A stretch of DNA of 64,000 nt from positions 186,001-250,000 of the forward strand of contig JAMDHS010000003.1 in NCBI GenBank assembly GCA_029717555.1. The letters are read 5' to 3'. Position 1 is the first letter of the stretch. Each line of letters starts with the position of its first letter. Shown here in pieces: positions 1-64,000 of this stretch. The stretch is from Peribolospora baueri. Taxonomy: Eukaryota; Basidiomycota; Peribolosporomycetes; Peribolosporales; Peribolosporaceae. The notes below the pieces were generated by a model. It had not been told where the DNA came from and ran no database searches. It was given only the letters and a program-made list of their open reading frames with translations. The position numbers were made by a program, and so were the translations under genes.

Positions 1-770
1 TCGACGATGACCATGACGGGGCGCGGGATGATCCGTCTGAACAGCTCGTTGATCTCCAGATCCGACGCGCGCAGCTTTGGGCCGGTGTGATACCAGCCGA
101 CTATCTTTTCTCGGGCTGGAGAGGTGAGGCCGGATTTGAGAGAAGACAGGGGCAAAATGGGGACGCCCAAGTTTTAAGCAAAAGGTCTCCTTCATAGTAG
201 CCCGAACCACGGGCACACATCATCACGTCCTCAAAATAGTACGACCGAATCATACGCGCATTCTTCCCCGCCAAACGTCTACTCACCGTTCACCTTCTTA
301 AACATTCCAATCATGCCCTCAATGAAATCATGGTCGAGAAACCAAGTCCTGGGGTCTTTCTCGTCTTCCTCGAAGGGAACGGCAAACGAGTTGGCCACGT
401 TGATAGTTTTGCCGTTGTCCTGGCCTAGCAACACGCCGACAACGCGCTTTCGGGAACCTGAGCGGGCTGCGTGGTCGGCCTGTGAGAGGGAGAGGGAAAG
501 ACGAAGGGTCGCGCAGGCTGGTGAGAAGAATTGGGTGATAGGAGAAGAAGCGCATAGGGGAGCCGTCCGAGGCACAGCACTCACAACAGATAGGAGAACG
601 AGAGGGTGAACTATGACGGTTGTGCTCGAGAGAGCGATCGTCTGCACACAAACGGAGCGCGAAGGAAGCAGAGAGAGCATGAACGAGCGTCACAGAGACG
701 AAGTCTGTCTGCCCGAGACGAAGCGCGGCAGCAGACGACGACCTACCTCCTCTGTTGTTGCGGCAGGCAT
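1..770 (-). CDS. RPN8: 26S proteasome regulatory subunit Rpn8 (PSMD7), 5' part, runs off the window
   Basis: MPN-domain subunit of the 19S lid. Rpn8 pairs with the deubiquitinase Rpn11 and has no catalytic zinc site of its own. Four exons can be read on the minus strand: 770-747, 641-585, 479-287 and 115-1, with GT-AG introns in matching phase. Family hallmarks are [26 protein letters not shown] and [21 protein letters not shown]; the last lies against the window edge. About 129 residues are present and the remainder lies to the left. The start MPAATTEE is close to the family's usual N-terminus, which reaches VHPLV after some 10 residues; here there are about 9 extra. It is head to head with PRE6, another proteasome gene. 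The family call is firm, and the exact exon 1/2 junction is slightly less so. Confidence 0.93.
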
Positions 771-1204
771 GTCTATCAAAGCAGGTCTGCCTCCGTCAGC
801 TGTCAGAAAAAAGGCAATTGAAGGGGCGAAGGGGCGAAGGAGACGAGCGCTGGATGCTGGAGGTCGATGATGAGCGATGGCAATCAAGCACTCTCCAAAG
901 TGATCGATGCCGCGCGGCCTGTCCCTCCATCCATCTCCGCTTATCTCCCGCCTTCCCCGTCCAGACGGCCGCGTATGCTCTCCGATCACACCTCAGAGGT
1001 CGACCACACCTCTCATCACCCGTCTCCCTCCTTCCACCACCACTTTCCCTCCCCTTTCCTAATACCTGCCTTCGGCCGTGCTCCTTCACTCAGCGAGCAA
1101 GCACCGCAACCGAGTTGTAAACCCTTTTGTTTTGGCCGACAGGTTCGTTGCGCGACGATCATTTTGGCAGCAAGAGATCCAGAGAAGAGAAGAATTGATC
1201 AGCC
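771..1204. promoter_or_regulatory. Shared bidirectional promoter of RPN8 and PRE6
   Basis: These 434 bp lie between two divergent proteasome-subunit start codons. CT-rich tracts occur around 1020-1070. No yeast-type PACE box (GGTGGCAAA) is visible on either strand, so any co-regulation would use another factor. Sharing is inferred from geometry only. Confidence 0.6.
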
Positions 1205-2983
1205 ATGTCAAGGTCTTACGATCGCGGTACGTACTTTTTCCGCCTTTGCGCCCCCTCTTTCTTCGTTAAACGTGGAACAACCCGCGAGGGAGAGATTTGA
1301 GCTGATCAACGCCTTGATCTGCTCGTACTTACTCTCCGATCGCCAGCCCTCACGGTCTTCAGCCCTGACGGACACGTGAGTGAATTACGTCTCCCGTCCT
1401 TGTTAGAGGTGGGAGGTGACGAGTACGTCGAAGCATGGATGCGCTGACACACCTTATCCGTATGCGCGTACTTTCTCATTGCACTTATTGCGCGATCTTC
1501 GTCGTAACAGCTGTTCCAGGTACGTTTGCTTCTGAACGGCCTGTCTCGATTGGTCGGGCAGCGCGGCACTTGCGCTTGTGCTGAATGCATTTCTGACGTC
1601 GGTTCATTTTCTCCGTTGCCTTATAGGTTGAATATGCGCTGGAAGCCGTGAGGAGGGGCACTTGCGCTGTGAGTGGCTGTGTCCTGTCGCGCATCTGTTT
1701 TGGCCTCATAACTTACTTTTATTTTTTTTTGGCTTCCCTTTCATTCCCGGTCTTGCTCATGATCAGGTCGGTGTCAAGGGAAAAGACGTCGTGGTGCTGG
1801 GTGTAGAGAAGAAGAGCGCCCTGCAGCTGCAGGACCCTAGGACGGTGCGCAAAACGGCCATGCTCGACGACCACGTCTGCTTGGCTTTCGCTGGTCAGTA
1901 CATGGACGCGGTCAGCTCGCCCAAGATGCGACTGGGCTTCTGTTCCGCTGGTATCCCTCTCTTACCTTTTGCTCCCTTCGACTTGCTTGTTCTGTTTGCC
2001 CGCGCCCCCTGCGCAGGCTTGACGGCCGACGCGCGCGTGTTGATCGACAAGGCGCGGATCGAGTGCCAGAGCCACCGACTGACTGTCGAGGATCCCGTGA
2101 CTGTGGACTACATCACTCGACACATCGCCGGTATCAAGCAGGTCCGTTCTCATCCCCGTCCTCTGTGTGTCCTCCTGAACAGCCCATCGGCGGGAAGTGC
2201 CCCGCTTACCCTTGTTCTGCTCCTTCTCTAACGTGCCGCGATCCTAATGGCAGCGCTACACCCAGAGTGGAGGTGTCCGCCCTTTCGGCATCTCGACGAT
2301 CATCATCGGCTTCGACGCCAATGAGAACATCCCCAGACTGTACCAGACCGAGCCGGGCGGCATATACTCTGCATGGAAGGTGCGTAGATTCATCATCCTT
2401 CCGTTCTTCCTCGGCACGGGTCGGAGCCCAGTGGCGGATCCTAGGTCTTTGGTTGGCAGGTGGGTCGCTGATGTGCGATTGAGATGCCTCCTCTCACTTG
2501 TCCGCCCTTCTCAGGCATGCGCCATCGGCCGCTCGTCCAGGACGGTGCGCGAGTTCTTGGAAAAGAACTACAAGGAGGACGCGGACAGGGACGAGACCAT
2601 CAAACTGACCGTTAAGAGTCTCCTCGAGGTCGTGCAGACGGGCGCCAAGAACATGGAGCTGTGCGAGATGAGCGGCCATGGCGTCGTAAGGGTGAGTTTA
2701 GGCATCCGCGGGGCCACCCACATCCCCGGTCACCTTTCTGAGCTCTTTAGTTCAATTCGTGGCGCTACGACGTGTATCTCTGCTCTTGCTTACGCGTGTT
2801 CGCCGGTTTCACTTTCGGCCTTGCGTCGAGCAGAACCTGGAACTCTCCGAGATCGAGGCGATCGTCGCGGAGATCGAGAAGGAGAGGGAGGCGGAAGCGG
2901 AGAGAAGGCGGACCCGCCTCGCCGCCACGGCACAGGCCTCCGCTTCCATGGTGGCCACAGAGCGGGAGCCTCCGAGCTCATGA
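1205..2983 (+). CDS. PRE6: 20S proteasome subunit alpha-4 (Pre6 / PSMA7)
   Basis: Structural alpha subunit of the 20S core ring. Nine exons: 1205-1226, 1347-1375, 1511-1519, 1627-1668, 1767-1893, 2017-2141, 2254-2379, 2515-2691, 2834-2983. They sum to 807 nt, giving 268 residues, slightly longer than the usual 250 or so. The N-terminus [21 protein letters not shown] is the alpha-subunit signature that builds the gate. It is followed by [61 protein letters not shown] and YLVQ-type region [14 protein letters not shown], which point to alpha-4. The C-terminus is a charged [14 protein letters not shown] tail, as in PSMA7. Exon 3 is only 9 nt (Leu-Phe-Gln) and is required to complete the LFQVEYA motif. 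It is divergent from RPN8. Confidence 0.97.
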
Positions 2984-3191
2984 ACGAGGCGTCGTGCGGG
3001 CGGGTGTGAATGGAGTGAGATTTCGATGTACGCTGAAACACGATGATCGAGCGTAGATGCATTTGAAGGGACAGGACGACTTGTGATGCTCGTCGAACGC
3101 CACGTCACGTCAGGACAGATAAAAAAAAATTAAAGTACACGAAAGACGACGAGAGAGGAAACGGAGCCGCCAGCGGGCCGGATGGCTTAGC
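2984..3191. other. Short convergent intergenic spacer
   Basis: Gap between the PRE6 and Mis6 stop codons. It holds an A-rich run near 3120-3134 in the expected place for a PRE6 3' end, and nothing else recognisable. Confidence 0.5.
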
Positions 3192-6100
3192 TCAGGTGGA
3201 TGACCGTCGGCCTCTGGATTTGGCCAGGCTGCTCATGGTGGCGGCGAGGAAAGCGTCGAGGCCTTCGGCGCCGCGCGCTGCGAGATAGTCCAAGAGGGCG
3301 GAGCGGAACGCCGGGTAGGGAATGGAAGGTCCGCCGGCCTGAAAGCGAAGGAGGGGTTAGAGACGAAGAGAGACTCATCGGGTCAGGTCAGGTCAGGTCG
3401 ATCTCATCATGGATGGCCAAGCGAAGGGAAGGAGACGTGGGCGGCGAGCGGGACCGACTGGGATGGGCGCAGCGGCGTCGTCGTCGTCACTCACGTCTCT
3501 GACTTCTTTCAAAGTCGCCGCCGTCACTCCGGGAGCGACGCGAGGGGGCTTGGCACCGGCCTCGACGCACTGGTGCTGGAGATGAGATGAAGAGAAGAGC
3601 GTTCATGGGATGTCAGACAGTAGAAAGAAGAAAAAAAAAAAAAAAGGAAGGACGCCGCTGGCAGAAGCCCAACCTGGCCGCTCTTCCATGCGACGAGGCG
3701 ACGAAGTGGAGGTAGGACAGAGGAGAGCAAAGGCAAATCCCGTGACCGCTCAACTGACCTCCAAAGACTTGGTGGCGAGGGCGGCGAAAGCGGCGCCGTG
3801 GGTGACGGAGCCGAAGTGTCCCCAGCTGTCGCCCCTCCCCTCCGCTTGCTGGCGAAGCTTTACGAGCACCCGGCTATAATTGCGTGCGTCGCCCGCCGGC
3901 GGAGGGTGCCGGTGAGGTCAGTACGTTGGGCCGAGGGAGGAGCACGAGCGACGAAATGAAGGATGTTGTCGAGAACTCACGGCGGCACTCCAATCTCTGC
4001 AGCGCCGGCCTCAAGGGAAGCGAGCGCCTTGCCTCTCCAGAGCAGGTCGCACATGGCGATGACGTAAGCATTGAGCAGATCCTTGTTCTTGCGCGAGAAG
4101 AGCTCGGCTCGAACGTCGGCCAAGGATCGCTCCTTCGACGGCGCAGTCACCTCGTTCGCTTCGAACGCGGTTCGGAGGCTTTCCAGGTCGGACGGGAGGG
4201 GAAGAAGGGCAAAGAGAGCGAGAGGGAACGGGGAGAGCGCGCACGGGCCCGTCAGCGCCTCTCTGCTCGGCGCGGCGATCTTCACCTGAAATCCTCTCTC
4301 ACCTGAGCAATGCACCGCTCATTCTGGAAATGGGCATGACCGAAGGCTGCAAGACGCTGACCAGAACGGCTGTCGCGGAGGGGACGAGGGTGCGATGAAG
4401 ACCAGGAAGGGGCGCGACGGCTTCGTAGAACGCGAGGGCGGCGTGATGAAGAAGGATGCTCGTGTGATTGTCCTTGAGGGAAGGAGGAGGAGACGGTAAG
4501 GGGTCATTCGCTTCTCCCCCAAGCCGGGCATCTCATTGTTCAGCGGAAATAGGCAGGTCCGACACTCACGTTCAGCATGGACTCGGCCATTCTGTCCACG
4601 TGCCGAACGACGCTGTCCAAGCAGCGAACATAATCGACGTCCGCGGGCCACGACGAGAACGTGATGGGACTGCTAAAGGACTCGACACGACGATCAGCCC
4701 GACACTGCACCGACTTGAAACAAACGCGCGAAGAAATAAAAACGCGCGAAGAAACAAACGCGCGAAAGAAAAAGAAAAATGAGCTGCCGAAACACTCACG
4801 TCGGCTTGCCCTGCTCCTTGGCAGAGAGGATCTTGACCCAATTCGCCGTCGTCCAATTCCTGAGCATTCGAGTGAGCGACCACAGCAGGTCAGCCTTCCA
4901 TTCTGGCGAAGCAGTTTGAGCGAGCTTTTGAAGCGGTCCGAGGATCCTGTCCAAGAAAACTGCAATGAATGAAGGAATAAAGGTGGGGAAGGGGGATGAA
5001 TTGGGAGAAAAAGCAAGTCAATCCAAAACTGGAAGGTGTATCGTAATTGACGGCAGCAGTGGGCGATGATTAGCCACCTTTGTCCCCCGTAGGTCTGTGC
5101 AATGCCAACAAGTCAAAGATGCGCTCATGGTGTGACCGTCCGTCCCAGGTTCGGAAAAGGTCCGCCAAGAACCACTCCAAATCGGGGAGGGTCTCCTGGC
5201 AAAGTCGAAAAGGTATGGTGGTCATTACGATGGACGGACGGGCCTTCGACTGCTACACGACCGACCGACGTCCGAGGCGGCTCACCCTGCTGGAGCGACA
5301 AAAGGCGATGACGCGTCCGAGGAACTCGTCCACGCGGGCATGAGTCAAACGGGACGACGAGCGGGCATTTTCGAACTCGTCCATGAGCACGGAGAGAATC
5401 CAATTCCCAATGCGGGCCAGGTGGGATTCTAGTCAAAGGGAAGATAGGCGGCGGGAGCGTCGGCTCAGAAGTGGCAGACTTGGGGACGCGTTCGCGAGGG
5501 GACGGCGGACATACCTTGTGGGTCGGTGAGGATGAGATGTCGCACGAAGCGGTCGTCGAGGACGGACGCCAACTGAGACGGCAACTCCAATTTGTCCATC
5601 CTCCGTGCCAGGTTCTGCAACCCCGTCATTTCCGTCACCAATGTGGACGACTGGCAAAAACAACGGAAAAGAAGGCCGACGACATTGAACTTTTGGATGA
5701 GCGGTTTTAAAAGCGACCGGACCGGACCGACCATAGAGCCGTCGCGTTGGGGCTCACCTCGCTAGCGTTCAGAGTGTAAGGCCGAGGAATGGCGACATGC
5801 ATCCTCTTGCTGCGTTTCGCCTACGATGCGAGGCGTCAGACGAGCATGTTCCCAACATCTGCGAACTCATTCGCGGCGAAACATAACTCACGGCCCTGCC
5901 TCCTGGATTCTCCTCTTCGTCGCCACCTCGTCGGCCCTCCGGGTTCTGGATCTCCCTCGCCTTTTCGAGCCATTCGCGATCCGGGTACTGTAGGAAAGCG
6001 GGACGAGTCAAGCGATCAGGATTTGGTCACGTAAGAGAGGAAAAGAAGCAAATAAGACGGAGGGGAAAGGTGCGCACCTTGAAGGCAGCGAGCCTCCTCT

Positions 6101-7475
6101 CCAGCCCGACACCAGTGACCGCCTTGCCGCCGCCGCCACCTCTGGCGACGACCTCTGGAAGGACCAAAGAGGGGTAAAAGTCGCTATAGACGCCGAGAAG
6201 GCCGGAGATGGAAGGGTCGTCGCCAAGTTTTGCGCGCATGGCAATCCTGGGAGAGGGCGGGACGAGCGAGGGACGACAAGTGAGACAAGACGACACCGGA
6301 CAGGCGGACGGTGAGCAAGGGGAGAAGGTAACAAGAACGCGGCTGAGGAGAGGATACATGATCTCACAATCGGGAGATGCGGAAATGCTTGACGTGATGA
6401 CGGCGGGTGAGACGGGCGAGGAGATGGCACAGATGGGGCCTGTGTGCGACGTCGGTGAGATCGGAATGGGGATCGGAACGGTGGTGTCCATCCTTGACGA
6501 GCGTCAACGGCGAGAGTGCGGGACCGAGTGATGGAGATCAAACGTACGCACCGCAAAGTCTGGTATTCGATGTGATGGAACAGAACACCGTAGAGACGCT
6601 CCAGTGCGCGTCTCGCCCGCGCCGTAAGCATGGGGGGGTTTGGGGCGAGGAGGAGGACGAGAAAGCGAAGCGCTGTGGCCTGGGCGGCGCAGACGATGGG
6701 GACCAGTCGGCTCCTTGCAAGCGTCAGCGGCCGCCAACTCGTTTCACGGCGGGCGAGAAAAATACGAGGTAAAGGGCGAGAGAGGGACAGAAAGAGCTCA
6801 CCTGAACCTTCACATCCGCCCTTTCCCTCCTCTTCCCCTTGCCTTTCTCGTCTGGAGAAGAACCCAAGCCGCCGAGGACGGCGAGAACGACGTCTTCGTC
6901 CATCATCGTCCGCGGCAGGATGAGCTTGATGGCGCGGCTGGAGAGACCATCGTCTGAGCAAGGGAAGGAAAGCGGAACGAAGCATGGAGGGGTACGATCA
7001 GCGATGAACTTGGTCGCCGCACGTATGCGCCGAGGACAGCACGGGCGGGCGCCATCCACCGACGCCGTCATCTTTACTCACCCATCCTTCCGCCCATCGC
7101 AACGCTCACGACCCTCGCAACCTGCTGCGAGTTGAATCCATGCTCATCCACAAGGTCGGACAAGTCGGAAAGGGTGTCTTGGACCTTGGACCGGTCGGGC
7201 TTGGTGGAGGAGGAGTAGACTTGGAGGAGGAGGAGGGGAGGGGGTACATATGAGCACTTTTAAACAGGCCAAGTTTAAAAAAGGCGCGGTCGAGCAAGAT
7301 CTCAAAAGAGCCCCGGGGAGGCCGGACCATCGTCGTGGAGCGCTACATCCAACTCGACCTCCCGCAACCCCACTCCCCATCCTTACGAAACCAAGCAAGC
7401 GCCCACCTCACCTGTCTCGAGCCAATCGATCGCCTCGTCGATGCGATCGTCCGGCGTGGGCGACGACGAGGACAT
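3192..7475 (-). CDS. mis6: Mis6 / CENP-I (Ctf3) family inner-kinetochore protein
   Basis: Inner-kinetochore (CCAN) subunit that helps load or maintain the centromeric CENP-A nucleosome. It is read on the minus strand across many exons separated by short introns. Ordered segments are: MSSSSPTPDDRIDEAIDWLE at the start (7475), LVDEHGFNSQQVARVV (about 7130), LSSRAIKLILPRTM (about 6920), an ARRALERLYGVLFHHIEYQ helix (about 6580), ISGLLGVYSDFYPSLVLPE (about 6190), YPDREWLEKAREIQNPE (about 5970), a helix-rich middle, and a C-terminus LLDYLAARGAEGLDAFL ending at the TGA at 3194-3192. The 'YGVLFH..E' and 'SGLLGVYSDFYP' blocks followed by a PDxEW motif are what I recognise from CENP-I/Mis6. The internal exon borders are not fully resolved, so the span is firmer than the splicing. 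One intron carries an A16-17 run near 3631. Confidence 0.78.
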
Positions 7476-8258
7476 GTGCGGTCGTCGTCCTCTCAGGCTC
7501 AGACAGGAGGGAAAAGCGAGCCGAGCCGCAGGACGTGTGGGCTGGGTGGTGGGTGGTGTGTGATGTCGGATGTGGGTGTCGTCTGTGTCGGGTGGGTTTC
7601 AAGAGGACAATGTGGTGTCTGCCGATCGGAGTGGTGATCGGGGCAGACGCGTCAAACACGCGTTCGTGTCCCGCGTAGAACAACGCATAATAGTAATAAA
7701 AGTCATGTTCGCTTTGCGACCGCGTACAACGCCAAATCGTCTTTTGCAATCCAAGGCGACCACACCCGGTCGGTCCTACCCCATCCGCACAACTGACGAC
7801 CGACCGACCGCACAGCGAGGACTCACTCACTTCGATAGACAAGCTCGACGGCAAATCGGTCTACTTACTCTAGCTCTACTACACGCGGCGTCGGATCGAA
7901 CTCAACTTGGTGACCGCGGCCCAAGGTGAAGGAAGGATGGCGGTCGGGAGGGGCAGTAAAGGGGGGGAATGCGATACGTAGGGGACGTATGTATGTAATG
8001 TATGCGGAGGGGGAATAACGTTCGCGGCCCGACGTATTGTACGTATGCATGGATGTGTGTTTGCGTGTGGCCGATGCGGGCCGTCGTTCGCTCGTACAAG
8101 TGCGTGGAGGTAGGTGCGCAAGACAAGGACAGGAAGAGGACAAGAAATCAACGAAAGGGGGTGGGAGAAGGAAAAATGAGGAATGGACGCATCCTCGCTG
8201 CCCTCATTTGGGCTTTTTTTGAATAGCCAAACCGTTTGCAGCACGCAAGCCGCGGGTT
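7476..8258. other. Intergenic region upstream of the Mis6 gene
   Basis: About 780 bp between the Mis6 start and the stop of the deubiquitinase, both on the minus strand. It must contain the Mis6 promoter and the deubiquitinase 3' UTR. TG- and TACG-rich tracts lie around 7980-8060. I see no convincing gene or RNA in it. Confidence 0.5.
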
Positions 8259-11007
8259 CTACGCCCTCGCGTCATTCACCGCCTCCGCCGGTGGCGTGTC
8301 GCGCGCATAGAACAGCAGGTAGGCGAGACCGTCATGCGCGGGGCCAGAAGGGCTCGGGTCGGCGACGTCGACCTGCACGCTGGCCTCAGGAACGGGATAG
8401 ATGGCGGTGTCGTCGATGTGGATCCAGTCCTCCCTGTTCTGCCGCAGCACGTCGACAGTGTAGTGGCCTCCGCTGGCGTACTTGCCGTGGTGATAGACGA
8501 CTGAAGGCCGTTAGCGAGTTGACAGGCGGGGAAGAACAGGATCAGCGAGGATGAAACGGCGAGCGGCGAGATTGCGGACTGCGCGAGCTAGAGGACGCTC
8601 ACCTCCAAAGAGCCTGTATCGGGCCTTTTGCTCTCCGCGCCGAGCTGGAGAGATGACGTCTGGAACAGGGGAGGAAAGGGCGCGACAACCAGACGGCCAG
8701 GTCAGCTTGCTCGCATACCTTGACATCAAGCGCATATACGCTCGACCGAAGCGGAACGCAGCGCACCAGGTTTGATCTCCAGCGTGGTCCCGTACCCGAT
8801 CACCTTCTGATTTTTGCCGACGCCTCCCACGTTATCGAAGATGAAGCGCTTCAGATGGAGGATGAGGATGGGCGGCAGCGTCTCAACGAAAACCTGCTTG
8901 GTCGCGTCGACGGGCACGCCGTACGCGGGCGAGTAGACGTCGTGGATCGTCTCGGGAACGGTGAGGTTGGCGAGCGCGTCTTCGATCGTGCGCACGTGCT
9001 CCGGCTGGATGTCGAGCTGGAGCGGCTGGTACGGCTCTAGCGTCACGCTGTCCTTCTGGCCGGGACACTTGAGCACGGAACGAAGGCGGCCGCCGAAGAT
9101 GCGCGTTATAGGAGACTCGGAGGTTTCGGTCTGACGTGCGTGGCGGTGGTCGTCAGTCAGTCATGAAAAGCGAAATATGCGCGGTCCAGAGCGCGAGACT
9201 CGACCCACCGTTCGCGTATAGCTCGTCTTGTTCTTCGGCCCCACCTCCATCCACCCATCACTGGGCGACCTCGGTCGCTCGATCTGCCTCGCGTCGTCGT
9301 CGTCGTCGCTCGCTGGCACGTCATTGGCGGAGCCGACGGCGTCCTTTTTGAGCGGGCCATAGCGAGAAGCGGAACGCCGCAAGGCGGACAGAAGCTCCTC
9401 GTGGAGAGTGTCGAGGAAGAAGCCGAGAAACTCCTCGGCGTCCTCTTGGTGACCTCTCTGGGAAGGCAAGAAGCGGGCGGGCCATACGTGAGCGCCACAG
9501 GCGGCGAACGGGGGTACGAACGACGACGACCGGGTGGGGACGTACTCTCATGGTATCGAACCGCTTGGTGAGCTTCATGGCGTCGTACACAAACTCCGGC
9601 ACGAAGGCCTCGGAATACTGCTGCTCTCGCAACGGGTCCACCGCAGTTCCCGGCGGCGACGGCTCCACCGGGGTGAATTCGCGAAGAAAGTGAATGCTTT
9701 ACGAAGGGAGAGGACGAAGGGGGAAGGAGATGAGAGAGGGGAACGAAAAGAAAAGGGCCGCAGGTCATGTGTCCCTCGTGGCACTCACACAGCGTCCATA
9801 AGCGGCGTCCTGCTGGCAAAGTCGTGAGGAACCTCGTCGGCGATCCTGATGAAGAGGTTATAGAACGGGGCACAGTAGACGAGGGATTGGAGGATCTGCG
9901 CAAGAAAGAGGGGAAGAGGGATGAGGGGACGAGCTGAAAAGACAACTCAGGTCGAGGAGGGAGACGCACGGCGTTGGCGAAACAGAGATTGCCCTGGTTT
10001 ATAAGGCCGCGGGGGTGGATGAGGGGGGCCTCAAAGACGGTGTGCACGTCCTGGACGGCACCCTGGAGACCGTGTGCTCTTGGCTTGGAGGGAGCAGCGA
10101 CATGGCCGTTGGTCGGCGGGGCCCCTTTGGAGGAAGGGACGGCAGGGCTGGTCGGCGCCGTCGAGGAAGAGGAAGCAGAAGGCGGCGCGGCGGCGCTGGC
10201 GTCGCTCTCGGACCGCGCGAGCGCGCTGGCAGGGGTGGAGGCGGCAGACGGAGCGGCGGCCGACTCGGGCTTTTTCAGAAGGTCGGCCCACGACCTGGGT
10301 TTGGCTTTGGGAGCAGGGGGTGGCGTCGGGGAAGGAAGGGAAGACACGGGCGAGGCGGGAGCGGTGAGGAGGGGCAGGACGGCGTCGGAGGATGGCGTCG
10401 GGGACGAGGGGACGGTGGAGGGAGCGGGCGTGGCGAGGGAAGAGGAAGCAAGGGAGCGTCTGGGTGATGTGGGCGCGATGGAAGGAGGCGGGGACGGGGC
10501 GTCGAAAGATAATCGAGAGGAGGGCGAGGCAGAGGGTGGTTGTTGGAGATGTGGTCGGTGTTCGCCGAGGCGGTCTATCGGCGCTTTCAAGCAGCTCGAG
10601 ATGGTGACGGGCGGCGCGGCGGCGGGGTCGGGGTGAGGGCGGGTGGCGAAGGCGAGGGCGTAGCCGTAGGGGACGAGCACGGTGGCATAGGGAGGCACAT
10701 CGGAGCGACGTCGGCTCGACGGGGGGGGTCTTGTGCGATGGGAAGGCGGCGGAGAGGGAGACTTGGCGAGCTGGCGAGGCGACCTGTGGCCGAAGGAGCG
10801 GACGGAGACGGCGGGGATGGTGGTGGTGGTGGTGGCGGTGGAAGCGGGCGATGGGAGCGAATTGAGGGTGACCATGGAGGTCGAGGGCAAGGAGGCGGCG
10901 TCCGTGGCGTCCGTGGAGGGGGAGCAAGAGACGAAGTGGACAGAGGAGCGACGACGATGGGCGGCCGGGTCCTGGGCGGCGCTTGGCGGTGGTCGTGTGC
11001 GGTCCAT
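8259..11007 (-). CDS. UBP3: Ubiquitin carboxyl-terminal hydrolase, Ubp3/USP10 type
   Basis: Cysteine protease that removes ubiquitin from proteins. The first exon (11007-9970, 346 codons) encodes a long Ser/Pro/Ala-rich disordered N-terminus and ends in the catalytic Cys box NQGNLCFANA (Cys342). The next exons give ILQSLVYCAPFYNLF (from 9895), RGHQEDAEEFLGFFLDTLHEEL, a ubiquitin-binding region with LKCPGQKDSVTLEPYQPLQLDI, LPPILILHLKRFIFD, and the His box YASGGHYTVDV followed by WIHIDDTAI. All catalytic elements therefore look intact. The stop is at 8261-8259. Placement in the Ubp3/USP10 group rests on the long disordered N-terminus and on the spacing of the catalytic core; assignment to the USP family itself is firm. 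Yeast Ubp3 acts with Bre5 in secretory transport and ribophagy. Internal exon borders were only partly checked. Confidence 0.88.
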
Positions 11008-11894
11008 GGTACAAACAGGAGGAGGTGTGTTGAGTTTTGCTTGGTTGGCGCTTGGGTCGCCCGTCCCGACAATTCAGGTAACGTCTCTTCTCGTCACGGT
11101 ACGTTTCTTCTCGTCACGTCTCTTGTCTTGTCTTGTCTTGTCCGTCTTGTCTGGTCTTGTCTTGTCTTCTTTCTCGTCTCTTGTCTTCTCGTCTTGACTT
11201 GTTTGTCTCGTCCTGGCAGAGCGGCGAAGAGGATGGGTATTGAAGGAGGGGCGGTGGACTTGGTGGTGGACTTGGTGGTGGAAGTAGAAGTCGATGGTGG
11301 AAGATGGAAAAGATGAATCCGACTCGAGGCGATCGGACGAGCGAGAAGACTCACAGCCAACCAACCCGCCAGCCAGCCAGCCGTCCCGTGTTCTGGGCCG
11401 ACGCAGTTCCCACGCACCGACGCCGGCCTCGCTTGCTCGCTCGCGCTGGCTGCATTCACTCTTCGTCGTCGCCATCGCCATCGCCATCACCATCATCACC
11501 ACCATCATCCCCTTGTCCAGGTCAGCTCACCACCACGCAGCCCACACAGCCCACCACAGCTCCACTCCAGCCCTCCCTTCCAAGGCGCCCCCCCTCCGCG
11601 TCGCCCCGCCATGCCCGGCCAACGGTAGTAGCAGTGCGTGCGTGCTACATTCTCCAGTCGCCTCGAATTCCGGCCATCGTCGCGACCTGGCTTCGCTGCA
11701 AGAGCTCGACCACCTCTCCTCCAACGCCACTCCACGCCGCCAGTGGGGGGTCAGGAGGGCAAAGGAAGGAAGGAAGGAAACAAGACGGAGACGAAACGAA
11801 ACGAAACGAAGACGAAAACGAAATCGAAAACGAAGACGGACAAGAGGAAGGACGATCGCGATCACCACCTCACCCTTCGCCGCCCTCGCCCGCC
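11008..11894. promoter_or_regulatory. Divergent promoter / long 5' leader between UBP3-like and R3H-SUZ genes
   Basis: This is an 887-bp interval between two start codons. It includes CTTGT-type pentanucleotide repeats (about 11091-11215), AC-rich and CT-rich tracts, and GAAAC repeats near 11794-11830. An open frame continues upstream of the R3H start as far as 11304 with an earlier ATG, so part of this may be 5' UTR or an alternative N-terminus. Confidence 0.45.
11091..11215. repeat. Degenerate CTTGT/TCTCG pentanucleotide tract
   Basis: Interrupted tandem copies of CTTGT and TCTTG are visible, plus two copies of a block reading TTTCTTCTCGTCACG-like sequence at its left end. It is a microsatellite in the promoter region. 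Confidence 0.8.
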
Positions 11895-14245
11895 ATGACA
11901 GACCCTTCCTCCTCCTCGCCGTCCACCTCCGCCCCCATCTCCTCCTCCTCTCGTTCCTCCCTCTCCGACGACCACCACCGCAAGATCACCCTCCTCCAGC
12001 GCCCTCGCTCCAGCGACCGCGACTCCGAGGCCACCACCTTGCCCTCCTCCCCGCTCACCCGCACCCCTTCCCCCAAGCCATCCAGCTCTGTCCGCAGCGC
12101 CTCCCCCCCAGTCGACGCCGACGCCGACGCAGACGTAGAAGCAGACGCAGGCGCAAGCGCCGATGCGGACACAACCCGATTGCAAGCGTCCCTCTCCTAT
12201 CTCAACATCGCCTCCCGCACCGACGCCCCCTCCTCGCGCCAACCGTCCACGGCCAGCTCGGAGAGCGGCGCCGGCGTCGACTCGGACGAGTCCCTCCTCG
12301 CCGCCCTACGCAGCTCCAAGGACCGCATCTTCGTTCTCAAGGTGGAGATGGAGATGGAGGTCTTTGTCAAGGATACCTCGTGCGTATTATTCTCTTTCCT
12401 TTCTTCAAGCCTGGCTTTGGACCCACGAGCTCGTTTTTCTTCCCGCTGTTCTTTTTTCTTTGAACCACGTGCTCATCCTACCTTGGGACCACATGCCCAC
12501 GCCTCTGCTTCCTCAACGTCCCCATTCATGAACTATTTAGTCGTTCCCAGATCGACCTGCCCATGATGAACTCGTACCAACGCCTCCTGGTGAGCCTCCC
12601 CTCCCCATCCCCGCTTCTTCCTTCTTCCGCACGTCTCGCTCACCCACCCTTCCATTGTCGCCACCGTCGCCCTCCTTCCCTTCCGCCCCTTTGTCCAGGT
12701 CCATCGCTGTGCCACGCGCTTCAATCTAGGGCACGAGGTCGACGGCGTGACCAAAACCATGACGCTCATCAGGCAGCCTGACAGTAAGATGTACGTCCCT
12801 CTCCTAGTCTCGTCGTCCAACACGGGGATGGTTCTTTATCGTTCCCCTCTCCTCCCTTCATTCTCTTCAGCCCGGACGTCCGATTGGGAGATTTGGTCGA
12901 GAAACCCGCGGAAGAGGCGCCTCCGTCTGCGCCCATGTTCAAGATCATGCGAAGATCTGCCGCGGAGCGCGCCGAGAGGAACAGCTCCCGAGGGTCCTCC
13001 GTGGACGGAACGGGGCCCAAGGACAGGAAACACATGACGATCGAGGAGCGAGAGGCCGCCTACCAGGAAGCCAGGTCCAGGATCTTCCACGGCTTCGAGG
13101 GCAAGGAGAAGGAGCGAGACAAGGCCAAGGAGGACAAGGACAAGGAAAAGGACATGGCCTCCATCACGTCCACCAGTTCGGCCGCCAGCGCCGCCTCGAG
13201 CGCCAGCGGCTCCGACCCCGGCGGTTCGTCCAGGCGCTGGTCGGAAAGGAGGTCCAACGGCGGCCCCTGGGGCCCCAATTCCCTCCGCCCTTCCGCGCCT
13301 TCCTTCGACCCGTCCCTCATGCCCTTCCAGTTCGACCCGGCCGGACCCTCGTCCAGCCCGGATTTTTACCGAGGACTGCCGCCGTGCCCATCGCCTTTCC
13401 TGACCCCGCCTCTCCAGCAGCACCATCCTCATGGCCCGCCATCGGCTTCGGCTTCGGCCTTACCCAACGGCGCCGCCGTTGCCGTCGCCGCCCCACCCTA
13501 CCCTTATCCCGGCTTGCCGTACCAGATATCCCCGGCGCATCCGAGCGCCACATACTCGCAGCCCTCTCCCGGCGGCGGCGGCGGTCATTGGGGCCAGACT
13601 GGCGCCGCTGCTCTCGCCCACCCCCCCGCCTTCCAGAACCAGCCCACGGCGGCGGCGCCGTACGGCAACGCCCTTTTTCAGCACGCCCCATCGTACGCCG
13701 CGGCGGTCCCCTTTGGCGGAGGCTTCCCCCCTCTCGCCGTTCCTCCGTCCAACAACGGCTTCCCATCCAACTCGATGGCCGTCCCCTATTCCTCCTTCGG
13801 TGGCGGCGGCGGCGGTGGCGGTGGCGGTATGCAGCGCAGCCCCACCGCCTCTTCCGCCTCCTCAACCTCGTCCAAGTCCTCCCGCCCACCACCACCCCGA
13901 TTTCCCCCCGTACCTCAACCCGGCCTTCACTCGCTACCCGCTCGCCCCGATTGGGCGATCGGACTCATGCCCCCGCCCCCTTCCACCTCGACGACCGCCG
14001 GTGCGGGTGCGGCTGCGACAACGACGGTCAGACAACCGGCCGCCAGTAACAGTACGACCACCGGCACGACCAACGCAAACGCAATCGCAAACACCACCAC
14101 CCCGTCGTCGTCGTCGTCGGCACCATCGCCGGTGAGGTTGGAGGGAGGAGGAACGCAGGAAGGCGATGGCGCGGAGGGAGGGGGAGGGGGAGGGAGTAGG
14201 GAGGACGTGTCGGAGAGGAAGAAGATAGGCGCCGGTATCACGTAG
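11895..14245 (+). CDS. R3H and SUZ domain RNA-binding protein
   Basis: Predicted cytoplasmic single-stranded RNA-binding protein of the R3HDM/encore kind. Four exons: 11895-12379, 12541-12589, 12699-12790, 12871-14245, giving 666 residues. The Ser-rich N-terminus holds an acidic DADADADVEADAGASADAD run. The R3H domain spans three exons: RIFVLKVEMEMEVFVKD, then RSQIDLPMMNSYQRLLVHRC and ATRFNLGHEVDG. The SUZ domain follows with FKIMRRSAAERAERNSS and EEREAAYQEARSRIFHGFEG. The remaining 390 or so residues are Pro/Ser/Gly/Tyr-rich low complexity, including a Gly8 run. I prefer the ATG at 11895 because it begins the composition typical of the protein; the same frame is open to an ATG at 11304. Confidence 0.86.
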
Positions 14246-14905
14246 GGTAGACATTGCTGCTTTTCGCCCCTTTGAACGATAGACTTTTCCCCATCTTCCT
14301 TGGGACACATCCGTCCGTCCGTCCGTCCATCCATGTCATCCATGTCATTCATTCTTCATCCACGCCCCTCATCCATACACACATACACACACACGTACAT
14401 ACATACGCTCCTCTCGTCTCGTCTCGTCTCGTGTCATCTCGTCTCGTCTCGTCTCGTCGCTGTATCATGACACGCCGTCGAGCAGGGCATCGAACACCGA
14501 ACCATCGTCACGCATTTTTCACTTTCTTTTCCCTTTCTCTTTCTCTTTCCCGCCGCCCCGCCCCGCCCCGCCACTGCCGGAGGCGGCGTACGCGTACCGA
14601 CGACGTACGGACGGATGGACGGATGGACGGACGGAGCGATCAGAGCGGCAGTCCGAATAGCGAGTGTCCCATGGCTCCGATGAGAGGGTATACCATAACC
14701 GTATCCACATGACAAAAACACACAACTCGTCCACCCCTCCTGTCTACGTGCGACGGACATCCAAGGTGGGGATTAAGAAAGAAGAAAACAAAAAGGCCTG
14801 GCGGCGAAGAGAGAAGCGGGCGAGTGGGCCCGGTAGTAGTAAGGCGAGGCGATGAGGCCCATCGCCGTTGCCTGGAGGTGGTGATCCTGAGAAGCCGCGC
14901 TGGCG
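14246..14905. other. Convergent intergenic spacer rich in simple repeats
   Basis: Between the stops of the R3H-SUZ gene and ERG1. It contains TCCG and TCCA tetranucleotides (14310-14360), CACA/ACAT (14378-14405) and CTCGT pentanucleotides (14410-14458). No gene is evident. Confidence 0.55.
14310..14458. repeat. Compound microsatellite (TCCG/TCCA, CACA, CTCGT)
   Basis: Direct reading shows four or more copies of TCCG, then ATCCATGTC repeats, ACAC and ACAT runs, and about eight copies of CTCGT. Confidence 0.85.
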
Positions 14906-17039
14906 CTACGTACAGCAGCATGTCGAAACCGCGCCTAGCCCTACCAAGGCGGCTACGCAGATGCCCAATCCATATTGCGTAGCGGAGCTTGTGGAGAATG
15001 AATTCGCCAGCGACTTCGATGGAGGCGGCGGTCGGGCGACGTTGGCGGTCAACTCGGTCCAGATGACCGGGAAGATGACGACGCAGGCCGTGTAAAAGAC
15101 GAGCACTGATCGCCAGAGGAGGGAGGGGTAGGAAAGGACGGAGGGGCGGCGCATCACTGTTGCTGGACGTGACGATAATGGGTGAGGTTTGCCTGTCGTC
15201 GCGCAAGTTGGAGACTGTGACGACGTGAGGACGGGCCGAGGGTGTGTGAAGAGGGCGTAGATGGCGTAGACGGCTACGGCGAAGAAGTGGGAGACGAGGA
15301 GCAGCGGGCTGGGCGCAAGACTGGTCGCGAGGATGCGACGAAAAAAGCGTGAGTAGGAGCGAGAGGGAATTTCCCACACGACGGGAGCGAAGGTAAACAT
15401 GAGAAGAGAATCGCGCTCACCCGGAGAGCAGCCTTATCGGCCCTCCAACGCACTCGCCGCCGAGCTCAAAGTACTTGAAGCAGCCTTCTCGGAGAACCTC
15501 GAGGTTCTCGTCTTTGATACGGGCGCGGCGAAAAAGGAGCGCGTTCAGCACCGTTGTCCTACCCTAGGTAGCGGCAAGATGCGACAGACTGTCTCACTCA
15601 CCGTCGGCACCGAAAAGGCTGTACAGAGCCTGAGCAAGAATATTGATGACGCTGCTGAGCCGTTTCCGTTTCCAGTGCCATTGCGCCAGTTTGGGTCGGA
15701 GAGCGCGCCAGTCGAGGAGGTCGGGCGTGTTGGAGGGTCGAAGGATGTCGGTGAGGAAGACGCAATCGGAGAGACCGACGGACATGCCCCCTGGCATAAA
15801 AGAAAGGGCAGAGCGAATCAGCGCCGGGTCACACCTGGGCTGCACAAAAAGAAGAGGATGAACGCACCTCCGGTGAGAGGATGGCGCATGTTCATCGCAT
15901 CGCCCACGACGATCACGCCCTCCTTGCTCTTTCCCTGCATACTCGGAGGCAAGAACGAGTTGGGCATACTCCGTAGTCGGTTGTTCTCCAAGGCGTCCAA
16001 AACAGAGGCATGCAGGGCGGATGGCAACCCCGGCACGACGTTCCTCTGGATGTAGGCCTGCGAATGCGAGCAAGAGATGAGGCGCGACCCTTTACTTTAA
16101 TGAGATAATCCCGCGTGCGATCCTAGCAAGCGAAAGAACGGGATAAAGGGTATGACAGATTGGTGGCTAACTCACCTTGAGATCCCCGTTCCCTGCGCTG
16201 GGCAACTTGCCGGGCACGTCCATCAATATCCGGGTATCCCTCTGTCCGATTTGATAGAGTAAAACGGGGCCAGGCCCTCCCAAGATGACGTGACCGTGCC
16301 GAGGGGCGGGGAGAGGCGCGTCCTTGAGGACGAGGCCGACAAAGTTGGACCGCACGGTGGGCTTGAGAGAACCGAGCTTAGAGCGGAATGAAGAGAAGCA
16401 GCCGTCGGCGACGATCGTGACGGAGGCGAGGTGGGTGGACGTAGTAGACGAGGTCTCCGTGGCCGCAGGAGCCGAAGACGGAGAAGGGACATTGCTCCTG
16501 ACTACCGCACCCAGAACCCGTCCGGTTTGTGGGTCCTCCACGAGCTCTTTGACAGTACCCTCAAGCCACTCGACGCTAACGCACGCCTTTGCCCGATCTC
16601 TCAACGCCATGACAAACTTGCCATGGTGGAAGCTCCTCCCCTCCCGGAGGCCGCTGCAGCTCTTCACGCCTGTACCTTTCTCCTCGTCCGTCTCGACGGG
16701 GTATCGGATGGGAACGGCCCTGCCCTGATAGAAGCACTGATACCCCTCCACGGGCACGGCGTCGATCCCCTCCAAACAGTCGAGCAGTCCGAGCTTTCGC
16801 AGCGCGCGAACGCCGCCCGGTTGAAGGAGCTCTCCTACGATGCGGTCCGGCTCGGAGAAGTTGCGCTCGACGAGGAGGACGCGCAGGCCGGCGTGGCCGA
16901 GCGAGTGGGCGAGCGCGGAGCCCACGACGCCGGCGCCGACGATGAGAATGTCGTGCGAGGCAGTCATCGGAGGAGGAGTCGGGGTGGTGGTGGTGACGAC
17001 GAGGGCCGCTTGCTTGACGACCTTCCGTGCCCTTTCCAT
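14906..17039 (-). CDS. ERG1: Squalene epoxidase (squalene monooxygenase)
   Basis: FAD enzyme of the ER that converts squalene to 2,3-oxidosqualene in ergosterol synthesis; the family is the target of allylamine antifungals. Five exons on the minus strand: 17039-16176, 16057-15868, 15790-15602, 15511-15421, 15320-14906, giving 582 residues. The Rossmann FAD motif DILIVGAGVVGSALAHSLG begins near residue 30. It is followed by VGELLQPGGVRALRKLGL, the DG motif TIVADGCFSSFRSKLG, the second FAD motif GVIVVGDAMNMRHPLTGGGM (split by an intron) and KYFELGGECVGGPIRLLSG. A hydrophobic C-terminal part suits membrane attachment. The C-terminus runs longer than in yeast, so an unrecognised intron in the last exon is possible. 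It is divergent from BET4 with only 170 bp between start codons. Confidence 0.96.
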
Positions 17040-17209
17040 GTCGTTTCGAGTCTCAGCATCAGCATCAGCCGGAAGACGTTCTCCACGGCTCGACGCTTTA
17101 TATCCGCTCTTTGGCGCTCATCTCCGCTCCGGACCGGCGATCATCAGGTGATGTTAGCACATGACGACGACGACGACAGCGACGACGACGACTGGGAACT
17201 CATCACAAC
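17040..17209. promoter_or_regulatory. Compact bidirectional promoter of ERG1 and BET4
   Basis: A 170-bp spacer. At 17142-17153 it reads CATCAGGTGATG, an inverted repeat with 5-bp arms whose ATCACCTGA strand loosely resembles the sterol-response element bound by fungal Sre1/SREBP. GAC repeats follow just upstream of the BET4 ATG. The sterol-response reading is an inference. Confidence 0.4.
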
Positions 17210-19021
17210 ATGGTGAGCAGAAGAAAGGAAATGAGAGCAGGCGGCCTAGGACGACCACAGCGCCCTGACGCTGCACCCTTTGTTTCTGTTTGCTGGCCAT
17301 GACCGAAAGCACGGAGTCAAGCGGGTCCGCACGACGCGCGAGGCCCGCGAGGCAAAGAAGCAGAAGGAGGCGGTTAAGCTGAAGGAGTATCTCGGCATCG
17401 TGGATGAGTTCTTCAAACGGGTCAGTTGGGCTATCCGTTCATCGGTGGACGGCGGTGGATGAGCGGACTTGCATCATGGCCCACCCACCGTCGTCGCTGC
17501 TGCACTCCGGCTGCCCAGCTGCTGCTCGCTCACGCACCTGCTAGCTTGCCTTTCCGTACCTCTCCACGATCCAGCGAGAAGCGCAGGACTACTCTCTGGG
17601 CGCCCTCGAGCTCACCTCGAAGCTTCTAGGCCTCAACCCGGAATTTTATACCGTCTGGAACTACCGACGGACGATTTTTGTCGAGGGCCTGTTTAGAGAT
17701 GTGTGAGTGCCTCGCCGTGCGTCGTCGCGCCCACGCTCTCGTCAAAGAAGACTCTGTCCTTTCTTCCCGCACCCTCTTTACATCTCCGTGCTCGCTTTCA
17801 CAGCCCGTCAGAAACCATCCAAAACTATCTCGAGTCCGACTTGCACCTGACCGAGGCGGCGCTCAAGCCGTTCCCGAAGGTGTACTGGATTTGGAACCAC
17901 CGGCAGTGGTGTCTCGAGAGCATGCCCGAGCCCAAGTGGAAGGGTGAGATGGAGCTGGTGGACCGGATGCTGGGTTATGATCCGAGGAACTGTGAGTTGC
18001 CGTACCGTTCCTTCTCCTCTTCTACCCTCCGCTTCGGACACGCACGCTGATAGGTGCCGCCGGGCCGGTCTCCAAAGTTCACGGCTGGGACTACCGGCGC
18101 TACGTTCTCCGCCGCCTCTCCCTTTCTACTACGACACCGCCTAATCCCACCTCCCTTTCTCTGGACCTCAAAGAGCTCGACTACACGACACGAAAGATTG
18201 AGAGCAATTTTTCCAACTTTTCCGCGTGGCATCAGAGGACAAAGTTGTTACGGAGGATTTGGAAGGAGAAAGGGTGGGGAGAGGAGGAGGTGAGGAGGGA
18301 GAAGGATAAGGGTGGGTTAGCGGGTGGCGAGGTGGATAGCGTTCGAGCCCCATCGTGTCACTAACTGCCTCCTTCTCGACGAGTAGAGTTTGAACTGGTC
18401 AAACAAGCGATGTATACCGATCCGAACGACCAGAGCGTGTGGATCTATCATCGCTGGCTGATTGGCAAAGGTGGGCCCCTTCGTTTTTTCGTCAAGCTCG
18501 CCATCCGTACCTGACCTTTTCGTTTGTCTTCCCTCCGCACACCTCCCTTTGACCTTTATGACGCCGCACATTGAAAAAAAGGAAAAGACGAAACGGTACT
18601 ACGACGCGAAATCGCCATAATCTCGGATCTGTTCGAACTCGAGCCGGATAGCAAATGTGAGCTAGCCACCTACCGCTGCGCTCTCCATTGTTGTATCACT
18701 GCTCCTGACCTCGATCGATTGATCGATTGTGCGCCGCCCCGAAACGAAACGAAACGAAAACGAAAAGGGTGTCTTCAATCCTTAGCGCACTACAAGGCTC
18801 TCCTTCGGCAACACCTTCTCTCCTCTGTCTCTGTCGACGGGCTGTCATCGGAAGCGACTGCGACGGCGACACCTACACCGACACCGGAAGGAGCAGAGAC
18901 AGAGGCGACGCGGTTGCAGAGGGAGCGAGAGGAGGCGCTGACGAGGCTCGTGGAGATTGATCCGATGAGGGCGGACCGGTATCGCGATCTCTTCTCCCGC
19001 TCTGATGCCACGACCGTGTAG
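17210..19021 (+). CDS. BET4: Rab geranylgeranyltransferase (GGTase-II) alpha subunit
   Basis: Alpha subunit of the heterodimer that adds geranylgeranyl groups to Rab GTPases. Eight exons: 17210-17212, 17310-17420, 17575-17702, 17804-17991, 18078-18311, 18387-18470, 18582-18656, 18768-19021; they sum to 1077 nt and 358 residues. The prenyltransferase-alpha repeats are clear: [56 protein letters not shown] and [14 protein letters not shown]. The first exon is the ATG alone, followed by a GTGAGC donor. Splicing gives MHGVKRVR, the conserved start of this family, whereas unspliced reading offers only a TTG. A 43-base poly(A) tract begins 87 bp after the stop codon. Confidence 0.95.
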
Positions 19022-19104
19022 GCAGGCGTGTTCGTATCGTTCCCTACCGTGCGGTTTCTCGACTCCCTTTCCCGTTCCTAGACGATCGGATCGATCCCGC
19101 AAGA

Positions 19105-19152
<48 letters not shown>

Positions 19153-19849
19153 GGAAAGAACGTCCATTACAAGCATCACCCGGGTCGCCCACGTCGCTCG
19201 CCTCGCCTATCTGCATACATGATGCGAGCGAAGAGGTATGGAGAGAGGATACGGGGAGAGGGATATCCGACCAAAATGTCCGCGCGCGGGCGCGTCCGTG
19301 ACTACGAAGACGATGATGACAAGCGATGGGAAACGGCGAAACCAAATCGGAACAACGAAGCAAAGGATGGGCGAGAGAACGAGGAGCGTGGGAGAGAAGC
19401 CGTATATGAAAGGCCGAACGGATGAAACCAAAATGGTGCGGCACACGAGACGAGCGAAGGGATGAACACGACGCGATGCGACGAGAAAGTACAACGTTTT
19501 GGACGAACGTGACAGATGCGAGCGAGAGGCTTCTCTGGCCGAGACTTGATGGAATACAGAAGACGAGAAAAGGGATCTTCCGGTCGGCGGCTGGCCATGC
19601 GGGACGGAACGACGGGAAAGAAGGGGACAAAAGGTCCATGGCGTGATGGAGTGGAGCGAACGAAAAACCGAACGGACGGTGAGGGCGCATTACGAAAGGG
19701 AAACGGAAAGGTCGGTGTCCGCGACAAGGGTCGTGCTGGCGTGTTGGAAAGTCAAAAGCGGACCCGTCGGGAATGCCAGGAAGAAAAAAACAAAGGGGGG
19801 TACCTTTTGTTCCAGTCTTGACGACGGCGAGAGGACCGGACTGGCGCGC
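19022..19849. other. Convergent intergenic region between BET4 and the GH5 gene
   Basis: It contains a long A homopolymer (19108-19150) and AACGA/GACGAA-rich low-complexity sequence. Open frames here are short and lack family motifs, and no gene is supported. Confidence 0.5.
19108..19150 (+). repeat. A43 homopolymer
   Basis: An uninterrupted run of 43 A, in the sense orientation 87 bp downstream of the BET4 stop. No AATAAA precedes it. Confidence 0.95.
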
Positions 19850-22547
19850 TCACGCATCGTCGCGGGCCAAGCGGAGGTCTCGGCGGACAGAAGGCGGCGC
19901 GGCGGGTGCAAGTGCGGCGGCGGGGGTGCGCTTCTTCGGCCCGGCAGCGGCGGTGTTGCAGCTCCACGGCAGCTGCACGGTGGGCGAGTAGACGCTCGTG
20001 GTGGGGTACGGGCACCCGTTGATAGTGACAAAGGTGGAGGCCGTGTCGGACGTGTCTAACCAGCCCTTGTCGGTGACCGTCGGCGAGGGCTGGCCCTGGA
20101 CAGTCATGGAGGGCGTCGACGGAGGAAGCGTGTAGAGCTCTCCGCCGCGGGTGAGGTACGGCAGCTGGACGACGGGGACACCGGCGCTGGAGAGCGACTG
20201 CGGGGGCCAATTAGCGGCCAACGAGGCACTCTGCGACGCGACAAGCGTACCGGCGCCGGCGCCGCCGGTCTGCCAAGTCGAATACGAGCCATCCCAGGCG
20301 ACAGAGGCGACAGAAGTGCCCTGAGCGGCGGCCTGGACGTCGCACTGGCCGATGGCCTGACGAGGGTCCGTGGGCATCCAGCCGTTCTCGAGACCGAGTG
20401 AGTAGCTCCAGAACGGGTTGACGGACGCGGAGGTCTTGGTCGAGTTTCCGATTTTCCAGGTCCAGAAGAACCAGTTGTGAAGGGCGTCCATGCTCGTCAT
20501 GGCAAACGTCTTGACGCCATTCTTCATGTCCGAGCTCCAGTTCTGCCAGTTGTCGAACTGGGCGCAGCTGCCCACCGCCTTGCCCTGATAGCCAGTGTAC
20601 GTGCCTTCGTAGCGGTTGCCGAGGCCGACGCCGTTCACGTACTCGCCGCAGTCATTGATGGCGTTGGAGAACTCGCCGGCGAAGCCGGTGCCGAACGCGT
20701 TCATGGACGAGTTCATCCACCCGGCCCACGTGTTGCACGGTTTGAGCCACTGCGTCGGCCATGGGTCGTTGTTCTGTTGATCGAAGCAGCTAAAAAAAAA
20801 GGAGGAGACGGTCTCATCAGTTACCGGCGACATCGGTCGGCACCGACCACCGAACGACTCACACGTAAGGATGGGTATCGAGGGTCATCCGGTCGGCGCC
20901 GGTCATGAAGCCAGCCCAGCTCCTCTGACCGATGAAGCCGTCATGAATGGAGATATATGGGCCGTTGCCGGAGCCGACGCCGGTGACGTTGCGGATCGTC
21001 TCGTAGGCCTCGAGGTAGAAAGCTTGGACGTTGGTCTGGCCGATGGTGGGAACGTAAGCTTCATTGACGATGCCAAACACCTGTACCACGTCCCTCCACG
21101 CCGGCTGGCTGATGAACTCGGTGATGATACGCAGGTAATCGAGCGTGCGCTGCGCGTTGGCGTAGCCGAGCGGACCGGCGAGCCAGTTGATGATGCCCAG
21201 CTTGCCGCTGTGGTTCCAGCCGTTCTGGCTGCCCGGCACGGCGTGCAGGTCAAGGTTGACGCGGATGCCGTACTTGCGAGCCCAGGTAAAGGCGCGGACG
21301 ATGTACTTCCACGAGACGTGCTCGAGGAACGGCTCGCCGGGCCAGGTGCTGACGGCCCAAAAGGGGATGGGGATGCGGACCCAGTTGAGTCCGGCGCCGG
21401 CGATCTTGGCAAAGTCCTCCTCCGTCTGTCGACCCGCGAGCAAAGATTTTGAGGATTCGTGAGCGTCGTTGCCGCACTCGCCGGACGGACGGGCGCATGC
21501 ATGCATGCGTAATGCATATACGCCGAGCAAGAACGACTCACGATGAAGGTGTCATAGTGGTGCTCCATCACCGTGGGGTAGTTGTTGCCGAGCTTGAGGG
21601 CGAGCGTATACTCATCGACGGCCGGGTTGGTGTCGTTTTCGAACGGCTCGAACAGGCTCGGGGCGATGAAGGGCTCTGGGACGAACCAACCTCCGAGGTT
21701 GACGCCGAAGATGCGGTTGGAAGACCAGTCCCAGGTCGCGTTGAGAGGGGGAGTCCAGCTGTTGGGGCGGGCAGAGTTGTCGTACGGGTCGCTGGCCCAG
21801 TAGCCTCCGAAAGGGTTCTTGTAAGTGAAGGAGGAACCGTCGGCGAGGAGAACTTGCGAACCGTCGCCGCCCATGGTAGCATACGTCGCCTGGGGTCCGG
21901 GGGCGTTGCTGCCGGAACTGGGAGCGCCGTGGTCGGGCGAGGAGGAGCCGACGCCGTTCTTGTTGAGCCTGAAGTAGACAGGCACGACGATGATGATGAC
22001 CAAGAGAGCGATACCGGCCGTCACGGCGGCCATGATCCACCACTTGCGATTTCGGCGGTCCAGCCCTCTTCCGGAACCGTACGCGCCGGTAGAGGCGGCG
22101 GCGGCGGCGACGGCAGCGGTCCGGGCAGCGTCAGGGTCGTCATAGTACTTTTCCCCAGAGGCGTCACGGTAGCCGGCCCACTTCTGACCGTTGAGAGCAT
22201 AGGACGAGCCCTGGTCGCTGGGCGATTGGGCGAGGAAGGCGGAGCTGCCGCCCAAAGAGGAGGGTTCGGGGCCGGAGTGGGAGCGCTCTATGACCATGAA
22301 AGGGGAGAGGGGCGGGGGTAGGAGGGGCGTGTGAGTACCGCTGTGCCTGGCGGGCGACTCGGACCGCGAGTTGGATGCTGGGAGGTGAGTGGCAGTGGGG
22401 CCGGGTGAGGAAGGGGGTGAGGAGGTGGAGTAGCGGGCCGCCACGGGGAGGTAGGCCTGAGAGTGGGAGAAGAAAGGGAGGGTGAGCGCAACGAAGGAAA
22501 AGCGCAAGGGTGGGGTGAAGCAGACTTGCGTTAGCGGAGGACGACAT
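19850..22547 (-). CDS. Membrane-anchored exo-beta-1,3-glucanase, glycoside hydrolase family 5
   Basis: Cell-wall glucan hydrolase of the Exg/GH5_9 type, built as a type II membrane protein. Exons on the minus strand: 22547-22530, 22456-21542, 21425-20863, 20789-19850; 811 residues. The order is a Ser/Pro-rich cytosolic N-terminus, one membrane span at about residues 145-167 (WWIMAAVTAGIALLVIIIVV), then the catalytic domain with FGVNLGGWFVPEPFI, NWVRIPIPFWAV and NLDLHAVPGSQNGWNHSG. The acid/base Glu433 is in FGIVNEAYVP and the nucleophile Glu538 in GTGFAGEFSNAI. Both catalytic residues are present. The C-terminal 250 residues are Ser/Thr/Pro-rich. Intron 1 (22529-22457) reads GCAAGT...CAG, a GC-AG intron that alone keeps phase from the ATG. 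Confidence 0.92.
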
Positions 22548-22732
22548 GTCGGCTGTGGGCGTGCGAGGTGCCTAGAAGATGGGATGAAAGAGCAGGCTGG
22601 CTTGCTGGCGTTGCGTGGGGGACCGAGGAGGCGGGTCGTCCAGGTCGTCCAGGTCGTGAGGGAGACGTTGGGTGCGTGGAGGGTCGTGGGGATCGTGAGA
22701 GCGAAAGCGTTGAGCAGGGCGGGCGGAGGAAT

Positions 22733-22830
22733 GGCGAGGGGAACGAGAGGGAGGATGGTGGGATGGTGGAGGAGAAGGGCGAGGGGAACGAGAGGGAGGA
22801 TGGTGGGATGGTGGAGGAGAAGGGCGAGGG
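22733..22830. repeat. 45-bp tandem duplication (2.2 copies)
   Basis: The unit starting GGCGAGGGGAACGAGAGGGA at 22733 repeats exactly at 22778, and a third copy begins at 22823. Confidence 0.95.
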
Positions 22831-23050
22831 TGGCGGAGCGGGGAGAGATAAATGAAAGGGGAATCCAAGATAAGTCTAGTGCGAGCCGACGATGTGACTA
22901 TCAGACAGGCGACCCCGCGGCACGATCAACATCTACATCGTCCCGTCGTCACCTTCTTCCGCCCAGCCTCGAGCCTCGGCCGCCACCGTCCCATCACTCG
23001 GCTGAGGCGAAAACGCGCGCGAATGGGAACAAAGACGAGAAGGGGCGCCC

Positions 23051-23083
23051 GCACAGACAGACAGACAGACAGACAGACAGACG
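23051..23083. repeat. (ACAG)n microsatellite
   Basis: About eight tandem copies of ACAG/GACA. Confidence 0.95.
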
Positions 23084-23468
23084 CCTTTGCACAAAAAAGC
23101 TCAAAGCTCCAGCCGACGTAAAACGCAGGCCCCCACTCCGTCCGCGCTCGTCGCCCCGGCGCGTCGCGACACGGTGCCGGGCCACGTGGGTCCGCCGCGC
23201 ACGCTCGTATACCTCCGCGCCGGCGAGAACAGAACAGAGCAGAGCAGAGCAGACAAGGCGACGGACGGGGCACAGAGGAGACCAAGACCGTGCCGTGGGG
23301 GACGAAGGGAGCGGAACGGGGACGGGCAGCGCGCGCACGCATCGATCGTCCGCATCTATCTCCACCTCGCTCGCCGTTGGCCCCGATCCAGCACCGCCAC
23401 GGCCACGCTTGGTCGCCGTCGTGGGCGGATCCTTTGTCGAAGGTCCGACCATGCTGTCGCCAGTTCCA

Positions 23469-23491
23469 GGTAGGTAGGTAGGTAGGTAGGT
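23469..23491. repeat. (AGGT)n microsatellite
   Basis: Five to six tandem copies of AGGT. Confidence 0.9.
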
Positions 23492-24097
23492 GTACCTCCT
23501 GTGGTCCGGCCAGCTACACCATCCTTTTCCGTTCCCTCTCCTAAGAGAACGCGGGGAGGAGGGACGAAAGAAGCAAGCGATGGACGACGACGTCGTCGAC
23601 CACAAGACCCGTCCGGCGTCCAAGACGCCCAAGGCCATACCATACCGCCCCGACGGTGTGCTCCCTTTCCGACTCCGTCCCACGCCGGCGCACGCTCGGA
23701 AATCCAACCCAGTTCCACGTCACGTCGACTACCACTCCACTCCGCCTTCGAGTGCGGTGAGGACGACTACGACGGACCCGTCTGAACCGAACCGAACCGA
23801 ACCGAGAAAAAAACGAGCCGAGCCTAGCCAAGCGACTTGACTCACCGCGAAGAAAGAAGAGAGGAAGGAAAAGCAGCGAGAAAAGGAATAGAAGGGAAGG
23901 GAAGGAAGCGTGTGATCCTTCTGCCTCGTCCTGTCTCGTCTCGTGTCGTCTGTCGATGGCGGCCGAGGGCGGTACGAGTCCGCCCTTTCCTTCACGGCGA
24001 GCCTTCACAGCGACGGAGCGCGAGCGAGGAGTCGGATTCGGGGATGGATGAGCAGGCGAGAAGGAAGGGAAGAAAGAAGGGGAGTAGGAGAGGAGGG

Positions 24098-24150
24098 GAT
24101 GGAGATGAGATGGAGATGGAGATGGAGATGGAGAGGAGATGGAGATGGAG
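24098..24150. repeat. (GGAGAT)n hexanucleotide repeat
   Basis: Interrupted tandem GGAGAT/GAGATG units. Confidence 0.9.
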
Positions 24151-25056
24151 GAGGAAGGGAGGCTTCTTTCTGTTCTCGCAGTGACGCCTGCCCGTTGGTC
24201 GCTGTATGTAAGTAGTTTGATACCAGGCCAGGGTCAGGGCGACGGGGCGATGCCGTGCCGTGTCCTTGTCGACGCCATGCCATGCCCCATGCCATGCCAT
24301 GGCCCTTGGCGATCGACGGAGGAAGGAAAGAAGGAGGAAGACGGGGATGATACAGGGGTGCTAAAGGGGTGCTAAGGGGAAGGCTCGCCTCGGCCGAGGC
24401 AAGGACGGACCGGATGAACGGAGTCGAGCCGAGCCCAGCCCAGCCCAGTCAAGCCAAGCGCATGCGGGGTCACTCTTCGGACTGCGGCTGACTGCGGCAA
24501 GCTGCGTCCGCCCACGCGGCGCGCCCGGCTAGCTAGCGCCTCCCCCTCGTCCTCCCGTCCTCCTCACCTGGCCCCTTCCTGGCCCCTTCCCCCTTGCCAC
24601 GCTCAAGCAAGCCGCGCGCCTCATGCTCCTGCTTGCGATCGATGCCCGAACACGCTCGCCCTTCCTTCGCTCGCAGCCGACCTTACCTTGTCTTTGTCTT
24701 TGTCTTTTGTTTTTCTTTTTCTTTCGCCCACTCTTGTCGGCTTAACACTCGCACGTATATGCAGATAGATAGATGCACGCGACCGCCGTCCAGCCATCCA
24801 TCCCTCCTCTCCACCCTCGACACGACAGAGTTGCCACCTCTTACTACCGTATCTAGTGCGTCGCTAGCAATGTGTACAAGGAAAGAAAGCGCCGCTACCA
24901 ACGTGTGCGGAAAAGATAGCGTCGCCGCTTCTACCGTCGCTTACCACTGGTCACAGCAGCGGCATGAGCGTTAGACCGACCTCCGTCGTCATTGTCTTTC
25001 ATTCTCGTTTGTCCCATCCCCGGCAAGCGCGAGTTTGAGTTTCTATTTCGCGACTA

Positions 25057-25086
25057 TGTGTGTGTGTATATATATATATATATATA
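25057..25086. repeat. (TG)n(TA)n dinucleotide repeat
   Basis: Five TG units run into about ten TA units. Confidence 0.95.
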
Positions 25087-25337
25087 CAAGCGATGGATGG
25101 CCGAGCCGAGCACGGTCTGTGCGCGGTAGACGGCGTCGAACATTATCCTCTCCGCCTCTGTCGCTCGGAAGGCAAGCAACGAGCGAGACAGCGAGCGGTC
25201 GCGTGACGGCGCGCCGAGCGACGGGTCACCCCTTCCCATGGCGCCACGATGGCGAACCTCGTCGTCCGTCGATCGAGCGAGCTCATATCTATGTCTGTTT
25301 GTACTAGACCGGAGACGGCCTATCTATATTCACGCTC

Positions 25338-25341
<4 letters not shown>

Positions 25342-25369
<28 letters not shown>
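25342..25369 (-). repeat. T28 homopolymer (A28 on the SVP26 sense strand)
   Basis: An uninterrupted run of 28 T. Read on the minus strand it is A28, 68 bp past the SVP26 stop and about 38 bp after an AATAAA. Confidence 0.9.
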
Positions 25370-25406
25370 CTCGCCGATGAGAACCTTAAATGGAAAGAAG
25401 GCAGCT

Positions 25407-25412
25407 TTTATT
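25407..25412 (-). terminator. Canonical AATAAA polyadenylation signal of SVP26
   Basis: Minus-strand AATAAA, 25 bp after the SVP26 stop codon. It is followed at about 38 bp by the genomic A28 run, which probably marks the 3' end of the transcript. Confidence 0.6.
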
Positions 25413-25436
25413 GATAAAAGCACAGCAGCCGACGAC

Positions 25437-26498
25437 CTAACCATAACCGTGATCCACGCCCCGCGCTGACCCTCCATCGCCACCGCCAGTGAAACTGAAA
25501 CCGCCGACGAGAGATCGGAACAGGCTCCGGCTCTTGCTAAGCTGGGCAGGCGTAGCGGATGGGCGGTGCGCGTGGCTTTGGTAAGGTCGTCGGTGTGGTA
25601 TGGACATGCTCGGGGCCGCATCTCCAGAGCCAGATGGATCGGCTGAAGATGCGAAAACAAAGACGCGGTCCGGTCCATGAGATATTCCCTCCGCCTCGCT
25701 CGGTCGCCGCGCCGGGCCGCGCGGGAACAAGACTCACCAGTGTGGAAGGCGAACGCCTGGTCGTTCGCGCTGACGCTCAAGAACAAAAAGAACGGCACCG
25801 CCCACACGCAGACGCCGAAAAAGGCCGTCGTCTCCAAGAACGTCGGCGGACGTCGCGCCCACAAATCGGAGTCGGAGCGCACCTGGCCGGCGTCGTGATG
25901 GTAAGGAAACCGGGGGATCGCTTGACGGTGCTCCCTCGCCTTTCGAGTGAGGTAGAAGAACCACAGAAAGTGGTCCGCCACGACGCCGGCGCAAGAAAGA
26001 AGAAAGACGGGCGAGAGGAGCGGAATGCACGGCCAGCGCGAGGATGAAAAGTGGAGCAGATAGAGGAGGTGGCAGAGGATGGAGAAGGTGGTGAGGGAGA
26101 GGGGGAACGAGTCGATGAGGTACAGGAGCACGTGGATACCGATGACCGCCTGCGAGCGAGCAAGCGAGATCGGACGGCGGACGAGGTCAGCTACGCCCGT
26201 ACAGACACTCGACAATCACTCCCTGTCCACGATGCGCTACCTACCAGCGTCGCTCGTCGTCCAACTGTTCTCGCCGCCATCGAATGCTCTTCTATGAGCT
26301 CCGCCAGATAAAGCAAACCGCTGGCTGAAAGCGAAAAAGCGAAGAAGGGCGGGCCGAGGGATGAGTTGAGTGAGTTCTGGCCTGGCCTGCAGACGGTGAC
26401 CAACGTTCTCACGAACCCGCTCGCTCACCTATGCTGAGGACGATGAAGACAAAGGCAGCGGTGCCCGCGCCATAGCTGAGGATGTGCAGGAACGTCAT
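25437..26498 (-). CDS. SVP26: Svp26/Erv26 (TEX261 family) COPII cargo-adaptor membrane protein
   Basis: Multi-span protein that helps load type II membrane proteins such as Golgi mannosyltransferases into COPII vesicles. The minus-strand exons give MTFLHILSYGAGTAAFVFIVLS (from 26498), GLLYLAELIEEHSMAART (about 26300), and one large exon with VIGIHVLLYLIDSFPLSLTTFSILCHLLYL. That exon continues with FLLSCAGVVADHFLWFFYLTRK and PPTFLETTAFFGVCVWAVPFFLFLSVSAND. The order and the ELIEEH, SFPLSLT and ASFFGICVW-like motifs match yeast Svp26 closely. The short C-terminus ends in GGDGGSARGVDHGYG. Four hydrophobic segments are visible. It is divergent from MRPL23. Exon borders inside the N-terminal third are approximate. 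Confidence 0.9.
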
Positions 26499-26871
26499 CC
26501 GAACGAGCCGCGCGCCGGACGACGATTCCGTCGACCAGAAAAAGAGAACGGGTATCGGGGTTGTGCGCGCCTACTCGCTCGCTACGGTCTCCGAGCAAGT
26601 CAAGCCGTTGCCGCGACCTCGTAGATGGGATGCCCGCCCGCCGGGAGACAACCAAAACTATTCAAATCTGCCACCGTATCCGCCGAGCGAGTGGGGTGCA
26701 GTGGCGGAAGAATTAGAGGCAAGCGCGCACGCACCACCAAGAGGCTTGGTTAGGGTTACGGGAAGACCAGAGTGCCGCAGCCGTTATCGCGGGCGACTGC
26801 TTCGACGATGTGGACGGCAGACGCAGACGGGCGATCACCAATTCCGAGTTGTCCAAGGCAAGGAAGGAAAC
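26499..26871. promoter_or_regulatory. Shared promoter of SVP26 and MRPL23
   Basis: A 373-bp gap between divergent start codons. No recognised binding motif stands out. Confidence 0.4.
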
Positions 26872-27719
26872 ATGTCGCAAGCGATCGGCAAGGTGAGAAG
26901 ATGGCGACGGACAAGGCGCTTCGAGGCGGTTGCTCACCGTTTTCGAACTATCCCGCTCATCGTGCGCGCCAGACGGGCCTCGCGTTCGCCCGAGCGTGGC
27001 ACCACGTCGATGCTAGGAACCGAGTGCTGGGCAGGCTCGCCGCTTCCATCGCTGTCACACTCATGGGAAAGCACAAGCCCACTTACGACCCCGCGGGTGA
27101 GCCCGGGCTCAGCGCTTTTCTCGCCCGCCCAGGGGTGACCATATGGTCGCTCGCTTCCCTCTGCCTTGTTGTCGCCTAACTCACTCACTCTCTTTCTGTC
27201 CCACCCATAGTGGATGCCGGGGACTACGTCGTGGTGACGAATGCGCGACAGATCACCGTAACGGGCAAGAAAGCCCAACAAAAGCTTTACCGACATCACA
27301 CCGGCTATCCCGGCGGCTTGCGCGAGATCCCCTACGCGCGATTGATGGAACGCCGGCCGGATGAGGTGGGCATCTGTACGAACGAGCCGTCTTCCACTCA
27401 TTTGCCGCGTTACTTGCGCTCATTCCCTTTGCTCTCCGGCTCCGTGTGTGCGTAGATCATCCGGAGGGCCGTGTCGGGCATGCTGCCAAAAAACACGCTG
27501 CGCGACCGCCGGCTGAACCGACTGCACATCTTCCCAGATGACGAACACCCATACGGCCAGAACATCCTCGCTCGCTACGACGCTGGCGAGCTGGTCAATG
27601 AGAACGGGCCGGCGACGCTGGGCCAAGTGGGGGTGCGAGAGGTGGAGGCGGCGAGGACGAGGGAGGACAAAAATGCGGCTCAGAAGGCCGAGAAGGCGAG
27701 GGAGATGTCCAATCCGTAG
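26872..27719 (+). CDS. MRPL23: Mitochondrial large ribosomal subunit protein uL13m
   Basis: Component of the mitochondrial 54S subunit. Four exons: 26872-26892, 26973-27096, 27211-27365, 27456-27719, giving 187 residues. It starts MSQAIGK and continues [40 protein letters not shown] and [20 protein letters not shown]. Then come [40 protein letters not shown] and [15 protein letters not shown]. This is the L13 fold signature; the MSQ..G..GLAFAR.WHHVD start is that of the mitochondrial rather than the cytosolic L13a form. The last 35 residues are Glu/Lys-rich. Confidence 0.96.
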
Positions 27720-28073
27720 GCTGTCCCACCGCAGTCGACTATCATAGATTGTACACTAGCGGATCAGGGCAAGGTCTTTTGCATCGTATCGACGACCCCG
27801 TCTCGAAGCTCGTCCAATGCGGTGGATCACTCTCACCGCCTCTTCTCCCACCCAGAGATGACCCGAACGTCCGCCGCAAGCGCTATCCCCGATCCAGCTT
27901 CGGAGCAGTGCTAGTATGGCCGCAAGCCGCAACTCGTTGCACGTCGTCCCTTCGCGCGATAAAATAACTCTCGCCTTCTCCCTTTCGTTCGGCTGCCCCA
28001 CCGACGCTGACCTTTCAAGCTCTTCGCAAGAGCCCACGGTCCTTATCAGCTGGCTCCTCGTCCCCTCGTCCCC
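27720..28073. other. Intergenic region between MRPL23 and the unknown single-exon gene
   Basis: 354 bp between two genes in tandem. It turns pyrimidine-rich from about 27965 (CTCTCGCCTTCTCCCTTTCG), as fungal promoters often do ahead of the start. No other element was seen. Confidence 0.4.
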
Positions 28074-29837
28074 ATGGCCCCATTCACATTTCATCATTAC
28101 TTTGTCCTTTTCCAAACTGCCCGTCTCTCAGCCTCAGCTGCTCCTTCCCTTTACTTCTTTCGACCAGACACAGACGACCGCGCTCAGCCCCCATCGACCA
28201 CCTCCGCTAGGCTCAAGAGGGTGGCTGCGCACGCCTCCCTAACCAAACCAAAGAAGCAACGGACACGGCTCGGCGCCACCGAGGTCAAACTGCGCTGGCC
28301 TCCCCTTCCCTGGCTCGCCCACCGCGACCTCCACCCGAAGAAGCAAGCCGACGATGATGGCGTCTATATTCGGTGGTACCCCGCCCGGAGTGGCGACTAT
28401 TCCGACGAGCGTTTTCACACCCACTCTGGCCGCGTTCGCGCTCTCAGCTCCACCGGCTTGTTCTCTTCGTCGCTCTCTCCTTATCCAAGCGCGATCCACG
28501 CTCGCGATCTCTTCCGCTTCGCATTCCCGCTCGCCTCGGTGGAGCAAGAACAGCTCGAGGTTGACCACCTCGAGGCCAAGTACCACGCCAACCCAGACGA
28601 AGGAGTGTGCGACTGCTACCGACGTTCACGTCGGCATTCGCCGACGAGGGAGGATGCGCACGTCTGTCTCAACTCGAACGCGGTGGAAAAGGCTAGTATC
28701 GACCGCGACGCCCTCTGGCTGCCCGCGAGGCTGGCCCTGGACGTGGCGAAGGAGTACGGCATCGAGGTGGATCTGCTGCGCAGTCTTAAGATAACGAACG
28801 AGAAGCAGGTTTTGCCCTCGGCTACACCTCCTGTGGGCGCGACAGGAGATGGACAGCGAATATCTGAGGAGGAGGAGGATGTCGACGAGGTACACGGCGG
28901 CGAGGGACGTGCCTGTCCTCTCGCTCTTTCTCGCGTCCCTCGAAGAAGCTGCAAAACGAGCAAGGCTGTCGATGTGGACGGCTCGAAAGAGCAGCAGCAG
29001 CGCCAGGGTCAGAGGCCCTCCCAGGACCAAGGACCGCCAAAGCAGACGGACGCCGGCCCTCTTTCGGGGGACGAATCGGCCTCCGGATCTTCGTCTGCCT
29101 TGTCCAGCCTCTTCTCTTTCGATTCGTGCTCTGACTCCGACTCGCCGATCACTCCCCGGCTCAGTTCCAGTCGTAGGTCCATGTCCGCCCCAAGTCCCAC
29201 CGGTACCATCCGACCCCCCGAGAAACGCCGGGACGTCGACTGTGGCGACTCCGGCGACAGCGGCGGCAGCAGTGCGTCTGACAATACCAACTTGCGCCTC
29301 TGTGATTCCCCGGACCAGAGCAAGGGGAAAAAGGACCGGAAGCGGAAGTCTCCTCCCAATGAGGAGGCCACGGGCAGGGCGCGGCGGTTCAGATCCAGCT
29401 TCGCGACGACGACTGATACTGCAACAGGTGCCCGTCGTACGGAGACGAACGCGGCGACGCGCTCAGGCTTCGTTCTCCCATTCACCCCCACCGCCCACCG
29501 CAACCGTCCTGCTCGTTTTAAAGCTCTCCTTCAGAGGTTGAACTTCAAAACCTCTCCCATCCTCGACGGCCTCGACGTCAGCCTGGTCGTGCATCAATGC
29601 CTGACCGCTTTCAACGAGTACCAACGCATGCCGGAGGATTGGTACGATAAGGATGACCGCCTCGTTCCCCTAAACTTTGTCCACACAAGCGAGATGAGGA
29701 GCGGCGAGGAAGGCGAGGCAAAGGTCTTCTCGGTGCACGAGCACATCTTGCGTTTCCAAAACGGGCTGTTGGCGAGGTGGATTTTGACTACGCTTATACG
29801 TGTTGTGGATGGGAGTGCGGGGGAGACGACACCGTAG
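28074..29837 (+). CDS. Unrecognised 587-residue protein, single exon
   Basis: I do not recognise a family. The frame is open for 1764 nt with no intron, unusual beside intron-rich neighbours. The N-terminal 230 residues have mixed, possibly folded composition, including RLGATEVKLRWPPLPWLAHR, DDDGVYIRWYPARSGDYSDE, FRFAFPLASVEQEQLEVDHL and WLPARLALDVAKEYGIEVDL. Residues about 255-470 are low complexity and charged (EEEEDVDEV, Gln-rich, Ser-rich, KGKKDRKRKSPPNEE) and could be nuclear. The last 90 or so look folded again (SLVVHQCLTAFNEYQRMPED, VHEHILRFQNGLLARWILTT). It could be a lineage-specific regulator. The length and the folded ends support a real gene, but the function is unknown. Confidence 0.7.
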   Translation: MAPFTFHHYFVLFQTARLSASAAPSLYFFRPDTDDRAQPPSTTSARLKRVAAHASLTKPKKQRTRLGATEVKLRWPPLPWLAHRDLHPKKQADDDGVYIRWYPARSGDYSDERFHTHSGRVRALSSTGLFSSSLSPYPSAIHARDLFRFAFPLASVEQEQLEVDHLEAKYHANPDEGVCDCYRRSRRHSPTREDAHVCLNSNAVEKASIDRDALWLPARLALDVAKEYGIEVDLLRSLKITNEKQVLPSATPPVGATGDGQRISEEEEDVDEVHGGEGRACPLALSRVPRRSCKTSKAVDVDGSKEQQQRQGQRPSQDQGPPKQTDAGPLSGDESASGSSSALSSLFSFDSCSDSDSPITPRLSSSRRSMSAPSPTGTIRPPEKRRDVDCGDSGDSGGSSASDNTNLRLCDSPDQSKGKKDRKRKSPPNEEATGRARRFRSSFATTTDTATGARRTETNAATRSGFVLPFTPTAHRNRPARFKALLQRLNFKTSPILDGLDVSLVVHQCLTAFNEYQRMPEDWYDKDDRLVPLNFVHTSEMRSGEEGEAKVFSVHEHILRFQNGLLARWILTTLIRVVDGSAGETTP

Positions 29838-30493
29838 GGAATCCTCGGGTTTGACGGTCTGGTTCTCGTTTCTTCTTGCTCGCCTTCCCTTCTTTCCCTA
29901 CCATACATCTCCTTGACATACGTGCCCTCGCGCTCGTCTTCACTGTTTTTTTGTTCGCCTTAGCTTGCCCGCCGGTCGTCGGCGTCGTCGGTTGTCGTGG
30001 GAGCGGATGGAAAACTGGGAGGAGTGAGATTTCCAAAAGGTGGTCTTTTTCTCGAGGACGTCGTAGGGCCTCGCTCTATATACAGATAAAGACCGAGGTT
30101 CGAGGGTCGAGGAGAGGGCCCTGGACTCCTGAGGTAAGGAGACACCCGAGGAATGACACCTAACAACCTCCTGAGCCGAGTAACCTCTTGAGACTGTGAC
30201 ATGCCGTGACATCGGTCCTCCTCCATTCCCCTCTTTGGATGCCCTCCTCCGACTCTTTTCGCTCTAGACAGGGTCCGCCACGAACGTGTCATGCTGAGTC
30301 GATCACACATGCTTTCACGGGAAGAGGAGATGTGGTCCTGACAGTTAATGGTACAAGGGATGCGGCAAATAAGGCCTAGATGCACAACTGGTCGAAGGGA
30401 GGCAGAAAGTGAGGAAGGTTTTTGAAGAGAGGGACCAGAGGGATTCGCAAAATGACCAAAGGAAGTGAAGAACGAGGCGTACACGAGGCCGAC
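29838..30493. other. Convergent intergenic spacer
   Basis: 656 bp between the unknown gene and the transporter stop. A few weak open frames occur on both strands, but I see no family motif or RNA gene. Confidence 0.45.
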
Positions 30494-33008
30494 TCAAATC
30501 TGATGAAAATGCGTCGTCTCCACTACGAGCACAGCGAAGCCGACGACGGCGCTAGGTACGGCGAGAAAAATGGACCAAGCTGCAAAGGTTCGCGCGCGGA
30601 TCTGTATCCCGCCCTGGCGCAGGCCATCTCTCCACAGCAGGCCAGCAAGGCTGGCGGCGAAGGCGCCGCCTAGAGCGCCTACGTTGGAGCCGAACGCGAG
30701 GGACAGGAGGGCTGCTTTCAAAATGTTCGAGTTCGCCGGAGTGAGCGCGGTGCTTGGCGATAGCGCGGGATGGACGTCTCTTAAATGAGAGGCAAAGTTG
30801 GGGGACAGGAAGGCCTTGGTGAAGAGGATGGTGACGCCGATGTTGTTACAAAGATTGCACAGCGCCAAACTAAGAAAGCCGATGAAAAAGACCGTGGCGC
30901 CGACCCCGTGTCGACAGACTTTGCCGAGGCCGGAGGCGAGAATGTCGATGAATCCCACCTTCTCGAGCGCCTGGACAAGGATGAACATCCCAAAGGCGAA
31001 AGGCACCAACGGCAATGGTAGACGGGACATCACGACCGAGACCGTTGGAAATGTCAGGAGGCGCTTGGGAAGCTGAGCGACGTGGCGGGCGACATTCGTT
31101 TCCGTTGCACGGTGCGCTGAAAGTGCGTCGGTAGGCGTGGCTTCTGCTCGAGAGTCGCCGCCGTGGGGACATAGCTCAGGACCTTGCAAGGAAGCCTGGC
31201 AAGGCTTGTCGTCGACCTTGGCCCCAGAATGGCGACGATCAAGGGGGGTGCTTTGGTCTTCCATCCTGATCGCCTCCTGCATCGTTGTTCCAGTGGAAAG
31301 CGGATCCTTGCGAACGCGGTCGCCCATCTTCGGCCCCCTCAGCCTAAACAGCCATGTCCGCAGGCCGGAGACCTTGCCGTGCCGCCCGCTCCGCAGGTCG
31401 TGCACAACGTCTCTCGTGAGCATAAGCGCCGCCCCTGGCAAGGCGACCATCCACACGCGCACGCCCTCTATGACGCTCGTGCCCACCAGGACGGCTAGTG
31501 TAACGGCCATGACGGTGCCCCCGAAAACGGCGCCGTGAGGGTCGATCAGCGCCGTTCTCGGAGATACGTCTGGCGACACGATCCTGCTTGAGATGTGAAC
31601 TTCCGTCTCGCTTCGAGGTGCCGAGATTGGGTGCTTGCATATCGCAAGTCGAAGCAACGCCTTTGTCCGAAATCGAAGCCGTGCTAGCAAACCCGTCAAC
31701 CGCCGTTCTCGTCCTTCCACTCCGGCCATATCCGCCGAGATCCTCCACAGCTGAGATAGCCACGTTCCCATGCCACCGAACAGACCATACCGGAGGAGGA
31801 GATAAGTGACGACGCCGGAGGCTGCCGTCGGCGATAACATGTACAAGGTATAGGTTGGGAAAGGGATGTTGTACGCGCCGGCTACGACGAGGTTGGTCGG
31901 GTTCGACGAGACGAGAATGGCGGACGCTGTGATGGAGACGGCACGTCCGGCAGAAACATGTATGATCGCCGTCAGAACAAGATCCGACGCCGTTACGAGA
32001 ACTGTGGTGAAGTTCACTCACAGACGTTGGCAGCGGCGAACTGGGCCATGATCCACGCAGACGGAGGGATGATACCAGCGACGCGGGTAAAATAAACCAG
32101 GAAGGCTGTACCGCTAAGAATGACCGGGTCCTAGGTGTGGGGAGAAGCAAAGGAAAGAAGTCGTCTTCGAGGTTGGAACTAGCAAACAAAGATCATGCGG
32201 CACAAGAACAAGAAATACAACTCACGTTTCCGACCAGAGTCCCCGCAACGAAGAAAAAAGCATACAAGAGCAGATACAGTCTTCGACCGTTCGTACCTCC
32301 TTTCTGTGCAACGTGGAAAGCGAGGTAGCGAAGTAGACCTGTAGCATCTAGGGATATCGCGATGTATGCCTGAGGAGAACAGGGTATACCCATGGGAATT
32401 AGCAAGGTTTGCAAGCGTTCAAGAGGGCGTCGTTCGCTAACAAATAGCCACTTAGCAAAAGTATAACTCACAAGAGAGATAAACAGCACGAGCACATCAT
32501 AAGGCCTCACGCTGCCCTGACCTTGTCCGACGATTCCGATCCTGACCTCCTCCCCGCCGATCGTCCTTGTCACAAGGAGGAACAGGACGCCGAGAACGGG
32601 AGCAGTGACGTGGTCCAGGGCAATCGTGAGGAAAACAGGCGAAACATGTGAGGAAAGGGGCAAAGTAGACGGGGAGCACCCATTGCCCGAGTCGGAAGAG
32701 TTGTCGACGTGTTGGCCGGCGTTCGAAAGTCGGAAAGGTTCAAACGTCCCTGACGCAGGTGAAGGACGGTCTTGATCACCGCCTTCGTTGCGATCACGAC
32801 CCTCGCGCTCGTCCCGGCCTTTGAGCATCACTGCCCATCCCTTTCCAACCCCGACTACCCTTCTTACCACCTTCGATACAACCAGGGGCAGCGGCACCCG
32901 CACCCGCAAGGGACGGATAACGACGAGACTCACAGCCGAGAAGACGATGATGGCCAAGATGCCGTGACCGTTCAGGTGCGCGTGAGAATCACCGGAAACG
33001 GACGACAT
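30494..33008 (-). CDS. ArsB/NhaD-CitMHS superfamily membrane transporter
   Basis: Predicted ion transporter with a two-half membrane architecture. On the minus strand it starts MSSVSGDSHAHLNGHGILAI (33008). Visible segments are VFLTIALDHVTAPVLGVLFL, YDVLVLFISL, AYIAISLDATGLLRYLAFHV, RLYLLLYAFFFVAGTLVGN, DPVILSGTAFLVYFTRVAGI and the hallmark ILVSSNPTNLVVAGAYNIPF. A cytosolic loop of about 200 residues follows, and the second half has RLPLPLVPFAFGMFILVQAL, GFLSLALCNLCNNIGVTILF and LLSLAFGSNVGALGGAFAAS. The paired 'SNPTN' and 'NNIGVTILF/GSNVGA' motifs place it with arsenite-permease-like and citrate-like carriers. Its substrate (arsenite, silicate, carboxylate or Na+/H+) cannot be read from the sequence. 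Exon borders are approximate. Confidence 0.82.
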
Positions 33009-33272
33009 GGCGGCCAGTTTTGCTACGCCGCGCCAGGGCCGTAGCGACGAGCAGCACCTCGTAGGAGAGGTCTGCTGGCGAAACCCGAAAGAAATCCTGG
33101 CAGTCCATGCACGATAAGCCAAGTATCTCTATCACGCTTTGGAGGACGTCACGTGCCGAATTGCCGCGGGAAGTGACCGCAGCGCGATCTACCTTGCCCA
33201 GCTTCAGCAACGGCATCCACCACCACTACCACTCGCCATCCGGATAGAATACTGTGCCTGCCCTCCATCGTC
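33009..33272. promoter_or_regulatory. Shared promoter of the transporter and CUS1
   Basis: A 264-bp spacer between divergent starts with a CACCAC-rich stretch at 33216-33236 near the CUS1 side. No specific factor site is assigned. Confidence 0.4.
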
Positions 33273-35804
33273 ATGGCCGCGGTAGCTCCCGCCTCTGGGG
33301 CCGTCAACGGCCGCGTCAATGGCATCGACTCCAAATCGGATGTTGGTGGTTTCAAGTCCAAGAACGCCAGACGTCGGATGAAGAAGAAGGAGCAGAAGGT
33401 GCTCAGAGCTGCCTCTTCAACACCAGCTGGGCAGGTCGAGGTTAAGAAAGAGGAGGACGATGAGGTATGTCTGTCGGTTATTCAGCTTACTTATACTCGA
33501 TTCACGTATATGTATTTATCTCTTTGACCGATCACGCTGCGCCGTCGGCTGGCCGTCATCTACTCAGGCGGCCCTACAAGCCTCTGCTGATGGAAAGGCG
33601 AATGGCGACAACGAGGCTCCCCTCAAGGTCGAAGAGTACATGACGGATGCGGACGATCCTACTTTCAAAGAGTTTGCCAATGTCTTTGCTCGCTTCCAAC
33701 CCTCCGAACAGGGCGACTTGGTGAGTGGCGAACTCGCTCAGTTGTCTCTGTCCGATCTTCGGCGGCAGTGCCGCTCATTTGCCAACGACACTCTTCTGTT
33801 GTACTCAGGGTATCGGAACTGAGACGGACGCAGGTCCATCCAAGGGCGAAGTGATATATTCGGACGATGAAGACATGTCAGGAAGCGACTCGGAGGATGG
33901 GGATGCCAAGCCCAAGATGTCCAAGAAGAAGGCTCGCAAGATGGCCCGGCTGACAGTGGCTGAGCTGAAGCAACTGGTGACAAAACCAGAGGTAGTGGAG
34001 TGGGTTGACGTGACGGCCAACGATCCCCGGCTGCTGGTGCAGCTCAAGTCGTATCGGAACACCATTCCCGTGCCTCCGCATTGGAGTCAAAAACGAGATT
34101 ACCTGCAGGGCAAGAGGGGAATCGAGAAGGCTCCGTTCCAACTCCCAGGTACGTACATCTTGCTGAGCTCTAGTAAGCGTGAACTCATTTTCCCTTCCTG
34201 ACGATGTCGTCTTTCGTTTATCTCCACTTCTTTTTTAGGCTTCATCGCCGATACCGGCATCGCGACGATGCGAGACGCCCTCAAGGAGAAGGAGGAAGGA
34301 ATGACCCTCAAGGCCAAGACCCGAGAGCGTGTCCAACCCAAGATGGGCAAAATTGACATCGACTATCAGAAACTCCATGACGCCTTCTTCCGGTTCCAGA
34401 CCAAACCCAAAATGACCGACTTTGGAGAGATGTAAGTCATCTTTGTATCTCGCCTTAAGTGACGAGATGTTTCTTGTCACTTGGTGTCAACAGTGTCCTG
34501 ACATGGGGACAAGGGGACATTTGTCGCTCATTCACACAGGTACTATGAAGGCAAAGAGTACGAGACGAAGGTGAAGGAGCGCAAACCCGGTGTTCTGTCG
34601 GACGAACTCAAGGAGGCGCTCTCCATCCCGCCGTTGGCGCCTCCGCCATGGCTTATCAGCATGCAACGGTTCGGTCCACCGCCAAGCTATCCAAATCTTA
34701 AAATCCCCGGGCTCAACGCGCCGATCCCGGAAGGGTGAGCTACCCCGAGTTTGCTTCGTCCAGCGGTCAGCCCTTTTTGCATGGTCATATTGACATATGT
34801 TCCACCCGTCTTCGATTTCAAGCGCTCAATGGGGCTACCATCCAGGTGGTTGGGGTAAGCCTCCGGTGGATGAGTACAACCGACCATTGTACGGCGACGT
34901 CTTCGGTCTCATGCCGCAGGAACAGGATGCCGAGGTGCGTCTTTTCATCCGCTTAGCCATTCTCCCACCAAATCTTCCGGCTGACGATCATTTTCTATAT
35001 TTCGCTTTTGTATCTTGTTCAGCACTCTGCACCTGTTGAGCGGGAATTCTGGGGCGAGCTAGAGCCAGAAGAGGAAGAATCGGAGGAAGAGGAGGAAGAA
35101 GAAGAGGAAGAGGGAGCTGGAGAGGGAGAGATGCCAGCGGACGGTCTCCAGACGCCGTCGGGCATGGAGACCCCTTCTGGCACCGCCTCCGTGACGTCCA
35201 CCGTTCCGGGAGGCCTCGAAACGCCCGGCTTCTTCGACCTGCGCAAGGATGCGCGCGGGGCCGGACGGGAGTCGACGGTGGAGTCGACCGCAGAGGGGGA
35301 CCGACAGCTGTACCATGTCATTCCGGAGAAGGAGACCGCCGTCCGCGGCTTCATGGGCAGCGAACGCGGGTACGATATGCGAGCGTTCGCACAGAGCGCA
35401 GGCGCTGGAGGCGCGCCGCCAGTCTTGGGTGCCGAGAACAGGGGAACGAAGGTGTGTATGAGTGGTCAAGGTAGTCCACACGGACGACGCTGATCCATAC
35501 TCTTCTTGTGACATTTCCGTCCCTTTCCCTCCCCTATCTACTCGACCTGCAGCGGAAAAGCGCGACGGGCGTGGACATGGCGATCAGCCCGGAAGAGCTG
35601 GAGAACATGTCCGAGGAAGAGCTACGGGAGCGGTACGAGGCGTCTCGTCGGACCAACAATAACGCTGGCGTGCCCGGCGCGATGGGCGGCGCAGAGCGCG
35701 AAGAGGTGTCGCAGTTTGCTGCCGAACTTGCTTCCAAGAGGCGGAGGAAGGAAGCGGCAGAACGGGAGCGGAAAGGGAGGGATAAGGACTCGTTTAAGTT
35801 TTAG
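33273..35804 (+). CDS. CUS1: Splicing factor 3B subunit 2 (SF3b145 / SAP145 / Cus1)
   Basis: U2 snRNP protein that binds near the branch point and pairs with SF3b49. Eight exons: 33273-33464, 33568-33720, 33809-34148, 34239-34431, 34540-34734, 34823-34934, 35023-35451, 35553-35804; 621 residues. Landmarks are NARRRMKKKEQK, VVEWVDVTANDPRLLVQLKS, RNTIPVPPHWSQKRDYLQGK and RGIEKAPFQLPGFIADTGIA. Then come GKIDIDYQKLHDAFFRFQTK, KPGVLSDELKEALSIPPLAP, PPPWLISMQRFGPPPSYPNL and the PSP region WGYHPGGWGKPPVDE. An acidic Glu run, TPSGMETPSG repeats and a basic C-terminus KRRRKEAAERERKGRDKDSF follow. The order is the same as in human SF3B2, with a shorter N-terminus. Confidence 0.97.
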
Positions 35805-36477
35805 GTTGATCGTAGCTAACGGTGTGACGGGGGGCATCACATCGCGCTCGTGTACGCTATGTGGTAGTTTGATCGATGATCTAAGCGAATATCGTGCGTC
35901 TGCACCGAAGATGCGCTCGCGCCTGCTAACTTAGCGCAAACTGCCCCTGTCACACGAGCGGAAGGTTTCCAGAATGCTCGGACGAGCAATGTGCTACCAT
36001 GATGAGCAGATCGCCTGCGCATGATACAGTGGACACGGGGAAAAGCTGCAAGATGGGAGAGCGAGGACGGATCAGGCTGCGAGGGTAACGAGGTTGGGGA
36101 GTAGTTTTGGTGGCCGACAAGAGGAGGCCGATAAGGCCGATGAAACTCACGCCCAGACCAGGATGGGAAGCAGAGCTTAAGCTACGGTCACACAGAGCGC
36201 AGTAAAGAGGCCGCTGCGAGCGACAGGGACGAGTCGCCTGCCAGTAAGGACAACGAGGATGTTTCGACGAGAACGACCGTGAGGAGACTATGTACTGTAG
36301 AGTGGTATCATTGTCGTCGCCTGCTGCTCACATCACGAGGGAAGAGGTGCCCAATCTGATGGCACACATCAAACGCCTCATCTACATACATGTTTCGCTA
36401 CGCGCCTACATCGTCACGAGCCATCGCACTCCTTTAATACACACTTGCCCACCCGATCTCCAGCTAACTCGGCCAAC
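35805..36477. other. Convergent intergenic region between CUS1 and VMA13
   Basis: 673 bp holding both 3' ends. A short minus-strand stretch (36270-36151) reads Cys-rich and ends at a GTGAGT donor, but no start or next exon could be built, so I do not call a gene. Confidence 0.4.
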
Positions 36478-39080
36478 CTAGACCCACGAATGGGAGACGA
36501 GCCTCTGAGTCAAGGTGAGCGCTTCGTACTGCGTCTTGGGATCTTTGTGGCTCATGAGCTCCATCGCTCGCGTCTTTGCGTCTAGATCATTGAGTTTACT
36601 GGAGGCCGGCAGGCCGGCGGAAAAGTAGGAAAAGAAAAAGTAAGAGCGGGATAAGAATCTTACACCAGAGAATGCCGGACAGCAAAATGGACAGAAAACT
36701 TGGCTGGAAAATGTATCGGGCGATCCCTCACCTTCGACCTTGCTCGTAAAATTTGATATACTGCCCGATGTCGCGACACGCAACCGCCAAGACCTCTGGA
36801 TCTTGGGACGTGCGGAGGATTTCGACCAGTCGCCTTAACGATGAGGAGCATGGAATAAAAGAGAGAAAGTTGGAGTAACGGACAAAGCGGCATTTCCGCC
36901 GTGTGACGTCAAAGTAGCCATCAAAACTCTCGTTGTCGACTCCCTCATCACATGAAAGGGAACAGCATAGCAATAACGTCAAGAATCTACCCACTTTATC
37001 CCTTCCCCATCCTTCTCATTGAGCTTTGCCGCATTTTCCTTCCAAAAATCGACCGACTCATGCACAGGGTTGTCCCACGAGAGACGGCCGGAGGCGAGCT
37101 CGGAGGCGTACTCGTCGTATGTGCTGTCGAGGTAGCCAAAAAGAAAACGAGTCGAGTCTTATTGGTAAGCACGTTATCGCTCGGTCGGTTCTGGGACGGA
37201 ACAGTTAGACATTCGCACGCGCAAATGGATAGAAATAACCTACCTCATGCCCTTAACAGCTTCGGCCAACTGATCGCGCACGAAGGAGACGTCCTCCTCC
37301 ACCTCCTCGTCGGACCACTTGCGCGTCAGTAGGTTCTTGGTCAGGGGGAGCACTTTGGATCCCAGCATGGCTGGGATATTCGCGTCGGGCGCCTTAGCGA
37401 TCAGATTCTGAAATCGATCGTAACATGAGTTGGTCATAGGAGGTCAATCGTATCAACCTGCTACGCTCTTGATGTCATTCTTCGTCAATAGGTGTACCTC
37501 CGAGTAAGCCACTCACCCTAAATGTCGCCATGACCACTCTTACCACCTTCTCCTTCACCGCTGTCCTGGCAATGTCCGTCAGTAGAGGAATGATGTTGTA
37601 CGTGCTGTTTGCATCACGGGAACAAGTTAGTACAAGTCGGTCTAGTTTAGCGCCCCGCATCAGTGCAAGGAGGAGACACAAGCGGAACGGACTGACGATC
37701 CCGAAATCAGGTGATCATGACGGCGAAGCGGGACAACTCACGAGTTAATACGAGCGGCAACTTCATCCTCGAACGTGAGAAGCCAGATACAGAAGATGAC
37801 CTGATACTGCGTCTGGGGGTTGGATGTACCTTGAAGGATTTTCAAGAGTCTTGTTGTCGCGCACAGGAGCCGCCCATCAGACCACCATCGTCAAGTTTAA
37901 GCGTTCGCCCAGACGCCACAGACTCACCCACTAAGGAAGCTCCTCTCCCCGTCGAACTTCCAAACCTCCCCGCGGTACTCCTTCCTGCTGACCAGCCCGG
38001 CAAGGCACTGAATTGCGACGTCGTGCTTATTGGCGTCAGTGGAGTGGACAAGTGCGGAAAGGGTGGTTAGAAGACGGCCCAAGACGTCGCGGGTGGGCGC
38101 CGGTGGGGTTGGGGAACTGCGCGCAGTGAGTGTGAACGAGAGGGACGGGCCGATGTCGGAAGTGGATCCAACATGTGTAAGAATGGTTTCACGTTCTATA
38201 CGAGACTCAAAATGGATCGGACGGTTGACTCGCCTGGCCAGTAGAGTAATCAAATGGACAGCCTTGAGCTGCACAAAGTCGTCGGGGCTGTCCAGAAGCC
38301 TGTACCCGCAGCAGCAACGAGTCGAACACGAGAGAACGCGATGAGCATCAATGAAAAAGAAGTCGTATTATTTGCCAATATTCACAGCAGGAGCACAGAG
38401 CCCTCACTTTAGGAACGGTCGATATAGAGCAGCAGGGTCGGATGACGACGCCGCCTTCTTGAAAAGAGCCACACGATCTTCCCGGTCTGTGAGGTACGAA
38501 GCATGAACACATATGGGTACAAGGACCAGCGAGTGCTCAATGAAGAGACTGGACAATCCTATTGAAATATAACGCCAGAACCTGAGCCACGACTCACCGG
38601 CGACCATATCGCTGACAAGGACGAGGATATGCTGAAGAGTATCCACCCGGGACAGCTTGGCAATCAGATTGAGGTAGAGTTTCGCATACGCTTCGCCCTC
38701 CTGCAATGGGAAAGAGTAGGACATGCACGCCCATTCTCGCCGGTAAGCACCGCGGACTTTTGTTGTACATTCAGGTCTCGTATCTCGTACGAGGCGAGCG
38801 ACCGAACCGGCGAGAATGCGGGACGCACCTGATCGTACACCTCATCTACTTTCTTCTTGCTCTGCCGATCGACCTTCTTGATCATCGCCAGCTCGTCCAT
38901 GCTGACGAGGCCCGCACGCTGGTATCCTTCCCAGGGTACGGGCTTGGCCCTGATCTTGGCCGCCACTTCGTCGAGGAAGGGGCTCGTGACCATGGCCGAC
39001 CCTGGTGGGTCGATGGTCGCCGCGCCTGCTCCACTGGCGCCTGCGCCGTTCGTCTGGCGCTGCTCTCTGTCCGTGACCAT
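36478..39080 (-). CDS. VMA13: V-type proton ATPase subunit H
   Basis: Regulatory subunit of the V1 sector that activates the assembled pump and silences free V1. The minus-strand gene has about ten exons. Segments in order: [17 protein letters not shown] start (39080), [178 protein letters not shown], and [20 protein letters not shown] to the stop at 36480-36478. The '[16 protein letters not shown]' and 'D(I/L)[12 protein letters not shown]' blocks are diagnostic of subunit H. Individual exon ends were not all checked. Confidence 0.95.
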
Positions 39081-39375
39081 AGAAGAAGATGGCCTGTAAT
39101 CGGGGAAGGTCTGCAAAACGCGAAGAGGAAAAGGAAATGGCCTAGGATAGCTGAGCTGGAGTTGTCCGCTCGCGTGTGTACCGTGCTAGAGAGGCGTAAT
39201 CGGCTCGAACCAGGAGTGATCGAACAGGGGGCGGGGTGGGTGTTTAAGGCTAGGGTTATTGCCGCAGCTCCCATCCATCCTTCTTCTTGCTCGACGCTTG
39301 CCCGGCTTGGAGTCTTTCCAGCCCGGCGCTCATCCTTCGTCCCTTTGCTTCCCTCTTCGCACCTCATCGCTCGCC
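39081..39375. promoter_or_regulatory. Shared promoter of VMA13 and MRPL17
   Basis: 295 bp between divergent start codons. A partial tRNA B-box match near 39190 was examined and rejected. Confidence 0.4.
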
Positions 39376-40740
39376 ATGCGTACGCCTACGTGTTGGTCCT
39401 GCATGACGGCCGCCTCCTCGTCTGCGTTGGGCGGCTTGTCCACGAAGCGAGCGTCAAGAGGTGTGTACCGCCCTTTAGGCCTCAAGGGCATTCATCAATC
39501 AGTGATCGAGCCTGACCATTTCTACCGTTTCCAATCATCTCTTAGGGCTCAATAAGGGTCTTTCAGCATGGACCGCTCAGCGCACTTTGTCGACGTCCGG
39601 CCCCGCGCGTCGACCTGAAGAGGCCTCATCTCCCTCTCAGTCCCCCTCCGCTTCCGGGTCCCCCACCTCTCCACCATCCCGCCTCTCCGCCTCCCTGCTC
39701 CTAGTCCGCTCTCCTTTCATCACCCGTTCCCCAACGCCTTTCGAAGACGCTTTCCACATCTATCAACAAAAACTTCGATTAAACCTTTCCAAACCGTTCC
39801 CCACAGAGTTTTATTTCAAGAAGGGCAGCGCCGGCCAGAGGAGGTGGGAAGAGGAGCGGAAGAAGTATGAGGAGCGCATTTTCGCTTCACCATCTGAGGC
39901 TGCCGAGGCGAGGGAAGAGCAGGAGCAGCAAAACCAGTCGCCTTCTTCGACTGAGTCATTGGCGGGCGCCGAAGGTGAGGCCGAAGCGGAGGCGGCCCTC
40001 CTGAAGCCTCTCCCTAGAACGACGGCGGCAGATGAGGCGAACGACGTGCAGAGCTTGGACAGGAAGCTCGATCGGAGCTTGTATCTGCTTGTGAGGAGAG
40101 ACGCTGGCAGCGCCAAGTCCAAGGGGAAAGGAAAAGAGAAGGAGAGTTGGGTTTTGCCTACCGATGGCGTCGACGTTGAAGGCGGTGAAGCGCTGCATCA
40201 GGTGAGTCGCAGGTCCAGTCGTGCATGTCGGCCTGCCCATCTCGACCAAGCTTTCTAGAGCTTGGACGTTGATGCGGTGAACGTCACATAGATTCCCTTT
40301 CATCGTGTTCACACCCTGCCGTTCGCTAATGTTTCCTCCTCATTATTACTCTCTCATGTCTTCCTCAGACGGCGTCCCGAGCGCTGCACACCACTTTGGG
40401 TAGGGACATGGATGTCTGGCTCGTAGGCAACGCTCCCATCGGCGTTTACGATGGTAGTGAGACCGCGGAGAAGGTGAGCTAAATTTACCCATCCCCGCGT
40501 CGTGAGCTTGTCCCTTTAAGGCTCTCATGATCAAGTGCATGTGGACGGATGCTCACGTCTCCTGCACCTATTCCGCTCCAACAGGTCTTCGTGATGAAAG
40601 CCCACATGCTTGCGGGCCAAGCTTCGCCGATTAAAGGCACCTCAACCACGGGCTTTGCGTGGCTGACCAAGGAGGAGGTGCGGGACCGCGTCGAGCCCGA
40701 GTATTGGACGAGGGTGGAGGGTCTTTTGAGCGATTTGTAG
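39376..40740 (+). CDS. MRPL17: Mitochondrial large ribosomal subunit protein mL46
   Basis: Nudix-fold protein of the mitochondrial 54S subunit. Four exons: 39376-39460, 39567-40201, 40369-40473, 40585-40740; 326 residues. The N-terminus MRTPTCWSCMTAASSSALGG is Ser/Arg-rich and lacks acidic residues, fitting a mitochondrial presequence. Then come LLLVRSPFITRSPTPFEDAF, HIYQQKLRLNLSKPFPTEFY, FKKGSAGQRRWEEERKKYEE and the Nudix-like part SLYLLVRRDAG, WVLPTDGVDVEGGEALHQTA, LGRDMDVWLVGNAPIGVY and VFVMKAHMLAGQASP, followed by FAWLTKEEVRDRVEPEYWTR. The catalytic Nudix box is not preserved, as usual for mL46. The phase fits only with the acceptor at 39566. Confidence 0.94.
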
Positions 40741-41232
40741 TTATTTCAGCGTAGGACGGGAAATGGGAGAAGAAGAGATGTTTCTCGGACGAGATCTTAG
40801 ACGATGAGTCGTCGGTTTGTTCATGCCCATGTACCACCGTGCCTGCTCTCCTCGGCTTGCTCTCGGAACGAAAGTGGACTGACTGGCTGATTGCACGGCG
40901 CGCGGCTCGAGTGTGACACGGCGCGTGGGAACATGGCTTGAAGCACGATCCTGATCTTGAATTGGCCATTAGTCACATGTAACACCTGAGTTGTAATACC
41001 CTCCGCGCTCCAGCTCTTCAATTTTTCACCTTCGCGCGTCCTTTCGTCCATCGCTGCCACCATCGGTATCGACGAGTACGCACGGTCGACACGGACAGGC
41101 TCGCCTTCTTTTCTGCCTTCGCCACGCTCTCTGGCCCGCCGTCGACCGTCCTCCCCTCGGCCATCCCCTGGCCCTTATCACCCCCTTCATCGGTAAAAAG
41201 ACAACTGGACGCAGACCGGACTCGTCGCAACC
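40741..41232. other. Intergenic region upstream of TIF32
   Basis: 492 bp between tandem genes, with CT-rich sequence toward the TIF32 start. Nothing else was recognised. Confidence 0.4.
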
Positions 41233-44200
41233 ATGTCGCGTTTCTCTAAGCCGGAAACGCAGCTCAAGGTGAGCACCTCGAGGCAATCGGAGAGAAGTAA
41301 GCCTGTCGCTTGGAAGCATGGCTGATTTCTCCTTCTTGTCGCTTCTCCATTGTCACCTGCAGCGCTCGGAGGGTAAGCTAGAGCAGTTAAAGTTACTTCT
41401 CGGCGTCGTATTCCGCTGGCTCATCCCCTCCACTTGCTCTCGCTGGCTTCCCCCCCCTTCCCACTCCGCCCGCAGAGCTGATCAATGTCGGTCAGTCTCC
41501 GGCGGCGCTGCAGACGCTCGTCGAGGTGTTCGCCTCGAAGCGCATCAAGTTCACCCCGATCGCCTCTCTCGAGCCGGTCATGCTCCGACTGATCGACCTC
41601 TGCGTCAATCTTCGCCGCGGCAAGACGGCTCGAGATGCGTTGTTGCAGTACAAAAACGTCTCCCAGAACACCAACGTCGCTTCCATCGAAGCCATCATCA
41701 AGCGTTTCATCTCGCTCGCGGACAAAAAGTTGGTCGAGGCTCAGGAGAAGGCCAATTCCATCGCCTCGGAGCTTGATGTGGATGACTTGGAGGAAATGGA
41801 GACACCGGAGAGCATGCTCCTCAGCAGCGTCAGCTCCGATCAAAGCAAGGACAGGACCGATCGCGCCGTCGTCGCCCCTTGGCTCAAGTTCCTCTGGGAG
41901 GCTTACCGAACCGCTCTCGATATTCTGCGCAACAACGCCCGACTCGAGATTCCGTATCAGGTGAGTTTCCCGAAGCGTCCGCTCCACCTGCGTGTCGCAC
42001 GCACTCATAGCCTGCTGTCACGTTTGCTCTTTTGCTTTCGCAGCAAGTCGCAAATCAAGCCCTGAAATTCTGCCTGCAGTACCATCGACAGACCGAGTTC
42101 CGTCGCTTGTGCGAGACGCTTCGAACACACCTGCAGAACATCGCTCGTTACTCCCACCAGGCCCACTCGATCAACCTCTCTGACCCTGACACCCTCCAGC
42201 GTCACCTTGATACTCGTTTCGCTCAACTCAATGCAGCGGTCGAGCTCGAGTTGTGGCAGGAGGCCTTCCGCTCCGTCGAGGACGTGCACAACCTCCTCAC
42301 TATGGCCAAGAAGGCCCCCAAGCCTTCGATGATGGCGAACTACTACGAAAAGCTCGCGAGGATCTTCATGGTCTCAGACAACCACCTCTTCCATGCCGCC
42401 GCTTGGAACCGCTACTATGCCCTCGCTAAGCAGCATGTCAAGAGCGAGGAGGAGCACACGAGGCTCGCGTCGTGCGTCCTGCTCTCTGCGCTCGCTGTTC
42501 CTGTCATCTCCTCTCGCAGCAGCACCACCGGTCACAACAAAGTTAAGATCGACTTCCTCCAGGTCGACGATGAGACGAAGAGCAAGAACGGCCGTCTGAC
42601 GGCCTTGCTCGGCTTGTCTCGATCGCCCACCCGCGCAGGCCTGCTTCAGGAGGCTGTGAGTGCCGAGGCGATCCGCATTGGGCCAACGAGCGTGACATGG
42701 TTCTTCCGCTCATTGCTCCATTATTTTGTCTTGCGCTTCTTCAGCTCAACCGCAACGTCCTCAAGCGAGTACGTCCCGAGTTGCGGGAGCTCTACAATAT
42801 CCTCGAAGCCGAATTCCACCCGCTTTCCATCTGTGCCAAGATCGAGCCTATCATCAGCCAGGTCGCTCAGGATGCCGAGTTGGCCAAGTACGTCAAGCCG
42901 CTCCACCAGGTCATCCTCACTCGTCTTTTCCAGCAGCTCAGCCAGGTCTATGATGCCGTTAAGATCGAGCAGATCCTCGAGCTCGTGTCCGCTTTCAAGG
43001 AGCCTAATAGCTACGATGCGGGCGACATCGAAAAGTTCGTCATGAACGCCTCCAAGCGCGGTCATCTCTCCATCTCGATCGACCACGTCTCTCGCTCCGT
43101 CACTTTCAAAGACGACATTTTCACGTCTAACTTCCACCCCGCCGCCACCACCGCGTCCGGCTCCTCCATCGATGCCGACGTCGTCAAGCTCCAGTCCACC
43201 CCCTCGGAGCTCGTTCGCACCCAGCTCGAACGCCTCGCCACTTGTCTCAATACGACACTCAAGGTCATCGACCCCACTATCCTCGCTGCTGCTCAGGAGG
43301 CGAAAAAGGCTGCTTTTGCCATTGCCTTTGAACAAGCGGAGGCGGAGCACAAGGCCGCTCTGCAGCGTAAGGACATCATCGCTCGCCGCAAGGAGTTGGT
43401 CGAGGAGCTCCAAGTCCGAAAGGAGAAGGAGGAAACCAGCGCTCGTGCGGAGAGGCAAAAGGCGCTCCAGGAGGCCGAGGCCAAGCGCCTCGCGGAGGAG
43501 ACCAAGCGCAGGGAGGCGGAGCGCGTGCGGAAAGAGCTCGAAGCCGTCCGCATTGAGGAGGCCAAGAAGCTGGCTGACAGCTTGAGGGAGAAGAGTGGCA
43601 TCACTATCGACGTCGAGGTGAGAGCTCTTGCATATCCATGATTTTTGCTAAATTTGGCACAGATCCATACGCTGACGTTTTCTTTTTGTTCGGCTCACAG
43701 GACTATGCCACGCTGGACACAAACAAACTCGTGCAGATGCAAGTTGAGCACATCGAAAAAGAGAAGAAGGGGCTGAACGAAAAACTGCGCATCATCAACA
43801 AGCGCATCGACCACTTGGAGCGCGCTTACCGTCGCGAAGAAAGGCCGTTGCTGGACGAGGACTACCAGCGGCAACAAGCCGAGGATCTCGAGTTCCACAA
43901 GTCGGCGCGAGCGGCCTTGCTCGAGGCGTCGCGCGAGAAGCACGCGGCCGACCTCGAGGCGAAGCGCCGTCTGCTGCGCACTATGCCCGACTATCTCCAT
44001 CTGCGCAAAGTGATCGAGGAGAGGAAGCGCGAAGAGTTCGAGGCCAAGCGCGAGAGGGCACGGGCCAAGATCGAGCAGGAGAAGGAGAAGAGAAGGCAGC
44101 AGGTCTTGGCGGAGCGGGAGGAGGAGAGGAGGCGCGCCGAGGAGGAGGAGCGGACACGCCAGGAGGAAGAGGAAAGGGCTCGCTTGGAGAAGCAGCGTGA

Positions 44201-44953
44201 GTCGAAGTGGCCACAGGTATCAGGCAAGGCAAAGGTCGGTCATGTTGGCATTGCTAACCTATCCGTTCATTCCTATCTTATCGTACCACAGAGGAGGAGA
44301 TGGAAGCCGAGCTTCATGCCCAGGAAGAGGCGAAGCGCGCCGAGCTCGAGGCGGCCAAGAAGGCAGAGTACGAGGAGCGCAGGCGCAAGCTGGACGAGAT
44401 CGCCGAGCGCCAGCGCCAGCGCGAGGCCGAGGTGGAGGAGCGTCTACGTCAGAAGCGCGAGCCTGCGGCCCCTGTCGCTGGTGCCAGTGTCTGGCGCAAA
44501 GGGGGCCCTTCCGGCGCCGTCGCCGAAGCTCGCCGCGATGCGCCTTCCCCCACCCCTGCGGGTCCGCCGCGCGTGTTGGGCGCGAAAACAGGCGGCTGGC
44601 GCGAACGTGAAAAGGCCAAGATGGCGGGTGAAACCGCGGCGCCGGAGGGCGCTTCTGGCGCTTCTGCAAACGTCCCTGCCCGTGGGGCCAGGGAATCGCC
44701 TGCTCCCGCTGCGGAAGAGTCCAAGCCAAACGTGTACCGTCCTGGAGCCTTCAAGAACGTTCAACCTGGAAGCTGGAGGGAGCGCGAGGCCAACAGGGCC
44801 GCCTCTGCACAGCAATCGAAGGCGGACGATGACGGCTTCCAGACCGTGTCTCGAGGCGGCGCCCAGGCGAGCGCAGGCGGCAGAGGGGCATACAGGCCTC
44901 CGGCCGCACGCGGTGAGCGTGGTGAGCGTGGTGGGCGCGGTGAGGGATGGTAG
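41233..44953 (+). CDS. TIF32: Translation initiation factor eIF3 subunit a (Tif32)
   Basis: Largest scaffold subunit of eIF3, which binds the 40S subunit and recruits the pre-initiation complex. Seven exons: 41233-41268, 41363-41372, 41476-41960, 42044-42655, 42745-43617, 43701-44196, 44292-44953; 1057 residues. The N-terminus reads [38 protein letters not shown] and [59 protein letters not shown] and [20 protein letters not shown] follow. The PCI part includes [18 protein letters not shown] and [21 protein letters not shown] long Glu/Arg/Lys coiled coil of about 350 residues follows, and then a Gly/Arg tail with [11 protein letters not shown] and [14 protein letters not shown]. Exon 2 is 10 nt long and its inclusion is needed to keep frame. 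Confidence 0.97.
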
Positions 44954-45715
44954 GCGTACGTATGCATTCGTCCAAGGTCGGTCGTCGCTCGCCTTGTTCG
45001 TTCGTATCGCGCATCTCCGTTCGTGTTCGTCCGTCTATGCAGGGCCGTCGCCAGTCGTCACGTCCGTCGCAATTGTCATATGTCGTGTCCTTACCACAGG
45101 TTCCATGTTGGGGTTAAAAATATGCTTCCCAGTCTTCGATCATCATTGTCACTCTGCCTTCCTTGACGACATGCGACGAGACGGGATAAGATGGCCGTCA
45201 CCGACGATGGCCGACGACGTGATGAGGTTATGTAAAATTATCCCCTACGCCCACCGCCATGAGGAATAGATGATACGAGCTCGACGACAGCGGGTGGTTG
45301 GCTTTGCACGTCGGAAGCACGTGATCTGGCCGTTATCTTGCTGCGGAGATGACCTTGACGAGGGCCGGGATCTGATGAAGAGGCTTCTCGTGGGTCGTCG
45401 CGACCGCCTGAGCATTCACTCTATCATCCTTCGTCCTCGTTCTCGCATTTCGTGTATCGTGTATCGTCTTCGTCAGAGTGTATACCCCACGGCTCTCGCG
45501 CGTTCCTACCTCGGTATATCGACAACAGCCGCCCATCCTCCGGCTTCAGCGGTCAGCGGCTGGGTTATCCAAATCTCCAAAACAGCCCACCTAGCAGTTC
45601 TACGTCAACCTCGACCTTTGATCCTTGCGATCCCCCGCCTTGACCTAGGCGCCTGGCTTCCAAACTTCTACGGATCGACGTCGCGTGGCTGGGCCCATCG
45701 TCGCGACCGAATACC
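44954..45715. other. Intergenic region between TIF32 and CCH1
   Basis: 762 bp holding the TIF32 3' end and the CCH1 promoter and leader. One frame is open in parts (45270-45700), but its composition is unconvincing and it overlaps the CCH1 start. Confidence 0.4.
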
Positions 45716-48700
45716 ATGGCGACTCCAGGTCCCCCCGGTTCGCCCTTGGGGGGCAATTACCTCCTTCCGGAAGCCGACATCGCGAGCAAGACGCACAGCC
45801 GCAACAGTTCGACTTCCAGTGCCGGCTCGGGCAGCACAGACGTGTTCGTCAACGGTCCGTGGCACGCCAACGACCCGAGTCCGGACGTCGTCATCTCCGC
45901 CTCCACGTCTCGACGACGAGGCTCGTCTCCGACCGAAGGTCTGACGTTTCGCAGTGGCGGTTCGAGGGAAAGCTTTTCAGAGGCCGCTCGAAGCGCCGTG
46001 TTTGTGCAACAGGATGACAACGGCTCGGCCATCCACTCTTCCCTGTCCCCTTCCGCTCTCGGCTTCCGGTCTGCTTCCTTCGATGCACCCATGTCCTCCT
46101 TTGACCCGCACGAACAGGCACATTGGGTCAACACTGGCGGTTCCTCCGACGCTTTGCACGCCCAGGTGGTCGATGAAAGCGACACCGCCATTCTCACCAG
46201 CAACCAGACCGAGGCGGGCTACGATCGACTCGGTCGTTCGCGCTCTCATGGCAGAGGGAACCACAATCATGTCGAGGCCGGTAATTACGCTGCCGACTCG
46301 CCTGTACACAGGAGGCAATCCCGGAGGACCTCGCGCGACTGGGACGCTACTGCACCAGGCCTTCAACGAGCGCGGAGCGGCATCTCCCGTGTCTCCAGGA
46401 GCATCCGAAGGGCTAGCATACGCGTGGTGAACATCCGGGGCGAGGAGAGCACGAGCGAGCTGCCTCTAAGCGCAGGCCAGGATGAGGTCGTCCTCGCCGA
46501 CGCGTACGATGGCCAGGACGAGGGCGATGACTATAGACTTAGGGAGGCGCGAGCGTTGGCCGGCCTGAGGGGCAAGTCGTTGGGCGTGTTTGGACCGGAT
46601 AGTAAGCTGAGGAAGGCTTTGGCTAAGGTCTTGGTGAACAGGTCAGTCGAAGGTTTTGTTTGGTGTTTCCTTGGGTCTCGTTGCAAATCTTCCTAACGCT
46701 GCATCACTCCATTCCATGGCAGCTGGACGGAGCCTATCATCCTCGCCCTAATCATTGCCGACGTGATCGTACTCACCATCCAGTCCGCTAAGTCGGTCTT
46801 CAACCAGCCGCGGAAACCCGGCTACTTCAATTACTGGGAAGACTATGCTCTTTTCGTCCTCTTCATTTTTTTCACGTGAGTCATTGCGCAGATCTACCGG
46901 CAGCCGTCCAATCGGATCTGAATGGAACTGCTTGCCTTCCCGCCTTCAGGATCGAAATTGTGGCGCGCATTATTGTAGGCGGTCTCTTTGTCAATCCAGG
47001 ACAGGAGCACCTGGCGCCGGCTGGCCTGGAAGACCCGGATTCACCCACAGAGGTCCAATCCGATCACTTAAACTTCTCTTCCAAGCTTAAGGCAAAGGCC
47101 GCAGCCGTTTTGCGGCCCTCGCCTTCATTGTCCGAAAAGGTGTCCGACTTCTCTCCCAAATCGCCTTCGCGTTTGAGGTCGTCGTTCGCCGGCAAAAGTC
47201 GACAGAATAGGGCGCCACCTCGACTCACTATCAACACATCTACGACTGACTTGTTGGACCATCCGACGCCCGGCCAGAACGTGACCAAGACAGCTACGGT
47301 TCGCACCGCGGGCACCTTCTTCTCTTTGAACGAGGCCCCCTTCAAAGAAGCCATCTCCCGCCAACGATCCCAGGCCACCCAGTCCGCCTTCCTCCGCCAT
47401 TCGTGGAACCGCTTGGATCTCATCGCCGTCGTCTCCTTCTGGATCATGTTTATCTTGGCCATCCTCCGTCTCGAGTCGACGCCCAACGCTCACATCTATA
47501 TCTTCCGAGCGCTCAGCGTGCTCAGATCTACTAGGCTGCTGACGATCACCAGCGGAACAGCCGTGCGTTCGTTTCCTCCCGCCCCCCGCATTCAACCACC
47601 ACGCGCACAAGGCATGCTCATCACTGCTTTCTCTTCTGCCATTCTGCCAGACCATTCTCAAGTCCCTGAAACGCGCAGGACCCATGCTCGTCAACGTGGC
47701 CTTCTTCGTGGTCTTCTCAATGGCCCTGTTCAGGTGGGTCCATGTGATATCGTTCTCGGAAAGCAGCAGGTGGTGGGGAACTGTCGTCTCACCTTTTCCT
47801 TCCTACCCTCAGCATCATCGGCGTCCAGAGCTTTCAGGGCTCGTACCGAAGATGTTGTATGTGGATAGGTGAGGTGTCCTCGAACTTTGTGTCACGCCAC
47901 GTCTCAGAGACTGACCTCATCGAATGTAACCACATCGCTCACAGACCCGGCTGGCGTGAACAACTATACGTTCAGCCAGTTATGCGGCGGCCATGTCAAT
48001 AACGTCACGGGCGATTTGGAGGGATACGTGTCTCAGGATGGAATGGTATTGTCGGATACGGCTAAGGGATTCATCTGTCCTGCCGGACAGCTCTGCGTGG
48101 TGCGTTGCGTTGCTGTGTCGTGGTGTGGCGACGACGACGTTTCGCGACGCCATTGAGCGCGGCCGAGGTTGGGGCCCGCTGACTCGTCGGTCATTGTCCA
48201 CGTTCACGTCGCGTCCTCTCGACGCTTACAGGAGCAAAACAACCCGCAAAGTGGCACGCAGAGCTTCGACAACGTCTTTGCAGCATTGATGCAGGTCGTT
48301 ATTCTCGTTTCCGGTGAGTTGATTGGAACGCCTAGGATGCGCTCGTGTTAAAGTGGCGGCACTGATGATTTTCCCCTTCGATCTCTCGTGTGGGGAACAT
48401 TTTCGCTCTCGCGCTCGCTTGTTCCATTGAACAGTCAATACGTGGTCGGTAGTGATGTACAACATGATGGACGCGGATTACTTCGTCTCGTGCCTCTACT
48501 TCATCTTCGGTGTCCTCATCCTCAACTTATGGATGATGAATCTCTTCGTCGCCGTCATTAACAACACCTTTGCTAACATTCTGGACGAGACCAAGCAGAG
48601 CGCTTTCGCGGCCGTAAAGTGAGTACAGGCACTTCCATTCGGCTTTCCATGAGGGACTGCAGCTGATATTTATTCCTTAATACGGCAACTCAGGGTCGAG

Positions 48701-51700
48701 ACGGTGGTAGCCGAAATGGGGGGCATGGAGGAAGAACCTCGCAAGTCTCGTCAGAGCGTCTTCAAGAAGTGGTTTGATCGAACGCACTACCTATGGATCA
48801 TCGCCATCGTAGCTGACATCGGAACTCAAGCTGCGAAGTACTCCACCATGTCCCCGGGCTATGGCTATGCTTTGGGTGAGTGAGGGCTTGCAGAGATCAT
48901 GATTTATTTTATTCTGGATCTCGATTTGTTTGACGGTATTTCTTTCTTTTGCCTTCAGATCAAGCCGAATTGTACTTCACGATCGCTTTCGACATCGAGA
49001 TCATGCTCCGGTTCTTCACCTACCTCCCGGATTACCGAACCTTCTTCAGGAACAAGCGCAACTACACGGACCTTTTCCTTGCCATCGTCACCATCATTTT
49101 GCAGATCCCCGCCATTCACGACACGGAGGTTTACAATTGGCTCACGATCTTCCAAATCGCGAGGTTCTACCGCGTCATCTTGGCCATTCCGCGCATGCAG
49201 CGCTTACTGGTGGGCCTCTGCGATATGTCGCCGCTTTCCCGAATCAGTCCAATGGGTCGAGTCGCTCATCATCGGCAATGTCCTTCCCTACCAGGCACGT
49301 ACGCTGGGGAGAATTGCGGGTCTGCTCAACATGATCTTATTCGTGCTCATGATGGTGTTCATCGCGTCCCTGATTGTGAGCGTGCTGTTGTTTGCGGTCA
49401 TTCCCATCGGCAATGTCTCACGCGGTTTTGTTTCCTCAGGCGGTCCAATTGCTGCGAGGTGATATTTCCGCAAGCAGCGGTAGTAACAACGTCGAGATCA
49501 ACTTCAAACAGATTTACAACTCTTTCCTAGGGATGTACCAGGTAAGGCGCTATTTTCTGGCCCCCCTCGCCTGCCATCTTGCGTCTCAACCCATCCTTCC
49601 ACACCTTATCAACAGCTCTTCTCCTCGGAGAACTGGACGGAAGTCCTTTATGCAGCGCTCATCGCGGAGCTGCCGTTCAAGCAGGCCATAATCACGGGCA
49701 TCTTCCTATGCGTGTGGATCCTCTTTGGCTACTGTGAGTTTGGCCGCGTTCTGGATGACGGCCTGTGGGTTATAATGATAACGGGGATGCTTCGACGCCG
49801 CTGCCACAGTCATCATGCTCCAGATGTTCATTGGTGTTATCAACGAGAACCTCATGCTCGCTGAAGAGACGAAAAGGAAAAAGCAGCTAGAAGAGTTCGA
49901 AAGAAAGGCGCAGCCTCCGTCCGCATCCAAGAGCTGGATATTCAAGTACAACATCTACAACTACCTCAAACCGAAGCGCTCCGACGGGGAGAGGACGATT
50001 CCAGCGCCCCTGTCGCGTCGTCCGACGTTGTCTCGCAAAGCTTCGGTCATGCGACACTATCAGGAAATTAGTGAGGACGACCGATGGGCAGTGAGTAGAA
50101 AGAGGACAGGTGGAAAGTCATCCTTTCTCATGTTGGATGATTTACTGCTGACCACCCAGGTTTCCATTCCGCCGTCGATTTGAACAGAAGCGCAACTCGC
50201 TCCACGATGTCACCGCTCCGACTCTGTACGACTCGGTCGGCGGGTACGTAAGCAATCTCTGGCACGTCCGCCATGGAAGCGAGAGCATCCCCTTGCATGA
50301 AATGCGAGGGCCGAATGACCCCAACGACGCGTCCGGGGATATCGGAGCAATTGAACAGGAGCTGTGAGTTGTCGTCCGTTGCTGCCGTTCGCATCGTCCA
50401 TATGACTCATTCTGAGATCCCATCAATGACAGCGACCGCATGCGCCCCGAGAACTGGGGCGCTGAGCGGAGAGAGGACAAGGTGAACGAGCGCCGCGCCG
50501 AGCAGGTCAAATTCATCGCTGCCCATCCCAGCTACGATACTTCGCTCTTCATTTTCCGACAAGGCCACCCGATCCGCAAATTCTGCCAGCGGTTTGTCCC
50601 TCCGTCCTACGGTGAGCGCATCTACGGCGAGGCGCCTTCGCCGTTGTTACACGCGCTCTTCCAGGTATCCATATTCCTGGCCATCGCTGGCAGTGTTACC
50701 GTTGCCGCTATCGCCACGCCGCTTTACCGACGCGACTATTACCAACGGTACGGCCTGATCCGCGGCTCGTGGTTCTCAGTGACCGAGATCTCGCTTGGCC
50801 TCTTCTTCGTGCTTGAATTTTTGGTCAAGGTCATTGCCGACGGGCTCATCTTCACACCCAATGCATACCTACTTAGCATTTGGAACGGCCTTGACTTCTT
50901 CGTGCTCGTCACGCTGTTGATCAACGTCAGCTCGGAGCTTGTCGTCATCGGCGGTATGAGCAGTTTCACGCGAGGTCTCAAGGCGTTTCGTGCTTTGCGC
51001 CTTATCAACCTCTCCTCTCGTATGCGAGAAACGTTCCATGCCGTCATGATCGCCGGATTCGGTCGTCTCTTTGACGCCTCCACGCTCGCCGTCCTCTATA
51101 TCATCCCCTACGTGAGTCGTTCCGTTCCACTGATACCACTTTGGCGTCGATTGACGGTCTTATCTGTCCCTTTCGCAGGCCGTTTGGGGTCTCAACATCT
51201 TCTCTGGGCTGCTCTACTCGTGCAACGATGGAAGCAACTCTATTCAGACCAAATACGACTGTATCAATGAGTTCTCATCTCAGCCTCTGCAGTGGAACTT
51301 CCTCGCACCTCGGTCTTGGGCCAACCCTACCCAGGGCACGGTGTACAGCTTCGACGACTTCAAAGCCTCCCTTTTGGTCTTGTTCGAGATTATCTCTCTG
51401 GAAGGCTGGATCAATGTCATGACAACGGCCATGAGCGTCGCCGGCTTGGACCAACAACTCACTCCGGACGCGTCCCAAATCAACGCGATCTTCTTCGTCT
51501 TCTACAACCTCCTCGGCGCCTCCGTCATCCTTGCGCTCTTCGTCTCCCTCATCATCGAGAACTTCCAGACTCGCTCAGGTCTGGCTTTCTTGACGACGGA
51601 GCAGCGACAGTGGATTGACTTGAGGAAGCTAATCATCCGCCAGCGACCTCCCAAACGTCCCAAAGTCCGTCCTGGGACCCCATTTACGGCGTGGTGCTAC

Positions 51701-54151
51701 GACCGGGCCGTACAGAAGCACGGCTGGTGGTCGCGTAGCATGACGGTGCTCTACTTTATACACATCATCGTTCTCATGACCCAACGTTTCGGAGACCCTG
51801 CTTGGGCAAATACTTTGCGAGGTGGGTTGCTTGGTCCTTCGCAGCCCTGTTTCGTGGTTCCAACTCGCTGTCGGCTCACCACGGCGTTTCCTTTTGACCA
51901 TACCCACAGACTACGTTTTCCTCGGATTTACTCTCGTCTACCTCGTTGACATCATCGTTCGCATGATCGGCCTCGAATGGCGCAACTTCCGACAAAATGG
52001 ATGGAACATATACGACATTATTGTGGTGACGGGCACGCTGGTGACCACCATTCCGATCCTCACCGGCGGCGAGAACTTTGTCAGCACCCAGCTACAGAAG
52101 CTCTTCCTCGTGAGCATCGCCTTTAAGTTGGTCCAGAAGAACAATGGCCTGAACCAGCTTTTCAAGACGGCCGTGTAAGCACGTGTTCCTTTGGAATCGC
52201 GCCTGGTATCTTTACAAAATTCATGTTCGACTCGTGTTCTCTTCGCTTCGTCGCCCTTACAGTGCCAGCCTGCCGTCGATCATCAGCCTTTTCATTCTAT
52301 GGTTCACCATGTTCCTCGTCTGGGGCCTTTTTATGGTCGAAATCTTTGGCCTCACCAAGTGGGGTAGCAACGAAACGCACAACATCAACTTTTCTTCCTT
52401 TCCTCGCGCTCTCGTATTCCTTGTGATGATGACGACTGGGTGAGTTGGGCTGACCCTACATTCTCGGTTAATCCTCGCACACACGATACGCCATTGCTCA
52501 TGGCTTGCCCTATTCGTATTGATCCTATGCCATCTTGCGAGCAGTGAGGGCTGGAACGGGTTCATGCACGACTACACACTCTCGGGCGATCTGTGCACGC
52601 AGTCCTCGAGCTATCTCGACTCCGATTGCGGCAGCCAAGGCTGGGCGTATGTGCTGTTCATCACATGGAACGTCATCTCGATGTACATCTTCGTCAACAT
52701 GTTCACGGGTACGGTGGTGGAGAACTTTTCGTACGTGTACAACCTCGGCGGTAAACCTGCGCTGTCTCGCGAGCAGATGAGGCAGTTCAAGAAGGTCTGG
52801 GTCGAGTTCGACAAGGAGCGCAACGGCTATATTCACCGTCAACATTTTGTCCCCTTCTTTGCGGTTAGTCCCTCTGTCTTTTTCACCCGTTCAAGGCTCG
52901 AGTCTGACCAGCACTCTGCTTCTCCCTTCGCCTCTTAGAAATTGACCGGAGTGTTTGATGTCAAGGTCTATCCCACCGAGTTCAGCGTTCCGAACTTGCT
53001 CAAGGCCGCGTCCATCACAGCGACAGGGCCTTCCAGTCCAATGCCGAGTCCGTCACATAGCCCGATCGGATCTGTTATGTCGAAGAGCATCATCGTCGAC
53101 GGCGTGGACGTGCGCAGACTGAGAAGGGCGGTGGCCAAGATCGACTCCGCGCGGATCGCGCGACGGAAGGAGACATACATCCGTCTCCTCCACGAGGCCC
53201 TCATTTCCGAAGAACCCGGGAGAGGTATCTCTTTTACCAACATGCTGTTCCTGCTTGTCCATTATAAACTCATCGATGACGAAAGGGCATTGCAGTCAGT
53301 ATTTTTTTTCTCCATACTTACCGTCGTTCATATTATTCGTTGTGGATGGCCCTAACATTGTGTCTCGCCCCGTCTCACCTCTTCAGACTCGGAGAACTGC
53401 ATAGGCGGAGACAGAAACTGGCTCGGGTGGAGGAATTGGTAAACTTGGACCGCCTTCGAGGTTTCCTGCGGACCATGGTCCTTCGCCGCCGTTTTGAGCA
53501 GTTGAGGCGGGAGAGGCACTCGAAAGGTCAGTGTTCATGCCAGCCTCACGTTCTCTCTTTCTTTACCCCTACGCGTCGATCAATTCGCTCAACTAGCTTT
53601 TGTTCCCTTCCCGGACGCCGGTTCCTTTCCTTCAGTGCCACAAATCCTGATCGATGCTCAAGAAGGAGGCGAAGGAGAGCGTCTGTTGCATTCGCCCACG
53701 CCATCGATCACCTCTTCTCTCACCCTCGAAGGCCAGGGCAAGCTGAGTCTCACCTTGACACCGCCTTCAGTAGAGACCTTCGTTGATAGGGACGGATACT
53801 TTGACGATATGAGCCGAGGCAGACCTCGTTCGCCAGGGTAAGCTAGCCGTCTCGTTGCCCTAGTTCCATACTCCTTACTGCCTTGCTCTACAGGGGACAT
53901 CTGATGAAGACTGACGGAGACGTATTCACTATTCATCCTCTATTCAACCGCGTTTTTCAACCGAATTCAATAGTTCATCCTCTGAGCGCAGCCTCTCCCC
54001 CTCTACCCCTACACGTTCCTCCCCTACGCAACATCAAGCCTGGGACCGTGTCCTTGGACGGCTGGACCGAGACAGTATGGATAGTGGCCGTGGCACCGGC
54101 GACGAGAGCGGGAGAGACAGAGGACGGGCAGAGTCTCAGCGGCCCTCGTGA
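45716..54151 (+). CDS. CCH1: Voltage-gated-type calcium channel Cch1, four-domain pore subunit
   Basis: Plasma-membrane high-affinity Ca2+ channel alpha subunit, the fungal relative of animal NALCN, working with Mid1. About two dozen exons. The Ser-rich cytosolic N-terminus is about 310 residues. Domain I starts at [20 protein letters not shown] (46724); domain II has [20 protein letters not shown]; domain III begins after [15 protein letters not shown] (50590); domain IV starts near [20 protein letters not shown] (51710). Pore loops read VNTWSVVMY (48435), [10 protein letters not shown] (49622), SLEGWINVM (51395) and TGEGWNGF (52543), so the filter positions are N/E/E/E. S4 of domain IV ([20 protein letters not shown]) has few charges. 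An EF-hand-like [15 protein letters not shown] follows domain IV. The 3' end is uncertain: splicing to an acceptor near 53996 gives a Ser/Arg/Asp-rich tail ending at 54151, while a nearer acceptor would end at 54167. Confidence 0.95.
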
Positions 54152-54719
54152 TGATCACCTTCTGTGACAGGAATTTCTTCCAGACTTAGGGATCGAGTTA
54201 AGGCTCACTGGTAGTGATCTCGCATACCCGGGGCAGTGAACGAGATGAAGCAATACAAGATGTACAGCACGACCACGGCGCCCCAAATGTTAGTCACAAG
54301 CCTTGAAAATCGGGCAGAGGCATGCGAACATTAGGCAGGAAGGGCAGGGATAGCCGGCTTCTGAGATGGAATGTGCATTCTGACAGCACGTGTAGAGTAA
54401 CTGCCCCACCTTCGACCTTCCATGCCATCTCTTCGTTACGGACTTTAGCGTTCCTTTGCCTTCTCTTCCTCAGTTATATGCTTGGATGCTGTGTAGACGT
54501 ATTCGAGAAGACATATCGCACTTTTGCTGACGGTTTCATGTCCTGCATCGGATCGGACATATGGACGCATCCCTCGCTGACACTTTGGGATGAACGACTC
54601 GTCCAGGCTACAAGCAAGGCGGCGTCACTGGTTGCCTCAGTGCGTCTGTGAATTGGACCACAGGACGGGCCGAGAATGGAAACACGGGCAGACGTCGAGA
54701 AACGAAAGATAGAGAGGCT
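54152..54719. other. Convergent intergenic spacer with an unexplained minus-strand coding-like segment
   Basis: It lies between CCH1 and the permease stop. On the minus strand, 54302-54205 reads LVTNIWGAVVVLYILYCFIS followed by FTAPGMRDHYQ and a stop: one membrane helix with a short polar tail. A CAAG acceptor precedes it. No upstream exon in a compatible phase could be established. Confidence 0.35.
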
Positions 54720-57700
54720 TCACTCCCGCTCAGCCTCAACGTCCACCACTTTTACTTCCGAGGAGCTCGTCTCCTCTACTTTCCCCTCCTTCAGGCTCAC
54801 GTCCGCGTCCCCTTCCTTTATGCCCAGATTCGCCGTCTGCTTCTCCAGGTCGCTTTCCTCTCCCTTCTCCGCCGTCCTGACCGCACCTCTACCTCCGTGT
54901 TCCGGCAGCACCGCGATATCCTGATCCGGCTCGTACGCCTTATCCTCCCACCAGCCCTCCCTCCGCATCCCCTCCTGGGGCCAAACCATGTTCAACGCCC
55001 AGTAGACGATCGCGCTCACCCCGAAGCCGAGGAAGAACGACAGCGTGTACATCCGCTGCGCCGTCAACGGCACCGTGCGGCCCACGGCGCCGGCGAAGCC
55101 GACGATGTTGATGGCGATGCCCGAGATGTAGGCGACGTAGGCTCGCAGGTTGATGCCTGCGAAGAAGAAGTAGGTAGAGTTGCGCGAGGTAGTGTAGAGG
55201 GAAGGTACGTCCAGGTGGCCTCGGCGGATGACGTAGTAGTCCGTCACCATTACCTGCGCGCATGCAGAGCGGAACGAAGGCGAGACGGACAGGATGCAAG
55301 CAGTGGAGGAAGAATTGGTCAGTGCGGGTTCGGAGGGCCAGCGGGGATAAATGAGTGAACCCGCTTCCTTGAAACAGTGCGACTAAATATGAGAACTCAC
55401 TCCGATCTGGACAGGGATGGGACGGGCGAGAAGGACAGCAAGATGCAAGCGGAGACTCAGTCTCCAAAAGGACGCGGTAGTCACAATGGCTGATGATTAG
55501 CTGGCGAACACTTACAACACCTGACGGAAAAAGAGGAGAAAGGGCCGAGAAGAACGCATAAGAGAGATCAGGGCGCTTGGTCTCGGCTTCGTTACGGTAC
55601 GACGTCCCCGTCACTCACTGGACAGGAAGACGCTGTAGCTGCTGAGATACGAGGTGAAGCTGTTGGAGCTTGCGACGAGGTTCCAGGCTGGACACGGTTT
55701 CAGCGGGCAGCGAATGTTGTGAGTTCCGGGGGGCAACAGTCAGGGACCACGGGCATCACACTCACGGCACATGCAAAGGCCAACGATGGCCGCGATGTAG
55801 CCTCCTCGACGGATGTTGACGAAGCGGGGTAGGAGGGCCTGACGAGCGAGATCAGGTTGAGCCAAGGCAAGCTCGAAGGTCAAAGGAATGGTCTCTGGCT
55901 ACACGCAGTTTCGTGGTAGCAGTCCGGACCAACTCACCGTGAGGTCGCTGTTGCAGTAGGAACCGGACGTCCGAACACGTTCGCGTCAGTGCATCCATCA
56001 GAAAGGGTACGTGTGCGAGGGAAAATCGCAGACGACGAAGGGGCCCCACACACCTGCCAGCGGATATGGAGTTTGCTGCAATGTTGACGCCTATTTGGGC
56101 CAGGACGAAAGCGGTCGAGATGCTTCAAGGAGCGAGCAAGGGGAGTGGTTTGCATACGAGACAGAACGACGGTGCAAGGTAGACGGAGAACGGATGACGG
56201 GGAATGAGCGTTAACGTCTACCTAGCCCAAAAGCGGCTTGGCAAGCGGAAGTGTCTTCCATGAAATACAACAACAATGTGAATGCACCAGGAACACTCAC
56301 AAGAAGACGCCGCATCGGGCTTTCGAATTGTACGGGTCGTCGTCCAGTCTTGAAGGGCAAGGTAGAACAGGAACGGGTCAGGCGAGAGGAGAGCATTTGG
56401 CAGAACGAGGGAGGGGAGAGTCAGCTTGGTATCTCTCTGACATCGGAACAGAATACAAACCAGGACGCGAGAAGATAGGAAGCACCGGTCCACGAAGAAA
56501 GAACGCACTCACTTTCTTCCGAGGAGTTCCAGAGGGCTCCAGATGTTCTCTCCGTAAATGGTCGTGGCGGAGGAGGAGACGATGATTCCTGCGATCGAGC
56601 ACGAGCATGTGAGTCGCAAGATCCTGGGTGCCCGAGCAAGAACCCAAAGTTCACGAAGGACGGCCCAAGCTCGCTCCGCTCACCGACGAAGGTGGTCAAG
56701 CTGAAGGTGACGGGAATGGAGATAAGCTGTGAGGCGACCATGTCCTTAGGCCGTGTGGCGAAGCGTGTGAAGTCTGTCCGCCCATTAGGAAGTGCGTCCA
56801 TGGCAGAAGAGGAGGGACAATAGACCAACGGGACGAGAGGATACGACGTCAATAAACCGAAGCTGGAACGGACGGAGGGACATGCAGAAGAGAAGTCGGC
56901 ACTTTCATCGATTAGAGAACATTTCCAGCATCTCACCTGGCGCATTGGTAGCAAGCGTAGCAAAGTTGGAAATGCAGCTCATGACGGAGCTAACGAATTG
57001 CCAAGCGAGCTCATTGCCCTTTATGGTGGCGGGCTGTTTGACGATGGGACCCACGCCGTGAGCGTCTGCAATGGACCAGGCGAAAAAGGCCACTGCTGCT
57101 ACGGGTACCACGATCGTCTTGACCATGAAGAAATGACGGATTTGGTGTACCGGGAACCAGATCGCTGGGAGGGAGACGAGCCAGAAAAGGAAGAAGCCGA
57201 CCTTAATGTGATCGGGAGATGAAGTCGACGTCAGTGGTAGGTGGCGCTCGCCGATGTACGTTGGACGACATGGATGGCTCACAAAATCCCTGGTGTTCGT
57301 CCCACTAGAAATGGGCATGGTATTGGGCAGACGGTTGAAGCTCGGCCAGATGGAGCGGAGCACCAATGTCATACATTGGCCACCGATCCACGATTGCACT
57401 CCATACCAGCTATCGAAGGGCAGGGGTAGAGTGGCGAGAAAGAAGGAAGTCGTACATTGGCAATTAATCAATTGGTCCGGTTAAGTGGACCGCTCAGGGC
57501 ATGATGTGCTAGCCAGAGTGAAGAGTAAAAAACACGTGTACTCACATGCAAGCCATGGCAGCCCTATTCAGAACGGGCCAAAGCGCGCCCCAGATTCCGA
57601 AAGATGAGCGGATTTGAACTGGGAAGCCTACGTGCCAAACTGCGCCCGGTCGTCCGTTGGCGATCACAAACCAGCTGACAATGGTGTAGCCTACAATGAC

Positions 57701-58370
57701 GGCGAGCCATGCTTGCCACCAGGACTATGGGTGACCAGAAAAAAGAGAGGACGTGATGAACGAAGGTGAGCAGATTGAGGACGTTGAGAGCCAGCGTGGT
57801 CGTGAAGATGCATGCGTTGAAGGGAAGATGACACCAACCATTCCGGCCTGAATCATGCTGCTAGAGATCATCCTGTGAGGAACAGAAAATATTCAGAGCA
57901 ATAATTCCTGGTCAGTCGTCCGGTTGCCATTCAACCCCGAAGAAAGCGTCTTGAGCAAATGCGGGGAAAGCGCGTGAGACCATAGCCTCTCGCTCCTCCG
58001 TCGCCCTTTTCCGTGGCGGAAACAACGGACTCGTCGCCCGAGGACGAGAAAAAAAGACTTGCCAAGTGTTGATGTTGAAAGAATCTGACACCCAGAAGAA
58101 GACTGCATGGTAGACACAGACAGGCAAGGAACGTTCGGTCGACGGAGGGCCTTGGGACGTGTCGGCACAAAACCCCTGCACCTGCCAGTCGCCGTGGGGC
58201 CTCGACCACCCACCAAAGCTCCTCGCACTCCACTTCCTGCGTCCCTTCTCGACGGGCAGGAGGTCATGGTTGGCGAGCAAGAGCCGATTCCGAGAGAGAC
58301 CTTGAGACCCCGGCACGGAGACGAAGTCGAGGACCTTTTGGGCCGGTTCGCGAAAGGTAAAGGTCGGCAT
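54720..58370 (-). CDS. NCS1 family (Fur/Dal4-type) nucleobase or allantoin/hydantoin permease
   Basis: Proton-coupled importer with about 12 membrane spans. Minus-strand segments in order: MPTFTFREPAQKVLDFVSVP (58370), LSRNRLLLANHDLLPVEK, FWVSDSFNINTW, GAVWHVGFPVQIRSSFGIWG, LNRAAMACVWYGVQSWIGGQ, LPAIWFPVHQIRHFFMVKTI, SCISNFATLATNAPDFTRFA, ISIPVTFSLTTFVGIIVSSS, ACQAAFGLAQIGVNIAANSI, SAGCDLTALLPRFVNIRRGG, YIAAIVGLCMCPWNLVASSN, LSSYSVFLSSVSGVMVTDYY, VIRRGHLDVPSLY, and an acidic tail ending at 54722-54720. The NHDLLPV, QSWIGGQ, NxATxAxNAPDFTR, GxNIAANSISAGxD and PWN motifs identify the Fur group (uracil, uridine, allantoin). The substrate cannot be read directly; the divergent hydantoin racemase suggests a hydantoin or ureide. 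At least ten introns, with borders not all checked. Confidence 0.88.
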
Positions 58371-59197
58371 TCTGAAAAAGGGGGGAAACGGGATAGAGAA
58401 GGAAAAAGGCGGGAGGACAGGAGGAGGAGGGAAGGAGGATGGGCCGAGGTGAGAAACTGGCCTTGGTGGGGCCTTGCTCTGCCCTTTCTATGTGTTTGGG
58501 CTTCCCCGTCTTCCTTCCTCCTTCGTCCCTGGCCCTGACTGGGGAAGCAGCGGGACTAGACTAGATTGTTACGCATTACCCATGAAGAAGGCGGTGCGAG
58601 AGCGCCACCTGGGCGCGGACGCCATGATATCAGGTTAAGTTCGACATGGAGGGCTGACTTGACTGGCCGGCGGCAAGCGATAAGCCCTTATCGCTCGCCC
58701 TGCTGCGGCGAGAGGGGTCAGACAAGATCCGACCGAGGTAGGCGAACTCAGCTGGCACTTGATCTCATTTTGGGGTGTGCGGTCGTTTGAGGACGGTCGC
58801 TGCCCAGCCATGGTGAGGAACGAGGGCGGAGCAGGTGATCACTCTCTTGCACTCTTTGTTCTCTTTCTTGCCTTTACTTGCGTCGCTTCTTCAGTCTCGA
58901 GTACCCAGCGGCGCAACCCTCTCGGAAGGGGGGAAAGAGGGTGGGGACAGTAAAGGCGGAAGAAGATGCCGATGGCGTGGGTCTTCGCATTTGCGACGAC
59001 CCTTTAGAGGCCGCCGTAAACATGAGACGGTCTTGCTTAACGCCTTCCTTCTCCCTCCCTGGCGCACCAAGTGAGTTCAGGAGCAGACCCGCCCTCCAGT
59101 CTCCTCGCTAAGACCACCCCGGAACAACGGGCAAGCAGACCAGCAACTCGCTCTGCTCTTCCAGTCGACTACCCCACCACAATCGCAGACCTATGCC
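58371..59197. promoter_or_regulatory. Divergent promoter of the NCS1 permease and DCG1-like racemase
   Basis: An 827-bp shared upstream region. It carries the palindromic GATA site at 58676-58695. A well-formed intron (GTGAGT at 59071, CCAG ending 59164) sits just before the racemase ATG. It is not in coding phase with that ATG, so it probably lies in the 5' UTR. Confidence 0.65.
58676..58695. promoter_or_regulatory. Palindromic double GATA site (GATAAG / CTTATC)
   Basis: The two 9-bp arms AGCGATAAG and CTTATCGCT are perfect reverse complements separated by CC. Each holds a full GATAAG, the consensus for fungal nitrogen-catabolite GATA activators (AreA, Gln3 and Nit2 class). I saw no other full GATAAG in this promoter. 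It lies about 310 bp from the permease ATG and 500 bp from the racemase ATG. Confidence 0.7.
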
Positions 59198-60166
59198 ATG
59201 CATCACATCCTCTTCATAAACCCCAACTCGTCCGCTTCGCTCACCCAGGAGCTCGAGCGCAACCTCAAATCTCCAAAGCTCGGCCTGACAGCGACGACGC
59301 GCGCGGAGGACGTGGAAATAGACTTCTACACCGCTCCCGCGCCTTCGCCTTCTAGCATTGATGGGCCCGAGCAAGCGGAAAAGAGCTCCGACGTCGTCTT
59401 GGCCGCTTTCGGATTCGCGACCAGCGCAAGCGACGGTGAAGACGGCACCATGACGGTCATCGACGGCGTCCGAATCGCCCAAGCCCAGCTTCCCCGCCCA
59501 CTGAGGGAGTACGAAGCGATCATAGTCGCCTGCTACTCTCCTCACCCACTCGTCCCTTCTTTGCGCTCCCGTCTTTCGTCCCCGTCAGCCGCCCCGCCAG
59601 TGCGCGTCCCGCACGTCCTGGGCATCTTCGAATCCTCTATCGGCGCGGCCTTGCGATCGGGAGGGACGTTTGGCATCGTAACTACCGGCAAGCAATGGGA
59701 GCCTGTGCTGCTCGACGGCGCGCGGAAGGTTATGACGGACATGGGAGCGACGGCGTCGGATGGGAGCAAGGCCGGATGCGTGGGCGTGAGAGGCAGTGGA
59801 GTGGGAGTGCTGGATCTGGTGTCCGACGAGGCGGAGCCGGCAGACTCGGACAGCCAGACTGAACAGGGACGGAACCCGTCTTTACCCGGTAGCACCGACG
59901 TACGCCCACCGACGTCGATGCTGACCGCCTCGCTCGACCTCGTCCTGCATGCGCATGCAGAGGTCATCGTCGTAGGCTGTGCCGGCATGTCTCCCGTCGC
60001 CGAGCCTCTGGAGAAGGCCATCCAGTCTTCCCTTCAGGACGCAAGTCAAGACAATGCGCGCGATGAGAGAGGCGGAGGCGAGCCGCGCCGCGTACCGGTC
60101 GTGGACGGGGTCAAGGCGGCGATCGAGTGGGCGGTCGAGTTGGTAAAGGGAGAGGAGAGTAAGTAG
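59198..60166 (+). CDS. DCG1: Asp/Glu/hydantoin racemase family protein (Dcg1-like)
   Basis: 322 residues from one coding exon, beginning MHHILFINPNSSASLTQEL. INPNSS is the signature of the hydantoin-racemase branch. The two catalytic cysteines of this two-base racemase family are present: Cys112 in IIVACYSPHPL and Cys261 in VIVVGCAGMSP. Between them, FESSIGAALRSGGTFGIVTT and GKQWEP form the substrate-loop region. The protein is longer than the 240 or so residues typical, because of Ser/Pro-rich insertions near 45-65 and 205-240. Yeast DCG1 lies in the DAL allantoin cluster and is nitrogen-repressed but has no proven reaction. Here it faces a Fur-type permease across a GATA-site promoter, supporting a role in hydantoin, allantoin or related ureide use. 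Confidence 0.92.
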   Translation: MHHILFINPNSSASLTQELERNLKSPKLGLTATTRAEDVEIDFYTAPAPSPSSIDGPEQAEKSSDVVLAAFGFATSASDGEDGTMTVIDGVRIAQAQLPRPLREYEAIIVACYSPHPLVPSLRSRLSSPSAAPPVRVPHVLGIFESSIGAALRSGGTFGIVTTGKQWEPVLLDGARKVMTDMGATASDGSKAGCVGVRGSGVGVLDLVSDEAEPADSDSQTEQGRNPSLPGSTDVRPPTSMLTASLDLVLHAHAEVIVVGCAGMSPVAEPLEKAIQSSLQDASQDNARDERGGGEPRRVPVVDGVKAAIEWAVELVKGEESK

Positions 60167-60593
60167 GACCACTCGATGGACTTTTCCGAGGTCGGAGACG
60201 TGGGCGTGGGAGGAATTGAGGTGAGATTGTTGGATCTGTTACCGGAGAATTGGACGCGGCCAGGCAGCAACCGTCTCCGTCTGGGTCTGGATCCAGCGGC
60301 ATCTATAGCTCGTCACCGGCGTCGGTGCCGAACGATGCCTCGCTCAGCTTTTCCTCGAATCTGTCGCACGTCCTCCTGGTTCGTCTTTGTCCCGTGGGAA
60401 CCCAATGCCTGGCTCGTATAGGTCGTTTGCCGGCGTCGTCGTGTTCTGCAACGCATTTTCGAGGCTCTTTTCTTTTGGTTGTCCCTCAACCCTACGAGTA
60501 CCCTCACGGACCAAGAGGCTCAAGAAACGGACGTGGTGCCATCCTTCATCTACGTTGCAGGAAGAAGAGCACGGCGACAGGGGGACGAACTAA
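60167..60593. other. Convergent spacer between DCG1 and ISA2
   Basis: 427 bp holding two 3' ends. A plus-strand chain of frames beginning at 60176 looks weakly coding but was rejected as a gene (see rejected items). Confidence 0.4.
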
Positions 60594-61786
60594 TCAAATC
60601 TTGGGCTCCCAAGAAACACCGCAGCCGCACCCAGATCCTTTGGCCTGAGGGTTATTTCGAATGACGAACTGGGATCCGATGAGCTCTGTCACAAAATCTA
60701 TCGTGGAGCCCTTAATGAGGTTGAGAGAGATGCTGTCCACTAGGAGGGTCGCGGAGGGTGGTTGGGACTCGGTGGAGAGGCTGGCGGTAAAGGCGCTATC
60801 AGGGAGGATGGGAACAAGGGGTCAGGAATTCAAGTCGTTCATAGACTCAACAAATATTGACGCACGGACGATGTGGCAAGCTGTCCCTATGAAAAAATAG
60901 AACTAGACACGAGCTCGTTCAACTCACAAATCATCCTTCTCCTGGTCCGCGGTGTCGGCCAGCTCCATCTTGTACTGGTAACCGTGACATCCTCCAGGCT
61001 CTACGGCGATGCGAAGAGCCAGATTGGGGTTTTGTTCTCGAGTGGAAACGGCTGCCAGCCGCTTTTATAGCGGTGGTGGAGGTGCGCACGAAAGGAGGGA
61101 GGGAAAGACGAGTTGCAGGAACAGTTAGGAGCGAAGGAGGGCCGAAATGGAACATGTCGTTCAGTCAGCGCCTGAGAGATCCGTACGCAGGCACGTACGC
61201 AAAGGCGCACTCGGAGCCATTGGAACACTAGCATAAGTGACAAACTCACCTCCACAGCCCGTTCGGTAAGGATGACGCTCGGCTCCCCATCGCCTTCGTA
61301 AACCTCCGGCTCCTCCGGTTCCGAAGGCGCAGAGACGAGCCTGACTGTGGGGAGCGGCGGTACTTGCGGCGAGGAGGAGAGAGGAGTCTCCTGCGGAGCG
61401 GAGGCGCTGGGGATGGGGTTAGCCGTCATGGCGTAGGTTCGCCGTCCACGGTGGCGCATGCAGGACGCAAAGTCGTGAATGGAGGCGGGTACGACCCTCG
61501 TCCTCGCCCTCGTGCCCGGTGCGAAGCTGCCAAGAGACGTCGTGGCATCGGCCTGTTGACCATACAGGCGTCCGAAAGGAATGCGTTCGCTTCCGGCATC
61601 GTTGTGAGCGTCGTGGCGGGTGAGAGAATGCAAACACCGAGAGGAAACAGTGGAGACGATTGGACTGGCGCCACCGTCACCGCCACGATCGCCGGGGCGG
61701 GAGAGACTGGACTGGAGGGCGCGAGCGGCTCGCCTCGCCGCTGTGAGAGCAACTAATGGACGAGAAGAGGCGAGATGGGCTGACAT
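60594..61786 (-). CDS. ISA2: Mitochondrial iron-sulfur assembly protein Isa2
   Basis: A-type scaffold/carrier of the mitochondrial ISC pathway, which with Isa1 and Iba57 makes [4Fe-4S] clusters. Three exons on the minus strand: 61786-61250, 61061-60928, 60795-60594; 290 residues. The first 120 or so residues are Arg/Ser/Ala-rich with few acids (MSAHLASSRPLVALTAARRA), a mitochondrial presequence plus linker. The domain begins PSVILTERAVERLAAV and continues NPNLALRIAVEPGGCHGYQY, KMELADTADQEKDDFAF, LLVDSISLNLIKGSTIDFVT, ELIGSQFVIRNNPQAKGSG and CGCGVSWEPKI. The three ligand cysteines (GGCHGY and GCGCG) are intact. GCHGYQY marks Isa2 rather than Isa1. Confidence 0.95.
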
Positions 61787-62615
61787 GATCAACCTCAGCA
61801 GATCTGTGGCGAGTGAGACGAAGGAAAGAGAGGGGATGATATCCGTGAGCGTCCAGCCGGGGACGTTCGCGAGAGCGAGCCAGCTCGATCACGCGGCGTT
61901 TAGTGGAGATAGCGGTGGTTGGGCAGTCGGATGCAGGTGAACGGGCACGTGCACGGGCAACCATTTGCCATCCACAGTTGGATGTTTGTCACTCCTGCTG
62001 TCTGCCTCTCCCATCTCCTCTCTAACGTGGGCGATGCTAGCTTTGCCAGGGAGGCTCGTGAAGAGCATGGCAGCAGTACGGGACAGAAGAGATCGCATAT
62101 TGCTTTGCGTGGGAATGCTGACGATGGAATGAGACCCCCTCATGTCTTTTCTCCAAAGTCCCTGTCATCCCCGTTTGTCCAGCCGCGCGTCCATCCAGTT
62201 CTCCAGGTCCTGGGCTTTGAAAATTGTTTGTCGCCGGTCGAGCTGGGTGCGTTTTGCTATGTTTTCACGTTGTCGCCGTTTGGGCAGCGCGTCGGGCAGT
62301 TCGACCAGGATCGCGCTGGCGCACGTATAAAGTCAGGGTCCAGTCCGATCCCTTTCAAGCACGCTTCTCACACGACCCATCCACTCCCCTTTCCCTTCCT
62401 CGGGTCTTTTCTCTTTCTTGTTCCTATTCCCCCTTTCGCTTGCTCTTTTTACTTTCCTTCCTGGTAGCGCGCACAGCCGTCACGCTCGAGGGGAAACCAA
62501 CTTCGCTTTAAAACTCGTTGCACTTGGGCCTACCGCTTGGCCGCTTCGACTGAGCTTTCTCGCCTAAAGCCGATTTGCTTCTGTGCAGCCAGTTTCTTCA
62601 AGGGACCCACCGATC
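61787..62615. promoter_or_regulatory. Divergent intergenic region of ISA2 and the F-box-like gene
   Basis: 829 bp between divergent starts. CT-rich runs at 62380-62460 lead into the F-box-like gene. Frames across it are open but of mixed composition, and no gene is supported. Confidence 0.4.
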
Positions 62616-63954
62616 ATGTCATTCCAGAGGGTACAAGCGGGTGCTCTCCGTCAGCCCACGAGGCGCCGGCTGGTATCCTTGGGTCCTTGCCCAGACCACG
62701 CCCCCGACGTCCCGCCCGGGGGGTTTGTTGCCCACCAACCAACAGAAGCAACGCGGCCGCTGCCTTTACTTCCAATCGAGCTCAAACTCAAGATATTCGA
62801 ATACGCCGCAAGCATCAACTCGCAGACTGCGTTGAACGTTGCGCTCGTCGCGCACTGGACGACCGAAGTGGCCCTCCAAGAGATGTACCGCAGGGTCGTC
62901 TTGCAGTCGACGTCCCAGTACCTCCGCTTCAGTTACCTTTGTAAAGTGGCACGCTGGAGAGAGGTAGATCACAGGACGGCATCGCGACAGGAATTGTTCG
63001 ACAAGCTGCGTTGGTTCCAAGAGAGCTCATCATGGGAGGAGTGGTGTCAGTTCTTGGAAGATGGCGGCAGGCAACGACGTCGCGAACGGGCGTTCAGAGT
63101 CCGAGCGAGGAAGCTCCTCGACCAGATCGAGGAGCTGGTGCTGCTGCCGGTTAGGAAGGGAGAAGTTTTAATTCCTCACAATACTCCCACCCTTTATATG
63201 CTCAGAGACATCTTCGCCACTGTGAGTCGTTGCTCCCTCTCCTTGGACACGCTTTAGAAAACAAATTTTGCTCGCATTCTAACGTTCCCCTTTCTTGATC
63301 ATGCGACGACAGTGTGTCCCCAAAAAGGGCCTCGTCTCTATTCCCTTCAACAACTTCTATACCGGTGGAATAGTTTGGGCTGGCGGCCTGGTTGCCGAAT
63401 CGACTGCCGATTCGCTTGCCGCGGCCGAACGATGGCGCGGACCTGCCTTTATCACCCTCGCAGGTCCGGTCTACGACCTTCATCCTTGGACGAGGGACAT
63501 GACCCATCTGCACCTCGCCGTGATGAGCTGGCCCTGCACAACAAGGAGCATGTTTTTCTACCCCACGAAGTTGACGCACTTGGCTTTTGGCGATGCTTTC
63601 GCCTTTTCCAATCGCCAATCTCTCCAAGGCGTCATGGATATGGTCATCACCTCAGCTATTACCTTGCTTACGGACCGCAGGATGTTTGCGCGCCGGCTGC
63701 ATGTCCTCTTGTTCACATTTCCCCGCGATGCTTTCTATCTAAAGGCGGACCCCGCCCGCATCGTCGCACTCGACTCGGCCCTACGATCGGCCCTGCGGGA
63801 GACCAGGAACACGCTGGAGATAAGGTACGTCGAGCTACCTTGCGCGAGGGAGGACATCCTCACCTGGACCGCCCAGGAAGACGTCGAGGCCATATGGAGG
63901 CTGCCGACGGCGCCGTTCATTCAAGCCGCGCTCAACAGCGCTCATGCCGCATAG
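62616..63954 (+). CDS. F-box-like protein of unknown target
   Basis: Two exons (62616-63221, 63313-63954) encode 415 residues. Near residue 50 the sequence PLLPIELKLKIFEYAASINS, then ALNVALVAHWTTEVALQEMY, has the Leu-Pro-x-Glu-Leu-x-x-x-Ile-phe pattern and the following helix of fungal F-box proteins, which bind Skp1 in SCF ubiquitin ligases. The rest shows repeated short hydrophobic strands (FITLAGPVYDLHPWTRDM, MTHLHLAVMSWP, LTHLAFGDAFAF), as in the irregular leucine-rich halves of basidiomycete F-box families, which are large and fast-evolving. The substrate is unknown. The F-box call is moderate; the gene itself looks real because the exons join in phase at a clean GTGAGT...CAG intron. Confidence 0.7.
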
Positions 63955-64000
63955 GGCCCTCACATCACATCCTTTCGCCGAATCTCAGTCGTCTATTGGT

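Follow-up and report, generated by a model that had tools for sequence, protein, structure and literature searches.

A head-to-head pair of NCS1 permease and Dcg1-like racemase genes sharing a GATAAG palindrome: a candidate allantoin-scavenging unit in a fungus

Within a stretch of 64,000 nucleotides, analysed as a whole and referred to here as the window, a gene for a Dcg1/AllR-like racemase of the Asp/Glu/hydantoin racemase family and a gene for a Fur-type NCS1 permease face each other across a shared promoter region that contains two inverted GATAAG sites. On balance, and with modest confidence, we favour the view that the two genes form an allantoin-scavenging unit combining import, racemisation and joint GATA control, a view for which we infer the substrate, the direction of flux and the co-regulation. 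In such a unit, the permease would import allantoin, and possibly uric acid or uracil too, by proton symport, and the racemase would interconvert (R)- and (S)-allantoin by means of Cys112 and Cys261, acting as a two-base acid/base pair with one base on each face of the allantoin C5. Extracellular allantoin is largely racemic. Since both forms would be interconverted, allantoinase, which is (S)-specific and is coded here on another contig, could drain the whole pool to allantoate, ureidoglycolate and urea. The palindromic double GATAAG, in turn, would induce the two genes jointly whenever good nitrogen sources are lacking. If this is true, both enantiomers of allantoin would probably be open to the fungus as a nitrogen source.

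The racemase gene (59198..60166, plus strand) is intronless and encodes 322 amino acids followed by a stop codon. It is the only PF01177 gene found in the genome and matches this family at 98.7 bits against a cut-off of 31 (E 5.4e-28, scored in a frame one codon longer). The protein has cysteines at residues 112, 194 and 261, and, just as the preliminary description had it, the catalytic ones are Cys112 (codon 59531..59533, plus strand; motif IVACYSPHPL) and Cys261 (codon 59978..59980, plus strand; motif VVGCAGM), which align to the catalytic pair of KpAllR in its AC and GCxGM motifs and are both kept in 80 of 80 aligned bacterial relatives. Among the KpAllR contact residues, Asn12, Thr118 and Thr119 correspond to Asn10, Thr162 and Thr163 (the latter two encoded at 59681..59686, plus strand, as placed by the alignment), and Met17 is replaced by Leu15; in the part of PMC12661438 available to us, it is Thr118-Thr119 that touch the ureido tail of allantoin. 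A phmmer search of PDB sequences with the racemase gave no match even at E 10, and bacterial bridge sequences were therefore used to reach known racemases. We conclude that the protein belongs to the hydantoin/allantoin racemase subfamily of the Asp/Glu racemase superfamily, with a predicted activity on allantoin.

In a comparison of folds, allantoin racemases ranked at the top, with a score of 23.5 versus 18.6 for OpaE. This bears on a reading in which the racemase would resemble OpaE and epimerise a peptide or some other secondary metabolite, with the permease unrelated or serving in export. The accessible portion of a 2025 paper (PMC12661438) describes OpaE as the sole fungal representative of the family to be well characterised; its lower fold score, however, together with pocket residues that are polar rather than hydrophobic and with Pfam matches in the scanned flanking frames that include no biosynthetic genes, leaves this reading with hardly any probability. 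With bacterial allantoin racemases (AllR/HpxA; 3QVJ, 5LFD), on the other hand, the protein shares the fold, the two cysteines of KpAllR and the Asn and Thr-Thr contacts, although identity amounts to 25-29% over 219 aligned columns, its length is 322 rather than about 245 residues, with extra low-confidence stretches near residues 58-86 and 217-229, and CFGDPGL is replaced by CYSPHPL. At the first Cys column, PfAllR has a Gly in its chain. No match to the racemase was found in plasmids by tblastn at E 1e-3, and pattern scans of viral contigs for the racemase and the permease found no relatives. In a quick tree the racemase had a long branch (4.64) and could not be placed securely; Chloroflexota were nearest by path, and derivation from a particular bacterial group was dropped on account of that branch and of weak forks.

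Bacteria repeatedly set an NCS1 gene beside a racemase of this same subfamily, with 14 NCS1-linked loci among the racemase relatives, and bacterial hyu clusters likewise carry an NCS1 carrier beside a racemase. For bacterial NCS1 relatives on plasmids, six neighbourhoods were opened out of 221 matched records: in one (Peribacillus plasmid L045) a racemase adjoins NCS1, much as in the pair described here; four others carry dihydropyrimidinase or hydantoinase genes (dihydropyrimidinase in 3/6), two of them with preA of uracil/thymine catabolism (2/6 overall); and one has neither a racemase nor a hydantoinase/dihydropyrimidinase. Such neighbours suggest that the company of bacterial NCS1 relatives often points to pyrimidine or hydantoin use. 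Bacterial NCS1-racemase sets, moreover, often add hydantoinase or hydrolase genes, whereas the pair here stands alone.

One could picture a hyu-like system in which 5-substituted hydantoins are imported, racemised and hydrolysed to amino acids, as would suit the permease's homology to Mhp1, a hydantoin carrier (E 1.3e-21), and the hydantoinase or Zn-hydrolase matches that accompany NCS1 and racemase in 8 of the 14 NCS1-linked loci and on one plasmid. Against this, no D-hydantoinase/dihydropyrimidinase gene was seen in a search of the genome, where hydantoinase-like cyclic amidohydrolase matches comprise the allantoinase and one weak match, and where Hydantoinase_B matches are confined to one gene on contig C137, as would be expected of a single 5-oxoprolinase; nor was any hydantoinase linked to carrier and racemase. 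Thr162-Thr163, too, suits a polar pocket for allantoin; among the NCS1-linked loci, the four that have Thr-Val in its place all (4/4) carry hydantoinase or hydrolase matches. Thr-Thr is nevertheless not specific to allantoin enzymes, because it occurs in 63 of the 80 bacterial relatives, four of which are NCS1-linked loci with hydantoinase-like and Zn-hydrolase matches. Taken together, we regard hydantoin utilisation as improbable. The earlier proposal of an importer and a racemase for a hydantoin or ureide is supported by the fold, the contact residues, the bacterial NCS1-racemase pairing and the pathway matches, with allantoin favoured over hydantoins generally.

These pathway matches lie on contigs other than that of the pair (C112): allantoinase on C22, allantoicase, lyase and uricase on C178, and OHCU decarboxylase on C25, so that the pathway enzymes do not form a DAL-type cluster with the pair. 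A Pfam scan of the frames flanking the pair found no further pathway gene. Near the other NCS1 and pathway genes 17 frames were scanned, of which three are NCS1 exons themselves; the remaining matches include no allantoin-pathway or transporter family. OHCU decarboxylase by itself gives (S)-allantoin, and given the match to this enzyme the racemase would be needed only for allantoin that is imported or formed spontaneously. The available part of PMC8022950 contains nothing on the allantoin pathway.

The racemase is read from the plus and the permease from the minus strand, and their ATGs are 827 bp apart (58371..59197), in keeping with the head-to-head geometry first described. The inverted repeat reported there was also found, as AGCGATAAG-CC-CTTATCGCT at 58676..58695, with two GATAAG sites in exact 9-nt arms around a 2-nt centre, CC, that is itself non-palindromic; the permease ATG is 305 nt away from it and the racemase ATG 502 nt. 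The sequence GATAAGNNCTTATC has a single occurrence in the genome (22.1 Mb), namely in this promoter. When the gap was dinucleotide-shuffled 500 times, no shuffle produced a GATAAG pair within 30 nt, whereas 29 of 500 produced some inverted repeat (arms of at least 9 nt, spacer 0-20), and it is therefore the GATAAG content that is unusual, the palindrome as such being mildly so. The HGATAR count of the gap (two) is ordinary, being equalled by 38% of background stretches, and GATAAG is over-represented in the window as a whole (26 versus 15.3 expected). The rarity of this promoter is thus in the arrangement of its GATA sites and not in their number. Genome-wide, inverted GATAAG pairs with spacers of 0-30 nt occur at 10 places versus 6 for a reversed control, and a regulon with such pairs as its general signature was consequently dropped. 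One of these pairs, at C112:183172, adjoins an HSF-type frame with no nitrogen-gene match. In a crude count of GATAAG over 1 kb upstream, OHCU decarboxylase had none and uricase one; pathway promoters are hence not uniformly GATA-rich and lend no support to nitrogen control by the palindrome. The purine-specific activator UaY binds TCGG-N6-CCGA, a site found neither in the shared gap nor in any of the six upstream stretches examined, which belong to pathway genes or paralogues.

The permease gene (54720..58370, minus strand) was modelled with 16 exons and 593 amino acids, and the same model was re-derived with its paralogue on C55 as query in 4/6 settings. It contains microexons of 10 nt (exon 11, CGACCTCACG, 55938..55947), 5 nt (exon 14, GTGTT, 55516..55520) and 6 nt (exon 15, ATCGGA, 55401..55406), all on the minus strand; a single 11-nt exon at 55510-55520 was preferred over the latter two in 2/6 settings, and in the model their joint omission shifts the frame. 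Intron 2 (57873..58062, minus strand) has a GC-AG boundary (GCAAGT...CAG). As to introner-like repeats, none of the 15 introns resembles another (blastn, E up to 0.1), and in the window and L032-L040 they gave only self-matches (blastn, E up to 1e-3). PF02133 was matched by four of the five frames first tried, one below the curated cut-off, and the joined 16-exon model scored 484.9 bits with TIGR00800 (ncs1; cut-off 353.1), which bears out the earlier assignment to Fur-type NCS1 transporters. Residues of the Mhp1 binding site are present as W138, Q142, N352 and N356; the Trp220 column, inferred from bacterial alignment rows, holds Phe.

These Fur-type residues fit Fur4 and Dal4 equally, and Fui1 is an unlikely identity because it has Leu at the position of Gln142 (PMC4195764). 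The genome has five NCS1 loci, the closest noted being the C55 paralogue (352/574 identical, ~61%). Spliced models on C123 and C145 are poor and support no claim. In the C55 model the small exons at the end, and in the C7 model the outer ones, appear to be artefacts; both models were hand-trimmed at their ends for TIGR00800 scoring and residue alignment and left untrimmed for re-derivation of the permease model. With residues that suit Dal4 and Fur4 alike and so close a paralogue at hand, either copy could be the uracil carrier. It is conceivable that the two genes are chance neighbours, a Fur4-like uracil carrier serving pyrimidine salvage and a racemase acting separately on endogenous allantoin, with little meaning in the promoter they share; the preA and dihydropyrimidinase genes beside plasmid NCS1 relatives would also suit this. 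Yet a sole PF01177 gene that faces one of five NCS1 loci, among presumably several thousand genes, is unlikely to do so by chance, bacteria pair the two families repeatedly, and the GATAAG palindrome lies between them, so that we consider chance neighbourhood unlikely, if a good deal less so than the hydantoin reading.

The proposed allantoin-scavenging unit is built from parts that are all of familiar types, and the pair is a variant on the DCG1 and DAL4 theme, since yeast DCG1 was already labelled "allantoin racemase" and listed with DAL4 in the DAL cluster in a 2013 paper (PMC3646786, seen in part). To that extent the system is not as poorly described as first held, although the portion seen has no test accompanying the label and, in the excerpts of the literature at our disposal, no fungal enzyme is shown to have allantoin racemase activity. 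Yeast DCG1 is also sensitive to nitrogen catabolite repression, judging by the title of reference 47 cited in the available part of PMC7067042. As in the DAL cluster, a Fur-type permease lies close to a PF01177 racemase with a proposed role in allantoin use; unlike there, only two genes are involved, head to head, with matches to the other enzymes on other contigs. DAL4 is said, in the part of PMC5611559 available, to have originated out of FUR4 when the yeast cluster came into being, and the pairing here would thus be independent of yeast. Yeast and bacteria being the other two, it would be the third setting that joins an NCS1 carrier to this racemase family. More speculatively, and in our opinion doubtfully, the pair may be, in what is presumably a basidiomycete, an independent two-gene "mini DAL cluster", selected apart from yeast and bacteria, in which a duplicate of a Fur-type carrier and a bacterial-type allantoin racemase came to stand head to head under one palindromic double-GATA switch that would make racemic environmental allantoin fully usable; permease output might even be tuned by the 5- and 6-nt microexons, their joint skipping breaking the frame. 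So compact a pair, with one promoter region between its genes, opens the question of a fungal allantoin racemase to direct testing.

Two further fungal proteins invite comparison. FurE of Aspergillus nidulans, which takes uric acid, allantoin and uracil, is likewise a Fur-type NCS1 carrier, and NHDLLP at permease residues 34-39 fits its N-tail motif N-X-D-Phi-X-P (PMC6597760, in part), a likeness by motif alone. CNAG_01161 of Cryptococcus neoformans, a basidiomycete Dcg1 homologue likened here by its description only, shows raised expression in the VNI lineage, both in vivo and on pigeon guano medium, according to the accessible part of PMC7067042.

The likeliest reading of the pair, and one that we hold to be somewhat more probable than all others together, is that it constitutes a unit for the import and racemisation of allantoin. 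Its racemase (59198-60166, plus strand; 322 aa, intronless) matches PF01177 in Pfam (E 5.4e-28); no other PF01177 gene was found in the genome, which for this and all other genome-wide counts comprises 22.1 Mb in 178 contigs. The window covers G000:C112:186001-250000 of this genome, whose gene content and intron-rich genes indicate a fungus, probably a basidiomycete. Since a PDB sequence search with this protein, which carries cysteines at positions 112, 194 and 261, gave no match even at E 10, we bridged the gap with a bacterial relative, the Peribacillus plasmid racemase that adjoins NCS1 genes. Its top PDB match is the K. pneumoniae allantoin racemase (KpAllR; E 1.1e-62), followed in order by the P. 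fluorescens allantoin racemase (PfAllR), the P. horikoshii hydantoin racemase and the fungal epimerase OpaE.

An alignment was then built from the window protein, its best 80 of 124 bacterial relatives, two PDB chains and the Peribacillus protein. Among these best 80, the columns of Cys112 and Cys261 are kept in every relative and that of Asn10 in 79; the PfAllR chain has Gly in the first cysteine column. Asn12, Thr118, Thr119 and Met17 of KpAllR are described as allantoin contacts, with hydrophobic residues there in OpaE (as stated in PMC12661438), and they align with Asn10, Thr162, Thr163 and Leu15, respectively, of the window racemase. Because the Thr-Thr motif occurs in 63 of the same best 80 of 124 relatives, we regard it, on alignment evidence, as a subfamily marker and not as proof that allantoin is the substrate. 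The third cysteine, Cys194 (codon 59777-59779, plus strand), is also Cys in 69 of these 80. An out-of-frame ATG lies 5 bases upstream of the racemase start and opens an 8-codon frame (59193-59219, plus strand) overlapping the true start, for which translational control is possible.

The permease (54720-58370, minus strand) matches the NCBIfam model TIGR00800 (ncs1) above its cut-off, with 484.9 bits, and scores far under the cut-offs of two bacterial allantoin permease models. The only PDB sequence it matches is Mhp1, the bacterial hydantoin carrier, whose Trp117, Gln121, Asn314 and Asn318 align with W138, Q142, N352 and N356. Gln at the second of these positions is reported for Fur4 (in the text of PMC3951388), whereas the uridine carrier Fui1 has Leu (according to PMC4195764); uridine, as judged from this residue, is thus disfavoured as a substrate. 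The column inferred to correspond to Mhp1 Trp220 holds Phe in the window permease and Trp in its closest paralogue, on contig C55, and changing Trp220 to Phe in Mhp1 is said to have little effect on uptake (PMC4195764). NCS1 matches occur at no fewer than five places in the genome, on C112 (the window permease), C55, C123, C7 and C145; the C55 protein, the last small exons of whose model are doubtful, is identical to the window permease at 352 of 574 positions and at 65% across a trimmed core. As judged from these comparisons, the window permease may carry either uracil or allantoin.

The permease model, predicted from genomic sequence, has 16 exons encoding 593 aa, with introns of 78-190 nt, of which only intron 2 (57873-58062, minus strand) has a GC-AG boundary (GCAAGT...CAG). 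It includes three predicted minus-strand microexons with consensus donors, of 6 nt (55401-55406), 5 nt (55516-55520) and 10 nt (55938-55947). The exons were joined by eye and then tested with a small splice-aware aligner, which, with a scoring that favours consensus donors and the C55 paralogue as query, returned the same exons, exon 1 being shortened, in four of six settings. In the other two, the 5- and 6-nt exons gave way to one 11-nt exon whose donor is poor. Across the 365-nt stretch concerned, no candidate of 1-24 nt other than the 5- and 6-nt exons carries any of seven listed donor hexamers. The sequence FLSSVIGVMV spans them in the window gene; FLSSIAGVMV lies inside one unbroken 347-nt exon in the C55 paralogue. 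According to a 2024 paper, functional microexons were until then undescribed in filamentous fungi (PMC11121469).

The two start codons are separated by 827 bp (58371-59197), in which the preliminary description had placed a GATAAG palindrome, and this site proved both real and rare. The inverted repeat AGCGATAAG-CC-CTTATCGCT (58676-58695) is separated from the permease ATG by 305 nt and from the racemase ATG by 502 nt, and GATAAGNNCTTATC occurs at this one place in the whole genome. None of 500 dinucleotide shuffles of the gap contained a GATAAG pair within 30 nt; inverted repeats with arms of at least 9 nt arose in 29 of 500 with a spacer of 0-20 nt and in none with a spacer of exactly 2. Genome-wide, inverted GATAAG pairs with spacers of 0-30 nt number 10, against 6 for a reversed control, and GATAAG is commoner than expected in the whole window (26 against 15.3, reached in 1 of 100 shuffles). 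Background stretches from the window and from loci L032-L040 of the same genome hold at least two GATAAG in 5.7% of cases and at least two HGATAR in 38%. In crude 1-kb upstream stretches, which begin near the first domain match or modelled exon and not at mapped starts, GATAAG was counted three times for the C55 and twice for the C7 NCS1 gene, once each for allantoinase, allantoicase and uricase and never for OHCU decarboxylase, with HGATAR present eight times for allantoicase. By analogy, the palindrome may place the pair under nitrogen control; GATA factors are described as governing nitrogen catabolism in basidiomycetes (PMC3314646). At a distance of 61 kb, the contig carries another of the 10 inverted pairs (G000:C112:183172-183190), beside an HSF-type DNA-binding frame.

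No allantoin-pathway match adjoins the pair. Allantoinase matches on C22, where no single exon reaches the model cut-off, uricase on C178 and OHCU decarboxylase on C25. Allantoicase and ureidoglycolate lyase adjoin on one strand (G000:C178:347654-349799), the lyase directly downstream, and may be fused into a single gene, an arrangement that PMC3646786 reports in Cryptococcus. Apart from allantoinase, TIGR03178 gave just one weak match in the genome, inside a 1470-aa frame, and so revealed no separate hydantoinase or dihydropyrimidinase; Hydantoinase_B matches are confined to one gene on C137.

A tblastn search of plasmids with the permease matched 221 records, all below 60% identity, six of which were inspected for their NCS1 neighbourhoods. 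These hold hydantoinases A and B in Azoarcus, dihydropyrimidinase and Zn hydrolase in Leisingera, both plus preA in Burkholderia, and dihydropyrimidinase and preA in Acidiphilium; in Peribacillus a racemase is flanked by two NCS1 genes, with hydantoinase B and Zn hydrolase, and Streptomyces has none of hydantoinase, dihydropyrimidinase, Zn hydrolase, preA or racemase. As a racemase is a neighbour in only one of the six and pyrimidine- or hydantoin-type enzymes are commoner, these neighbourhoods speak somewhat against allantoin.

Approached from the racemase side, at least 14 of the best 80 of 124 bacterial loci have an NCS1 gene within a flank of up to 4 kb, an uncontrolled count and a lower bound because locus DNA was below 8.3 kb in 20 of the 80. 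They come from Bifidobacterium (six), Nonomuraea (three), Mycolicibacterium, Peribacillus, Neobacillus, Aneurinibacillus and a deltaproteobacterial bin. Ten of the 14 racemases have Thr-Thr and four Thr-Val; dihydropyrimidinase, hydantoinase or Zn-hydrolase queries also match eight of the loci, namely all four with Thr-Val and four of the ten with Thr-Thr. On a quick tree the NCS1 pairing requires at least four changes.

Already known, then, are the kinds of both parts and the meeting of their families in yeast and, as seen here, in bacteria; DAL4 is said to derive from a FUR4 duplication when the yeast cluster arose (PMC5611559). Among the open-licence papers listed, no title or abstract opening describes basidiomycete permease and racemase genes in divergent arrangement. 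PMC7067042 reports that the VNI lineage of Cryptococcus up-regulates its Dcg1-like gene CNAG_01161 in vivo and on pigeon guano medium. The value of the pair is that it makes the putative role of DCG1 easy to test.

Left of the pair, six of eight scanned frames match eIF3a, PCI or ion-channel families; right of it, none of four inside the window has a match. Frames at 60594-61888 (minus strand) converge on the racemase and end in a GCGCG motif resembling that of iron-sulphur assembly proteins; the two fragments had no match in Pfam. Of five frames scanned past the right end of the window, one matches a SET domain, one a copia-type gag, and two others reach only weak, sub-threshold matches. The copia-type gag frame (G000:C112:254014-254853) lies about 8 kb to the right of the pair.
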